DNA from: a virus | Virus record (IMG/VR): IMGVR_UViG_3300013100_000016 | Span: 1 to 42,394 of that record | DNA: 42,394 bases | Strand: one strand, 5' to 3' | Shown: piece after piece, positions 1-42,394 of the stretch | Position numbering within the stretch: position 1 is the first letter of the stretch | Layout: the number at the start of each line of letters is the position of its first letter | Translations under genes and position numbers: made by a program | Notes under the pieces: generated by a model | The model's input: only the letters and a program-made list of their open reading frames with translations | Told to the model about the DNA's origin: nothing | Databases searched by the model: none

Positions 1-176
1 CAAAAGTAAGGTTCTTGATTAAAAGTCAATAAGGCTTTTTTACACTTCAAAAGACGAAGACTAAACCGGAAAAATTGCTCGATATAGTTCTGCTCGGCAT
101 TTAATCCAAGCAAAAGCGATATTCTACAAGCACTTAACTGCTCAATCTGGTTTAGTTCTAAATGTTGGAATGTCAT
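1..176 (-). CDS. 5' end of a host gene, possibly GAF-domain sensor/diguanylate cyclase (partial)
   Basis: An open frame runs leftward off the window edge from an ATG at 174-176. It is preceded by a good ribosome binding site (GTGAGGCGGGCA before the ATG on the minus strand). The 58 visible residues begin MTFQHLELNQIEQLSACRIS and continue into FRFSLRLLKCKKALLTFNQ. That helix followed by a strand resembles the N-terminus of GAF sensor domains found ahead of GGDEF domains, but too little is visible to be sure. It is probably the host gene bordering the mobile region on the left. The 3' part lies outside the window. Confidence 0.5.
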   Translation of the reverse strand, partial: MTFQHLELNQIEQLSACRISLLLGLNAEQNYIEQFFRFSLRLLKCKKALLTFNQEPYF

Positions 177-566
177 TGCCCGCCTCACAGATTTTGTCGT
201 TTTTGGTCGGAACCGCTCTTAAAAATGTACTTATAATCATTATGATCTACTACAAACTTTAACACAGTACATTAAAAGAGCAACGTTCTTTTCAAAATAG
301 AAATGTGAAGTTTCAATTAAAGGTTTTCAGATACATAAAGTGGGTATGCTTGAGGAAAATACAACAAATGTTTGAAGGTAAAGAGTTGTAAGATGTAAGA
401 AATGCGAGTTCAGAATACGAGTAAAACAGAGTAAAAAATAATATTTGAATAAGAATTATAATGTCCGACTGAATACGCTTGGCACATCGCTAAGCCTATA
501 ATAGAAATTGTCGGCAGAAGGATGCTCACACGATTTTTTTTATAAAAAGGCATAACGAACCTTCAG
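177..566. other. Intergenic region, probable junction between host and older element
   Basis: No credible gene is seen on either strand. The stretch is A+T-rich, lacks long open frames with ribosome binding sites and contains no tRNA-like sequence. It should contain the left junction of the older element, but I could not identify an attachment-site copy here. Confidence 0.5.
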
Positions 567-686
567 ACAAAAAATACCGCTTTAACAGCGGTTTGTCAGC
601 TTTGTTTTCAAAACGAGACGCCAATCTCGACCACCATGTAGGTGGTAAATTTAGAGTAGCTTAGATACTATTCGTTAGTCGTCAAT
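567..686 (-). ncRNA. C4-like antisense RNA unit, copy 1
   Basis: Read on the minus strand, this has the layout of a small phage immunity RNA. A promoter-like region carries TTGACG (680-685) and a conserved AGTATCTAAGCTACTCT block. Two adjacent hairpins follow: ACCACC/GGTGGT (630-646), and CGAGA/TCTCG (614-629) with loop UUGGCG core. It ends with a terminator stem ACCGCT/AGCGGT (576-592) and a U-run. The same layout recurs at 2183-2300 and 4695-4812. The spacing between TTGACG and TACTCT is 21 nt here, against 17 in the other copies, so this promoter may be weak or dead. The similarity to phage P1 C4 RNA is from memory of the family and structure, not a search. Confidence 0.6.
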
Positions 687-708
687 AATAACTAATAGGC
701 TTAATACT

Positions 709-2121
709 TTGAATATCGCAGCTAACTCCGAAGATACCTCTTATAAACTCATTAAAGACATTTCAGATAAAATCGAAACTCCATTTGAAAATGATTTTTG
801 GGGACGTGAAGCATTAGCAAATCGTTTAACAGATCATGTCTCACGTATAACTGTTGGGGCAACTATTGCAATTGACGCTGAATGGGGAGCGGGTAAATCC
901 TGGTTTGTTAAAAATTGGAAAGCAAAATTAGAACAAAACAATTTTAAAGTTATTTATTTGAATGCTTTTAATCAAGATTATATTGACGATCCTTTTTTAA
1001 CTATTTCCATGGAAATTGCTAATTGTCTCGAAAGTGAAGAAACAAACATAGATACAATTAAAGAAACTATAGGAAAAGCTTATAGAGCAATTCTTCCTAA
1101 CTTACCAATGTTACTTTGGTACCTTACTACATCACTTGTAGGTATGGATGCTTTGGCTAAACCTGTAGCAGAAACAGTAGAAAAACTTAAAACTGCTGAT
1201 GATTTTGGAAAAGAAGCTGCAAAACTTCTCAATGAAAAATTACAAGAACATCTTTCAGCACAAGTTGAAAACTACGATAAAGAAAAGCAATCCTTACAAT
1301 ACTTTAAAGAAGCTTTAGCAAAAATAACGTCTAAATTAGATAAACCTTTAGTATTTATTGTTGATGAACTTGACCGTTGTAAGCCAGAATTTGCAATTCG
1401 TCTTATTGAACGCATCAAACACTTTTTTGATATTCCAAAAGTGGTATTCATTCTTGCTATTAATAAAAAACAACTAGAAGAATCGATCAATAACTTTTAT
1501 GGATTCTCAAATACAGCTAATTATTTAGAAAAATTTATTGATTTTTCTATAATTTTAAAAAGTAGAGATTTAGATGGCAATAGATATTCTGAAATTTTAA
1601 AAAACTATAATCAGGACTTTCAACTATTACTAGATTATACGGAAATTCATATTTACATGAATTTATGTCAAATTTATTCTCCTAATCCACGACAACTTAT
1701 ACGAATTATTAATAAATTTTCATTATTAAAAGGAAATTTAGATAATCGAAAGAAATTATTTCTTTTTTTATTTTTAATTTATTCAGAAATGAGATTAATT
1801 GAAACTTATAAAGAGATAAATTTTATTGACCACTTCTATGAATTACACCTTAATTTCCATGAAATAAGATTTCGTCAATACGCTCTACATAGGAGCGGAG
1901 AGCGAAGTGAAGCTGCTAAGCTTTGTGATTACCTTGATTACCATGTTTACTCATTTAATGGAAATTCATCTTTATTTGATTTATTTTTTTACTATATAGA
2001 GCACGTTAAATCGTCAAGAAATGATTATAAAGAATGTAAGAATGCTTATTACCCTACTAATAAATGCTCCGAAGATTTAGTTGAAGAGTGGCATAAATAT
2101 GTACATATGATTGAGGAATAA
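709..2121 (+). CDS. KAP family P-loop NTPase, candidate defence protein
   Basis: This 470-aa protein has a Walker A motif at residues 58-65 (EWGAGKSW) and a Walker B motif at 215-223 (VFIVDELDR). The N-terminal FWGREALANRL segment is typical of KAP NTPases. A hydrophobic stretch at about 128-150 lies between the two motifs, as is common in KAP proteins, which are often membrane-associated. KAP NTPases include the phage-exclusion protein PifA; a role in blocking phage is inferred from that and from the context. The start is TTG at 709, because the conserved N-terminus begins well before any in-frame ATG. The ribosome binding site is poor. The gene lies between two C4-like RNA units in the decayed left-hand element, beside a HEPN-type gene. 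The frame is intact although the surrounding prophage is degraded. Confidence 0.8.
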   Translation: MNIAANSEDTSYKLIKDISDKIETPFENDFWGREALANRLTDHVSRITVGATIAIDAEWGAGKSWFVKNWKAKLEQNNFKVIYLNAFNQDYIDDPFLTISMEIANCLESEETNIDTIKETIGKAYRAILPNLPMLLWYLTTSLVGMDALAKPVAETVEKLKTADDFGKEAAKLLNEKLQEHLSAQVENYDKEKQSLQYFKEALAKITSKLDKPLVFIVDELDRCKPEFAIRLIERIKHFFDIPKVVFILAINKKQLEESINNFYGFSNTANYLEKFIDFSIILKSRDLDGNRYSEILKNYNQDFQLLLDYTEIHIYMNLCQIYSPNPRQLIRIINKFSLLKGNLDNRKKLFLFLFLIYSEMRLIETYKEINFIDHFYELHLNFHEIRFRQYALHRSGERSEAAKLCDYLDYHVYSFNGNSSLFDLFFYYIEHVKSSRNDYKECKNAYYPTNKCSEDLVEEWHKYVHMIEE

Positions 2122-2182
2122 TTTTAATATGCAGGTTAATTTTTTAGCCCTCATGCGATCTCCAATAAGATTACAATAAACC

Positions 2183-2300
2183 TTCAGTCAAAAACCGCTC
2201 TTGTAGCGGTTTTTGACTTTATATTTATGCTAGACACCAATCTCAGCCACTAAAGTAGAGTGGTAAATTCGGAGTATTTTAGATACTATAAGCCGTCAAT
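2183..2300 (-). ncRNA. C4-like antisense RNA unit, copy 2
   Basis: On the minus strand a promoter TTGACG (2294-2299), 17 nt and TACTCC (2271-2276) is followed by the same hairpin order as copies 1 and 3, with changed loops. It ends in a perfect 13-bp terminator stem, GTCAAAAACCGCT/AGCGGTTTTTGAC (2187-2217). The hairpin equivalent to the variable loop reads GAGAUUGGUGUCU. That differs from copies 1 and 3, as expected if loops set specificity. The terminator stem is symmetrical and has A/T runs on both sides, so it probably also ends the plus-strand KAP transcript. Confidence 0.6.
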
Positions 2301-2351
2301 AATTTAAGTTTTTGATCTAGTATTTATTACTTTTTAATTATGAGAAATAAA

Positions 2352-3245
2352 ATGGATTACTTAGAATCCCGTCAAGATTTAGTAATGGACATTCATTTTG
2401 AATGTAATAATTGTGAAAACCATATAGAAGCTTTGGTGTATGTTCCTGACCCTGACTTTTCTGCTGAAAAAAATTCAGATAGTACTGTTGAAACAGAAGA
2501 TTATATTCTTTGTGATCAATGTAATTATGAACATGAAATAATTGTTCTAAATACATTTGGTGGGGCAAGTTGTTATTTTTCGGATGGGAATTCAAATGAT
2601 ATTAGTTGTGGGACACCTTATTATACCTTTGATGAAATGGAAGAATTACAATGGTCAATTAGTAATGGTGGACAACTTGAAATTTTAGAAAAACAGTTAG
2701 AAATTGTAAATAACCTTCGAGAAGGTGTAAATATTTCTGGTGCTGTGTTAAACAATTCATTTAACACGATGGTATATGCACATATTGTTGCAGCATTAGA
2801 AGGATATTTATCCTCTATTTTCATACACACCGTACTAAACTCAAAAGAGTTATTCAAAAAACTTTGTATTACAAATCCAGATCTTAATACATTAGAGTAC
2901 AAACTAACAGATTTAGTAAAAGATGATAAATTTGTTGAGAAAAAAATAAGTGAATATCTTAGTAAATTTATATTTCATAGAGTAGATAAAATTAAGTTGA
3001 TGTTTGACAGCGTCCTAGATCATAAATTTGGTGATATAGGTTGGTTTGGCAGAGCTGTTAGTAAACGTCATGATTGTGTACACCGTGCTGGAATTACCAA
3101 AGATGGAGAAATTGTTAATATTAGCAATAAAGAAATAAATGAGCTGATTGTGAATGGTAAAGCTATGGTTTATCAGCTTCAAAATACTATTGATAACTTG
3201 CCTAAAGATACTATCGATAAAATTGATTGGGATTTTAATTTCTAA
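2352..3245 (+). CDS. Zinc-ribbon protein with C-terminal HEPN-type Rx4H motif
   Basis: The N-terminus has paired cysteine motifs, CNNC and CDQC, about 35 residues apart and fit to bind zinc. The helical C-terminal half contains AVSKRHDCVHRAG. Its RHDCVH is the R-x4-H signature of HEPN ribonuclease domains, and the following 'HRAG...DG' wording matches HEPN proteins of defence islands. The role as a toxic RNase is inferred from the motif. I start the gene at ATG 2352 because GAGAAA lies just upstream of it; an in-frame ATG at 2340 would add four residues. It follows the KAP NTPase gene, with a C4-like RNA unit between them. A perfect 12-bp hairpin follows the stop codon. Confidence 0.65.
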   Translation: MDYLESRQDLVMDIHFECNNCENHIEALVYVPDPDFSAEKNSDSTVETEDYILCDQCNYEHEIIVLNTFGGASCYFSDGNSNDISCGTPYYTFDEMEELQWSISNGGQLEILEKQLEIVNNLREGVNISGAVLNNSFNTMVYAHIVAALEGYLSSIFIHTVLNSKELFKKLCITNPDLNTLEYKLTDLVKDDKFVEKKISEYLSKFIFHRVDKIKLMFDSVLDHKFGDIGWFGRAVSKRHDCVHRAGITKDGEIVNISNKEINELIVNGKAMVYQLQNTIDNLPKDTIDKIDWDFNF

Positions 3246-3250
3246 TCTAT

Positions 3251-3279
3251 ATAAGTCAATATTAATTATATTGACTTAT
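3251..3279 (+). terminator. Perfect 12-bp hairpin after the HEPN-type gene
   Basis: Arms ATAAGTCAATAT and ATATTGACTTAT enclose the loop TAATT. It starts 5 nt after the stop codon. The stem is A+T-rich and the following U-run is weak, so it could be a poor terminator or an mRNA-stabilising hairpin. Confidence 0.45.
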
Positions 3280-3389
3280 ACTATTTCAATTTTAAATATC
3301 TTTTGATTTAATTAAACATATTATTTTTGTATTTAATATATTTCTTTCATCCTAATAACATTAAAAAACTATTAAAATAATTTTATTAA

Positions 3390-3548
3390 ACTTGTGGATT
3401 TACCTCTTCAAAAGATTTGAATCCAATAATTTTATCCCCTGCCTATTCATTGACTGTATCTGCAAATCGCGTCTGCTCAGGAATAATTTCATTAAACCAA
3501 TACGCTTCTCTAAAAGCTTTAATTGAACCAAAGCTTTTAGAAAATTAA
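3390..3548 (-). pseudogene. Fragment of a P2-type portal gene (3' end)
   Basis: The minus strand translates to KSFGSIKAFREAYWF, then NEIIPEQTRFADTVNE, a TAG stop, then AGDKIIGFKSFEEVNP. This aligns without gaps to the C-terminus of the intact portal at 6181-7170 (GGFGSISEAREAYWFSEII ... NTVNEWAGDEIVKFKTFNEV). The stop sits exactly where the intact protein has tryptophan (TGG to TAG). The rest of the gene is missing. DNA identity is only moderate, so it derives from a different phage and not from a recent duplication. This is the main evidence for an older P2-like prophage to the left of the current one. Confidence 0.8.
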
Positions 3549-3563
3549 AAACTTGCCCAACAA

Positions 3564-3594
3564 AAAACCCCTAAACCGTTAGCTTAGGGGTTTT
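3564..3594 (-). terminator. Terminator hairpin beside the tRNA-Leu 3'-end remnant
   Basis: Perfect 11-bp arms AAAACCCCTAA and TTAGGGGTTTT enclose a 9-nt loop. On the minus strand a T-run (TTTTTT) follows, so it terminates leftward transcription. It has the same position relative to the tRNA-end remnant as the hairpin at 41969-42008 has to the intact tRNA-Leu. Confidence 0.7.
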
Positions 3595-3597
3595 AGT

Positions 3598-3634
3598 AGA
3601 ATCTTACGATTCCGAATATGGTCCGAGGGTCGGG
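3598..3634 (-). repeat. Decayed tRNA-Leu 3'-end / attachment-site-like remnant
   Basis: TGGTCCGAGGGTCGG (3619-3633) matches the CCA end and T-arm of the intact tRNA-Leu (TGGTCCCGAGGGTCGG at 42032) with one base missing. The flanking AGAATC..GATTC dyad is also shared with 42010-42026. The match is imperfect, so it is either an eroded attL of the current prophage or an att remnant of the older element. It marks the boundary between the two. Confidence 0.6.
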
Positions 3635-3674
3635 GTCTGAAAAGAATTGAATAACAGAGGTTTAATCAAAAAAA

Positions 3675-4219
3675 TGTGGGTAAATGTGGAAGAAGGTACG
3701 ATTTATGGTGATTTTTATAAAGCATCAAAAGAAGTGCCAAAATAATGAAAACTCAAAATTTCTAATGACAAAAAAAACAGGTAACAAAAGTAACAGATTT
3801 AGAAAATACCAGTTAAGTATATGAATAATAATATAAATATATTAATTTTAAAAAGTAACAATTAAGTAACTTCTAAGTAACATGTTACCCACTTTTCAGG
3901 TAACAGAGCGTTACTAAACAATTTAATATTTATCAATAACTTAATTAACTTGTTACCTAGCTTGTTCCCTAATGTTACCTTTTCTAGTAACAGGTTTTTC
4001 ATAATTAATTCATATGCTTAAGTGTAGTTTTAGGTGTGTGTTACCTAATTTCAGATTTTTTATTTTGATTTTAAAAGGCCTGTTTTAGACCGTGACTTTT
4101 CAATGAGTTTCTTTCTGTGGAAATTTGTGGAAACCGTGTAGAAAAATGCAGAATCAATTTTGTAGTGTTTTGCTCTAACGTAAGCCATATCTACAGCCGT
4201 TTTACCCACAAATGTGGGT
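3675..4219. other. GTAAC repeat array, candidate phage replication origin
   Basis: Between 3781 and 4044 the 5-mer GTAAC or its complement GTTAC occurs about 13 times in 265 bp, often as AAGTAAC, GTAACAG or TGTTACC. Less than one would be expected by chance. The spacing is irregular and both orientations occur, as in iteron clusters. TGTGGGTAA (3675-3683) and TTACCCACA (4202-4210) flank it; each is one base from the DnaA box TTATCCACA. A palindrome ACCCACA-AA-TGTGGGT lies at 4204-4219. No gene is visible from 3642 to 4331. The prophage encodes a P4-alpha-like primase/helicase, a family that binds short iterons at ori and crr. The origin role is inferred. Confidence 0.5.
3696..3715 (+). promoter_or_regulatory. 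Orphan copy of the phage repressor operator half-site
   Basis: These 20 bases (GTACGATTTATGGTGATTTT) are identical to 36358-36377 in the XRE/early-gene operator region. An exact 20-mer match in a non-coding region is unlikely by chance. It lies just upstream of the GTAAC array, where a repressor could affect replication. Confidence 0.5.
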
Positions 4220-4267
4220 GACTGAATTTTTGTAGAGTATTCGACATATTTACTGCCCAGGTGTGGT

Positions 4268-4285
4268 GGGGGGACAACCGCCCCC
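4268..4285 (-). terminator. G/C-rich stem-loop after the 69-aa gene
   Basis: GGGGG and CCCCC enclose a short loop, 47 nt beyond the stop of the minus-strand 69-aa gene. No T-run follows, so it is a weak candidate terminator. Confidence 0.3.
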
Positions 4286-4331
4286 GCTGAAGGAGAATGA
4301 GCAACTTCGGCCCATACCCCTCAGATTTTAG

Positions 4332-4541
4332 TCAAGCTTTGATTTGCTGGCAGATCTCGTGGACCTGAAGGTGTAACCCACACATGATGGCGTTGAACTC
4401 ATCACTTGGAAGGTCATCGTCAAAGTGCATGCGTGAAAGAGCTGATAGGTAGTGTTCTAGTTTAGAAAGAGAGTCGCTGACTGTTTGAAGTAAGTCTTCT
4501 GGACTGGCTGGCTTGTTACCAGCTTTTAATAATGGAGTCAT
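4332..4541 (-). CDS. 69-aa helical protein of the C4-like immunity unit
   Basis: The protein reads MTPLLKAGNKPASPEDLLQT and continues as a helical, acidic domain ending EICQQIKA. It is a paralogue of the 71-aa protein at 34675-34890: both share the pattern LxxLxxxLxxxxxMxxDDxLxxxEFxAIxxxLHxQV. An open frame extends 44 codons upstream, but that part overlaps a strongly folded RNA leader and does not match the paralogue, so I start at ATG 4541. The SD-like AGG lies in the 3' arm of the leader's outer stem, so translation may be controlled by RNA folding. The position after a C4-like RNA recalls the c4-icd-ant operon of phage P1. Function is unknown; an antirepressor or host-modifying role is possible. 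Confidence 0.6.
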   Translation of the reverse strand: MTPLLKAGNKPASPEDLLQTVSDSLSKLEHYLSALSRMHFDDDLPSDEFNAIMCGLHLQVHEICQQIKA

Positions 4542-4551
4542 AGTTCTATTT

Positions 4552-4690
4552 ACCTGTGTTTGGTTTGCTATGCCATCCCAGCGACCAAACTGGGGTGGCA
4601 GACCGAACGGGGTTGGTCGACCGTGAAACACAGGTAAAACGGCAGGCGTTAGCCTCCCCATCCGATCCACCATAACAACGGGTGTACCGA
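4552..4690 (-). promoter_or_regulatory. Structured 5' leader, candidate target of the C4-like RNA
   Basis: On the minus strand, a perfect 10-bp outer stem (ACCTGTGTTT at 4635-4626 with AAACACAGGT at 4561-4552) closes the structure. Inside is the hairpin at 4600-4571: TGCCA/TGGCA and CCCAG/CTGGG with loop UUUGGUCG. The strand CGACCAA (4619-4613) lies 5' of it. The hairpin loop is identical to the loop of the C4-like RNA just upstream, and both can pair with CGACCAA. The outer stem covers the likely SD of the 69-aa gene. This suggests control by alternative pairing. Confidence 0.55.
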
Positions 4691-4694
4691 ATTA

Positions 4695-4812
4695 TAGACA
4701 AAAAAAATCCGCTAGTAGCGGCTGTCTACCATATGTTTCTAAACGAGCGACCAAACTCGACCACCATGAGGGTGGTAAATTTAGAGTAGCTTAGATACTT
4801 TGTAGGGTCAAT
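4695..4812 (-). ncRNA. C4-like antisense RNA unit, copy 3 (current prophage)
   Basis: On the minus strand the promoter TTGACC (4806-4811), 17 nt, TACTCT (4783-4788) precedes hairpin ACCACC/GGTGGT (4760-4776). Next is hairpin CGAG/CTCG (4744-4759) with loop UUUGGUCG. The terminator stem CCGCT/AGCGG, inside an outer AGACA/TGTCT stem (4696-4727), ends in a run of eight Us. Layout and position upstream of a short phage gene match P1/P7 C4, which is processed or terminated from the ant operon leader and represses it by pairing. The promoter spacer carries the dyad AGTA-CT-AG-TACT shared by all copies, a possible operator. Confidence 0.65.
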
Positions 4813-4830
4813 ATTAAAATTTATAGAGCT

Positions 4831-6081
4831 TTAAAATTTATTTTGGCTCTTAAAGTTTGGATAATATTTAAGAATGAAGTAAAGTTCATCTGTAATACTA
4901 ATCTTCTTCAGACTTTCAAATTGATTTAAATTTTTATCATCCAGATTTATTTCCTCACTAAGACTTAATAGCTTGTCTGAAACCAATTGTTGTAATTGGC
5001 CAAGACTAACTATTTTAAATTGCCCCATTCCATCATAAGTATAAAGTATTAAATATTTACGTAAGATACTGATTTGATCTTTTAACATATTTATATTTTC
5101 AGATTCAAATTCACATAGAGCAAACTCTTTAAAATATAATCCCCACTCTTCATTTTTACCAAAAGCTATTGAATTATAAAAAAAACCATTTCTCATTAAG
5201 AAATTTTTTTCTGCATATGACATATCATAATTTGGATTTAAGCCTTCAAACAATGAAGTCATCTCAATATTTTCTTTTAAATTGCAATCAATAAAACCAT
5301 TAACAAAAATTAGTTCTAACTCCACTCTACTTAACGTTGCTTTAAATATATTTATATATGTTTCAATATTAATACCCTTACTTTTTGAGTGAACTAAAAG
5401 AATTAAAATTTGATCACATATACGAATATAACTTGAAAATATATCATATGAATATTTCTTATAATAATAATCAAAACTGTCGTTTTGCTTTAAATATTCT
5501 AATCTTTTTTCAAAGACATTTATTCCTTTGGTTTCTGTAACTATATGAGAATCTGTTTCAATTGTTTTTATCATATTTATCGAATTATTCTTTGTTTTAA
5601 TTAACTCAAAAAATAAACTTTCAAAATTTTGAATTTCAATTTGTTGTTGTTGAGCTTTATTTGCCATTTGTTGGGAAAGCAATGTTTTTTCCTGTAAAGC
5701 TAATAACTCTTTTTGAGTAATAACATTTTCATTCTCCAATTCTGCAATTGACTTTTGATGCCTTGCTGATTCAACTTGTGCTGCTGCTGCTTTTTTTAGT
5801 TCTTCTCTAGTATCTTTGAGTTCTTTAATTTGAAGTCGTACTGAATATGTTAGCCAATAAAATGCAAATAGGGCAAAAATGGGATTCAGAATTCCACCAA
5901 AGAAGTCACCAAAAGTCCCCCACTTTTCAAGACTTTCTGAGATGGAAATCTGATTTGATGCGATAGCTAAATAAGCCAAAACTACAACTACAATTAGAAA
6001 AATTACTAACTCCCTATGAAAGTTAATATCTTGATCTATTTTCTCTAAATCTTTATTTGAATTATTTTCTTTTTCTTGCAT
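4831..6081 (-). CDS. AbiC-like phage abortive infection protein
   Basis: From ATG 6081 this gives about 416 residues. Two hydrophobic helices lie near the N-terminus: ELVIFLIVVVVLAYLAIA, and ILNPIFALFAFYWLTYSV after the motif WGTFGDFFGG. A coiled coil rich in Glu, Lys and Gln follows, then a helical domain opening FESLFFELIKTKNN. This order is that of the putative AbiC family, membrane-anchored proteins linked to phage exclusion. An in-frame ATG at 6123 lies inside the terminator of the portal operon, so 6081 is the better start; neither has a clear SD. It sits beyond the P/Q late operon, with its own presumed promoter. A second protein of similar design is at 34924-35940. Role inferred from family and context. 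Confidence 0.7.
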   Translation of the reverse strand: MQEKENNSNKDLEKIDQDINFHRELVIFLIVVVVLAYLAIASNQISISESLEKWGTFGDFFGGILNPIFALFAFYWLTYSVRLQIKELKDTREELKKAAAAQVESARHQKSIAELENENVITQKELLALQEKTLLSQQMANKAQQQQIEIQNFESLFFELIKTKNNSINMIKTIETDSHIVTETKGINVFEKRLEYLKQNDSFDYYYKKYSYDIFSSYIRICDQILILLVHSKSKGINIETYINIFKATLSRVELELIFVNGFIDCNLKENIEMTSLFEGLNPNYDMSYAEKNFLMRNGFFYNSIAFGKNEEWGLYFKEFALCEFESENINMLKDQISILRKYLILYTYDGMGQFKIVSLGQLQQLVSDKLLSLSEEINLDDKNLNQFESLKKISITDELYFILKYYPNFKSQNKF

Positions 6082-6121
6082 GTTCAAAATGATAATTGTT
6101 AAGTCAATTTGAAGTATAAAC

Positions 6122-6159
6122 AAAAAAAGATAAAGACACTAAGTATCTCTATCTTTTTA
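6122..6159 (-). terminator. Terminator of the leftward P-Q late operon
   Basis: Arms AAAAAGATA and TATCTTTTT, extended by AAGA/TCT, are followed on the minus strand by a run of Ts. It lies just after the portal stop codon. Confidence 0.65.
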
Positions 6160-6180
6160 TATTTTTAGTCAAATTGAATA

Positions 6181-7170
6181 TTAATTTGTAGGAGGTTTAA
6201 CTTCATTAAATGTTTTAAATTTTACGATTTCATCCCCTGCCCATTCATTCACTGTGTTCACAAATAAGTTTTGAAGTGGAATTATTTCTGAAAACCAGTA
6301 GGCTTCTCGCGCTTCACTTATGGATCCGAAGCCACCTGCATTTGAAGGAATGATGCCGAGCAATTGTGGTGGTGTACGTTGTGATGCAAGTACATCATCA
6401 CGTGTAACGTTTTTAATATTTAGGAATTCATCTTTGGCAGCCAATTCGCTAATAGGAATAAGTTGCAAACCATCCTTTTTACCACCGGGTGCATGAAGGA
6501 ATAAATTTCTGAAGTTACCTGGTCCACGTGCGTCTTTCATTGCTTGTTTGATTCCATCGACATCATCATCATCGATTTGGGTATCGGTTAGATATAGAAT
6601 GAAGCCAGCATGTGAACCGTTGTTGTAATACTTGCGACGGAATAAAGTTGCTGATTCATTCAGCCAAATCGACTGAAGTGCAGCAATATATTCAGGTGTC
6701 CCGTAGATTTCTTGATCGACATCGATGCCCTTGATATGGCAGACCGTACCGGGTTTAAAAGTATGTTCTTCAAACCCATTGAGCAACTGTAAAAATTCAT
6801 CAGACTTTTTCATACGTCTGGTGTACTTGGCCATGAGTCCATCATAGTGATGCGGTTCATTCAATCGGTTTTCGATCCGTTGCAAGTAACCATTACCAAA
6901 AACCAAATAATCAAATGCAATACGTTCAAACTCTGATGAATTAATCAATTTGTTTGGTTTGAACGACGATACCAATTGATTCTTTTTATAGAACACAGCA
7001 GTCGATAAGTACGGCATAGCTTTAAACGATTTTGCTAAAGCATTCATGCTGATATGTGGCTCGTAATATTTGCCACATAACCATGTTTCATAGAACTGTG
7101 ATAAGTCTCGGCCATTCATCACCGGTTCAGGTTCACCGAATGTAAATGCATGCACTTTGCTATCGGACAT
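6181..7170 (-). CDS. Q: Portal protein (P2 GpQ family)
   Basis: The portal forms the dodecameric DNA channel at one capsid vertex, where terminase docks and through which DNA is packaged and ejected. The 329-aa product is near the length of P2 Q (344 aa). It has the family's N-terminal FxxGEPEPVM segment, the FDYLVFGNGYLQRI region and the C-terminal segment RTPPQLLGIIPSNAGGFGS. It overlaps the terminase gene by one base and is transcribed leftward, divergent from the O operon, as in P2. A terminator follows it. A broken relative of this gene's 3' end is at 3390-3548. Confidence 0.95.
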   Translation of the reverse strand: MSDSKVHAFTFGEPEPVMNGRDLSQFYETWLCGKYYEPHISMNALAKSFKAMPYLSTAVFYKKNQLVSSFKPNKLINSSEFERIAFDYLVFGNGYLQRIENRLNEPHHYDGLMAKYTRRMKKSDEFLQLLNGFEEHTFKPGTVCHIKGIDVDQEIYGTPEYIAALQSIWLNESATLFRRKYYNNGSHAGFILYLTDTQIDDDDVDGIKQAMKDARGPGNFRNLFLHAPGGKKDGLQLIPISELAAKDEFLNIKNVTRDDVLASQRTPPQLLGIIPSNAGGFGSISEAREAYWFSEIIPLQNLFVNTVNEWAGDEIVKFKTFNEVKPPTN

Positions 7171-8978
7171 TAGTAAATCTCCATAGAGGATTTTTTAGAT
7201 TTTGTTTGGTTATCAAGTGAAAGTGGCTCATTGAAAAATGCATGAAAAATGGCAAAAGCCAAATCTGCATGGCCAATGTTTTCTGCCCGAGATGCTTCAA
7301 ATGTCATTTGTCTTTGTGAAGCTGTCAGTGTTTTACGAATTGCCATAATTGACATGGCCACATCAGTAGATCCGGCATCAAATTCAAAACGTCCTTTGTT
7401 GATCACATCCATTGCTTTCATGACCAATTGTGTTTTAACGTCGACGCTATAATTGAAGGTGGTTAAATTTGGGAAGAATTCAAGGACCAATTGCGCTACA
7501 CCAGTTCCCAAACCTGACTTATCTAAGCCGATATATTTGACGTTGTATTTTGTTGTTAATTTCTTGATGTATTGCGCTTGGCTGGCAAAGTCCATACCTT
7601 TGAACTGGTGATGTTCAAGGAGACGGAATTTTGGATAATCAGGTTCAGGTGGTGCAATAACTACAAGTCCTGCACTATCACCACTTTCTGCGGGATCGTA
7701 TCCAATCCAAACCGGTTTATTACCAAATGGACGTAAAGCTAAAGGCTTAAAGTCTTTAGACCATAACTCCCAAGAGTCGACCATACATGGCTGAATAATT
7801 GACAGAGGAAAAACACTGTGACCATCATCGACAAATTTACACATATATAAATTTGCGAATTCTTCAGGACTGTTTTCAGCAATCAATTCTTCAATATCAA
7901 ATAAGTCACAGCCTTGACGTTCAGCATCATAAATATTAACGATGTGTCGCCACATCTTGTCACCACACAAGGCCCCATTTTTTAAAGTTCCGTGGTCCGT
8001 ATCAATCTCTACTCGGTTTTCTTTGGTACGACCTTTATTGAATGCGTCACCTGTCCAGAATGCATATGCTTCATGGGTTTTGCTAGAAGGTGTACTAAAG
8101 TAGGTTTTTTTATATTGTTTTTGGGCAGCCATTGCAGATGCCACTTTTTTCAATGTGGCAAAACCATGCACCCAGAAGAATTCATCAAAATACAAATCGC
8201 CATGATATGACTGAGCTGTTTTTGCATTCGTACCTAAGAAAATCAGTTGTACTGTATTTCCACACGGTAAAGTGATTGAAATTGGATCACCTTGTAGATC
8301 AATCTCAATAGACTGCATGACGAAGTTTTTAATGTAAGTCTTAAAACCATGTGCCTGTGCTTTTGAGGCAGAAAGGAAAATCTGATTTCGACCTGTTGTC
8401 ACAGCTTTAATTAATGCTTCACGTGCAAAATAGAAAGTCGCACCAATTTGACGTGATTTTAATAAAGCACGGTTCCGCTGTTCACGTGCTCGGTACCATA
8501 CTTTTTGATATTCAAATAAACCCTCATCAAAGTCTTCACATAGTTTTTCTATTTGTTCTTCAGTGAGCTGATTTTTTGCAACTGGTTTTCGTGGACCTGA
8601 AGTTCTATTTTTAAGTTTTGGATTGAGGTCGGTTTCATTGCCTCCGTCTGCATATTTATCGATACGTGCCATGCGCTCCAACTGACGCATGAGCAAATCA
8701 ATTTCCTTGAAATCACCAGGTGTTTTTTTCTCAAGAATAATTAGTTTGACCAGCTGTGCTTCTAATGCCTGAGCAACACGACCTGCCGGAGCATCTTTAT
8801 CCCATTCATCACGTGCTTTCCACGCATGAACATTTTTATCATTCTCTTTTAAGAATTCTGCAATCGAGCTTATTCGCCACCCCATCCAATATAAAAATTT
8901 GGCTGTGAGGCGGTTATCGAAGGTCAGTTTTGTCGGAGTATTAAGTGCATTATCCATTGGCTCATTAAGCCAATACAT
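7170..8978 (-). CDS. P: Terminase large subunit, ATPase/nuclease (P2 GpP)
   Basis: This is the DNA-packaging motor. The N-terminal domain has the helix-turn-helix of GpP proteins (about residues 25-60). SRQIGAT (175-181) is the GpP-type ATP-binding loop, and DLYFDEFFW (261-269) carries the Walker B acid. The C-terminal nuclease shows WIGYDPAESGDSAG, YIGLDKSGLGTG and HADLAFA with the expected aspartates. Length (602 aa) matches P2 P (590). ATG 8978 is given as the start; ATG 8957 (MDNALNTP) is possible, because the late-activator site centred at 9013 would place the leftward mRNA start near 8958. Confidence 0.95.
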   Translation of the reverse strand: MYWLNEPMDNALNTPTKLTFDNRLTAKFLYWMGWRISSIAEFLKENDKNVHAWKARDEWDKDAPAGRVAQALEAQLVKLIILEKKTPGDFKEIDLLMRQLERMARIDKYADGGNETDLNPKLKNRTSGPRKPVAKNQLTEEQIEKLCEDFDEGLFEYQKVWYRAREQRNRALLKSRQIGATFYFAREALIKAVTTGRNQIFLSASKAQAHGFKTYIKNFVMQSIEIDLQGDPISITLPCGNTVQLIFLGTNAKTAQSYHGDLYFDEFFWVHGFATLKKVASAMAAQKQYKKTYFSTPSSKTHEAYAFWTGDAFNKGRTKENRVEIDTDHGTLKNGALCGDKMWRHIVNIYDAERQGCDLFDIEELIAENSPEEFANLYMCKFVDDGHSVFPLSIIQPCMVDSWELWSKDFKPLALRPFGNKPVWIGYDPAESGDSAGLVVIAPPEPDYPKFRLLEHHQFKGMDFASQAQYIKKLTTKYNVKYIGLDKSGLGTGVAQLVLEFFPNLTTFNYSVDVKTQLVMKAMDVINKGRFEFDAGSTDVAMSIMAIRKTLTASQRQMTFEASRAENIGHADLAFAIFHAFFNEPLSLDNQTKSKKSSMEIY

Positions 8979-9002
8979 AAGTATTTATTCATTTAGGTGG
9001 CA

Positions 9003-9023
9003 TTGTGAAAACTGTTTTCACAA
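9003..9023. promoter_or_regulatory. Ogr-type late activator site for divergent P/O promoters
   Basis: This is a perfect dyad, TTGTGAAAAC-T-GTTTTCACAA. It has the TGT...ACA ends of P2 late promoter elements, spaced 13 nt here. Near-copies occur at 14844-14865 and 21496-21514, the positions of P2 PV and PF. It lies between the divergent P and O genes, as PP/PO does in P2. Confidence 0.75.
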
Positions 9024-9113
9024 GTGGGTTTTATTGATTCTTTTTACTGTAATTCCGATTCTGCTTACTACGTAAATTATGAATTTTTCACATTTAAGCA
9101 GGATTCACCATTC

Positions 9114-9917
9114 ATGAGTAAGAAATCCAAGTTTTATCGGGTTGCGGTGGCTGGAGCAACTACCGATGGTCGCACAATTGAACCTGAATGGATTCAACAA
9201 ATGGCGAAAAACTATAGCCAAAACACATATACAGCTTTGGCAAATATTGAACATATCCGTGGTTTCACACCCGACTCAACATTTGGGAACTACGCAAAAG
9301 TTATTGGGCTTAAAGCTCAAGAAGATGAAATTGCTGGTCAAAAGAAATGGGCTTTATATGCTCAGTTAGAAGCATTTGACAATCTTATCGAGATGCATGG
9401 TAAGAACCAGAAACTATTCAATTCAATTGAAGTGAATCCAAACTTTGCTGATACCAATGAAGCCTATTTAGTAGGTATCGCATTTACTGATACCCCAGCT
9501 TCATTGGGTACTCAGATTATGGAATTTGCATCAAAAAATCCTGATGTAAATCCATTTACCTCCAAAAAGCAGCATAAAGATAACCTATTCACTGCAGCTG
9601 AAGAAATTGCGCTTGAATTTGAAGAAGAGTCTCCTGTTTCAAATTTATTTTCGAAAGTTATTGATTGGCTAAATCCAAAACAAGAAGAACAAAGCCAAAA
9701 GAATAATGGCCAGTTCAATGAAATTGCAAAATCAGTAGAAGAAATTGCCAAGACTTTTGGCAATACCGTCAAAGAACAGAATGACCTTAAAGAAAAGTAT
9801 TCAAAACTTCAAAATGACTTCAATGAATTGAAGAGCAAATTACAAGGCGAAGAAAACCCACGTACGCCACCAGCCCCTGAAAATACTGGGAACTTCTCTG
9901 AACAAATCGAGTGCTAA
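9114..9917 (+). CDS. O: Capsid scaffold and maturation protease (P2 GpO)
   Basis: GpO is the internal scaffold and serine protease that trims capsid proteins. The conserved N-terminus MSKKSKFYRVAVAGATTDGR starts at ATG 9114, preceded by AGGA; the open frame upstream to 9024 is not conserved and is omitted. D18, H47 (EHIRG) and S104 (FNSIEVNP) match the P2 catalytic triad D19/H48/S107. The C-terminal third is charged and coiled-coil-like, ending in a proline-rich segment, as expected for the scaffold part. It is the first gene of the rightward late operon. Confidence 0.93.
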   Translation: MSKKSKFYRVAVAGATTDGRTIEPEWIQQMAKNYSQNTYTALANIEHIRGFTPDSTFGNYAKVIGLKAQEDEIAGQKKWALYAQLEAFDNLIEMHGKNQKLFNSIEVNPNFADTNEAYLVGIAFTDTPASLGTQIMEFASKNPDVNPFTSKKQHKDNLFTAAEEIALEFEEESPVSNLFSKVIDWLNPKQEEQSQKNNGQFNEIAKSVEEIAKTFGNTVKEQNDLKEKYSKLQNDFNELKSKLQGEENPRTPPAPENTGNFSEQIEC

Positions 9918-9920
9918 ATA

Positions 9921-10931
9921 ATGAAAAAACTAACACGTCAAAAATTTAATCATGCTACTGGTTCAGTCGCTTCATTAAATGGTATTGATAATGCTGCAGT
10001 AAAATTTGCTGTAGAACCTTCTGTCGCTCAGAAAATGGTGGATACACTTCAAGAATCTTCAGAGTTTTTGCAAAAGATTAATATCCAACCTGTTGATGAA
10101 CTTGAAGGCGATACGATTGGTCTGACTCAAGGCTCAACAATTGCTAGCCGCTCAAATACTAAAGGTGGTAATAAGCGTACGCCAGTAGACCCAACAGGCT
10201 TAAAGTCAAATACATACAAATGCCATAAAACTGATTTTGATGTCGCTATTCGCTATGAAAAAATGGATGCTTGGGCAAAATTCCCAGACTTCTATGCACG
10301 TTGGAAAAAGTTCGTTGACCGTGCTATTGCGTTAGACATGATTATGATCGGGTGGAATGGTACTAGTGCAGCCGTAGATACTGACCGTGCCGCAAATCCA
10401 TTACTTCAAGATGTAAATATTGGTTGGCTTGAGCAGATTCGTACTAAAGCGCCTGAGCGTTATATGAAAGAAGTCGTTGAAGCTTCAGGGAAAGTAAAAA
10501 TTGGTGCTACTGGTGATTATAATAATCTAGACGCTTTGGTTACCGACGTAGTTAGTAACCTGATCAGTGAAATTCATCAAGATGATACAGATCTCGTCGT
10601 TATTTGTGGTCGTCAATTACTTAATGATAAGAACTTCCCATTAGTCAATAATTCAAAAGACAATACCGATGCTTTAGCTGGGCAGATTTTATTAAGTCAA
10701 AAACAGATCGGTGGTTTAACTGCTGTACGTGTTCCATTCTTTCCTGAAAACGCATTATTAGTTACTTCACTTGATAACCTTTCAATTTACTTCCAAGAGT
10801 CTGGTAAACGTCGTCAAATTATTGACCGCTCGGAACTAGATCAAGTTGAAGAATACCAATCTTCAAATGATGCCTACGTCATTGAGAATTACGAAAAAGT
10901 AGGTTTCGTGGAAAACATCGAAATTTTATAA
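9921..10931 (+). CDS. N: Major capsid protein (P2 GpN)
   Basis: The 336-aa product (P2 N is 357) has the family's N-terminal TRQKFN segment and the segments NIQPVDELEGDTIGL and DMIMIGWNGTSAA. It builds the icosahedral head and is expected to be trimmed at the N-terminus by GpO. The gene starts 3 nt after the O stop codon and is followed by the terminase small subunit. Confidence 0.95.
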   Translation: MKKLTRQKFNHATGSVASLNGIDNAAVKFAVEPSVAQKMVDTLQESSEFLQKINIQPVDELEGDTIGLTQGSTIASRSNTKGGNKRTPVDPTGLKSNTYKCHKTDFDVAIRYEKMDAWAKFPDFYARWKKFVDRAIALDMIMIGWNGTSAAVDTDRAANPLLQDVNIGWLEQIRTKAPERYMKEVVEASGKVKIGATGDYNNLDALVTDVVSNLISEIHQDDTDLVVICGRQLLNDKNFPLVNNSKDNTDALAGQILLSQKQIGGLTAVRVPFFPENALLVTSLDNLSIYFQESGKRRQIIDRSELDQVEEYQSSNDAYVIENYEKVGFVENIEIL

Positions 10932-10942
10932 AGAGGTGATTT

Positions 10943-11644
10943 ATGTTGAGTCCAGCTCGACGTCACCTCCTGAAAGCTAAGGCAGCTATTGAGGCTGCCA
11001 AGGCTGACGAATTTGGTGGTGTACGTCCAGACGCAAGCGTCTACCAATTACAACTGACTGAACTCAAAAATGACATCCATGTCTTGCGTTCAATTCAGTC
11101 ACAAGAAAAACGTGCTGAAGCAAAAAAAGAATTGATTCCTAAGCACATGCCCTATGTGGATGGTGTAATTAAATCTGGAGCCAAAATTGATCAAGATGAA
11201 GTGATCACGACCATCATGTTGTGGTGCTTTGACTGTGGCTTGTTTGATCAAGGTTTAAGTCTTGCTGAGTATGCTTTGCAGAATGAACTGAAAATGCCTG
11301 ATTCATTCAGTCGTTCAACTGCCACAGTCATTGTTGAAGAAATTGGCAATGCTGCACGTGTTGCACATAAAGCCGGTGAAGACTTCAATTTAGAGACCTT
11401 AGAAAAAGCTTTTGAACTGACAGCTGAACATGACATGCCAGATGAAGTCCGTGCAAAGCTTTATGTCGGTCTGGGTCGTTCAAGTCTTAAAAAAGAGTCT
11501 TATCGTGCAGCAGTTTTATATTTCGAAACTGCTCTGAAACTGCATGAAAACTGTGGCTGTAAACAAGAACTCCAAAAAGCTGAAAAGCTATTAGCAGAAC
11601 AAAACGTCGATGATCAAGACAATTCTGAGTCTGATCCGGCGTAA
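10943..11644 (+). CDS. M: Terminase small subunit (P2 GpM)
   Basis: GpM recognises and, with GpP, cuts cos DNA for packaging. The 233-aa product opens MLSPARRHLLKAKAA, as GpM proteins do, and carries HMPYVDGVI and TTIMLWCFDCGLFDQGLSLAEYAL. AGAGGTGAT upstream is a strong ribosome binding site. A folded intergenic segment separates it from L. Confidence 0.93.
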   Translation: MLSPARRHLLKAKAAIEAAKADEFGGVRPDASVYQLQLTELKNDIHVLRSIQSQEKRAEAKKELIPKHMPYVDGVIKSGAKIDQDEVITTIMLWCFDCGLFDQGLSLAEYALQNELKMPDSFSRSTATVIVEEIGNAARVAHKAGEDFNLETLEKAFELTAEHDMPDEVRAKLYVGLGRSSLKKESYRAAVLYFETALKLHENCGCKQELQKAEKLLAEQNVDDQDNSESDPA

Positions 11645-11663
11645 CGAGTGCCCAGCACCCACC

Positions 11664-11729
11664 GAGGGGCAGATCTGACCAAACACAAACATTCTTTTGT
11701 TCTGTTTTTGGTTCAGCTCTCCACCCCTC
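11664..11729 (+). other. Long intergenic stem-loop between M and L
   Basis: GAGGGG (11664-11669) pairs with CCCCTC (11724-11729). CTGACCAAA (11675-11683) pairs with TTTGGTTCAG (11707-11716) apart from one bulge. No T-run follows, so it is more likely an mRNA processing or stability element than a terminator. Confidence 0.45.
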
Positions 11730-11747
11730 ACCTAACCGAGAATAAAA

Positions 11748-12200
11748 ATGTCTGGATTAATTGCAAACGGTACTTTTTCAAATCAGGACGTTGTAATCAA
11801 TAGTGATCCGTTCTTTCCTTCGGTATCCAGCAACCATGTCCGTGAAGTTTTACGTTTAGATTCAAGTGTCACCAATCAACGTCTTATTTCAGCTATAGAA
11901 GCTGCTGTAATCCATGTTAATGAACAACTGGAAAGCTTACTCAGTAAAGCCCCGACATTAGTAGAAATTACAACTAAACAGGTCAATGGAAAATCTATTA
12001 CTGCTGTTTTGTATTTCAGGGCAGTCGCTGCAGCTGCTGGTGCAGAACTCTGTGAACGATACCGATCTTATGACACCACCAATAATGGCAGCCAGAAGGC
12101 CGAAGAATTGACACCGATGATTGATGACTATAAACGTGATTTGCGTTTTGCCATCCGCGATATAAAAAAAGTTCGTCGCCTCAACGTGGAGTTGGTTTAG
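11748..12200 (+). CDS. L: Head completion/stabilisation protein (P2 GpL)
   Basis: GpL binds the portal vertex after packaging to stabilise filled heads. The 150-aa product (P2 169) has the family features FFPSVSSNHVREVLRLDSSV and YRAVAAAAGAELCERYRSYD-like wording near the middle, ending DIKKVRRLNVELV. It abuts gene X with no gap. Confidence 0.9.
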   Translation: MSGLIANGTFSNQDVVINSDPFFPSVSSNHVREVLRLDSSVTNQRLISAIEAAVIHVNEQLESLLSKAPTLVEITTKQVNGKSITAVLYFRAVAAAAGAELCERYRSYDTTNNGSQKAEELTPMIDDYKRDLRFAIRDIKKVRRLNVELV

Positions 12201-12410
12201 ATGAAAGAAATCTATGCAATCCAACACGATACAGTCGACGCTATTTGCTGGCGTGAATACGGCCGTAGTACTGGTGTAGTTGAACAAGTATTAGAAGCCA
12301 ATCCACATCTTTCTGAATTTGGACCATTCATTCCAATGGGTACCAAAGTCCAATTACCAGACATCCCAACTCAACAAAATAAAGTTCAAAGCATTCAGCT
12401 TTGGGATTGA
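12201..12410 (+). CDS. X: Tail protein X (LysM-like)
   Basis: This 69-aa protein reads as a single LysM-like fold: HDTVDAICWREYGRS, then VLEANPHLSEFGPFIPMGT, then a P-rich end. P2 X is 67 aa and is needed for tail assembly. It starts directly after the L stop codon. Confidence 0.9.
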   Translation: MKEIYAIQHDTVDAICWREYGRSTGVVEQVLEANPHLSEFGPFIPMGTKVQLPDIPTQQNKVQSIQLWD

Positions 12411-12418
12411 GAGAATTT

Positions 12419-12775
12419 ATGCCTGAACCAACCACCACAACAACGTCTGCAAGTGTCATTGGTCTTAGTGCAATGTCTATTTTGCCTTTTATCAATGGTA
12501 ATGCACTTTTAGGAGCTGTATTAGGTGCAGCATTTATCGCAAGTTATGAAAAAGATTTATCAGCTGTCAAAAGGCTCATCAATCTCATTCTTTCAACCGG
12601 TATTGGTTATATCTGTACACCTTTCATCACCGAAAACACCTTCATTACAGCTGATGCATTGGCTGCTTTGATTGCTTCTACATTCTGCTTATTCATTCTG
12701 ATTAAAGCCGTGGATTGGCTTAAACAAGCCAAGCTTTCAGACATTATCAAACTAATTAGAGGTGGAAAAACATGA
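12419..12775 (+). CDS. Holin-like membrane protein
   Basis: About 118 residues with three hydrophobic helices (roughly 15-45, 60-78 and 83-103) and a lysine-rich tail, the usual shape of a class I holin. I start at ATG 12419, where GAGAG lies 6 nt upstream; the frame is open further up to a TTG but without support. It overlaps the next membrane gene by 4 nt and precedes the endolysin. It could be a holin or an accessory lysis-timing protein. Confidence 0.7.
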   Translation: MPEPTTTTTSASVIGLSAMSILPFINGNALLGAVLGAAFIASYEKDLSAVKRLINLILSTGIGYICTPFITENTFITADALAALIASTFCLFILIKAVDWLKQAKLSDIIKLIRGGKT

Positions 12776-13041
12776 TCGAAAATATATTCCAAATCATTGC
12801 TTTATTTGCCTATCTATTTTGTGGGATCCGAATTGTTTGTTTTAACCACAATGGCAATTTCAACCGCAAATATGCATGGTTCGCAACTTTACTTATTGCC
12901 TCATTCTTAGGCCAATCAGTTCTCATTATTTTCTTTAAGGACCCCGTAACTTTATGGGATGCCATTTTTGCAATAGTTTTGGCAGTGCTTATTTATCGTA
13001 GTCAGGGAAATGTGGCCAAGCTCATCTGGAGTAAATCATGA
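12772..13041 (+). CDS. Second holin-like protein (3-TM phage holin type)
   Basis: The 89 residues form three membrane helices: FQIIALFAYLFCGIRIV, WFATLLIASFLGQSVLIIFF and AIFAIVLAVLIYR. This resembles small 3-TM phage holins. ATGA overlaps join it to both neighbours. One of the two genes may be the pore-former and the other an antiholin; the sequence does not say which. Confidence 0.7.
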   Translation: MIENIFQIIALFAYLFCGIRIVCFNHNGNFNRKYAWFATLLIASFLGQSVLIIFFKDPVTLWDAIFAIVLAVLIYRSQGNVAKLIWSKS

Positions 13042-13868
13042 TTTTAAAATTTGGTTCAAAAGGTGATGCCGTTGCAACTCTTCAAAAGCAATTGGCGAAG
13101 ATGGGTTACAAGGGTATTAAAGGTAAACCCCTATCAATTGACGGTCATTTTGGTGAAAGTACTGAATATGCAGTCATTCAACTTCAGCGTAAATATGGCT
13201 TAGTAGCTGACGGTAAAGTCGGTGATAAAACTCGTCAAGCTTTAGCTGGTGATTCAATAAGTAAGTTTTTAAAAGATGAAGACTATAAAAAAGCTGCAAT
13301 TCGTTTAAAAGTTCCTGAATTAGTTATTAGAGTTTTCGGAGCAGTTGAAGGCCTTGGTGTAGGTTTTCTTCAAAATGGAAAGGCTAAAATTTTATTTGAA
13401 CGCCATCGAATGTATTTTTATTTAAGCCAAGTGTTAGGTAAAACATTTGCGAATGCTCAATTAAAAATTACTCCAAATTTAGTGAATACATTAACGGGTG
13501 GTTACAAAGGCGACGCAGCCGAATACACCCGTTTAAGTATGGCCATAAATATTCATAAAGAATCTGCCCTTATGTCCACTAGTTGGGGACAATTTCAAAT
13601 CATGGGCGAAAACTGGAAAGATCTCGGTTATTCGTCTATTCAAGAATTTGTTGATCAGCAGCAACTTAGTGAAAGTAACCAGCTTGAAGCATTTATCCGT
13701 TTTATTGAGTGGAAACCTGGCTTATTAGAAGCCCTACAAAAACAAGATTGGAATACCGTCTTTACACTCTACAACGGCAAAAACTATAAAAAACTTGGCT
13801 ATCAAGCAAAATTCCAAAAAGAATGGGATCACCTTGAACCAATTTATCTTGAGAAAACTGCAGCATGA
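13038..13868 (+). CDS. Endolysin: peptidoglycan-binding domain plus DUF3380 muramidase
   Basis: Residues 3-70 form a PG_binding_1 domain (FGSKGDAVATLQKQL ... DGHFGESTEYAV). Residues about 85-270 match DUF3380 N-acetylmuramidases, with the FERHRMYFY segment holding the likely catalytic glutamate and TSWGQFQIMGENW further on. It cleaves the host wall at lysis and replaces P2 K. No signal peptide is visible, so export through the holin hole is expected. It overlaps both neighbours by 4 nt. Confidence 0.9.
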   Translation: MILKFGSKGDAVATLQKQLAKMGYKGIKGKPLSIDGHFGESTEYAVIQLQRKYGLVADGKVGDKTRQALAGDSISKFLKDEDYKKAAIRLKVPELVIRVFGAVEGLGVGFLQNGKAKILFERHRMYFYLSQVLGKTFANAQLKITPNLVNTLTGGYKGDAAEYTRLSMAINIHKESALMSTSWGQFQIMGENWKDLGYSSIQEFVDQQQLSESNQLEAFIRFIEWKPGLLEALQKQDWNTVFTLYNGKNYKKLGYQAKFQKEWDHLEPIYLEKTAA

Positions 13869-14392
13869 AAAAGCCCCATGCTTTACGTGAATATTTGCTA
13901 AATGCGATTCCGGATTTACCACAGGATCCGGATCGCTTACTCATCTTTGTTAATGACGGTAAATTAATGAGTACTGCAGCAAATGGATATAGCTTTGAAA
14001 TGGCCTATACGCTAGATATGATCATTACTGACTATGCGGGTGATGTAGATGTATTTGGTGTTGTCCTTTTCACCTGGATTATGGACAACCAATCTGAGCT
14101 CATGGCCAACCTAGATAAGGTAAAAGAAGCCATTACTTTTGAAGCTGAACTCATTGATAACAGCAAATATGATCTGCACTTTAAAATCCCTTTAACTGAA
14201 CGTGTAATTGTGAAAAAGAATGCTGATGGGAAATTCGAGATCTCTTACCCGTCCGAACCACAATATACTGAGTTTGGCCCACCTACAGATTTTGAATTAA
14301 TTGATAAAGATGGATCTACACTTGCAACATGGAGAACTGCCGATATTCAAGGACGTTCATTAGATATGCCTTTTCCGGGTAAAAACCCATGA
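13865..14392 (+). CDS. R: Tail completion protein (P2 GpR)
   Basis: The 175-aa product (P2 R is 155) opens with KPHALREYLLNAIPDL and has DRLLIFVNDGKLMSTA, both typical of GpR. GpR is needed with GpS to finish tails and join them to heads. No separate spanin gene is visible between the endolysin and R, unlike the LysB/LysC region of P2. Confidence 0.9.
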   Translation: MKKPHALREYLLNAIPDLPQDPDRLLIFVNDGKLMSTAANGYSFEMAYTLDMIITDYAGDVDVFGVVLFTWIMDNQSELMANLDKVKEAITFEAELIDNSKYDLHFKIPLTERVIVKKNADGKFEISYPSEPQYTEFGPPTDFELIDKDGSTLATWRTADIQGRSLDMPFPGKNP

Positions 14393-14838
14393 ATAATATT
14401 CAGGATCTTGCCCTATATCTTCAACCCTTGTTAGACCGTTTGTCTCCAGGTGAAAGGGCAAAACTGGCTAAGAATATTGGACGAGATCTACGAACTAGCC
14501 AACGACAGCATATTACAGCACAGCAAAACCCTGATGGTTCAGCATATACAGATAGACGTACACGCTTACGTGACCAGAAAGGTAAAATAAAAAGAAAAAT
14601 GTTTTCCCGTATTAAATCTAATACCCATCTAAAATTACTAAGTAATAGTGAATCAATTGCAGTTGGTTTTATTGGTCGAGTTAGTCGAATTGCAAAAGTA
14701 CACCAGTACGGTTTAAGAGATAGAGCTACTAGATCTGCTCCGGATACAATTTACCCAAAACGTGAATTACTAGGATTTACAGATAAAGAGATTAATCTGG
14801 TTGAGTCATCATTCATTAAGCACATCAATATTAAATAG
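14389..14838 (+). CDS. S: Tail completion protein (P2 GpS)
   Basis: The 149 residues match the phage virion morphogenesis family: GERAKLAKNIGRDLRTSQ near the N-terminus, and the segment VHQYGLRDRA with an R-rich stretch before it. Length equals P2 S (150). It ends the O-S operon and overlaps R by 4 nt. Confidence 0.9.
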   Translation: MNNIQDLALYLQPLLDRLSPGERAKLAKNIGRDLRTSQRQHITAQQNPDGSAYTDRRTRLRDQKGKIKRKMFSRIKSNTHLKLLSNSESIAVGFIGRVSRIAKVHQYGLRDRATRSAPDTIYPKRELLGFTDKEINLVESSFIKHINIK

Positions 14839-14843
14839 TTCAA

Positions 14844-14865
14844 CTTGTGAAAACCATTTTCACAA
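14844..14865 (+). promoter_or_regulatory. Ogr-type late activator site for the V operon
   Basis: CTTGTGAAAA-CCA-TTTTCACAAG is a near-perfect dyad with TGT-N13-ACA centred at 14855. It lies in the 72-nt gap between S and V, the place of P2 PV. If the site is centred at -55 as in P2, the mRNA would start at or next to the V start codon. Confidence 0.75.
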
Positions 14866-14910
14866 GTTCCGATTGCTGAAAACAAAAAAACTCTAACGCA
14901 AAGTGTTGGC

Positions 14911-15600
14911 ATGAATGCTGACATTAATCGTCGTCTTGAGAATCTGATCCGGTTCGGAACAATCAAGACTGTAAATCCGTCTAAACCAATCCCCCTTGTC
15001 ACTGTAGATCTTGACGATATCGTTACGCCTGAAATTCGCTTTTTCAATGCACGTTCCGGTAATGACTCGACTTGGGATCCACCCTCTGAAAACGAGGAAG
15101 TAATAGTGATTTCACCTTGTGGTGAAATTGGTCCTACCAGCATTGTTTTTTATGGGCTTTATAACAATGACCACCCTGTCCCTTCTGATGATTTAAACAA
15201 GAAAATCCGTGTTTTCGCGGATGGATGCATTATTGCTTATGACGTTGCTGCACATCATTTGTCGGCAATCCTTCCATCTACGGGAACAATTGAAGTAACT
15301 GCAAATGGTGGTGTTACCGTTAATGCAAATGGTGGTGTCACAGTTAATGCAAATGATGGCCTAACCATAAATGCTTTATCAGGCGGTACAACACACAATG
15401 GAAACCTATTAATAAATGGAAGTTCTGTCACGACAGGAAATAATACTGTCGGCGGAAGTCAGTTAGTGCAAGGAAGTAGCCACTCTACAGGCGATTTCAG
15501 TACTGAAGGCGATGTTAAAGCTGGTGCCATTAGTCTCAAAAATCATAGAACATCTGGTGTTCAGCCTGGATCAGGAGAGTCTGGAGGGCCAATACCATGA
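14911..15600 (+). CDS. V: Baseplate spike assembly protein (P2 GpV)
   Basis: GpV is the membrane-piercing tail spike. The N-terminus (RRLENLIRFGTI) matches P2 V. The OB-fold region follows (about residues 20-110), then a repetitive beta-helix part with NANGGVTVNANGGVTVNAND. The end ISLKNHRTSGVQPGSGESGG is the usual apex sequence with HxH-like polar residues. It has no clear SD. It overlaps W by 4 nt. Confidence 0.92.
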   Translation: MNADINRRLENLIRFGTIKTVNPSKPIPLVTVDLDDIVTPEIRFFNARSGNDSTWDPPSENEEVIVISPCGEIGPTSIVFYGLYNNDHPVPSDDLNKKIRVFADGCIIAYDVAAHHLSAILPSTGTIEVTANGGVTVNANGGVTVNANDGLTINALSGGTTHNGNLLINGSSVTTGNNTVGGSQLVQGSSHSTGDFSTEGDVKAGAISLKNHRTSGVQPGSGESGGPIP

Positions 15601-15947
15601 TGTCGCGTACAACTGGTAAAAATCTTGTTGTAGATCTTGACCATATCTACCAATCGATTCAAGACATTGTGACAACTCCAATTGGTTCAAGAATTATGCG
15701 CCGAGAGTATGGATCATTGGTTTTTCAATTATTGGATGGTCCCTTTGATGACATCTTACAAATGCAAATTTATGCAGCAATAGCGACTGCAATTATCAGA
15801 TGGGAACCAAGAGTTTCATTACATTCTGTCTCACTGAATATTACAAATCCTGGTGCTTATATTCTGGATCTAGATTTATCACTTGTTGATAACAATCAAC
15901 GTTCTTCTATTCGCGTTCCTTTATCTTTTGGCGCAGCAACAAGCTAG
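15597..15947 (+). CDS. W: Baseplate wedge protein (P2 GpW, gp25-like)
   Basis: The 116 residues match the GpW/gp25 family: IYQSIQDIVTTPIGSRIMRREYGS and LDGPFDDILQ. It joins the wedge to the tail sheath. There are two adjacent ATGs; the first overlaps the V stop. Confidence 0.92.
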   Translation: MMSRTTGKNLVVDLDHIYQSIQDIVTTPIGSRIMRREYGSLVFQLLDGPFDDILQMQIYAAIATAIIRWEPRVSLHSVSLNITNPGAYILDLDLSLVDNNQRSSIRVPLSFGAATS

Positions 15948-15954
15948 GTGGATT

Positions 15955-16857
15955 ATGGCTGGATCTCTTACTGCTATTGATTTATCTCAACTACCTCCAC
16001 CAGAGGTAGTTGAGCAAATTGATTATGAAATCATTTTAAAAGAAGGCTTAGATGAGTTTCATGAACTAATGAGACAGGCTGGTAGCGAATATGTGGCGCT
16101 TGAATCAGATCCTGCCTACAAACTTGCTGAAGTCTTTGCTTACCGTGAAATGCTTTTAAGAAAAAGAGCCAATGACTCAGCTCTTGCGGTACTACTTGCT
16201 TACGCTTCAGGTAATGATCTAGAACATAAAGCAGCTGAAAGAAACCTATATAGAAAAGTAATAACGCCAGCTGATAATTCGACTATCCCACCTACACCAG
16301 CCGTAATGGAATCAGATAGTTCTTTGAAGGAACGCACTCAATTAGCTCCTGAGGGTTATACGACTGCTGGTAGTGAAGGTTCATATATTTTCCATACTAA
16401 AAATGCTGATGTACGGGTTAAAGACGTTGAACCTATTTCTCCAGACAAAGGCATTGCAGCAATATATATCCTTTCAACTGAAGGTGATGGTACTGCTTCA
16501 GAAGAGCTTATTAATATTGTTGATCAGGCTTTAAATAAAAAAATTATTAGGCCACTTACTGATTATGTTCAGGTCTATTCTGCAAGCATTATTCAATATC
16601 ATGTTGAAGCGGTTTTAGAAATAGAAAATGGACCAGATAAAAATATTGTTCTTCAGGATGCGATTACTGAGGTAAAAAAATATGTCGATTCTGTTCATAA
16701 GCTGAATACGAAAGTATCGATTACGGGAATTATCAGTGCACTCCAGCGTAAAGGTGTTATTGATGTCGACTTGATTGCCCCCCTTTCAAAAACTGAACCC
16801 GTCTCAGGTCAAGCTGCTTATTGCTCTGACATTCTTGTCACCATTAAGGAGGAGTAA
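15955..16857 (+). CDS. J: Baseplate wedge protein (P2 GpJ)
   Basis: Starting at ATG 15955 behind AGGTGG, the product is 300 aa, almost the length of P2 J (302). It has IDLSQLPPPEVVEQIDYE and the FAYREMLLRKRANDSALAVL segment typical of baseplate J proteins. A frame extending upstream overlaps W and is not used. The stop codon overlaps the I start. Confidence 0.93.
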   Translation: MAGSLTAIDLSQLPPPEVVEQIDYEIILKEGLDEFHELMRQAGSEYVALESDPAYKLAEVFAYREMLLRKRANDSALAVLLAYASGNDLEHKAAERNLYRKVITPADNSTIPPTPAVMESDSSLKERTQLAPEGYTTAGSEGSYIFHTKNADVRVKDVEPISPDKGIAAIYILSTEGDGTASEELINIVDQALNKKIIRPLTDYVQVYSASIIQYHVEAVLEIENGPDKNIVLQDAITEVKKYVDSVHKLNTKVSITGIISALQRKGVIDVDLIAPLSKTEPVSGQAAYCSDILVTIKEE

Positions 16858-17459
16858 TGTCCAAATTATTACCTCCAAACTCAACTGCATTTGAACACTC
16901 CTTTGAAGATGCATTTTCACGTATATCTGATGTGCCGACTCCTGCACGTACTTTTAACGATCCGTTAGAGGCTCCTGCCATAGTTCTTCCTTGGTTGGCT
17001 TGGGAAAAGTCAGTAGATGACTGGGATATATCCTGGTCAGAAGAACAGAAGCGAGCAGTCATTAATGCTTCATACAAGGTGCATTGCCATAAAGGAACTA
17101 TTGGTGGTTTAGAAGCTGCTCTTGGAGCATTAGGATTTACTGTTCGCGTTCAAGAATGGTTCAACATGGAACCGCCTGGTGAACCTTACACATTCAAAAT
17201 ATTTATTGAAACAAGTAGTACTGAAATATCTATTGAGCACTACAAAAAACTTTTTACGATCATTCGAAACAACAAGAATTTACGTTCACACCTTATTGAC
17301 TCAACTCTTATCGTGAAAAGTGAACTTCAAGCTGAAGTCGCTTTAGTTACCCTTGTCGGCAATGAATATGAATTTACCAATCCTTCTGGTTCTCTCTTAC
17401 TTGATGGAACTTGGAAGCTCGATGGCACACAAAAATTAAATGGAATAAAGGCGTTCTAA
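16857..17459 (+). CDS. I: Baseplate/tail protein I (P2 GpI)
   Basis: The 200 residues contain LPPNSTAFEHSFEDAF and PLEAPAIVLPWLAWEKSVDDW, hallmarks of tail protein I. AAGGAGGAGTA gives a very strong ribosome binding site. The C-terminal end SGSLLLDGTWKLDGTQKLNG probably adapts the baseplate to the fibre. Confidence 0.92.
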   Translation: MSKLLPPNSTAFEHSFEDAFSRISDVPTPARTFNDPLEAPAIVLPWLAWEKSVDDWDISWSEEQKRAVINASYKVHCHKGTIGGLEAALGALGFTVRVQEWFNMEPPGEPYTFKIFIETSSTEISIEHYKKLFTIIRNNKNLRSHLIDSTLIVKSELQAEVALVTLVGNEYEFTNPSGSLLLDGTWKLDGTQKLNGIKAF

Positions 17460-17460
17460 T

Positions 17461-19818
17461 ATGGCTGAAATTATTGGTCAATCACAATGGTCTCCAGTTC
17501 GTTTACTTGAAGAAAATGAATCGGCCCGTGGTGGTGAAGATGGAAATATGAATGAACAAGCGAAAGCGCTTGTCAATCGAACAGAGTATTTGAATCAAGA
17601 AAAAGCCAACAAAGACGATATTGTTCAAGGTCAATTTAGTTTTGCGACCCTTGCCGAATTTGAAGCTAAAAAAGCTTTAATACCTATTAACAGTACAGTA
17701 GTTATTGATGAGGCTGGACCGAATCAGGGTACAAATACTTGGAACGGTTCGACACTTAAAAAGTCGGTGTATGACCCTTATGTACAAAGCAAAGCCTATG
17801 TGGATAGCCTTAATTCGTTGATATTGAATAAAGGGAAAACCTATCCTTTTAGAAAAATGACGCGTAATAATTTTACAAGTCAGGAATCAAATATTTGGAA
17901 TAATTCTATTCTGGATGTACGTGTAAATAATGCAGATCCAACAAAGTATTATCAAATTGCTTACCAACAAAACGGTGCGCTAGTAAATGGTAAAAACGAG
18001 TTTAACTGGATAATTTACGAGTTTGATAAGTCAAAATTTGAAACAGAAGGCATTGCTGTACTTTTAGTTAACTACAATGACCCAGGACAGCAGCAGCTTG
18101 TAAAGAATGGGACAATTCAGACCGTAAATATCAGATCGCTTATTAAGCCAAAAGTTAGTTTTACAATTACGTGTGATACTTCAGGTTTAGCTGGAATAAC
18201 ACCAATTAATTCGACTGATAAAGCGAATCCGTGCTGGTCATTTATCATTGATCCGTCTTGCTATGTATATGAAGACGCAATGTTATTGTCAAAAGCTGAG
18301 GCTCCACGTGACTGGTTATATAACAAAGGCCCTTTCTACCCATTTGTCCAATCAGCATTTAACGGTTTAACCAGTGCTATACCTACTACGTTCTTGAGCA
18401 TCTTTAAAGATTTTGAAGTAATCAATGCAGTAGAGGGCTATTTTTACCAACTTGCATACTATACGAACGGCAATATACAGACTGGGGAAAATAATCAGGA
18501 ACGTTGGATTATCCACAAACGTCCCCGTTCAGGTTATACAGCAGTAGGAGCGACACAAGAACAGATTGTAAGTTTATCAATACCGCAAGCGACACTTACT
18601 AAGAGTGGAGGAGTTGAAAAAATACGCCTTGTGAGTTCTGGAGAGGAACTTTTTGATATAACCGTTGATACAAGTAAATTACCTGCTTACGGTACATATA
18701 TTACTGCAGCAGATGACAAGTATGCCGGTTATAGCTGGTATATGGATCCTACCAACTACCGAAAAAAAATACCTGCTATTTCCAGTGTCTCAAATTTAAA
18801 CAGCTATATCAGCTATACAGCTAGTACAAAAACATTTAGCTATAGGTATCGATCCAAAGATAGAAATTACGAAATTGTTTTTGGGCCGAACGGTGCCAAT
18901 AATTTACCTAATTTTAAATCTATTGGTTCTTCAACAAACTCTGATTTGACTGGAACTTTTGGAACAATCCAATCATTTTATACGGACTGGTTGCCTCCAT
19001 TAGTTTTTTACGCTGTAAATAATCCAGATGATAACAATCAAGATAGTTTTACAGGCGGCAACCATGCTTCAAATGGTGATGCGACTGGCGATCCAACTGC
19101 TACCAATGAACTTTATTCAATTTTTGTAGATGGTAATGTTCTCAACATGGCCCAAGATTTTAGCGGAACCTGTAAAACGATAGATATAAAACTCGTTCAT
19201 AAGCTGATGGCCAGTAATACAAAAACAACAAGTAAACGTTTTTGCTTGAAGCAGATCTTTGACCTTCATTTTGAAGGTTCGAGTATTAATGTCCACTGTA
19301 AGCTAAAGGCACTTGAAGACATTATGTTGCGCTCTGACTATGGTCCTCAATTAACTACCCAAGGATTTCAGACAACTCAATTGATGCTTAATGCTCAACA
19401 AACAAATCGAACTAATTATGATGTGGCATCTACCTCTGGCAAGCGTATCGATTATGCGCAAGCTTGGGCAATTATCTTAAAAGGCACTGGTGGAATATTA
19501 GCAAGCTGGATAGATCGTAGCTACGGTTATGGAAATCCAATTTACTGTGCCCCTGACCAAGCTTTGATTCGAGGTGGTGCTGGAACTAATCACAAGTTCT
19601 ATCATTGCGCATTTCGTTCCATGTATTCTGAAAAAGAAGTAACTAAAGATGGTGTAACTTTTCCAGAGTTTCCTGCATTGCTATTGACGCCTAGCAATCA
19701 GGATTACAAATGGCGTGGTGGTTATACGATTCAATCTGATAACAGTAGTACAGGTTATGACAGTGTTTTAAAACTTGATGCTGTGAAGTCGGTCAATAAC
19801 GGTGTTGAATACTATTAA
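17461..19818 (+). CDS. Large tail-fibre or receptor-binding protein
   Basis: This 785-aa protein lies between I and H and is an addition to the P2 order. The N-terminus (IGQSQWSPVRLLEENESARG, then NEQAKALVNRTEYLNQEK) looks like a baseplate-anchoring segment of phage side fibres. The rest is rich in aromatic, Asn and Thr residues, with repeated '(P)xSCYVYEDAM / MDPTNYR' type blocks at about 260-280 and 425-440. That suggests duplicated beta-rich domains. No enzyme motif is recognised. It probably contributes to host binding. It could instead be a tail spike with a depolymerase fold, which the sequence alone does not show. Confidence 0.65.
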   Translation: MAEIIGQSQWSPVRLLEENESARGGEDGNMNEQAKALVNRTEYLNQEKANKDDIVQGQFSFATLAEFEAKKALIPINSTVVIDEAGPNQGTNTWNGSTLKKSVYDPYVQSKAYVDSLNSLILNKGKTYPFRKMTRNNFTSQESNIWNNSILDVRVNNADPTKYYQIAYQQNGALVNGKNEFNWIIYEFDKSKFETEGIAVLLVNYNDPGQQQLVKNGTIQTVNIRSLIKPKVSFTITCDTSGLAGITPINSTDKANPCWSFIIDPSCYVYEDAMLLSKAEAPRDWLYNKGPFYPFVQSAFNGLTSAIPTTFLSIFKDFEVINAVEGYFYQLAYYTNGNIQTGENNQERWIIHKRPRSGYTAVGATQEQIVSLSIPQATLTKSGGVEKIRLVSSGEELFDITVDTSKLPAYGTYITAADDKYAGYSWYMDPTNYRKKIPAISSVSNLNSYISYTASTKTFSYRYRSKDRNYEIVFGPNGANNLPNFKSIGSSTNSDLTGTFGTIQSFYTDWLPPLVFYAVNNPDDNNQDSFTGGNHASNGDATGDPTATNELYSIFVDGNVLNMAQDFSGTCKTIDIKLVHKLMASNTKTTSKRFCLKQIFDLHFEGSSINVHCKLKALEDIMLRSDYGPQLTTQGFQTTQLMLNAQQTNRTNYDVASTSGKRIDYAQAWAIILKGTGGILASWIDRSYGYGNPIYCAPDQALIRGGAGTNHKFYHCAFRSMYSEKEVTKDGVTFPEFPALLLTPSNQDYKWRGGYTIQSDNSSTGYDSVLKLDAVKSVNNGVEYY

Positions 19819-19834
19819 TTATTGAGTTTGAACT

Positions 19835-21199
19835 ATGTCTTATAAATCTATACATACAAAATTGGGCCTTGAGCTACTTACACAGGCTGAATCAACAGGT
19901 ACTCAAATCCGTCTTACCCATATGGCTGTAGGTGATGGTGGTGGGCAACCAATTAAATTAAATCCAGACATGACATCTTTAGTTCGTGAAAAATTCCGAG
20001 CTGTTGTTAACCGTGTCTATCAAGATCCAGAAAATGATTTGAAATTTACAGCTGAGCTGATTATTCCAGCCAATATCGGCAGTTTTGTCATGCGTGAGAT
20101 TGGTATTTTCGATAGCAATGGTAATCTCTTTGCCGTCGGTAATTTACCTGATATCACCAAACCTGTTGCACAAGAAGGGATCATCAATGACACTGTTTTT
20201 CGTCTCTCATTCTTCGTTCGTAATGTAGAAACTGTTGAATTAAAAATTGATCCTAACGTGGTTATTGCAACACATAGCTGGATCATTAATACGATTAATA
20301 CAGCAAAACTTTTACCAGGTGGAACCACTGGCCAGATTCTAAAAAAGAAATCGAATAATGATGGTGATGTCGAGTGGGGAAATGCAGCTGAAGTAAATAT
20401 TTTTGTTGATTCAATTGAAGAAGAACAAGGTCTTGCTACAGATCAGACACATGTTGCCTGGTCAACCGTGACGACTACTGGCTTAGCTGTTTATATTAAT
20501 GGTATTCGCTTACATCAATCAGCAGGTACGGAAGGCTGGACGGCAAATGGAGCCACTGAGATTGTTTTAGGTAAGTCTTATCCAGCTGGTACCAAAATTC
20601 TCGGCGTCCAAAATGATCCACTTGGATCTGCACCTTATCCACTTGCTAAAGATCAAAACTTAGCTGATGTACAAAATAAGCCATTAGCTCGTCAAAACCT
20701 GAATGTTTACAGTAAAGAAGAGGCTAAAGCTAATGGTTTACCCGCTGGTGCAATCGTTTATTTTGCAATGAATAAAGCTCCATCAGGCTTCCTTAAAGCA
20801 AACTCTGCAGCTGTTTCAAGAACTGTGTATTCAGATTTATTTGCTGCTATTGGAACCACGTATGGTGCCGGTGATGGCGTAAGTACTTTTAATGTTCCTG
20901 AAGGTAGAGCCGAATTTCCACGTGGTTTAGATGATGGCCGAGGAATAGATACTGGTCGTGTAATTGGAAGTTGGCAATCTGAATCAATCAAAGCCCATCA
21001 ACACTTAACTGGAATAGATCATGAAAGTGAAGGTGGAGCCGGATCGCCATTTGGGAAAAGAGAAATGACAGGTAATAAACGCACTGAAGTGTTAGACGCA
21101 TTAGGTTACACCTCAACGAGTTCTACCTTAACTGAAAGTTTTGGTGGTACTGAAACTCGACCACGAAATGTCGCTTGGCTCTGCTGTATTAAATATTGA
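19835..21199 (+). CDS. H: Tail fibre protein with collar-type C-terminus (P2 GpH-like)
   Basis: Residues 1-150 match the P2 H N-terminal baseplate-attachment domain (KLGLELLTQAESTGTQIRLTH is the recognisable region). Residues about 300-370 form a tail-collar domain (PAGAIVYFAMNKAPSGFLKA, then FNVPEGRAEFPRGLDDGRG). The last residues RPRNVAWLCCIKY are the usual end of collar-type fibres. At 454 aa it is shorter than P2 H (669), so the middle shaft is reduced. The 785-aa neighbour may supply what is missing. Confidence 0.88.
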   Translation: MSYKSIHTKLGLELLTQAESTGTQIRLTHMAVGDGGGQPIKLNPDMTSLVREKFRAVVNRVYQDPENDLKFTAELIIPANIGSFVMREIGIFDSNGNLFAVGNLPDITKPVAQEGIINDTVFRLSFFVRNVETVELKIDPNVVIATHSWIINTINTAKLLPGGTTGQILKKKSNNDGDVEWGNAAEVNIFVDSIEEEQGLATDQTHVAWSTVTTTGLAVYINGIRLHQSAGTEGWTANGATEIVLGKSYPAGTKILGVQNDPLGSAPYPLAKDQNLADVQNKPLARQNLNVYSKEEAKANGLPAGAIVYFAMNKAPSGFLKANSAAVSRTVYSDLFAAIGTTYGAGDGVSTFNVPEGRAEFPRGLDDGRGIDTGRVIGSWQSESIKAHQHLTGIDHESEGGAGSPFGKREMTGNKRTEVLDALGYTSTSSTLTESFGGTETRPRNVAWLCCIKY

Positions 21200-21206
21200 G
21201 GTCTTT

Positions 21207-21500
21207 ATGAACGAGAAAATAGTTTACCTATACAATCAAGCAGGATTATTCGTTTGTGAATCAATAGCAGATGAATCTCCACTTGAGCCTGGTATTTTTT
21301 TATTACCGGGTAATAGTACCGAAATCCAACCTCCTAAAGAGTGGTCTGATAGTCAATGGCCACGATTTAATGGAGTAGATTGGGAAATTATTCCGAAACC
21401 CAAGATACCAGAATCAATTTCGCCAGAGCAGAAATTAGCTGAGTTTTTACAGAGCAATCCTGACGTTTTAAAGCTGATAGAAAAAGACCCAATCTTGTAA
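21207..21500 (+). CDS. G: Tail fibre assembly chaperone (P2 GpG position)
   Basis: The 97-aa protein starts MNEKIVYLYNQAGLFVCES behind GAGGTC and has the P-x-W-DxxxW pattern of small fibre chaperones (PPKEWSDSQWPRFNGVDWEI). It occupies the place of P2 G, which is needed to fold the fibre. Its last codons overlap the late-activator site of the next operon. Confidence 0.75.
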   Translation: MNEKIVYLYNQAGLFVCESIADESPLEPGIFLLPGNSTEIQPPKEWSDSQWPRFNGVDWEIIPKPKIPESISPEQKLAEFLQSNPDVLKLIEKDPIL

Positions 21501-21514
21501 AAACCATTTTCACA
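21496..21514 (+). promoter_or_regulatory. Ogr-type late activator site for the FI operon
   Basis: TGTAAAAACCATTTTCACA has the TGT-N13-ACA ends and shares AAAACCATTTTCACA with the V-operon site. Its centre (21505) would place transcription start near 21560, just inside the terminator hairpin at 21549-21587. Confidence 0.7.
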
Positions 21515-21548
21515 GACCAAGTAACTTACACTTTCGATTTAGTCATGC

Positions 21549-21591
21549 AAGCCTGTTTGTTGAATTAAAACCTCAATAAACAGGCTTTTTT
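21549..21591 (+). terminator. Terminator of the V operon, overlapping the FI leader
   Basis: AAGCCTGTTT (21549-21558) and AAACAGGCTT (21578-21587) form a perfect 10-bp stem followed by Ts, ending at the FI start codon. Readthrough RNA from the V operon would form it. An FI mRNA starting near 21560 would lack the left arm. Confidence 0.75.
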
Positions 21592-22767
21592 ATGGCTATA
21601 GATCAATACCACCACGGAATCCGTGTCCTTGAACTTAATGATGGGATTCGGCCAATCCGAACCATTGCAACAGCAATTCCAGGCTTTGTTGCAACTGCAG
21701 ATGATGCAGATCCACTAGTGTTCCCAGAAAACCAAGCAGTACTAATTACAAATATACAAGCTGCAGTAGCTAAAGCCGGTAAAAACGGGACTTTAGCAAA
21801 AGCACTTCAAAATATGGCCAACCAGACCAACGCTATTTGTGTCGTGGTCCGTGTACCCACTGCAGTTGATGAAGCAGCTCAAACTGCAAACGTCGTTGGT
21901 ACCGTTACCGCTGAAGGTAAATATACTGGCCTTAAAGCTTTACTTGTTGCCAAATCAAAATTAGGTGTTCAACCGCGTATTTTAGGTGCACCAGGGCTTG
22001 ATACTCAGCCAGTTGCTACTGAATTAGTTGTAATTGCTAAAAAGTTGCGTGCTATGGCTTATGCGTATGCCTGGGGTTGTAAAACCAAAGAAGAAGCTGT
22101 GGCGTATCGTGAAGCGTTTGCTGCACGTGAACTCATGATCATTTGGCCGAACTTTGTAGCATTTAATACGACAACGGCTCAAACAGAAACCGTACCAGCT
22201 GTAGCAGTTGCTATGGGATTACGTGCAAAAATTGATAACGAAATCGGATGGCATAAAACCCTTTCAAACGTAGCAGTATCTGGTGTTACAGGTATTGATG
22301 CAGATGTAACTTGGGACCTTCAAGATCCAGCAACTGATGCAGGTTATCTCAACAGTAATGAAGTCACCACTTTAATTCAGCATGAAGGTTTTCGTTTTTG
22401 GGGATCTCGTACTTGTTCGGATGATCCATTATTCCTATTTGAAAATTATACACGTACTGCTCAAGTCTTGGCTGACAGCATGGCTGAAGCACATATGTGG
22501 GCAAATGATTTACCTCTTCATGGTTCGTTAGTCACAGATATTCTTGAAGGTCAAAAGGCCAAGCTACGTGAACTCACACGTAATAAATACCTCATTGGTG
22601 GTGACGCCTGGTTCGATCCTGAAGCAAATACTTCAGACACGTTAAAGGTTGGGAAATTGGCCACTGATTACGATTACACCCCTGTCCCACCGTTAGAAGA
22701 TCTGACATTCAGACAACGTATCACTGATCGTTATCTCGCTAACTTTGCTGCATCTGTAAACGCTTAA
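21592..22767 (+). CDS. FI: Tail sheath protein (P2 FI)
   Basis: The contractile sheath subunit; 391 aa against 396 in P2. The opening DQYHHGIRVLELNDGIRPI, the segment GFVATADDADP and the end LANFAASVNA are typical. It starts the F operon and is followed 12 nt later by the tube gene. Confidence 0.95.
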   Translation: MAIDQYHHGIRVLELNDGIRPIRTIATAIPGFVATADDADPLVFPENQAVLITNIQAAVAKAGKNGTLAKALQNMANQTNAICVVVRVPTAVDEAAQTANVVGTVTAEGKYTGLKALLVAKSKLGVQPRILGAPGLDTQPVATELVVIAKKLRAMAYAYAWGCKTKEEAVAYREAFAARELMIIWPNFVAFNTTTAQTETVPAVAVAMGLRAKIDNEIGWHKTLSNVAVSGVTGIDADVTWDLQDPATDAGYLNSNEVTTLIQHEGFRFWGSRTCSDDPLFLFENYTRTAQVLADSMAEAHMWANDLPLHGSLVTDILEGQKAKLRELTRNKYLIGGDAWFDPEANTSDTLKVGKLATDYDYTPVPPLEDLTFRQRITDRYLANFAASVNA

Positions 22768-22779
22768 GGGGCTTAACGC

Positions 22780-23298
22780 ATGGCTTTACCTCCAAAATTA
22801 AAAAATATGAACTTCTTTAATGAAGGGAATAGCTACCTGGGCAAAGTTAAAACTGTGACTTTACCTAAGTTAGCCCGTAAAACTGAAGACTACCGTGGCG
22901 GTGGTATGAACGGGACCGTAAAAGTCGATTTAGGCATGTCCGATGATGGCTTAGTACTTGAGTCAACTTATGGTGGTCTAGATCTTTTGACACTCCGTCA
23001 ATTTGGTATGGAAAAAATTGACGGTGTTTATCTCCGTTTTGCTGGGGCATACCAGCGCGATGATGATGGCGAATATGATGCCGTTGAAGTAGTTGTTAAA
23101 GGTCGCCATGAAGAAATTGATGGTGGTGAATCAACGCCTGGTGAAGATACAGAACATAAAGTTGTGACGAACTGTGTTTACTACAAGCTGACGGTGAATG
23201 GTGTTGTTGAAGTCGAAATTGACATTCTTGGCATGAAAGAAATGATCGGTGGCGTAGATCGTCTTGAAAAACAACGCAACATCTTAGGCATTTTATAA
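22780..23298 (+). CDS. FII: Tail tube protein (P2 FII)
   Basis: The major tail tube protein; 172 aa, the same length as P2 FII. It opens LPPKLKNMNFFNEGNSYLGK and has YRGGGMNGTVKVDLGM and GVVEVEIDILGM. It polymerises inside the sheath. Confidence 0.95.
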   Translation: MALPPKLKNMNFFNEGNSYLGKVKTVTLPKLARKTEDYRGGGMNGTVKVDLGMSDDGLVLESTYGGLDLLTLRQFGMEKIDGVYLRFAGAYQRDDDGEYDAVEVVVKGRHEEIDGGESTPGEDTEHKVVTNCVYYKLTVNGVVEVEIDILGMKEMIGGVDRLEKQRNILGIL

Positions 23299-23307
23299 GT
23301 TTCCTTC

Positions 23308-23342
23308 CCTTCTGTAGTCCAGTACTGCAGAAGGTTTTTTTA
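23308..23342 (+). terminator. Terminator hairpin between FII and E
   Basis: CCTTCTG/CAGAAGG arms with a partly paired interior are followed by seven Ts. It lies inside the F operon and probably reduces expression of E-T-U-D relative to sheath and tube. Confidence 0.65.
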
Positions 23343-23365
23343 TTTATCTTTTAGGATATTTCCAC

Positions 23366-23707
23366 ATGAATCAAATTGATCAAGCAATTAACCAGGAACA
23401 AATTAAAAACCCAAATGAAGAAGTGGTGACTTTAGAAGAACCAATCCGTATGGGTGAACAAATGATTACTCAGGTCACCATTCGTAAACCTGGTGTAAAA
23501 GCATTAAGTGGTACCAGTCTCCAGGCTATTTACCAGCATGACGTAGATGCACTTTGTAAAGTCCTTCCACGTGTTACTTCCCCAGCACTGACACCTCAGC
23601 AGATCTACCAAATGGACCCTGTAGATTTTGCCAATTTAGGAGGGCATTTGGTCACTTTTTTGTACCCAAAAGCCTTACAGAAGGAAATCAAGGCTCAGAC
23701 AGCCTAG
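23366..23707 (+). CDS. E: Tail assembly protein E (P2 GpE)
   Basis: This 113-aa protein has the family's EEPIRMGEQMITQVTIRKP N-terminus and DPVDFANLGGHLVTFL near the end. In P2-like phages E and the frameshift product E+E' act as tail-length chaperones. A slippery heptamer near the end makes the longer product. The C-terminal part overlaps E' in another frame. Confidence 0.9.
   Translation: MNQIDQAINQEQIKNPNEEVVTLEEPIRMGEQMITQVTIRKPGVKALSGTSLQAIYQHDVDALCKVLPRVTSPALTPQQIYQMDPVDFANLGGHLVTFLYPKALQKEIKAQTA
23656..23662 (+). promoter_or_regulatory. Programmed -1 ribosomal frameshift site
   Basis: T TTT TTG sits in the right phase in gene E (ACT TTT TTG). It is the same heptamer used in P2 E. A -1 slip here joins E to an open frame ending at 23847. 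Confidence 0.85.
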
Positions 23708-23847
23708 AGCTGGTCGATGATGTAGATGAGGCAATAGCTAATATTGCCGTCATCTTCCACTGGCCGCCAAGTACTTACGATGACATGGATATAGTTGAAT
23801 TAAGCAAATGGCATCGTAGAGCACTCAAAAGAAATCAAATTAACTAA
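23662..23847 (+). CDS. E': E' frameshift extension of tail protein E
   Basis: This segment is in the -1 frame relative to E and open from the slippery site to TAA 23845-23847. It contains DVDEAIANIAVIFHWPPSTY and LSKWHRRALKRN, matching the P2 GpE' pattern (D..A.IA.IFHWP...L..W...A). It has no start codon of its own with a good SD. The E+E' fusion would be about 160 aa, against 142 in P2. Confidence 0.85.
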   Translation, partial: VPKSLTEGNQGSDSLELVDDVDEAIANIAVIFHWPPSTYDDMDIVELSKWHRRALKRNQIN

Positions 23848-23860
23848 TTAGAGTCCACCA

Positions 23861-26311
23861 ATGGCAGATTTAAAATTAGAAGTCCTATTTAATGCAGTTG
23901 ATAAATTATCTGGCCCTATAAAAACAATCGTTGGTGGCTCTAAAACATTATCGGATGCCTTTAAAAAGACTTCATCAGAACTGAAGGGACTAGAAGCCCA
24001 ACAACGTAAAATTTCAGGTTTCAGGCAGCTTAAAGAACAATCTGAAAAAACTTCACAGGCCATTGAACAAAATAAAGAAACCCTTAAACAGCTCAAAACA
24101 GCCATGAATATTGGTTCCCCTACCCAACAAATGGTTAAGGATCTTGCACGTGCTGAAGCCGCACAAAAACGCCTGAAAGCAGCTCAAAAAAATCAAGGCT
24201 CAGAAATGACGGCTTTAGTACGTGAACTTAACCAGGCTGGGATTAGTGTTGACAATCTGGCTGATGATGAATCAGAGCTGAAGAATAAAATCCATCTCAC
24301 GACGATGGAAATTAATAAACAAAAGGAATCTTTAGAACGTCACCAAAAAGCCCAAAAGCAGTATGAGCAAATGCAAGGACGTATGGCTAAAGCATCGGAT
24401 CTGGCCAAGAAAGGTCTAATGGTCGCTGGTGCTGGAGCAGCTGCGATGGCTATTCCAGTACACCTAGCAATTGACTACGAATCTGCAATGGCAGATGTGA
24501 AAAAGGTCGTCAATTTTGAAACCCCTCAACAGTTCAAAATCATGGGTGATGACATTATCCGGCTATCAACCGAACTTCCAATGGCTGCCAAGGATATTGC
24601 AGCTATTGTTGCAGCTGGTGGCCAATCTGGAATTGCAAAAAATGAACTACTTGGTTTTGCTGAATCCGCGGTAAAAATGGGCGTTGCTTTTGACATTTCT
24701 GCTCAAGAGTCTGGTCAAGCAATGGCTGAATTGCGTACAGCTTTTAAAATGTCTCAAACAGAAGTCGTCTCACTTGCTGACAAAATTAACTATCTGGGCA
24801 ACAACACTCCAGCTGCAGCAAAAGGCATCATGGATATTGTTCAACGTATTGGCCCTCTTGGTGAGGTTGGTGGTTTTGCTTCTGGATCTATTGCAGCACT
24901 CGGTGCCACTATCCGGGGAATGGGTGTTGCAGAAGAAATTGCAGCAACTGGTATCAAGAATATGATGCTTGCTTTAGTTGCTGGAGAATCTGCAACTAAA
25001 GGTCAAAGAGCTGCTTATAAAGATCTAGGCTTAGATGCTGGCCAAGTTGCTAAAGACATGCAAACTGATGCGGAAGCCACCACATTAAAAGTAATAAAAG
25101 CAATTTCAAAATTAGATAAATATAAACAGGCTGCCACCTTAAAAGAACTATTTGGATCTGAATCTTTAGGCTCTATTGCACCCTTACTTACAAACATGGA
25201 AGCTCTTGAGAAGAACCTATTAATGGTAGGAGATAAATCTAAATATGCAGGTTCAATGCAAGCCGAATACGCCGCACGTGCGGCAACTACGGCCAATAAT
25301 ATCCAATTAGCCAAGAACCAAGTGGCAGGCCTGGCGATCAATGTTGGTAATGTACTTTTACCACCAATTAATACCATGCTTGGCAAATTCACCTCTGTGA
25401 TGGCAGTTGTTCAAGATTGGGCATCACGCAACCCTGCATTAGCCTCAAGTCTGGTAAAAATTGCTGTTGGTGGCATAGCTATCATTGCTGTTATAAGCGC
25501 TTTATCACTTGGAGTTTTAGCGCTACTTGGTCCACTTGCTATGCTCAAAATGACTTTTTCCACATTAGGGATTGGGTTTAGTGCATTAGGAGCTATTTTC
25601 TCTCCAGCTGGTTTAGTCATCCTTGGCGTTATTGCAGCCGTGGCTGGAGCTGCTTATCTCATTTATAAGAATTGGGAACCTATCAAAGGATTCTTTGTTG
25701 GCATTTGGAATTCAGTTAAAACTGCCTTCAATGGCGGGATTAAAGGCGTATCTACCTTAATTATTAACTGGTCCCCTATTGGGCTTTTCTATGCTGCCTT
25801 TGCAAAAGTTTTGTCCTGGTTCGGAATAGATCTGCCCGCCAAATTTACAGGCTTTGGTGCAATGATTCTAACTGGGTTAAAGAACGGGATTATGTCCAAA
25901 ATTGGTGAAGTGAAAACAGCTCTCTCCGGAGCAGTCACTGGCGTCATTGATAAAGCCAGAAATATCCTAGGCATCCACTCACCTTCCCGCGTGTTTATGG
26001 GTATTGGTGATTACACGATGCAGGGCATGGCATTAGGTATTTCACAGAATCATAACTTACCCGTTAAAGCGACACAGCAAGCTACTCAAAATGTGATTGG
26101 TACTGGTACCGCAGCAAAAGTTACACCAGTGACACCGATCCGAGCACAACGCGGTGGCAGCTTCATTAGTAACGACACAATTCAAATCACCATTAAAGCA
26201 GAGCACGGTCAACCAGTCCGTGAAACAGCACGTGCGTTACGAGCTGAAATGATACGTCTCCAACAAGAAGAACGCGATGCTCGTCGTAGATTCTTAACTG
26301 ATACGGAGTAA
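23861..26311 (+). CDS. T: Tail tape measure protein (P2 GpT)
   Basis: The 816-aa product (P2 T is 815) sets tail length. The N-terminal 180 residues are coiled coil. A TP901-type core follows (DYESAMADVKKVVNF, ELPMAAKDIAAIVAAGGQSG). Hydrophobic segments lie at about 186-205 and 525-590. A C-terminal end has ILGIHSPSRVFMGIGDYT, a motif shared by many tape measures. It follows the E/E' pair as in all long-tailed phages. Confidence 0.95.
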   Translation: MADLKLEVLFNAVDKLSGPIKTIVGGSKTLSDAFKKTSSELKGLEAQQRKISGFRQLKEQSEKTSQAIEQNKETLKQLKTAMNIGSPTQQMVKDLARAEAAQKRLKAAQKNQGSEMTALVRELNQAGISVDNLADDESELKNKIHLTTMEINKQKESLERHQKAQKQYEQMQGRMAKASDLAKKGLMVAGAGAAAMAIPVHLAIDYESAMADVKKVVNFETPQQFKIMGDDIIRLSTELPMAAKDIAAIVAAGGQSGIAKNELLGFAESAVKMGVAFDISAQESGQAMAELRTAFKMSQTEVVSLADKINYLGNNTPAAAKGIMDIVQRIGPLGEVGGFASGSIAALGATIRGMGVAEEIAATGIKNMMLALVAGESATKGQRAAYKDLGLDAGQVAKDMQTDAEATTLKVIKAISKLDKYKQAATLKELFGSESLGSIAPLLTNMEALEKNLLMVGDKSKYAGSMQAEYAARAATTANNIQLAKNQVAGLAINVGNVLLPPINTMLGKFTSVMAVVQDWASRNPALASSLVKIAVGGIAIIAVISALSLGVLALLGPLAMLKMTFSTLGIGFSALGAIFSPAGLVILGVIAAVAGAAYLIYKNWEPIKGFFVGIWNSVKTAFNGGIKGVSTLIINWSPIGLFYAAFAKVLSWFGIDLPAKFTGFGAMILTGLKNGIMSKIGEVKTALSGAVTGVIDKARNILGIHSPSRVFMGIGDYTMQGMALGISQNHNLPVKATQQATQNVIGTGTAAKVTPVTPIRAQRGGSFISNDTIQITIKAEHGQPVRETARALRAEMIRLQQEERDARRRFLTDTE

Positions 26312-26316
26312 ACAAA

Positions 26317-26757
26317 ATGATGATGGCTTTAGGGTTGTTCGTATTTTCATTACGAACAGCTGCATATCAAGAACTGCAACGTGTTACCAACTGGAGACAT
26401 CCTAGTAATAGCCGAGTAGGTTCTACCCCAGCTTATCAATTCACAGGAAAAGGTGAAGATACCATTACCCTGAAGGGGGAAATCTACCATGAATTAACCT
26501 ATAACAGAGTTGTACTAGATCAAGTCCGTCGTATGGCAGACACAGGCATGGCCTACACGTTGATTGAAGGTACTGGAAAGATTTATGGCCTAGTTATTAT
26601 TGAAAATATGGAAGAGACAAAAACCTATTTCTTTAAAGATGGCGCTGCCCGCAAAACCGAATTTACTTTGACATTAAAGATTGTGAAGGAATGGAAACCG
26701 ACGCTACTCGGCACACTCATCGGCATGGCTGGTGGTGCAGTAAATAGGTTGATATAA
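26317..26757 (+). CDS. U: Tail terminator-type protein (P2 GpU)
   Basis: The 146 residues match GpU: LGLFVFSLRTAAYQELQR and TRSNSRVGSTPAYQF-like wording near the N-terminus, then KGEDTITLKGEIYHEL. It is needed for tail assembly. Two ATGs lie at 26317 and 26320. It abuts D with no gap. Confidence 0.92.
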   Translation: MMMALGLFVFSLRTAAYQELQRVTNWRHPSNSRVGSTPAYQFTGKGEDTITLKGEIYHELTYNRVVLDQVRRMADTGMAYTLIEGTGKIYGLVIIENMEETKTYFFKDGAARKTEFTLTLKIVKEWKPTLLGTLIGMAGGAVNRLI

Positions 26758-28071
26758 ATGCTTAATCAAATCACCAATAAACTAAATGAAGCAGCTGAAT
26801 CATATCAGGCTGAAACTGAATATCCTTTCCCAATTTATCGCCTAGAAGTAGATGGTAATGACATCTCCCCACTTGTCGTCGACCGCTTAATTTCACTCAG
26901 TATTAAAGACAATCGTGGTCTTGTTGTGGACTCTGTCGATATTGATCTTGATGATTCAGATGGACAATTAGAAATCCCTCCTGAAGGAGCAATTATTCAG
27001 GTGTGGATTGGTTGGTCTAATACCGGCCTAGTGGACAAAGGGAAGTACAAAGTTGAATCCGTCACTCATCGCGGTGCACCGGACGTTTTAAGTATTTCAG
27101 CCTTCAGTAATGATGTATCTGAAGGTTTAAAACAAAAGCGTGAACGTAGCTTTAGTAATAAAACAATTCAGGTGATTTTTGAAACCGTTGGTGCTGAATA
27201 TGCACTTAAAACAATTGTGCATGACACACTGGCCAACCGGGTAATTTCTTACATTGCCCAAAATGAAAGTGATGCCAATCTGATTACCCGGATAGCGGAT
27301 GAACATGACGCTATTGCTACGGTAAAAAATGGCCATTTAATTTTACTGCCTCGTGGAGCCAGTCAAACTGTATCCGGATTACCTCTTCCTACAGCCCAAA
27401 TTTTTAGATCTGATGGTGATGGCCACAATTACACGACTGGTACCGGTACTGACCGAATTACAGGCGTTAAAGCGTTCTATTACGATGCTGGTAAATCTAA
27501 AAAGTTATATGTAGTGATTGGTGATAATGAGGAAAATTTAAAAGAGATCCGTTACGTCCACCGCGACAAAAAAACAGCTGAACTTGCTTGTCAGGCTGAA
27601 TTCAACCGTTGCAAACGTTCTTCAAAAAAATTGTCTTATACCTTCGCCTTTGGACAACCTGAACTTATCCCGGAACAAGAGTTTGTATTCACCGGTTTAA
27701 AACCACAAATCGATGACATTGTATGGTTGGGTACTAATGTTACTCATAATCTAACTGACGGAGGGTTTACTACAAGTGTTGAGCTAGAGGTACAACTGCC
27801 AAATGCAGATGATGTTTCAACTCTTTTTGAGCCAGATAAAGAGGGCGATAAAGAATTAAGAAAACAAAATAAAAAACGGACTGGTCGCAACTATGCCGAC
27901 TACTCTGGAGTAATCGTTTTTTATCGAGAGAATGGAAAAGACCAGAAGCTTACCTCAGGTGATCAAAGCAATCCTTTAAAGCTCATTAAAATCTATAAAA
28001 CTAAAAACACAGCGACCATTGCTTTAAAAAGAGAACAAGCCCGAATAGATAAAGCCAAAAAGGGCAAATAA
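26758..28071 (+). CDS. D: Baseplate hub protein (P2 GpD)
   Basis: The 437-aa protein is the gp27-like tail hub (late control D family). It has PFPIYRLEVDGNDISPLV at the N-terminus, then DDSDGQLEIPPEGAIIQVWI, then FVFTGLKPQIDDIVWLGT-type hub sequence. P2 D is 387 aa; the extra length is a basic C-terminal tail (KQNKKRTGRNYADYSG to the end) not typical of P2. It is the last gene of the F operon. Confidence 0.92.
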   Translation: MLNQITNKLNEAAESYQAETEYPFPIYRLEVDGNDISPLVVDRLISLSIKDNRGLVVDSVDIDLDDSDGQLEIPPEGAIIQVWIGWSNTGLVDKGKYKVESVTHRGAPDVLSISAFSNDVSEGLKQKRERSFSNKTIQVIFETVGAEYALKTIVHDTLANRVISYIAQNESDANLITRIADEHDAIATVKNGHLILLPRGASQTVSGLPLPTAQIFRSDGDGHNYTTGTGTDRITGVKAFYYDAGKSKKLYVVIGDNEENLKEIRYVHRDKKTAELACQAEFNRCKRSSKKLSYTFAFGQPELIPEQEFVFTGLKPQIDDIVWLGTNVTHNLTDGGFTTSVELEVQLPNADDVSTLFEPDKEGDKELRKQNKKRTGRNYADYSGVIVFYRENGKDQKLTSGDQSNPLKLIKIYKTKNTATIALKREQARIDKAKKGK

Positions 28072-28101
28072 AAAAAATCCTTGCTTTGGGGGAAGCAAGG
28101 A
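28070..28101 (-). terminator. Hairpin terminator after D, oriented leftward
   Basis: TCCTTGCT/AGCAAGGA arms enclose a G-rich loop. On the minus strand the stem is followed by a run of eight Ts, so it is an effective terminator for leftward RNA. On the plus strand no U-run follows, so rightward late RNA may read into ogr. Confidence 0.6.
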
Positions 28102-28136
28102 CAAAAGGGTAATCAATTTTCGATATAAATTATTAT

Positions 28137-28158
28137 AAATCACTATTTATAGTGATTT
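28137..28158. promoter_or_regulatory. Perfect palindromic operator upstream of ogr
   Basis: AAATCACTA-TTTA-TAGTGATTT. The half-site resembles the repressor operator half-sites at 36313 and 36375 (AAATCACCATAAAT). It ends 40 nt before the ogr start, so the XRE repressor probably controls ogr. Confidence 0.55.
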
Positions 28159-28198
28159 TGTTATAAAATCGTAAATAATTAAACCAACAGGTAGCGAA

Positions 28199-28438
28199 AT
28201 GGCTCGACCAAGATCCCGTTATAAATGCCCTCACTGCGGTGAACCCTTTTCAATCCGTTCAAGTACTGAACTTAATCCTTTACTCCGTTCATTTCAGGGA
28301 CAGTGTCAAAACTTAGAGTGTGGCTTTACCGCTCAAGGATTTTTTGAATTAAAGATCCAGCTTTCCCCTCCAGCTCATCCTAATCCTGAAATTAATCTAC
28401 CTACTCCAGACCGTACTTGGAAAATGGAGCACGCATGA
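28199..28438 (+). CDS. ogr: Late gene activator, Ogr/Delta zinc finger
   Basis: The 79-aa protein has C10, C13, C36 and C41 (CPHC ... CQNLEC), the CX2C-X22-CX4C arrangement of Ogr/Delta. These proteins bind the TGT-ACA dyads and recruit RNA polymerase through the alpha subunit to start late transcription. Three such dyads are present at 9003, 14844 and 21496. It lies right after D, as in P2, and overlaps the next gene by 4 nt. A palindromic operator precedes it. Confidence 0.92.
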   Translation: MARPRSRYKCPHCGEPFSIRSSTELNPLLRSFQGQCQNLECGFTAQGFFELKIQLSPPAHPNPEINLPTPDRTWKMEHA

Positions 28439-28635
28439 CAGACAAGATCGATATTGCCCAAGAACTACAACTTAAACAGGTTCAAATTCAACCTAAAGAC
28501 TTTAGCCGCCCTTCCCTTACCGAATGTGAAGAATGCGGAAATGATATTCCTGTTGAGCGTCAGCGCTATGGTTCTGTAACCCTTTGTGTGGAATGTAAAA
28601 ATACACAAGAAAAACTTTCAAAAAGGTACTTTTAA
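28435..28635 (+). CDS. Small DksA/TraR-type zinc-finger protein
   Basis: The 66-aa protein has CEECGNDIPVERQRYGSVTLC and then VECK, the four-cysteine finger of phage DksA/TraR-like proteins, which bind in the RNA polymerase secondary channel. It is coupled to ogr by an ATGA overlap, so both may adjust host polymerase in the late phase. Confidence 0.8.
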   Translation: MTDKIDIAQELQLKQVQIQPKDFSRPSLTECEECGNDIPVERQRYGSVTLCVECKNTQEKLSKRYF

Positions 28636-28839
28636 ATGACAAATTTCCTAATCTTTTTCATCGTTATTCTTGTTTTAGCCCTCATTATTTTTTGGATGAT
28701 CCTAGATTATCAATTCACTCGATACATCCGTGAAATGAAGGCTTTTTATAAGGAAGAAGATCTCCAAAACAAAAGCCAACTCAAGTTAAATCAGCAGGTC
28801 CATCATGGGAGCCATAAATGCAGCTATACCCAATCTTAA
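28636..28839 (+). CDS. Small membrane protein
   Basis: The 67 residues start with a single long membrane helix (FLIFFIVILVLALIIFWMIL), followed by a charged cytoplasmic-type tail. It begins immediately after the previous stop codon, in one operon with ogr. Its place and topology fit a spanin subunit or other late membrane factor, but no lipobox is seen and the function is unknown. Confidence 0.55.
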   Translation: MTNFLIFFIVILVLALIIFWMILDYQFTRYIREMKAFYKEEDLQNKSQLKLNQQVHHGSHKCSYTQS

Positions 28840-28898
28840 TCGGCATGATCATGGGCATTATTTTAAGTAGCTCTATGTTCTTATATCTTGTCGCATAA
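28818..28898 (+). CDS. 26-aa single-helix membrane peptide
   Basis: A short frame, MQLYPILIGMIMGIILSSSM then FLYLVA, overlaps the end of the previous gene. A strong ribosome binding site GGGAG lies 6 nt upstream. A terminator follows at once. Almost all residues are hydrophobic. Its translation is likely but unproven. Confidence 0.5.
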   Translation: MQLYPILIGMIMGIILSSSMFLYLVA

Positions 28899-28902
28899 CG
28901 CC

Positions 28903-28930
28903 AAGCCCCTTCAATGGGGCTTTATTATTT
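28903..28930. terminator. Bidirectional terminator between the ogr operon and umuC
   Basis: AAGCCCC/GGGGCTT arms with loop TTCAAT are followed by TATTATTTT. It lies between two converging operons. Confidence 0.75.
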
Positions 28931-30220
28931 TACAGTCAACAGCCCATCAACTCTGAACGGATTCTTACTTAGTTTGTCCCGACTCATCGACCAAGTTCTT
29001 CCTGGTATAAAACACGGTCCAACACCTAATTTTTTCTTACCATATTTCTGATGTACCCCTTCTAAAGTTTTCATTAATTTTTCTTTTTTCTCAATCGTTT
29101 CAAAGTCAGTAAGTAAGTCATAGGTATGGCCAGATTTTGGCTCTAATCCCGTTAGAATTACTCCACACTTTTTATATTTCACACCTTCTTTGAAAATCTC
29201 GCCAACCATTCGTGTCGCTGCTTTAACTAGATCCATCGCACAATCAGTTGGTTCTGAAAAACCGCCACTAATAGATTGGTTATAAAACGGGACATTGGGG
29301 TCAAAAGGATTCGACTGCACGAATGCGATCATACAGCCGCATAGCAAAGATTCATCTCTTAATCTGCTGCAAGCATCTTGTGCATACATACTTATAGCTT
29401 CTTTTAAATCCTCAAGTTCAGTTACACGTGAACCAAAAGAACGACTTGCTATAATCTGCTGTTTGGTTTGCGGTGTATGTTCTATTTCAATACATGAAAT
29501 GCCCTGAAGTTCAGCAACAGTCCTGGCCATGACAATCGAAAACTTTTTTTTCATTTCACGTGGATCTGTACAAGCCAAATCAAATACAGAGTTTATTCCC
29601 ATCCCCTGCAATTTCTTACTATGTTTACGGCCAACTCCCCACACTTCTGAAACATCAATTTCAGATAAAAAGGCTTCTTTATTACAAAGATCCATATCCA
29701 CCAAATTGCACACACTATTAAAGGCTGGGTACTTTTTTGCAATGTGATTTGCAATTTTTGCTTCAGTCTTACTGCTGCCAATCCCCACACAGCAAGGTAA
29801 ACCTATCCACTTTAAAATTCTTATTCTCATGTCTTGGGCATAGCTGGATAGGTCAAAGTTTTCGTAGTAATCAGTTAGGTCTAAAAAGCATTCATCAATT
29901 GAGTAAATTTCTTGTTCTGATTCGGTCACATAAGTGCCTAAAACTTTATGGAAACGTCGAGACATTTCAGCGTATAGCGTGTAATTGCTTGAAAGCACAA
30001 TCACGTTATTCTGCTGAACAACATCTTTGATTTGAAATAACGGCACTCCCATTTTAATACCAAGCATTTTTGCTTCGTTGGATCTGGCAACAGCACATCC
30101 ATCATTGTTGCTTAAGACAATAACTGGCTTATCAATCAAACTAGGATTGAACACACGCTCACAACTGACATAGCAGTTATTTACGTCCACCAAAGCAAAC
30201 ACTTTGTTTTCGTGCTTCAT
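28925..30220 (-). CDS. umuC: Error-prone DNA polymerase V catalytic subunit (UmuC-like)
   Basis: This Y-family translesion polymerase of 431 aa has [17 protein letters not shown] (D12) and SIDE at 107-110 as catalytic acids. The helix-hairpin-helix region ([34 protein letters not shown]) and a little-finger domain follow. The umuD gene overlaps it by 4 nt, so the two are one operon. Acinetobacter prophages and chromosomes often carry such umuDC pairs, which raise mutation under DNA damage. Confidence 0.93.
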
Positions 30221-30717
30221 TTACTTTTTCTTGTATTTTTTAAAATGAAGGTCACTACACCCCAGATAAAAAGTTCTTGGCCATCCTTTAAATGAATATC
30301 ACAAAACTCTGGATTTTCAGCTTTTAACCAATGTTCGTCAGCATCCATCATCAAACGTTTTACGGTAAATTCGTTATCCACTAAGGCAATCACAATATCG
30401 TTATGCTTCGCTTCAAGGCTACGATCGACAATCAGTTCGTCATCAATATCAATTCCTGCATTGAGCATCGATTGGGAAGCTACCCGAACCACGAATGTTG
30501 CACACTCATTTTTAATTAAGTGCTCATTCATATCTATATTTTTATCTACATAATCCTGAGCCGGACTAGGAAAGCCAGCTGCAACTTTTTCAATTGCTAG
30601 AGGAATTGAAAACTTAGTAAATGGAGTTACTTTTTCAATATAGTCAATATCTCTCAAAGCATTGCCCTGCTTGAGATGAGGCCTAATTTTAATGATGGAT
30701 GGTTCGATAATGCTCAT
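30217..30717 (-). CDS. umuD: UmuD-like self-cleaving SOS protein
   Basis: The 166-aa protein is longer than E. coli UmuD (139). It has the A47-G48 cleavage site (VAAGFPSP), nucleophile S83 (VASQSM) and general base K120 (EFTVKRL). RecA-stimulated cleavage makes the active form that joins UmuC. The extra N-terminus is about 27 residues; it looks too short for the DNA-binding domain of Acinetobacter UmuDAb. An inverted repeat lies just upstream of the start. Confidence 0.9.
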
Positions 30718-30725
30718 AATTTCAC

Positions 30726-30748
30726 CTTGATTTCGTTACATAATCAAG
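30726..30748. promoter_or_regulatory. Candidate SOS/UmuDAb-type operator upstream of umuD
   Basis: CTTGATT-TCGTTACAT-AATCAAG is a perfect 7-bp inverted repeat lying 8 nt upstream of the umuD start codon. Acinetobacter lacks LexA and uses UmuDAb/DdrR for such genes; I cannot confirm the match to their site. Confidence 0.45.
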
Positions 30749-30829
30749 ATGATAGTTTATTAACTGATTTTTTAACAAATTTTAAAAATCATGCAGAATC
30801 AATAACAAGTCATAACCTGACGCGCTCAG

Positions 30830-31471
30830 TTATGCATTTGATCGGATTTTCTTCAACTCTTCTTTAGGCTGTGCTAGGTATTCGTCTGGTTCCATATCTA
30901 AGAAAAAATCTCTCGCTTCAGTATTTTTACAGTTGAGCCAATCATTTCTTAGGCTATCTGGAATCACAATTATTGAGCGTTTTTCATCAGTTGGTGCATG
31001 GAACTGAGACATAAACGGATGATGGTCAGCATTGATGGTGAGCATAGTCATTGAGCGCACTTGGTGCCCTTCTACTTTCGCGTTTTCATAGAGTGCTGCA
31101 ACGGTAAAAGGCATACCGTCTTTACGATAGATCCCGTACCAATGTGCCTTGCCATCAATATATTTAGGCTCGTAAATCGTATCGACTGGTATTAATGCAA
31201 ATTGGCTATTTTTCCATGCATGGCGGAAGCTAGGTTTTTCATGAACTGTTTCAGTCCGGGCATTATAAGTTTTGCGGCAAATTTTTAAGTCTTTAGCCCA
31301 AGTCGGAACCAAGCCAAATTTAACTTGTCGCCACTCAACGTTCCCTTCATTGGAAAATAAGAGTGGGCAATCTGCACCAGGATAAATGTCGTTGCTATAT
31401 TCAAAGGTAGGTTCAAACAAATCTAAGAGGTGAACACGGTCTTTTGAAATTGGTTCATAGTTCGCACACAT
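30830..31471 (-). CDS. SRAP/YedK-HMCES family abasic-site protein
   Basis: The 213-aa protein begins MC, giving the catalytic C2. N70 (YNARTE), E101 (IYEPK) and H158 (FHAP) match N75, E105 and H160 of E. coli YedK. These proteins crosslink to abasic sites in single-stranded DNA and protect forks. It follows the two membrane-protein genes in one leftward operon (27 nt gap) and precedes umuDC, forming a DNA-damage cluster. A clear SD (AAGAGGTG) lies before the start. Confidence 0.9.
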   Translation of the reverse strand: MCANYEPISKDRVHLLDLFEPTFEYSNDIYPGADCPLLFSNEGNVEWRQVKFGLVPTWAKDLKICRKTYNARTETVHEKPSFRHAWKNSQFALIPVDTIYEPKYIDGKAHWYGIYRKDGMPFTVAALYENAKVEGHQVRSMTMLTINADHHPFMSQFHAPTDEKRSIIVIPDSLRNDWLNCKNTEARDFFLDMEPDEYLAQPKEELKKIRSNA

Positions 31472-31498
31472 AGCTCACCTCTTGATTTGTTTAATAAT

Positions 31499-32944
31499 TT
31501 ATTGTGTTCCTGTCGACTGATTATTAGTGTTTTTTTCTGTACCAGAACTATTACCATTGCCAGAGATTTGTTCAATTGCTTTCATTGCAACTGCACTTAC
31601 ATTTGCAGGTAAATCCTTAAATTTATCGTTTGAATTATCTACTACACCCGCATCTTTACCAAAGTAATCTGGAACAAGACCAATATGAATTTCATCACGT
31701 TTTTGTTTATCTAAATTACCAATAAAGGGATTTAAAGAAGCTAGTTTCAAATGCATATTTTCACTATGTCGCCAGTGGTTATATGCTCTTATAGCAATTC
31801 GGCTTGTATAAATTACAGTCAAAAACAATAGTAGTGAAAAAACTAATCGCATAGATAGATAAAATACAGCATAACTTTTTGAAGCTTCACGAACTGCATA
31901 AATCTTATCTAAACAACTTTGATAATCTACTTCAAATTGACAAATAGAAACACTTACATAATTTTTATAATATGTATCAAGGCCAGTCCATGCCGCAACT
32001 ATTGCAATAATAATAATTACTATACTGACTACAGTTGCTATCCAATAAGTAATTTTTTCGCTATTAGCTTTTTTAGAGTAATGTTTTGAAATTTCATCTT
32101 GTGTTTTATTCGACAATATACTCTTATAGTCATCTAAATTACCTAATAATTGAGTTAGTTCATCTTTACTTTGATTAAACACTTCATAAAGATCGGAAAT
32201 TTCTTTTTTCAGATTATTTTCATAAGGACTTTGGATTTCTGAAATTTTTTCTTTTCCCTCTACTAAAATATCTACGATTTTCTTATTTAAATGTTCACGT
32301 TCATCAGATAAAAAATCATCAAATTTAATTTTAAAAGTTTCTGAATCAATTAAAAGTCTATTATTAAGATCCTCTACTTGTTTCTTTAATACTGATATTT
32401 GATGATTTATATCCCTACTACCATCAATTCTCCTACCATTAAAATACAAAAAAATATCATTAATCAAATTAATAAAATATAAAAAATTATAATCACTCAA
32501 AAAGTTACCATCAAATTCATTGAAAATATTTTCTTCTGGTGTATTTAACGGTATATTGCCTATTTTCAAATTATCAAAAAAGTTCGACAATATTGCAAAA
32601 TAATTGTATGCAAAATTATCAACTAGACTATTACTATAATCATCAAGCAAAATACGATGTAAATTTTCCTCAAGTACTTTTAGCCATTGATCTAATATTT
32701 TGATTTTCCTTTCACTTACACCCTTGTGCTTAAAATTGACAAAAATATTTTCTAAAATATTTAAAGAATATGTAAATTTATTAACAAAATCATTATATTC
32801 AACCACTATTCCATTAAATTCAAATTTTCTATTATTGTTGTTAAAATATAATTCTCTTATTCTATTAAGACCAGTATCTAAGTTATAAACTATATCTTTA
32901 AGTATTGTATAATTATCAGGTTCAAGCTTATTTATAATCATCAT
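31499..32944 (-). CDS. Coiled-coil membrane protein (pair member A)
   Basis: The 481-aa protein has an N-terminal helical region of about 180 residues and a coiled coil at about 185-290. Two membrane helices follow (WIATVVSIVIIIIAIVAAW and LSMRLVFSLLLFLTVIY). The cytosolic end contains LKLASLNPFIGNLDKQKRDE and then PDYFGKD, followed by a Ser/Asn-rich tail. The same C-terminal module is in the 341-aa protein upstream (IQAFPSFIGGVSQEDE ... KYFGREI). No family name can be given with confidence. It is A+T-rich compared with the structural genes, as cargo genes often are. The start ATG is preceded by GGGGATAAA. A role in phage exclusion is a guess from architecture and place. Confidence 0.6.
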   Translation of the reverse strand: MMIINKLEPDNYTILKDIVYNLDTGLNRIRELYFNNNNRKFEFNGIVVEYNDFVNKFTYSLNILENIFVNFKHKGVSERKIKILDQWLKVLEENLHRILLDDYSNSLVDNFAYNYFAILSNFFDNLKIGNIPLNTPEENIFNEFDGNFLSDYNFLYFINLINDIFLYFNGRRIDGSRDINHQISVLKKQVEDLNNRLLIDSETFKIKFDDFLSDEREHLNKKIVDILVEGKEKISEIQSPYENNLKKEISDLYEVFNQSKDELTQLLGNLDDYKSILSNKTQDEISKHYSKKANSEKITYWIATVVSIVIIIIAIVAAWTGLDTYYKNYVSVSICQFEVDYQSCLDKIYAVREASKSYAVFYLSMRLVFSLLLFLTVIYTSRIAIRAYNHWRHSENMHLKLASLNPFIGNLDKQKRDEIHIGLVPDYFGKDAGVVDNSNDKFKDLPANVSAVAMKAIEQISGNGNSSGTEKNTNNQSTGTQ

Positions 32945-32956
32945 TTTATCCCCAAA

Positions 32957-33052
32957 TCACGGAATTCGAACAAAATAACCTTCAGGAAGCTCTCCCAAAG
33001 GCTCAGCAATACGAACTAAAAACTCTACGTAACAACGTTCCCAACTTTTCAT
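32957..33052 (-). CDS. 31-aa small frame between the membrane-protein genes
   Basis: The frame reads MKSWERCYVEFLVRIAEPLG then ELPEGYFVRIP. AGGGGAA lies upstream of its ATG. It fits tightly between its neighbours (16 nt before, 12 nt after), which supports translation in the operon. Function unknown; it could be a remnant. Confidence 0.5.
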   Translation of the reverse strand: MKSWERCYVEFLVRIAEPLGELPEGYFVRIP

Positions 33053-33068
33053 TAGTATTCCCCTGATA

Positions 33069-34085
33069 TCATGGCTTTTTAATAACCTCAGTAACGGCTT
33101 TAACCATTTCTGTTGTACTTTTCATTTGGTCTGAGATTAAATTACTCATGTCTTTATGTGCTGCCCCATCAATTTCCCGACCAAAATATTTTAATGCTAA
33201 TTCTTTTCTTAAAGATACTTCATCTTCTTGTGAAACCCCACCTATAAAACTAGGGAAAGCTTGTATCTCTAGTCGAGTTTGATTCGCCTGATCAGCCATT
33301 TTTTGAAAATGTGATGATTGCTTAAGAAAATATGAAACTAAAGTAATGGCAACAAGGATAAATGAAATTTTCATAAACCAGTAATCATATTTATCTATCT
33401 TATATTCTGAAGCATGAGTAACGGTATATATAGAAACACTTAATGCAGCCACAATAATTAAAATAAATACTGAAAAATAAATATAATGCTTTCGCATATT
33501 TTTCTTATACTCTATTGAATAATAATCTTCTATTAATAAATTCTTCAATATACTTTTAGTTTTCTTAAAATCCTTTAGTTCCTTTTCCGCCTCTCTTAGT
33601 ATCTCTTTCATTTCATCTACTACAATAAGATTAAACCTCTTTTTATCTAAATTATAATCTGATATAAAACTTTCAGCAGCTAAAAAGCTTGCTTCTGCTT
33701 TAGCAACATCTAAAGGCAATCTATAATAATTGTCTTGATCATATTCTTTAAAAATATTATCAAATTTTAAATGTAATGTTTCCATATAACTAAAATCATC
33801 ATAACTATCCGTTATACTATTTATTAAACTTCTTAATCTAGACAAAATAGTTATAGAATTATTAATTACCAGTTTTGATCCATTAAAAATGCCAGGTTGT
33901 TCATCTAGTATTTCTTCTGATATATGCTTTCCTCTTTTTAATTCTGTAAAGTATGTAATTGCCTCATCAATTTTTTTAGTAAGTTCTCTTTGAATTTCCG
34001 AATTTTTTACTTTTTGTTTACTAGTCTCTGTTAGCTGCTCATTTAAAGCATCGGTAAAGTTTGAAACATTAGGAATTTTAACCAT
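33069..34085 (-). CDS. Coiled-coil membrane protein (pair member B)
   Basis: About 338 residues from ATG 34085, which has GGTGGGG 3 nt upstream (a GTG at 34094 is possible). A helical N-terminal region is followed by a coiled coil (about 150-195), two membrane helices (IYFSVFILIIVAALSVSIYT and WFMKISFILVAITLVSYFL) and the C-terminal module that ends in YFGREIDGAAH. The order and module match the 481-aa protein downstream. It is the first gene of the leftward operon that includes the 31-aa frame and the SRAP gene. A TATAAT lies at 34105-34110 on the minus strand. Confidence 0.6.
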   Translation of the reverse strand: MVKIPNVSNFTDALNEQLTETSKQKVKNSEIQRELTKKIDEAITYFTELKRGKHISEEILDEQPGIFNGSKLVINNSITILSRLRSLINSITDSYDDFSYMETLHLKFDNIFKEYDQDNYYRLPLDVAKAEASFLAAESFISDYNLDKKRFNLIVVDEMKEILREAEKELKDFKKTKSILKNLLIEDYYSIEYKKNMRKHYIYFSVFILIIVAALSVSIYTVTHASEYKIDKYDYWFMKISFILVAITLVSYFLKQSSHFQKMADQANQTRLEIQAFPSFIGGVSQEDEVSLRKELALKYFGREIDGAAHKDMSNLISDQMKSTTEMVKAVTEVIKKP

Positions 34086-34115
34086 ATTCCCCACCCCAAA
34101 ATTTATTATAAAGTC

Positions 34116-34144
34116 TTGACGCGTAATAGTATCTAAGCTACTGT
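34116..34144 (+). promoter_or_regulatory. Promoter with the C4-unit core, rightward
   Basis: TTGACG (34116-34121), 17 nt, TACTGT (34139-34144). The spacer and -10 region TAGTATCTAAGCTACT are identical to the minus-strand C4-like promoters, including the AGTA-CT-AG-TACT dyad. It faces the membrane-protein operon promoter. Confidence 0.65.
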
Positions 34145-34179
34145 AAAAACGCTAGATAGACATAAGTCTTTTTAGTCAG

Positions 34180-34375
34180 GCCTAGGAAACCTGTAAATTA
34201 CGAAAAGGCGCATAAAAGTCCGTCTTCGGGCTATTTTTTTGCGAAAAATTCAGCTTTGCTGTTCTATGGCAGGCTGGATAGGGCAGCTTCGCGCTGGCCG
34301 TTACCTTTTCGGACGGTTTTCCTAGCCCTGTTCAGTCTGTCACCATTACCCTAGGAAAGTGATGGTGTCAGGTTT
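34180..34375 (+). promoter_or_regulatory. Long structured leader with internal terminator
   Basis: CTAGGAAACC (34182-34191) can pair with GGTTTTCCTAG (34315-34325), and CGAAAAGG (34201-34208) with CCTTTTCG (34304-34311), nested. Inside lies a terminator stem AGTCCG/CGGGCT (34217-34232) followed by ATTTTTTT. GTCCG of its left arm can also pair with CGGAC (34310-34314), so the two folds exclude each other. This looks like an attenuator ahead of the 63-aa and 71-aa genes. There is no credible gene in 34095-34400. Confidence 0.5.
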
Positions 34376-34400
34376 TAAACTTGACGAAAAGGACAAGCAA

Positions 34401-34592
34401 ATGAAAACATTCGCTTTAAAGAACTCCCCTATTCAAAATTCCGTTCAGGAACATACCCCAATTCACGACTTAGACGCATACTTAAAGCAAAAGCGTCGTC
34501 AACAAAAATTAAAGCTCCTCAAGCGCGCCTTTGAAAGTGGTGTCTTCTCAATCATTATTATCTTAACAATTTCCATAATATCAGGCAGATAA
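34401..34592 (+). CDS. 63-aa protein with C-terminal membrane helix
   Basis: I start at ATG 34401, behind AAAAGGAC; the longer frame from 34359 begins inside the folded leader. The protein has a polar N-terminus, a basic stretch KQKRRQQKLKLLKRA and a tail anchor GVFSIIIILTISIISG. Position recalls icd, the small gene between c4 and ant in phage P1, but no homology is claimed. Confidence 0.6.
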   Translation: MKTFALKNSPIQNSVQEHTPIHDLDAYLKQKRRQQKLKLLKRAFESGVFSIIIILTISIISGR

Positions 34593-34609
34593 GCGACATA
34601 GCGTGTCGC
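34593..34609 (+). other. Short perfect hairpin between the 63-aa and 71-aa genes
   Basis: GCGACA-TAGCG-TGTCGC lies directly after the stop codon. No T-run follows, so it may protect or process mRNA and is unlikely to stop transcription. Confidence 0.4.
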
Positions 34610-34674
34610 CAACACCTATATTTTCAAAGCAGATTTTAAGAAAATAGACCCATGATCAATAGACAGGGGGAGAA

Positions 34675-34890
34675 ATGCACTCAACACTAGACGTTAATAG
34701 CCACAAGAAAATGACGGCCGAAGAAATACTGGAAGAAATTGAATATCCACTTGAGAACCTTCAAAACTTACTTTTTGCCTTTTCAAAAATGAAAGTCGAT
34801 GATGGTTTAAAAGAACAAGAATTTAGTGCCATCATCAACACGCTACATCACCAAGTGATCAACATTAACCGCGCGGTTCATGCTAAATGA
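34675..34890 (+). CDS. 71-aa helical protein, paralogue of the 69-aa gene
   Basis: The protein has AEEILEEIEYPLENLQNLL, then KMKVDDGLKEQEFSAIINTL, then HHQVININRAV. It aligns over about 55 residues with the 69-aa protein at 4332-4541. Both are last in an operon that starts with the same promoter type and a folded leader. GGGGGAGAA gives a strong ribosome binding site. Function unknown. Confidence 0.65.
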   Translation: MHSTLDVNSHKKMTAEEILEEIEYPLENLQNLLFAFSKMKVDDGLKEQEFSAIINTLHHQVININRAVHAK

Positions 34891-34895
34891 ATTAA

Positions 34896-34925
34896 AAGAA
34901 ACCCGGCTTAGGCCGGGGGTTCTTT
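34896..34925. terminator. Bidirectional terminator between the 71-aa gene and AbiC-like gene
   Basis: AAAGAAACCCGGC pairs with GCCGGGGGTTCTTT around a short TTA-type loop, with A and T runs on the two sides. It separates converging operons. Confidence 0.75.
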
Positions 34926-35940
34926 ATAAATTAAACTCATCAATTTTCGAATGCCAGTTCATAGGGAATGCTGATTTTCTATGAAATTTTTTTGCAACGA
35001 TTAAATATTTATCATTATAAAATTGATTAAAAATATATGTGTAATCTAATTGATAGTTGAATCGTATTGCAAAACTACTCACCCAAAAGAATACAACTTG
35101 TTCTTGTAATCGCATAGAGTTCCCTAAAATATCGAAATAAAATTGTTTTTCATCATGCGATAGACTTGAGCTTTTTATAAGATTGATTAAATTTCCATAA
35201 ATTAAAAAATAAGACAAAACTATATCTGATGCACTACCCTCAACTGCCTCAATATATTCTATAAACTCTTGTCTGAGATAATCAGATGTAATTTCTTCAT
35301 TTTCAACACCTTCTAGAATTCGATTAAACTGTATTTGTAATTTAATAAAAATTTGATCCTGCTCAAAATGGCCAGCTTTAATTTTAATTTTTAATTTGTG
35401 AAATTTATTTTCTTTCAAATTCAATAGTGAATAAAATTGATTAGTAAAAAAAGTATATTGTGATTCTTTAATTTGAGCATTGTGTGTTTCTTTTACTAAA
35501 TTTAGTTGCTCTGCCGATGCTTGTTTTGCTTGCTTTAGTTGGAGTGAAGATAACCTTTTTGCCTGTATTAATTCTTTATACATAGCTTTTCGAGTATCTT
35601 CGTTTGCTTGTCTTTGAAGAATTGTAGAATAAATAACGATTGCTAATGTTGCTGACGTAAATAGTGTATTTAAACTCCCATAAATATCGCCCAAAGGCCC
35701 AAGTTTTGTAAAGTCAGTTAATTCACTTTCAGGAACATGCCAAAAATAAACTGCCCATAAATTAAAAAAATAAGGATATGTTAGAAAAATAAAAATACCT
35801 ATAGTTATTAGAACTAACCATAAATAATTCACATTTCCATTAGTTATCCAGTCTTTAAAATTTGAATAAAATTTATTTATGAGTGCAAAAACACCAACTA
35901 TCAGAATTACCCAAGCCGCTATTTGATAAATTATAGACAT
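34924..35940 (-). CDS. AbiC-like membrane protein in the lysogeny operon
   Basis: The 338-aa protein has three N-terminal membrane helices (AAWVILIVGVFALINK; YLWLVLITIGIFIFLTYPYF; the one after TKLGPLGDIYGSLNTLF). A coiled coil rich in Lys, Gln and Glu (about 115-155) follows, then a helical domain starting TFFTNQFYSLLNLKENK. This is the same plan as the AbiC-like protein at 4831-6081, including the G-D-x-(F/Y)-G motif before the last helix. It starts 7 nt after the XRE repressor stop codon, so it should be expressed in the lysogen, as superinfection-exclusion genes often are. The function is inferred. Confidence 0.6.
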   Translation of the reverse strand: MSIIYQIAAWVILIVGVFALINKFYSNFKDWITNGNVNYLWLVLITIGIFIFLTYPYFFNLWAVYFWHVPESELTDFTKLGPLGDIYGSLNTLFTSATLAIVIYSTILQRQANEDTRKAMYKELIQAKRLSSLQLKQAKQASAEQLNLVKETHNAQIKESQYTFFTNQFYSLLNLKENKFHKLKIKIKAGHFEQDQIFIKLQIQFNRILEGVENEEITSDYLRQEFIEYIEAVEGSASDIVLSYFLIYGNLINLIKSSSLSHDEKQFYFDILGNSMRLQEQVVFFWVSSFAIRFNYQLDYTYIFNQFYNDKYLIVAKKFHRKSAFPMNWHSKIDEFNL

Positions 35941-35947
35941 TTTTTAT

Positions 35948-36289
35948 TTACTTAAATTGATTTGCATAAGTCTCAGCTATAGAGACTAACCCCGAACGCA
36001 TTTCTTCACGTGTTTGACGGTAGAGCTGAATCAGCTTAGCTTCATCATCCGCCAGTTCACTGCTCTTCAGTTCTGAAGCACCCCACAGAATATAAGCAAT
36101 ATTAAAGCCATGATCTTCAAGCAAATCTAACTGGTCAGTGTCTAAAGGTGCATTGTGCTTTTCATAGCGCACAACAGAGTTCTTTTTAACGTTTAAGATC
36201 TCGGCCAACTCATCTTGCGTAACAATGCCCAAGCGCTTACGTTCTTCTTTTAAACGTTCACCACGATTAGAAAAATCACTATTTTTCAT
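35948..36289 (-). CDS. XRE-family phage repressor
   Basis: The 113-aa protein has an N-terminal helix-turn-helix (about residues 20-46: TQDELAEILNVKKNSVVRYE) and a short C-terminal helical part. It lacks a cleavage domain, so induction by RecA-driven cleavage, as in lambda CI, is not expected; P2 C is likewise short. It faces the early operon across paired inverted-repeat operators and is followed by the AbiC-like gene. Confidence 0.8.
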   Translation of the reverse strand: MKNSDFSNRGERLKEERKRLGIVTQDELAEILNVKKNSVVRYEKHNAPLDTDQLDLLEDHGFNIAYILWGASELKSSELADDEAKLIQLYRQTREEMRSGLVSIAETYANQFK

Positions 36290-36312
36290 ACTTTTTCCTT
36301 AAAAGCACTTGT

Positions 36313-36377
36313 AAATCACCATAAATAGTACTAAATTTAATACCACTAAGTATCTAAGTACGATTTATGGTGATTTT
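36313..36377. promoter_or_regulatory. Divergent early/lysogeny operator region
   Basis: AAATCACCATAAAT-A-GTAC (36313-36331) and its inverted copy GTAC-G-ATTTATGGTGATTT (36358-36375) form a long inverted repeat with arms of about 18 bp (one mismatch). They flank a spacer that contains AGTATCTAAG, the same 10-mer found in the C4-unit promoters. The site lies in the 91-nt gap between the repressor and the 63-aa early gene. Confidence 0.65.
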
Positions 36378-36380
36378 CGC

Positions 36381-36572
36381 ATGACTACATCAAATGTTCA
36401 AATTAAACCTAAACACACTGAACTCACTCAAGTTCGTTGGACCAAAGCTCAGTTAAAAGTCCTTAAGAAAATTGCGTATGAAAAGGACACAAAAATTGCC
36501 ATCTACATCCGTGATTTTATGGTGAACCATCACCCCGAGTTGGAAGATCCTCGCAAAGACGAGCAATTGTAA
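36381..36572 (+). CDS. Small ribbon-helix-helix-like early regulator
   Basis: The 63-aa protein has a short strand (TQVRW) followed by two helices (TKAQLKVLKKIAYEKD and KIAIYIRDFMVNHHP), the outline of an Arc/MetJ fold. It is the first gene rightward from the repressor operators, the place of cro or cox. It probably represses the lysogeny promoter. Assignment rests on fold outline and position. Confidence 0.55.
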   Translation: MTTSNVQIKPKHTELTQVRWTKAQLKVLKKIAYEKDTKIAIYIRDFMVNHHPELEDPRKDEQL

Positions 36573-36663
36573 TCAAAGCCAATTCGCAATGCTTACAAAG
36601 CTACAAACTCAAACAAAATATTCACATTCTCAAACAGTTACCAACAATCACGCGTGGTTTTAA

Positions 36664-39393
36664 ATGTCAGTATTACAAAGACGCATTGATGACAGGCTAA
36701 ATCAGTTATTCAACTTTAAAAAGGTTGGTGACTGGTACCGTGAAGGTCTATGTCCTCAATGTGGGAAAAAGGAACTCTTTACCCATGCTGAAACACCACG
36801 TGTAGTTAAATGTGGTCGTTTAAATAAATGTGGCTATGAAGAGCACGTAAAGGAAATCTGTGATGACCTTTTTAAGGACTGGTCTAAAGACTTCCCACGC
36901 ACACCTGAAAACCCTCATGCAGCAGCAGATGCATATTTAATTAATGCTCGTGGTTTTGAAGTTTCAAAGCTAAAAGGTACCTACACACAAGAGCTTTTCA
37001 GAAACGATCGTAAATACCCCGACCTAGTTACAGCAACTGTTCGTTTCAAACTAGCTGAAGGCGTTTTTTGGGAACGGTTTATAGATCGCCCTGAGCGTTT
37101 TGGCCGTCAAAAAGCTAACTTTATGGGGGACTACAAAGGCCTAGCTTGGTCACTAGATGATTTAGACAAGCTCTGTAATGCCCAATCTATTTGGGTTACA
37201 GAAGGCATCTTTAACGCAATTGCCCTATCCCTTTCTGGACAGCCTTCTATAGCGACCATGTCTACAGAAAACTTTCCAGAAAAAATGCTGAAACAAATTG
37301 CTGACCGCTGTCATGAGTTAAACCGCCAAAAGCCACGCATACGCTGGGCATTTGATAATGACAAAGCGGGCAAAAAGTCTATCCGTAAGTTTCATTTAAG
37401 AGCTGTTCAAAACCATTGGAACTCGACCGCTGCTCTTCCACCCTCAAGTGGTTTGGACTGGAACGATCTTTACATGCGTGACCAGTTGCACAGCGAAAAC
37501 CGTAAAGCCTATAAACACTACGGAGAGCTGCACATTGCAGAAACTCCGGAGCAAGCTGGCCTACTCATCTACAACTTCAATGACGGTCGACGTAGAACCT
37601 TTTATTTCAACCATAACTATCGGTTGTATTGGTTCAATTTAGACATGGACAAATACAGCAAAGAACTCGAACGCATTGAAGCAGATCCCGACCGCGACTT
37701 TCTGCTCGATAGCCAAAAACGCGAACTTGCCCTTCAGCAATGTTCAGCAGTTTCAGAAATCTGTAATCGTCAGCTTAATCCCCTGTATTTCCAACGAAAC
37801 GAAATAACAGACGAGTCCTGGTACTACTTCCAGATCTCTACTCCAGACGACGAAATGAAAGCTACTTTTACAGCAGACCATATCTCTGCACCAGGTAAAT
37901 TTGGTCCACGTTTATTGTCTGTGCACGTAGGCGCTTGGTGGACGGGCAACAACCATCAACTTTTAACGTTTATGAAGCAAAACACCGAAAGGCTCAGAGA
38001 AGTGAAAACAATAGATTTTATGGGGTACACCAAAGAATATGGAGCCTACATCTTTGAAAAACATGCTGTGTATAAGGGAAACGTTATCCACATAAATGAT
38101 CATGATTTCTACAAGCTTGGTCGCTTAGAACTAAAAACTTTAGCTGGTAGTCCATCTATTAAACTTAACCCTAAACAAGAGTTTAAAGCGACTTGGTGGA
38201 AAGACTTTTATCGGGTGCGTGGTGCAAAAGGTTTAATCGCCCTAGCATGGTGGACAGGCTCCTACTTTGCAGAGCAAATCCGGGCAATGCACAGTTCATT
38301 TCCATTTATTGAAATCGTAGGTGAAGCCGGTGCAGGTAAATCACGCCTAATCGAGTTTATGTGGAAGCTATCTGGCCGTGCAGACTACGAAGGCTTTGAT
38401 GCAAATAAATCTACTAACGTAGCGATTTACCGTAACTTCGCCCAAATCTCTAATTTGCCAGTGGTACTCATCGAGGGCGACCGTAACGACCAAAACGGTA
38501 ATGCAGTCGCTAAAGCAAAGTTTAGTTGGGATGAATTAAAAGATGCCTACAACGGCCGTGCAATACGTTCTAAAGGCTTAAAAACAGCAGGTAATGAAAC
38601 ATATGAGCCACCTTTCCGTGGTGCCATCATGATTTCCCAAAACACCCAAATTCAAGCCTCTGAAGCAATTCTGACACGTACTTTACACATCTACTTCGAC
38701 CGCAAAGGCCAGTCTTTAGAAACAAAACGAATTGTCGATGAACTCGACCGTTTAGATATCGAAGATACGTGCACGTACATGACACATTGCCTAGTCAATG
38801 AAAAAGAGATTTTAGAAACCTATAAACGAAAGCTCGAGGAGCTAGAAACCGAGTTCCATAACAACGGTATTACCCATACCCGTATCGCACTTTGTCATGC
38901 ACAAGTTTCGGCTCTAGTCGATGCTTTGGCCAAACATGTTCTACAAGATGTTATCGATATTGATGAAGTCTTAGCGGCAAAAGAAATGCTGCTCGCAATG
39001 GCTGAAGAGCGAGTCAATCAACTTAATGGTGACCACCCTCTAGTTGAGCAATTTTGGGATGCTTACGAATACCTTAACAGTAGCCGTAGCCCTGCTTTCA
39101 GTCTTAACCATTACGAGGCCGATGCCCAACAAGTGGCTATAAACCTAAATGAGGTTTACAAAGTCGCAGCGCGAAATTACCAGGTACTTCCCGACATCAA
39201 AGAAATGAAAAATTTATTACGTAACAGCCGTCGCTATAAGTTCATCGAAATGAACAAAACAGTACGGTCAAACAAATACCCAGCCGATGAAGTAAAAAAC
39301 GTTACTGGCGAAGACTCAAGCAACCTAGACCGTTCTCACACAGTGAAATGCTGGATCTTTACTAACCCTAGCTATGGAGCACCACAAGCATGA
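36664..39393 (+). CDS. Phage primase/helicase (P4 alpha-like, TOPRIM plus DUF927-like)
   Basis: The 909-aa protein starts with a zinc ribbon (C30, C33, C50, C56). A TOPRIM-like primase region follows (IWVTEGIFNAIAL at about 176 and WAFDNDKAGKKS at about 228). A helicase domain has Walker A GEAGAGKS at 553-560 and VVLIEGDRND about 45 residues later, resembling DUF927. The order zinc finger, primase, helicase is that of phage P4 alpha, which also binds origin iterons through its C-terminus. It should start prophage replication; the GTAAC array at 3781-4044 is the best candidate target. P2 itself uses a rolling-circle A protein, so the replication module is exchanged. Confidence 0.8.
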   Translation: MSVLQRRIDDRLNQLFNFKKVGDWYREGLCPQCGKKELFTHAETPRVVKCGRLNKCGYEEHVKEICDDLFKDWSKDFPRTPENPHAAADAYLINARGFEVSKLKGTYTQELFRNDRKYPDLVTATVRFKLAEGVFWERFIDRPERFGRQKANFMGDYKGLAWSLDDLDKLCNAQSIWVTEGIFNAIALSLSGQPSIATMSTENFPEKMLKQIADRCHELNRQKPRIRWAFDNDKAGKKSIRKFHLRAVQNHWNSTAALPPSSGLDWNDLYMRDQLHSENRKAYKHYGELHIAETPEQAGLLIYNFNDGRRRTFYFNHNYRLYWFNLDMDKYSKELERIEADPDRDFLLDSQKRELALQQCSAVSEICNRQLNPLYFQRNEITDESWYYFQISTPDDEMKATFTADHISAPGKFGPRLLSVHVGAWWTGNNHQLLTFMKQNTERLREVKTIDFMGYTKEYGAYIFEKHAVYKGNVIHINDHDFYKLGRLELKTLAGSPSIKLNPKQEFKATWWKDFYRVRGAKGLIALAWWTGSYFAEQIRAMHSSFPFIEIVGEAGAGKSRLIEFMWKLSGRADYEGFDANKSTNVAIYRNFAQISNLPVVLIEGDRNDQNGNAVAKAKFSWDELKDAYNGRAIRSKGLKTAGNETYEPPFRGAIMISQNTQIQASEAILTRTLHIYFDRKGQSLETKRIVDELDRLDIEDTCTYMTHCLVNEKEILETYKRKLEELETEFHNNGITHTRIALCHAQVSALVDALAKHVLQDVIDIDEVLAAKEMLLAMAEERVNQLNGDHPLVEQFWDAYEYLNSSRSPAFSLNHYEADAQQVAINLNEVYKVAARNYQVLPDIKEMKNLLRNSRRYKFIEMNKTVRSNKYPADEVKNVTGEDSSNLDRSHTVKCWIFTNPSYGAPQA

Positions 39394-39662
39394 CTTTAGA
39401 AGAATTAAACCCAAATGCTTTACCGTTTGTAGATGAAGAAGAAAATGATCTGTGTGTAGTTACTCCGACACACCCGATCGCAAATGAAGCCTATGCAGCA
39501 GTAAAAGCAATGCGGTGTGATTACGTAAGAATCATTGCATCAAGCTACCAGAAGTCACCTTCAGAAACTGGTTACTTCATTTCTGGCATTTTCCCAAGCG
39601 ATGCTGACCGAGGCTTAAACCGTGAAGAATGGATTTCAACTTTTGAGAGTTTAAAGGGGTAA
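39390..39662 (+). CDS. Hypothetical early protein (90 aa)
   Basis: An acidic, soluble protein (MTLEELNPNALPFVDEEEND) whose start overlaps the primase stop by 4 nt, so it is translated with it. No motif is recognised. It is the second of three closely packed rightward genes. Confidence 0.65.
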   Translation: MTLEELNPNALPFVDEEENDLCVVTPTHPIANEAYAAVKAMRCDYVRIIASSYQKSPSETGYFISGIFPSDADRGLNREEWISTFESLKG

Positions 39663-39667
39663 AAAAT

Positions 39668-39964
39668 ATGGATGTAGAGGTCTTATTAGAAAAAGTACTT
39701 CGTAAAATTTTAAAGCAGATTGATGCTAAACCAATTATCCCAATAGAATGCCAACTGTGGGATGAGCAAGACATCGCGAGTTATTTTAAATATTCTTTGG
39801 ATTACACCAAACGGCATATTATTAGCAACGAAAACTTTCCACCATGTCGAGAGTTACCAACATCGGCTACAGGAGATCGGACAGTTCCAAGGTGGAAAGC
39901 TACTGATGTGATTAGCTTCGGAATGGCGTTTGATAAGTCGAATATATTATATTTAAAAAATTAA
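39668..39964 (+). CDS. AlpA/excisionase-like DNA-binding protein
   Basis: Residues 28-85 read LWDEQDIASYFKYSLDYTKR, then FPPCRELPTSATGDRTVPRW, ending in KATDVISF. This is the winged-helix pattern of AlpA/HTH-17 and Xis proteins (an LxxxDIAxxF helix, a wing before P-R-W-K). It lies near the integrase, and so probably directs excision. The start is supported by AAGGGGTAAAAAAT. Confidence 0.65.
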   Translation: MDVEVLLEKVLRKILKQIDAKPIIPIECQLWDEQDIASYFKYSLDYTKRHIISNENFPPCRELPTSATGDRTVPRWKATDVISFGMAFDKSNILYLKN

Positions 39965-39973
39965 AGCGGTCAG

Positions 39974-40004
39974 TGCATCTTAAATATTTATATACTAAGA
40001 TGCA
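39974..40004. promoter_or_regulatory. Inverted repeat over the promoter of the membrane-protein gene
   Basis: TGCATCTTA (39974-39982) and TAAGATGCA (39996-40004) are perfect 9-bp arms around a spacer that contains TATACT, a possible -10. It may be an operator for an independently expressed cargo gene. Confidence 0.45.
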
Positions 40005-40029
40005 TAAATTTCAGACGGAAAGAAAGTAA

Positions 40030-40803
40030 ATGTTAAATAAAAAAATAAATCATATCCAAATAAATTTATATGAAATATTAATAGTTTTAGTTTTTATAGC
40101 TTTGGGATATTGTTTATTTTATAAATATGCATTTTATAAAACATTAGATATCCCATGGTTTATTACTAATATTACACCACAATTTCTTTTTCTAACATCC
40201 CTAAAAGTAATTTTTACAGGAATCGTTTTTTTTATTTTTGGCTATATTATTGGTAAAATTGGAAAAAAACCTAAAGTTAGAAAAGCAATTTTTTATTTTT
40301 TTGCTACTGTATTCATCATATTCACCTCAACATTAATATTCTTATTTTTCACCAAAAACAACAATGATTTATCAGTGCTTAACCTTCAATATTTTGATTT
40401 CTTAAATGCTTATTTTGTTTCAAACTTTGGATATTTAACTTCTTTAGCTTTTAGACAATATAATTTAAAATTAAAAAAAATAAACTTAGGAAGCACTATT
40501 ATTCATAAAAATCAAGAGATTGAAGAGAAATTACTTAAAGAGAAACTATATAAGTATTTATTTACCATTTCAGGACTCTCAATATTCAGTGCATATTGTT
40601 TGCAACCAATATCATTAGGTGCGAATGAAGCCAATTATTTACTGACATTTAAAAAAGAATATATGAACGAATCAAAAATAAAAGGATCAAATGATATTTG
40701 GTATTTAATAGAAGTTATGGGTGACAAAGTTCTCTTAATAAACTCAACTAATAAAATCAAAATTATTGAATATAAAGATTTAGATTTTATTCAAAAAAAA
40801 TAA
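40030..40803 (+). CDS. Membrane protein of unknown function between xis and int
   Basis: The 257-aa protein has about four hydrophobic segments: EILIVLVFIALGYCLFYKY, TSLKVIFTGIVFFIFGYII, FYFFATVFIIFTSTLIFLFF and YLFTISGLSIFSAYCLQ. A soluble C-terminal part of about 60 residues follows. It is much richer in A+T than its neighbours and has its own promoter-like region and a good SD (GGAAAGAAAG), so it looks like a cargo gene. No family is recognised. Confidence 0.6.
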   Translation: MLNKKINHIQINLYEILIVLVFIALGYCLFYKYAFYKTLDIPWFITNITPQFLFLTSLKVIFTGIVFFIFGYIIGKIGKKPKVRKAIFYFFATVFIIFTSTLIFLFFTKNNNDLSVLNLQYFDFLNAYFVSNFGYLTSLAFRQYNLKLKKINLGSTIIHKNQEIEEKLLKEKLYKYLFTISGLSIFSAYCLQPISLGANEANYLLTFKKEYMNESKIKGSNDIWYLIEVMGDKVLLINSTNKIKIIEYKDLDFIQKK

Positions 40804-40807
40804 ATAT

Positions 40808-41878
40808 TTATTTTAATAACTTAGACAACCCTAAGCTCTGGTTTAACTCATCCAAAATTTCATCATTAGTTGGATTGTAATAAGTCAAAGCTTGCTTAGG
40901 ATCTTTCCATCCAAATATCTTACACAAGGTCAGCGCATTCTTAATGCGTTTGGCCATAAGTGAGGCGGCTTCATGCCTTGAATCATGAAAAGTTAAATCA
41001 GCATTTTCTAACCCTGCTTTTTTTCTCGCTTTTCTAAACAAAGCATCGCGCGAAGAGTCTGAAACTGTAAATACTTTTGGGCTACCCTTCCGATTGATTT
41101 TCAAAGCCAACGTCCAAAGTTGCAATGCAAAATCATCTAAAGGTACTTTTCTGGCCATCCCATTTTTAGTTTTATCTAACTGTACATAACGTTTATTCAA
41201 AAAAATATGCTCAGGTAAACGGTTTACAATCTCTCCGGATCTCATACCTGTGGCCATAGCAATAAGCCAAATCAAACCTACTTCCTGCATTTTAGTTACT
41301 GGCACAGTTCCAGGCTTATATTTTAAAGCAGTTAAAATAGCTTGTAGTTCTTCTAATTCTGTCCGGCGTTCACGGTGAGCTGGTTTTTTGGGCTTCCGGA
41401 TGTTCTCAACAGGGTTAATTTCAATCCAGCCTTTATCTTTCCTGCACCAGTTAAAGAAAGCAGACAGCGTCGAATAATCCCGCAAAATGGTAGATGCCTT
41501 TAAAGGCTTAATCGTGCGTTGAGTGACAGCACTCTCCCACTGCTTTAAAAACTCACCCTTATATGCATTTAATGGCCAATCGGTATTGGGCAAATTATCC
41601 TGGTAATAACGGATCCTTTGCATCTCTTTTTTTCCAGTAGCTTTAAATCTCGATACTTCTTCTGAATAACGCCCCAGTGCTTCACGCATCGTAATAACTA
41701 TTTTGTTTTTAATAGCCTTTTGTGTTGCATCATTTAAAATTAAATCTCTTTCTTTTTCTTTCGCCCAGCGTTTAGCTGCAGCTTCAGTCTCACAAATTTT
41801 TGTAGGCCTTGTATTTTTATCAAAGCCAATCTCAACACGCCATTTACCGTTTTTGGTTTGATAAATAGATCTGTACAT
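40808..41878 (-). CDS. int: Tyrosine recombinase, phage integrase
   Basis: The 356-aa protein has an N-terminal arm-binding region, a core-binding domain (about 60-150) and a catalytic domain. That domain has R213 (ATGMRSGEI), H298 and R301 (FHDSRHEA) and the tyrosine at 333 or 334 (LTYYNPT). It recombines attP with the 3' end of tRNA-Leu, 154 nt away. The gene runs away from the tRNA, the usual arrangement for this family. Confidence 0.93.
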   Translation of the reverse strand: MYRSIYQTKNGKWRVEIGFDKNTRPTKICETEAAAKRWAKEKERDLILNDATQKAIKNKIVITMREALGRYSEEVSRFKATGKKEMQRIRYYQDNLPNTDWPLNAYKGEFLKQWESAVTQRTIKPLKASTILRDYSTLSAFFNWCRKDKGWIEINPVENIRKPKKPAHRERRTELEELQAILTALKYKPGTVPVTKMQEVGLIWLIAMATGMRSGEIVNRLPEHIFLNKRYVQLDKTKNGMARKVPLDDFALQLWTLALKINRKGSPKVFTVSDSSRDALFRKARKKAGLENADLTFHDSRHEAASLMAKRIKNALTLCKIFGWKDPKQALTYYNPTNDEILDELNQSLGLSKLLK

Positions 41879-41968
41879 TTTACTCCTGAACTAGTGTGGG
41901 TAACGTGTGGGGTCTTATACCGAATTATCCCGAAAAATACCGTTAAAAAACATAAACGCCAGAAACGA

Positions 41969-42008
41969 CAAAGCCCCAAGCCTTTGATATATAAGGCTTG
42001 GGGCTTTG
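41969..42008. terminator. Perfect 16-bp hairpin after tRNA-Leu
   Basis: CAAAGCCCCAAGCCTT and AAGGCTTGGGGCTTTG enclose an 8-nt A+T loop. It would end tRNA-Leu transcription on the minus strand. It is phage-supplied if the integration model is right. Confidence 0.7.
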
Positions 42009-42009
42009 G

Positions 42010-42026
42010 AGAATCTAATAGATTCT
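42010..42026. repeat. Dyad next to the tRNA 3' end, candidate integrase core site
   Basis: AGAATCTA-A-TAGATTCT lies 5 nt beyond the tRNA CCA. A weaker version (AGAATC-TTAC-GATTC) lies at 3598-3612 beside the tRNA remnant. It is probably part of attR. Confidence 0.5.
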
Positions 42027-42031
42027 GAATC

Positions 42032-42119
42032 TGGTCCCGAGGGTCGGACTCGAACCGACACGTCATCTCTGACAGCGGATTTTGAGTCCGCCGCGTCTAC
42101 CAATTTCACCACCTCGGGA
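42032..42119 (-). tRNA. tRNA-Leu (anticodon CAA)
   Basis: The minus strand folds as a long-variable-arm tRNA. Acceptor TCCCGAG/CTCGGGA is followed by encoded CCA (42032-42034). The anticodon loop is CTCAAAA (anticodon CAA), and the T-arm has GGTTCGAGTCC. The prophage integrase gene lies beyond its 3' end, which makes it the attachment site. Confidence 0.95.
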
Positions 42120-42142
42120 GAGGAAGTATGTTTGTGTTGCGT

Positions 42143-42170
42143 ATATTAGCGCGTTTGTAAAACTTGTCAA
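42143..42170 (-). promoter_or_regulatory. Sigma-70 promoter of tRNA-Leu
   Basis: On the minus strand TTGACA, 16 nt, TAATAT ends 23 nt before the mature tRNA. It is a near-consensus promoter. Confidence 0.75.
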
Positions 42171-42300
42171 ACCCTAAGTGAATATTATCGTTCACTTTTA
42201 GATCATTTAAACATTTTTCATGATTTAGGCCATAAGCACAGCCATAAAAAAGCGAAAAAGTTTATACTAGGCCCAATTTTTGCGGTGTTTTTTTCTAAAT

Positions 42301-42394
42301 ATGCAACTGTCTGACTTTTCCTTTGAATTACCTGATGAACTTATTGCCCGTTACCCTCTTGAATCACGTAGTGCTTCGCGGTTGTTGCACTTAG
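42301..42394 (+). CDS. queA: queA, tRNA queuosine synthesis enzyme (5' end, partial)
   Basis: The 31 visible residues, [20 protein letters not shown] then [11 protein letters not shown], match the strongly conserved start of QueA, S-adenosylmethionine:tRNA ribosyltransferase-isomerase. QueA adds the epoxycyclopentane ring in queuosine synthesis at position 34. It is a host gene and marks the right border; the rest lies outside the window. A possible -10 TATACT lies at 42263-42268. Confidence 0.93.

Follow-up and report, generated by a model that had tools for sequence, protein, structure and literature searches.

The window analysed here, a stretch of 42,394 nucleotides, carries a P2-like prophage bounded by attL (3581..3633), a copy of the tRNA-Leu 3' end, and by attR (41996..42047), at the 3' end of tRNA-Leu (42035-42118, minus strand). 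Near its left end are three repeated units, at 567-686, 2183-2300 and 4695-4812, all on the minus strand. A sequence-only reading of this DNA had described all three together. They do not all belong to one prophage: units 1 and 2 precede attL (near 3622) on its left side and are therefore outside the prophage, in a tRNA-Leu island that also holds genes for KAP and HEPN-like proteins. Only some 25-40 bp separate the starts of the KAP gene (709) and the HEPN-like gene (2340) from the promoters of the units, from which they diverge; unit 2 is convergent with the KAP 3' end. Neither protein has a close homologue in the viral contigs. The island is represented by one copy, compared with A. baumannii L038 alone.

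The units are homologous by alignment, as the earlier reading proposed, and in self-BLAST unit 1 matches unit 3 with E 4.8e-19 and unit 2 with E 1e-5. A covariance model (R1), trained on a set containing neither the window units nor IsrK, scores units 1, 2 and 3 at 96.4, 41.2 and 85.7 bits, and recovers the IsrK of Gifsy-1 (E 1.3e-4). All three fold into a hairpin 1, a hairpin 2 and a terminator-like hairpin. The hairpin-2 loops differ between units, again as proposed, and carry the specificity. A consensus terminator scan calls minus-strand terminators for units 1 and 3, whereas the 14-bp hairpin of unit 2 is called on the plus strand only. The organisation is that of a leader, consisting of promoter, hairpin 1, hairpin 2 with a b1 sequence in its loop, a1, and terminator.

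Unit 3 opens an intact C4 locus on the minus strand. Its leader (4694..4779) has b1 UUUGGUCG at 4748-4755, a1 at 4729-4742 and a terminator at 4709-4721. Directly behind it is a C4 antisense RNA (4591..4677; RF01695, 62.6 bits, E 6.5e-10), whose a' (4621-4635) and b' (4612-4621) are complementary to the a1 and b1 of unit 3. The duplex of unit 3 with this C4 is predicted at -30.0 kcal/mol, against -15.2±3.3 for shuffled sequences, none of 500 reaching the observed value (mononucleotide shuffles). The second targets follow at 4549..4589, with b2 at 4582-4589 and a2 AAACACAGGTAAA at 4549-4561. Next comes an ORF (4332..4541, minus strand; 69 aa, phrog_19125) whose Shine-Dalgarno region is spanned by a2 and which is thus likely to be under C4 control. 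Unit 3 with its C4 has no DNA match in the phages collection.

The same arrangement recurs on the plus strand in a second C4 locus. Here the leader (34182..34240) has b1 at 34182-34189, a1 at 34201-34208 and a terminator-like hairpin at 34218-34240; the C4 RNA (34262..34347; RF01695, 66.0 bits, E 9e-11) has a' at 34304-34311 and b' at 34317-34325; and the targets (34351..34392) comprise b2 at 34351-34358 and a combined a2/Shine-Dalgarno sequence at 34385-34392, before an ATG at 34401. The 69-aa ORF is homologous to 34675-34890 (37% identity, E 7e-12). Acinetobacter P2-like prophages contain two C4 loci, with one operator-like promoter common to both.

The pairing of leader with C4 is specific. 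Across 31 C4 loci, a1 and b1 fit the a' and b' of their own C4 far better than those of others: the cognate score is 605 for a1 (maximum on permutation 458), 547 for b1 (475) and 522 for a2 (450), and none of 20,000 permutations matches it in any of the three cases. A C4 above the gathering score is found behind all 12 of the Acinetobacter phage-contig units that were scanned. In enterobacteria, a C4 lies behind IsrK in 13/13 phage and prophage loci tested (Gifsy-1, phiV10, the P1-like phage D6, which was used in place of P1, and others), and in nine of these 13 IsrK overlaps the Rfam c4-a1b1 motif. Since isrK loci and c4-a1b1 overlap in this way, the units are sense leaders: they are the a1/b1 targets of C4 loci, an IsrK-type module, and not C4 antisense RNAs.

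The Rfam models themselves are less generous. RF01394 (isrK) gives 37.6, 36.1 and 19.7 bits for units 1, 3 and 2, all below its gathering score of 50, and RF03163 (c4-a1b1) has no match to the units in 1-6000 at E<=10, both of which count against the leader reading. On the other hand, the isrK traits of two hairpins, a UUGG loop and a terminator are present in the units according to the folds and R1. The defining feature of c4-a1b1, namely a1 and b1 complementary to the a' and b' of a C4 directly 3', is found in unit 3 only. Sub-threshold matches to AgrB, Trp_leader and other Rfam families were at chance level and were rejected.

Units 1 and 2 are orphans, in that the covariance search finds no C4 behind either. 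Unit 1 (563..649, minus strand) is an IsrK/c4-a1b1-type leader, with hairpin 1 at 630-646, hairpin 2 at 614-629, b1 UUGGCG in the hairpin-2 loop, a1 GAAAACAAAG, and a terminator at 576-592. Unit 2 (2184..2267, minus strand) is a diverged leader, with UUGGUG as its b1 loop and the 14-bp hairpin at its end (2186-2218). Pairing of either unit with the two C4s of the window is at chance level. The orphan state has been seen only in the tRNA-Leu island. Positions 380-570 of the window find no counterpart in the A. baumannii record.

All three units share an operator and -10 block, as does the promoter of the second C4 locus (34116..34144, plus strand), which carries GTATCTAAGCTAC. For unit 3 this is TTGACC-17-TACTCT at 4783..4811, with the operator-like GTATCTAAGCTAC at 4786-4798; for unit 2, a promoter-like TTGACG-17-TACTCC at 2271..2299, with a diverged operator GTATCTAAAATAC at 2274-2286; both are on the minus strand. 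In unit 1 (653..685, minus strand) the -35 TTGACG (680-685) and -10 TACTCT (653-658) flank the operator-like GTATCTAAGCTAC (656-668), but the spacer is 21 bp rather than the 17-18 bp found elsewhere, and this promoter is probably crippled. The promoter is thus shared in its block but not in its spacing, which qualifies the earlier claim. The motif also occurs as AGTATCTAAG at 36349..36361 (plus strand), in the intergenic region upstream of an HTH repressor gene (35948-36289, minus strand), giving five copies in the window against 0.05 expected. It is found at the same site near the repressor in every phage contig whose sequence covers that site, which suggests that the phage repressor controls the leaders.

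On the basis of these observations, we consider it very probable that unit 3 opens a working C4 locus, and that units 1 and 2 are leader remnants that would act as IsrK-like C4 decoys if transcribed. Transcription from the operator-like palindromic promoter would yield a short RNA with hairpin 1, hairpin 2 and its b1 loop, a1 and the terminator. Readthrough would add C4, then b2 and a2, and then the small ORF, whose Shine-Dalgarno sequence lies within a2, and C4 would block its translation by pairing with a2 and b2. Because the targets in a2 and b2 are repeated in the terminated leader, this short RNA would be able to bind C4 in trans and lift the block, a decoy mechanism that we propose by analogy with the work on IsrK. 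Units 1 and 2 would most likely be C4-less leaders left by the erosion of earlier prophages at the tRNA-Leu site; any decoy activity would be directed at the C4s of other phages and not at those of the resident phage.

An alternative is that units 1 and 2 serve mainly as promoter/operator or terminator for the adjoining KAP and HEPN-like genes. The close, divergent gene starts are consistent with this, as is the hairpin of unit 2, which sits just past the stop codon of KAP and is scored as a terminator on the plus strand. However, consensus promoter matches are no commoner than in shuffled sequence, and nothing ties the a1 and b1 sequences to such a role, which makes it unlikely. Base-pairing support is likewise absent for the earlier suggestion that the units control these genes. 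A prophage defence hotspot next to the C4 locus accounts better for their adjacency. On the attL side, the locus adjoins a slot in which the defence genes change (KAP/PDC-S20, PDC-M31, TIR, putAbiC).

Units 1 and 2 could also have been maintained as functional decoys, sponging the C4s of other phages and prophages. IsrK acts in trans (PMC4825925), and the best partner of unit 1 is the C4 of phage contig L024 (-29.9, reached by 1/150 shuffles); the orphan of L038 pairs with L010-type C4 at -29.0 to -32.4 (3/150). Unit 2 and the L038 orphan both keep their hairpins despite differing sequences. Unit 2 is an orphan in two strains (the window and A. baumannii NZ_CP077849) and still has paired hairpins, which pure erosion does not require and which counts against the remnant reading. 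Against this, unit 1 is almost identical to a C4-linked leader minus its C4 and has the 21-bp spacer; the partner search for unit 2 is at chance (37/150), and one pattern finds no C4 with a b' cognate to its b1 in the viral contigs; and orphans have been seen only in the one island. A pattern scan of the genome collection returned a single Verrucomicrobia match, rejected as spurious. We thus regard maintenance as quite improbable, and view with equal doubt its extended form, in which orphan leaders beside defence genes are diversifying decoys that break the immunity circuits of other phages under the operator of the resident P2-like family.

The sequence-only reading took the units for C4-like antisense RNAs that may represent three immunity specificities. 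It is right that they belong to the C4 system, with loops that vary with specificity; the three specificities hold only in part, in that the three a1/b1 sets differ but unit 3 alone has its C4. As an account of the units it is scarcely credible, and where the C4 matches lie and which way they run already refute it. The covariance search it had named as its own check matches RF01695 to 0/3 units (gathering cut-off 45 bits), with no match at E<=10 in 6 kb either. A true C4 lies behind unit 3 (4677-4591) and behind each of the homologous units that were scanned in other phage contigs, and b1 and a1 are the sense complement of b' and a'. The sense of that finding is thus corrected, from antisense to target.

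P4 seqA/CI, like C4 loci, has an upstream target, an antisense RNA and a downstream target in a single transcript; P4 CI differs from them in acting on transcription termination. It has been likened to IsrK (PMC4825925). The c4-a1b1 motif (RF03163, "a1,b1 targets of C4") was listed by Weinberg et al. 2010 (PMC2864571). Like it, the units have two hairpins with b1 in the second loop, and stand just upstream of C4 with complementarity to a' and b'; unlike it, the Acinetobacter units are missed by the Rfam model, their stem sequences are unrelated, and units 1 and 2 lack a C4. The C4 of P1/P7 (RF01695) is represented twice in the window and is the pairing partner of the units as a class, the units being sense target and not antisense RNA.

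Kinship to an A. baumannii sRNA group had been suggested, and is borne out: in the Group 1 sRNAs described by Weiss et al. 2016 (PMC5320573), C4 is preceded by a hairpin termed Region 1, with a CACAUU/CUACAUU loop like the hairpin-1 loops of the units. These sRNAs are full C4 loci, and their Region 1 hairpin corresponds to our hairpin 1. The chromosomal loci of NZ_CP077849 differ in lacking the GTATCTAAGCTAC promoter, except for the unit 3 homologue, and other short ORFs follow them.

The closest parallel is Gifsy-1 IsrK (RF01394), with two hairpins, a UUGG loop, an a1 stretch and a terminator, then C4. The promoter differs, the downstream gene encodes an antirepressor in Gifsy-1 and a 69-aa protein here, and the model score is sub-threshold. 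Terminated IsrK was shown experimentally to activate the readthrough mRNA in trans (PMC4825925). The authors account for IsrK through a switch of RNA structure in orf45. They also reported that IsrK toxicity, far from being blocked when STnc1160 was co-expressed, became stronger (PMC4825925). Both points count against our reading. Gifsy-1 "orf45" overlaps a C4 RNA. If orf45 is indeed a C4 RNA, the IsrK-AnrP switch would become a standard C4 immunity circuit, and trans activation by IsrK could be read simply as a decoy titrating C4. The leader reading joins three subjects kept separate within the literature searched: the C4 of P1, the IsrK of Salmonella and the C4-like sRNAs of A. baumannii.

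The three units (567-686, 2183-2300 and 4695-4812, all on the minus strand) are real and mutually homologous by sequence comparison, and each has a variable hairpin 2 loop, as the sequence-only reading described. That reading took them for C4 RNAs, which they are not: the Rfam C4 model (RF01695) matches none of the three. It matches at 4677-4591 (minus strand), directly 3' of unit 3, and at 34262-34347 (plus strand) in the early region, behind the same promoter block as in the units. The isrK model (RF01394) matches units 1, 2 and 3 at loose thresholds, with 37.6, 19.7 and 36.1 bits, all below its cut-off of 50 bits. A covariance model trained on nine units, all from outside the window, scores them at 96.4, 41.2 and 85.7 bits, and also recovers Gifsy-1 IsrK (E 1.3e-4). 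A pattern scan of viral contigs gave about 30 loci, and a C4 above the gathering score lies 3' of the terminator in all 12 isrK-type units scanned with Rfam. Most phage contigs searched have one isrK-type unit; a second match, a weak one, turns up in one contig, and three contigs lack such units.

Each unit consists of a promoter-like block, hairpins 1 and 2, an unpaired segment and a terminator-like hairpin, which for unit 2 the terminator scan reports on the plus strand only. The promoter-like block carries GTATCTAAGCTAC in units 1 and 3 and GTATCTAAAATAC in unit 2. Its spacer is 21 bp in unit 1, alone among the units compared, and 18 bp in the phage loci L016 and L036, measured from their TTGAC (an earlier TTGAT would give a spurious 22).

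The units are leaders of C4. Across 31 distinct loci, of which the window and phage contigs contribute 16 and one A. baumannii chromosome the other 15, leader segments a1 and b1 complement the a' and b' segments of their own downstream C4, and the matching stretches covary from locus to locus. The summed cognate scores are 605 (a1), 547 (b1) and 522 (a2, the second target), and none is reached in 20,000 permutations (maxima 458, 475 and 450), a count that is not an exact probability because the loci are partly related. In unit 3, b1 (UUGGUCG) faces b' (CGACCAA) of its own C4, with a duplex of -30.0 kcal/mol reached by 0 of 500 shuffles. Pairing is at chance level for unit 3 with the 34-kb C4, and for units 1 and 2 with both window C4s. 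The second targets of the unit 3 C4 are matches at 4582-4589 (b2) and 4549-4561 (a2, covering the Shine-Dalgarno region that precedes the ATG at 4541), both on the minus strand. The 34-kb C4 has the same arrangement ahead of the ATG at 34401, and both loci are followed by genes for homologous small proteins (4332-4541 and 34675-34890; 37% identity).

The P2-like prophage is bounded by attL (3581-3633) and attR (41996-42047, the tRNA-Leu 3' end), and in an A. baumannii record the sequence beside tRNA-Leu runs on like window 3633-3435. The prophage thus contains unit 3 and its C4, at its left end, but not units 1 and 2, KAP or the HEPN-like gene. The same record has a unit that retains its C4, then KAP, then a C4-less unit 2 homologue. 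Unit 1 is near-identical to the leader of phage contig L024 as far as the expected C4 start. The simplest reading is that units 1 and 2 would have arisen by erosion. The unit 2 hairpins are kept despite altered sequence in both strains, so that unit 2 is possibly a functional orphan.

A variable gene slot adjoins the C4 locus. The units' neighbours are putAbiC and KAP in the window; in other prophages they include a TIR match (L009), PDC-M31A/B (L016 and L024, and by sequence similarity L036), KAP/PDC-S20 (L021) and putAbiC (L033). The proposal that the units control these defence genes found no evidence of RNA action on them. The HEPN-like gene (2340-3245) has an RX4H motif, RHDCVH, and matches PHROG 29321 (function unknown); Pfam and PADLOC return nothing for it, and NCBIfam nothing credible.

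The window has five copies of AGTATCTAAG, where 0.05 would be expected. One copy, at 36349, is intergenic, upstream of the HTH repressor gene, and this site recurs in every phage contig whose DNA reaches that region. We infer that the phage repressor controls both C4 loci, and perhaps the orphan units too. The repressor intergenic region also holds an imperfect 64-bp palindrome (36313-36376); the 20-bp piece 36358-36377 is repeated exactly at 3696-3715, near attL. Extra AGTATCTAAGCTACT sites in L008 (~5048) and L023 (~5382), ~3.3 kb upstream of the C4 locus and with no C4 leader behind, are possibly other genes in the same regulon.

A. baumannii NZ_CP077849.1 (3.66 Mb), listed as plasmid pDETAB15, resembles a chromosome. 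It has 19 C4 matches (L045-L063). Very short ORFs whose starts resemble one another lie behind many of these, and an a'-matching stretch precedes some; they could be small-peptide modules controlled by C4. Three (L057, L062 and L063; 907783-908042) are head-to-tail tandem matches without separate leaders.

IsrK is c4-a1b1 (RF03163). A search with the isrK consensus gave 16 phage records, and isrK is followed by C4 in all 12 examined (L039-L042 and L162-L169), which are not 12 independent cases because several are near-identical phages, and in Gifsy-1 itself. c4-a1b1 overlaps isrK in 9 of these 13 loci, including Gifsy-1 (isrK 79.3 bits, c4-a1b1 48.1, C4 69.0). In the search output isrK carries no clan; C4 and c4-a1b1 share CL00128. 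At 34131-34316 of Gifsy-1 (NC_010392), the C4 behind IsrK overlaps the region described as orf45. The limited paper collection searched holds no statement of an IsrK-C4 link, and a 2025 review has IsrK and c4 as separate entries. Hershko-Shalev et al. (PMC4825925), where a term search finds neither c4 RNA nor phage P1, show trans action of terminated IsrK on the readthrough transcript, and also a stable RNA, STnc1160, that originates downstream; their comparison is with P4 seqA/CI. In the P1-like phage D6, the gene order is isrK, C4, icd, antirepressor.
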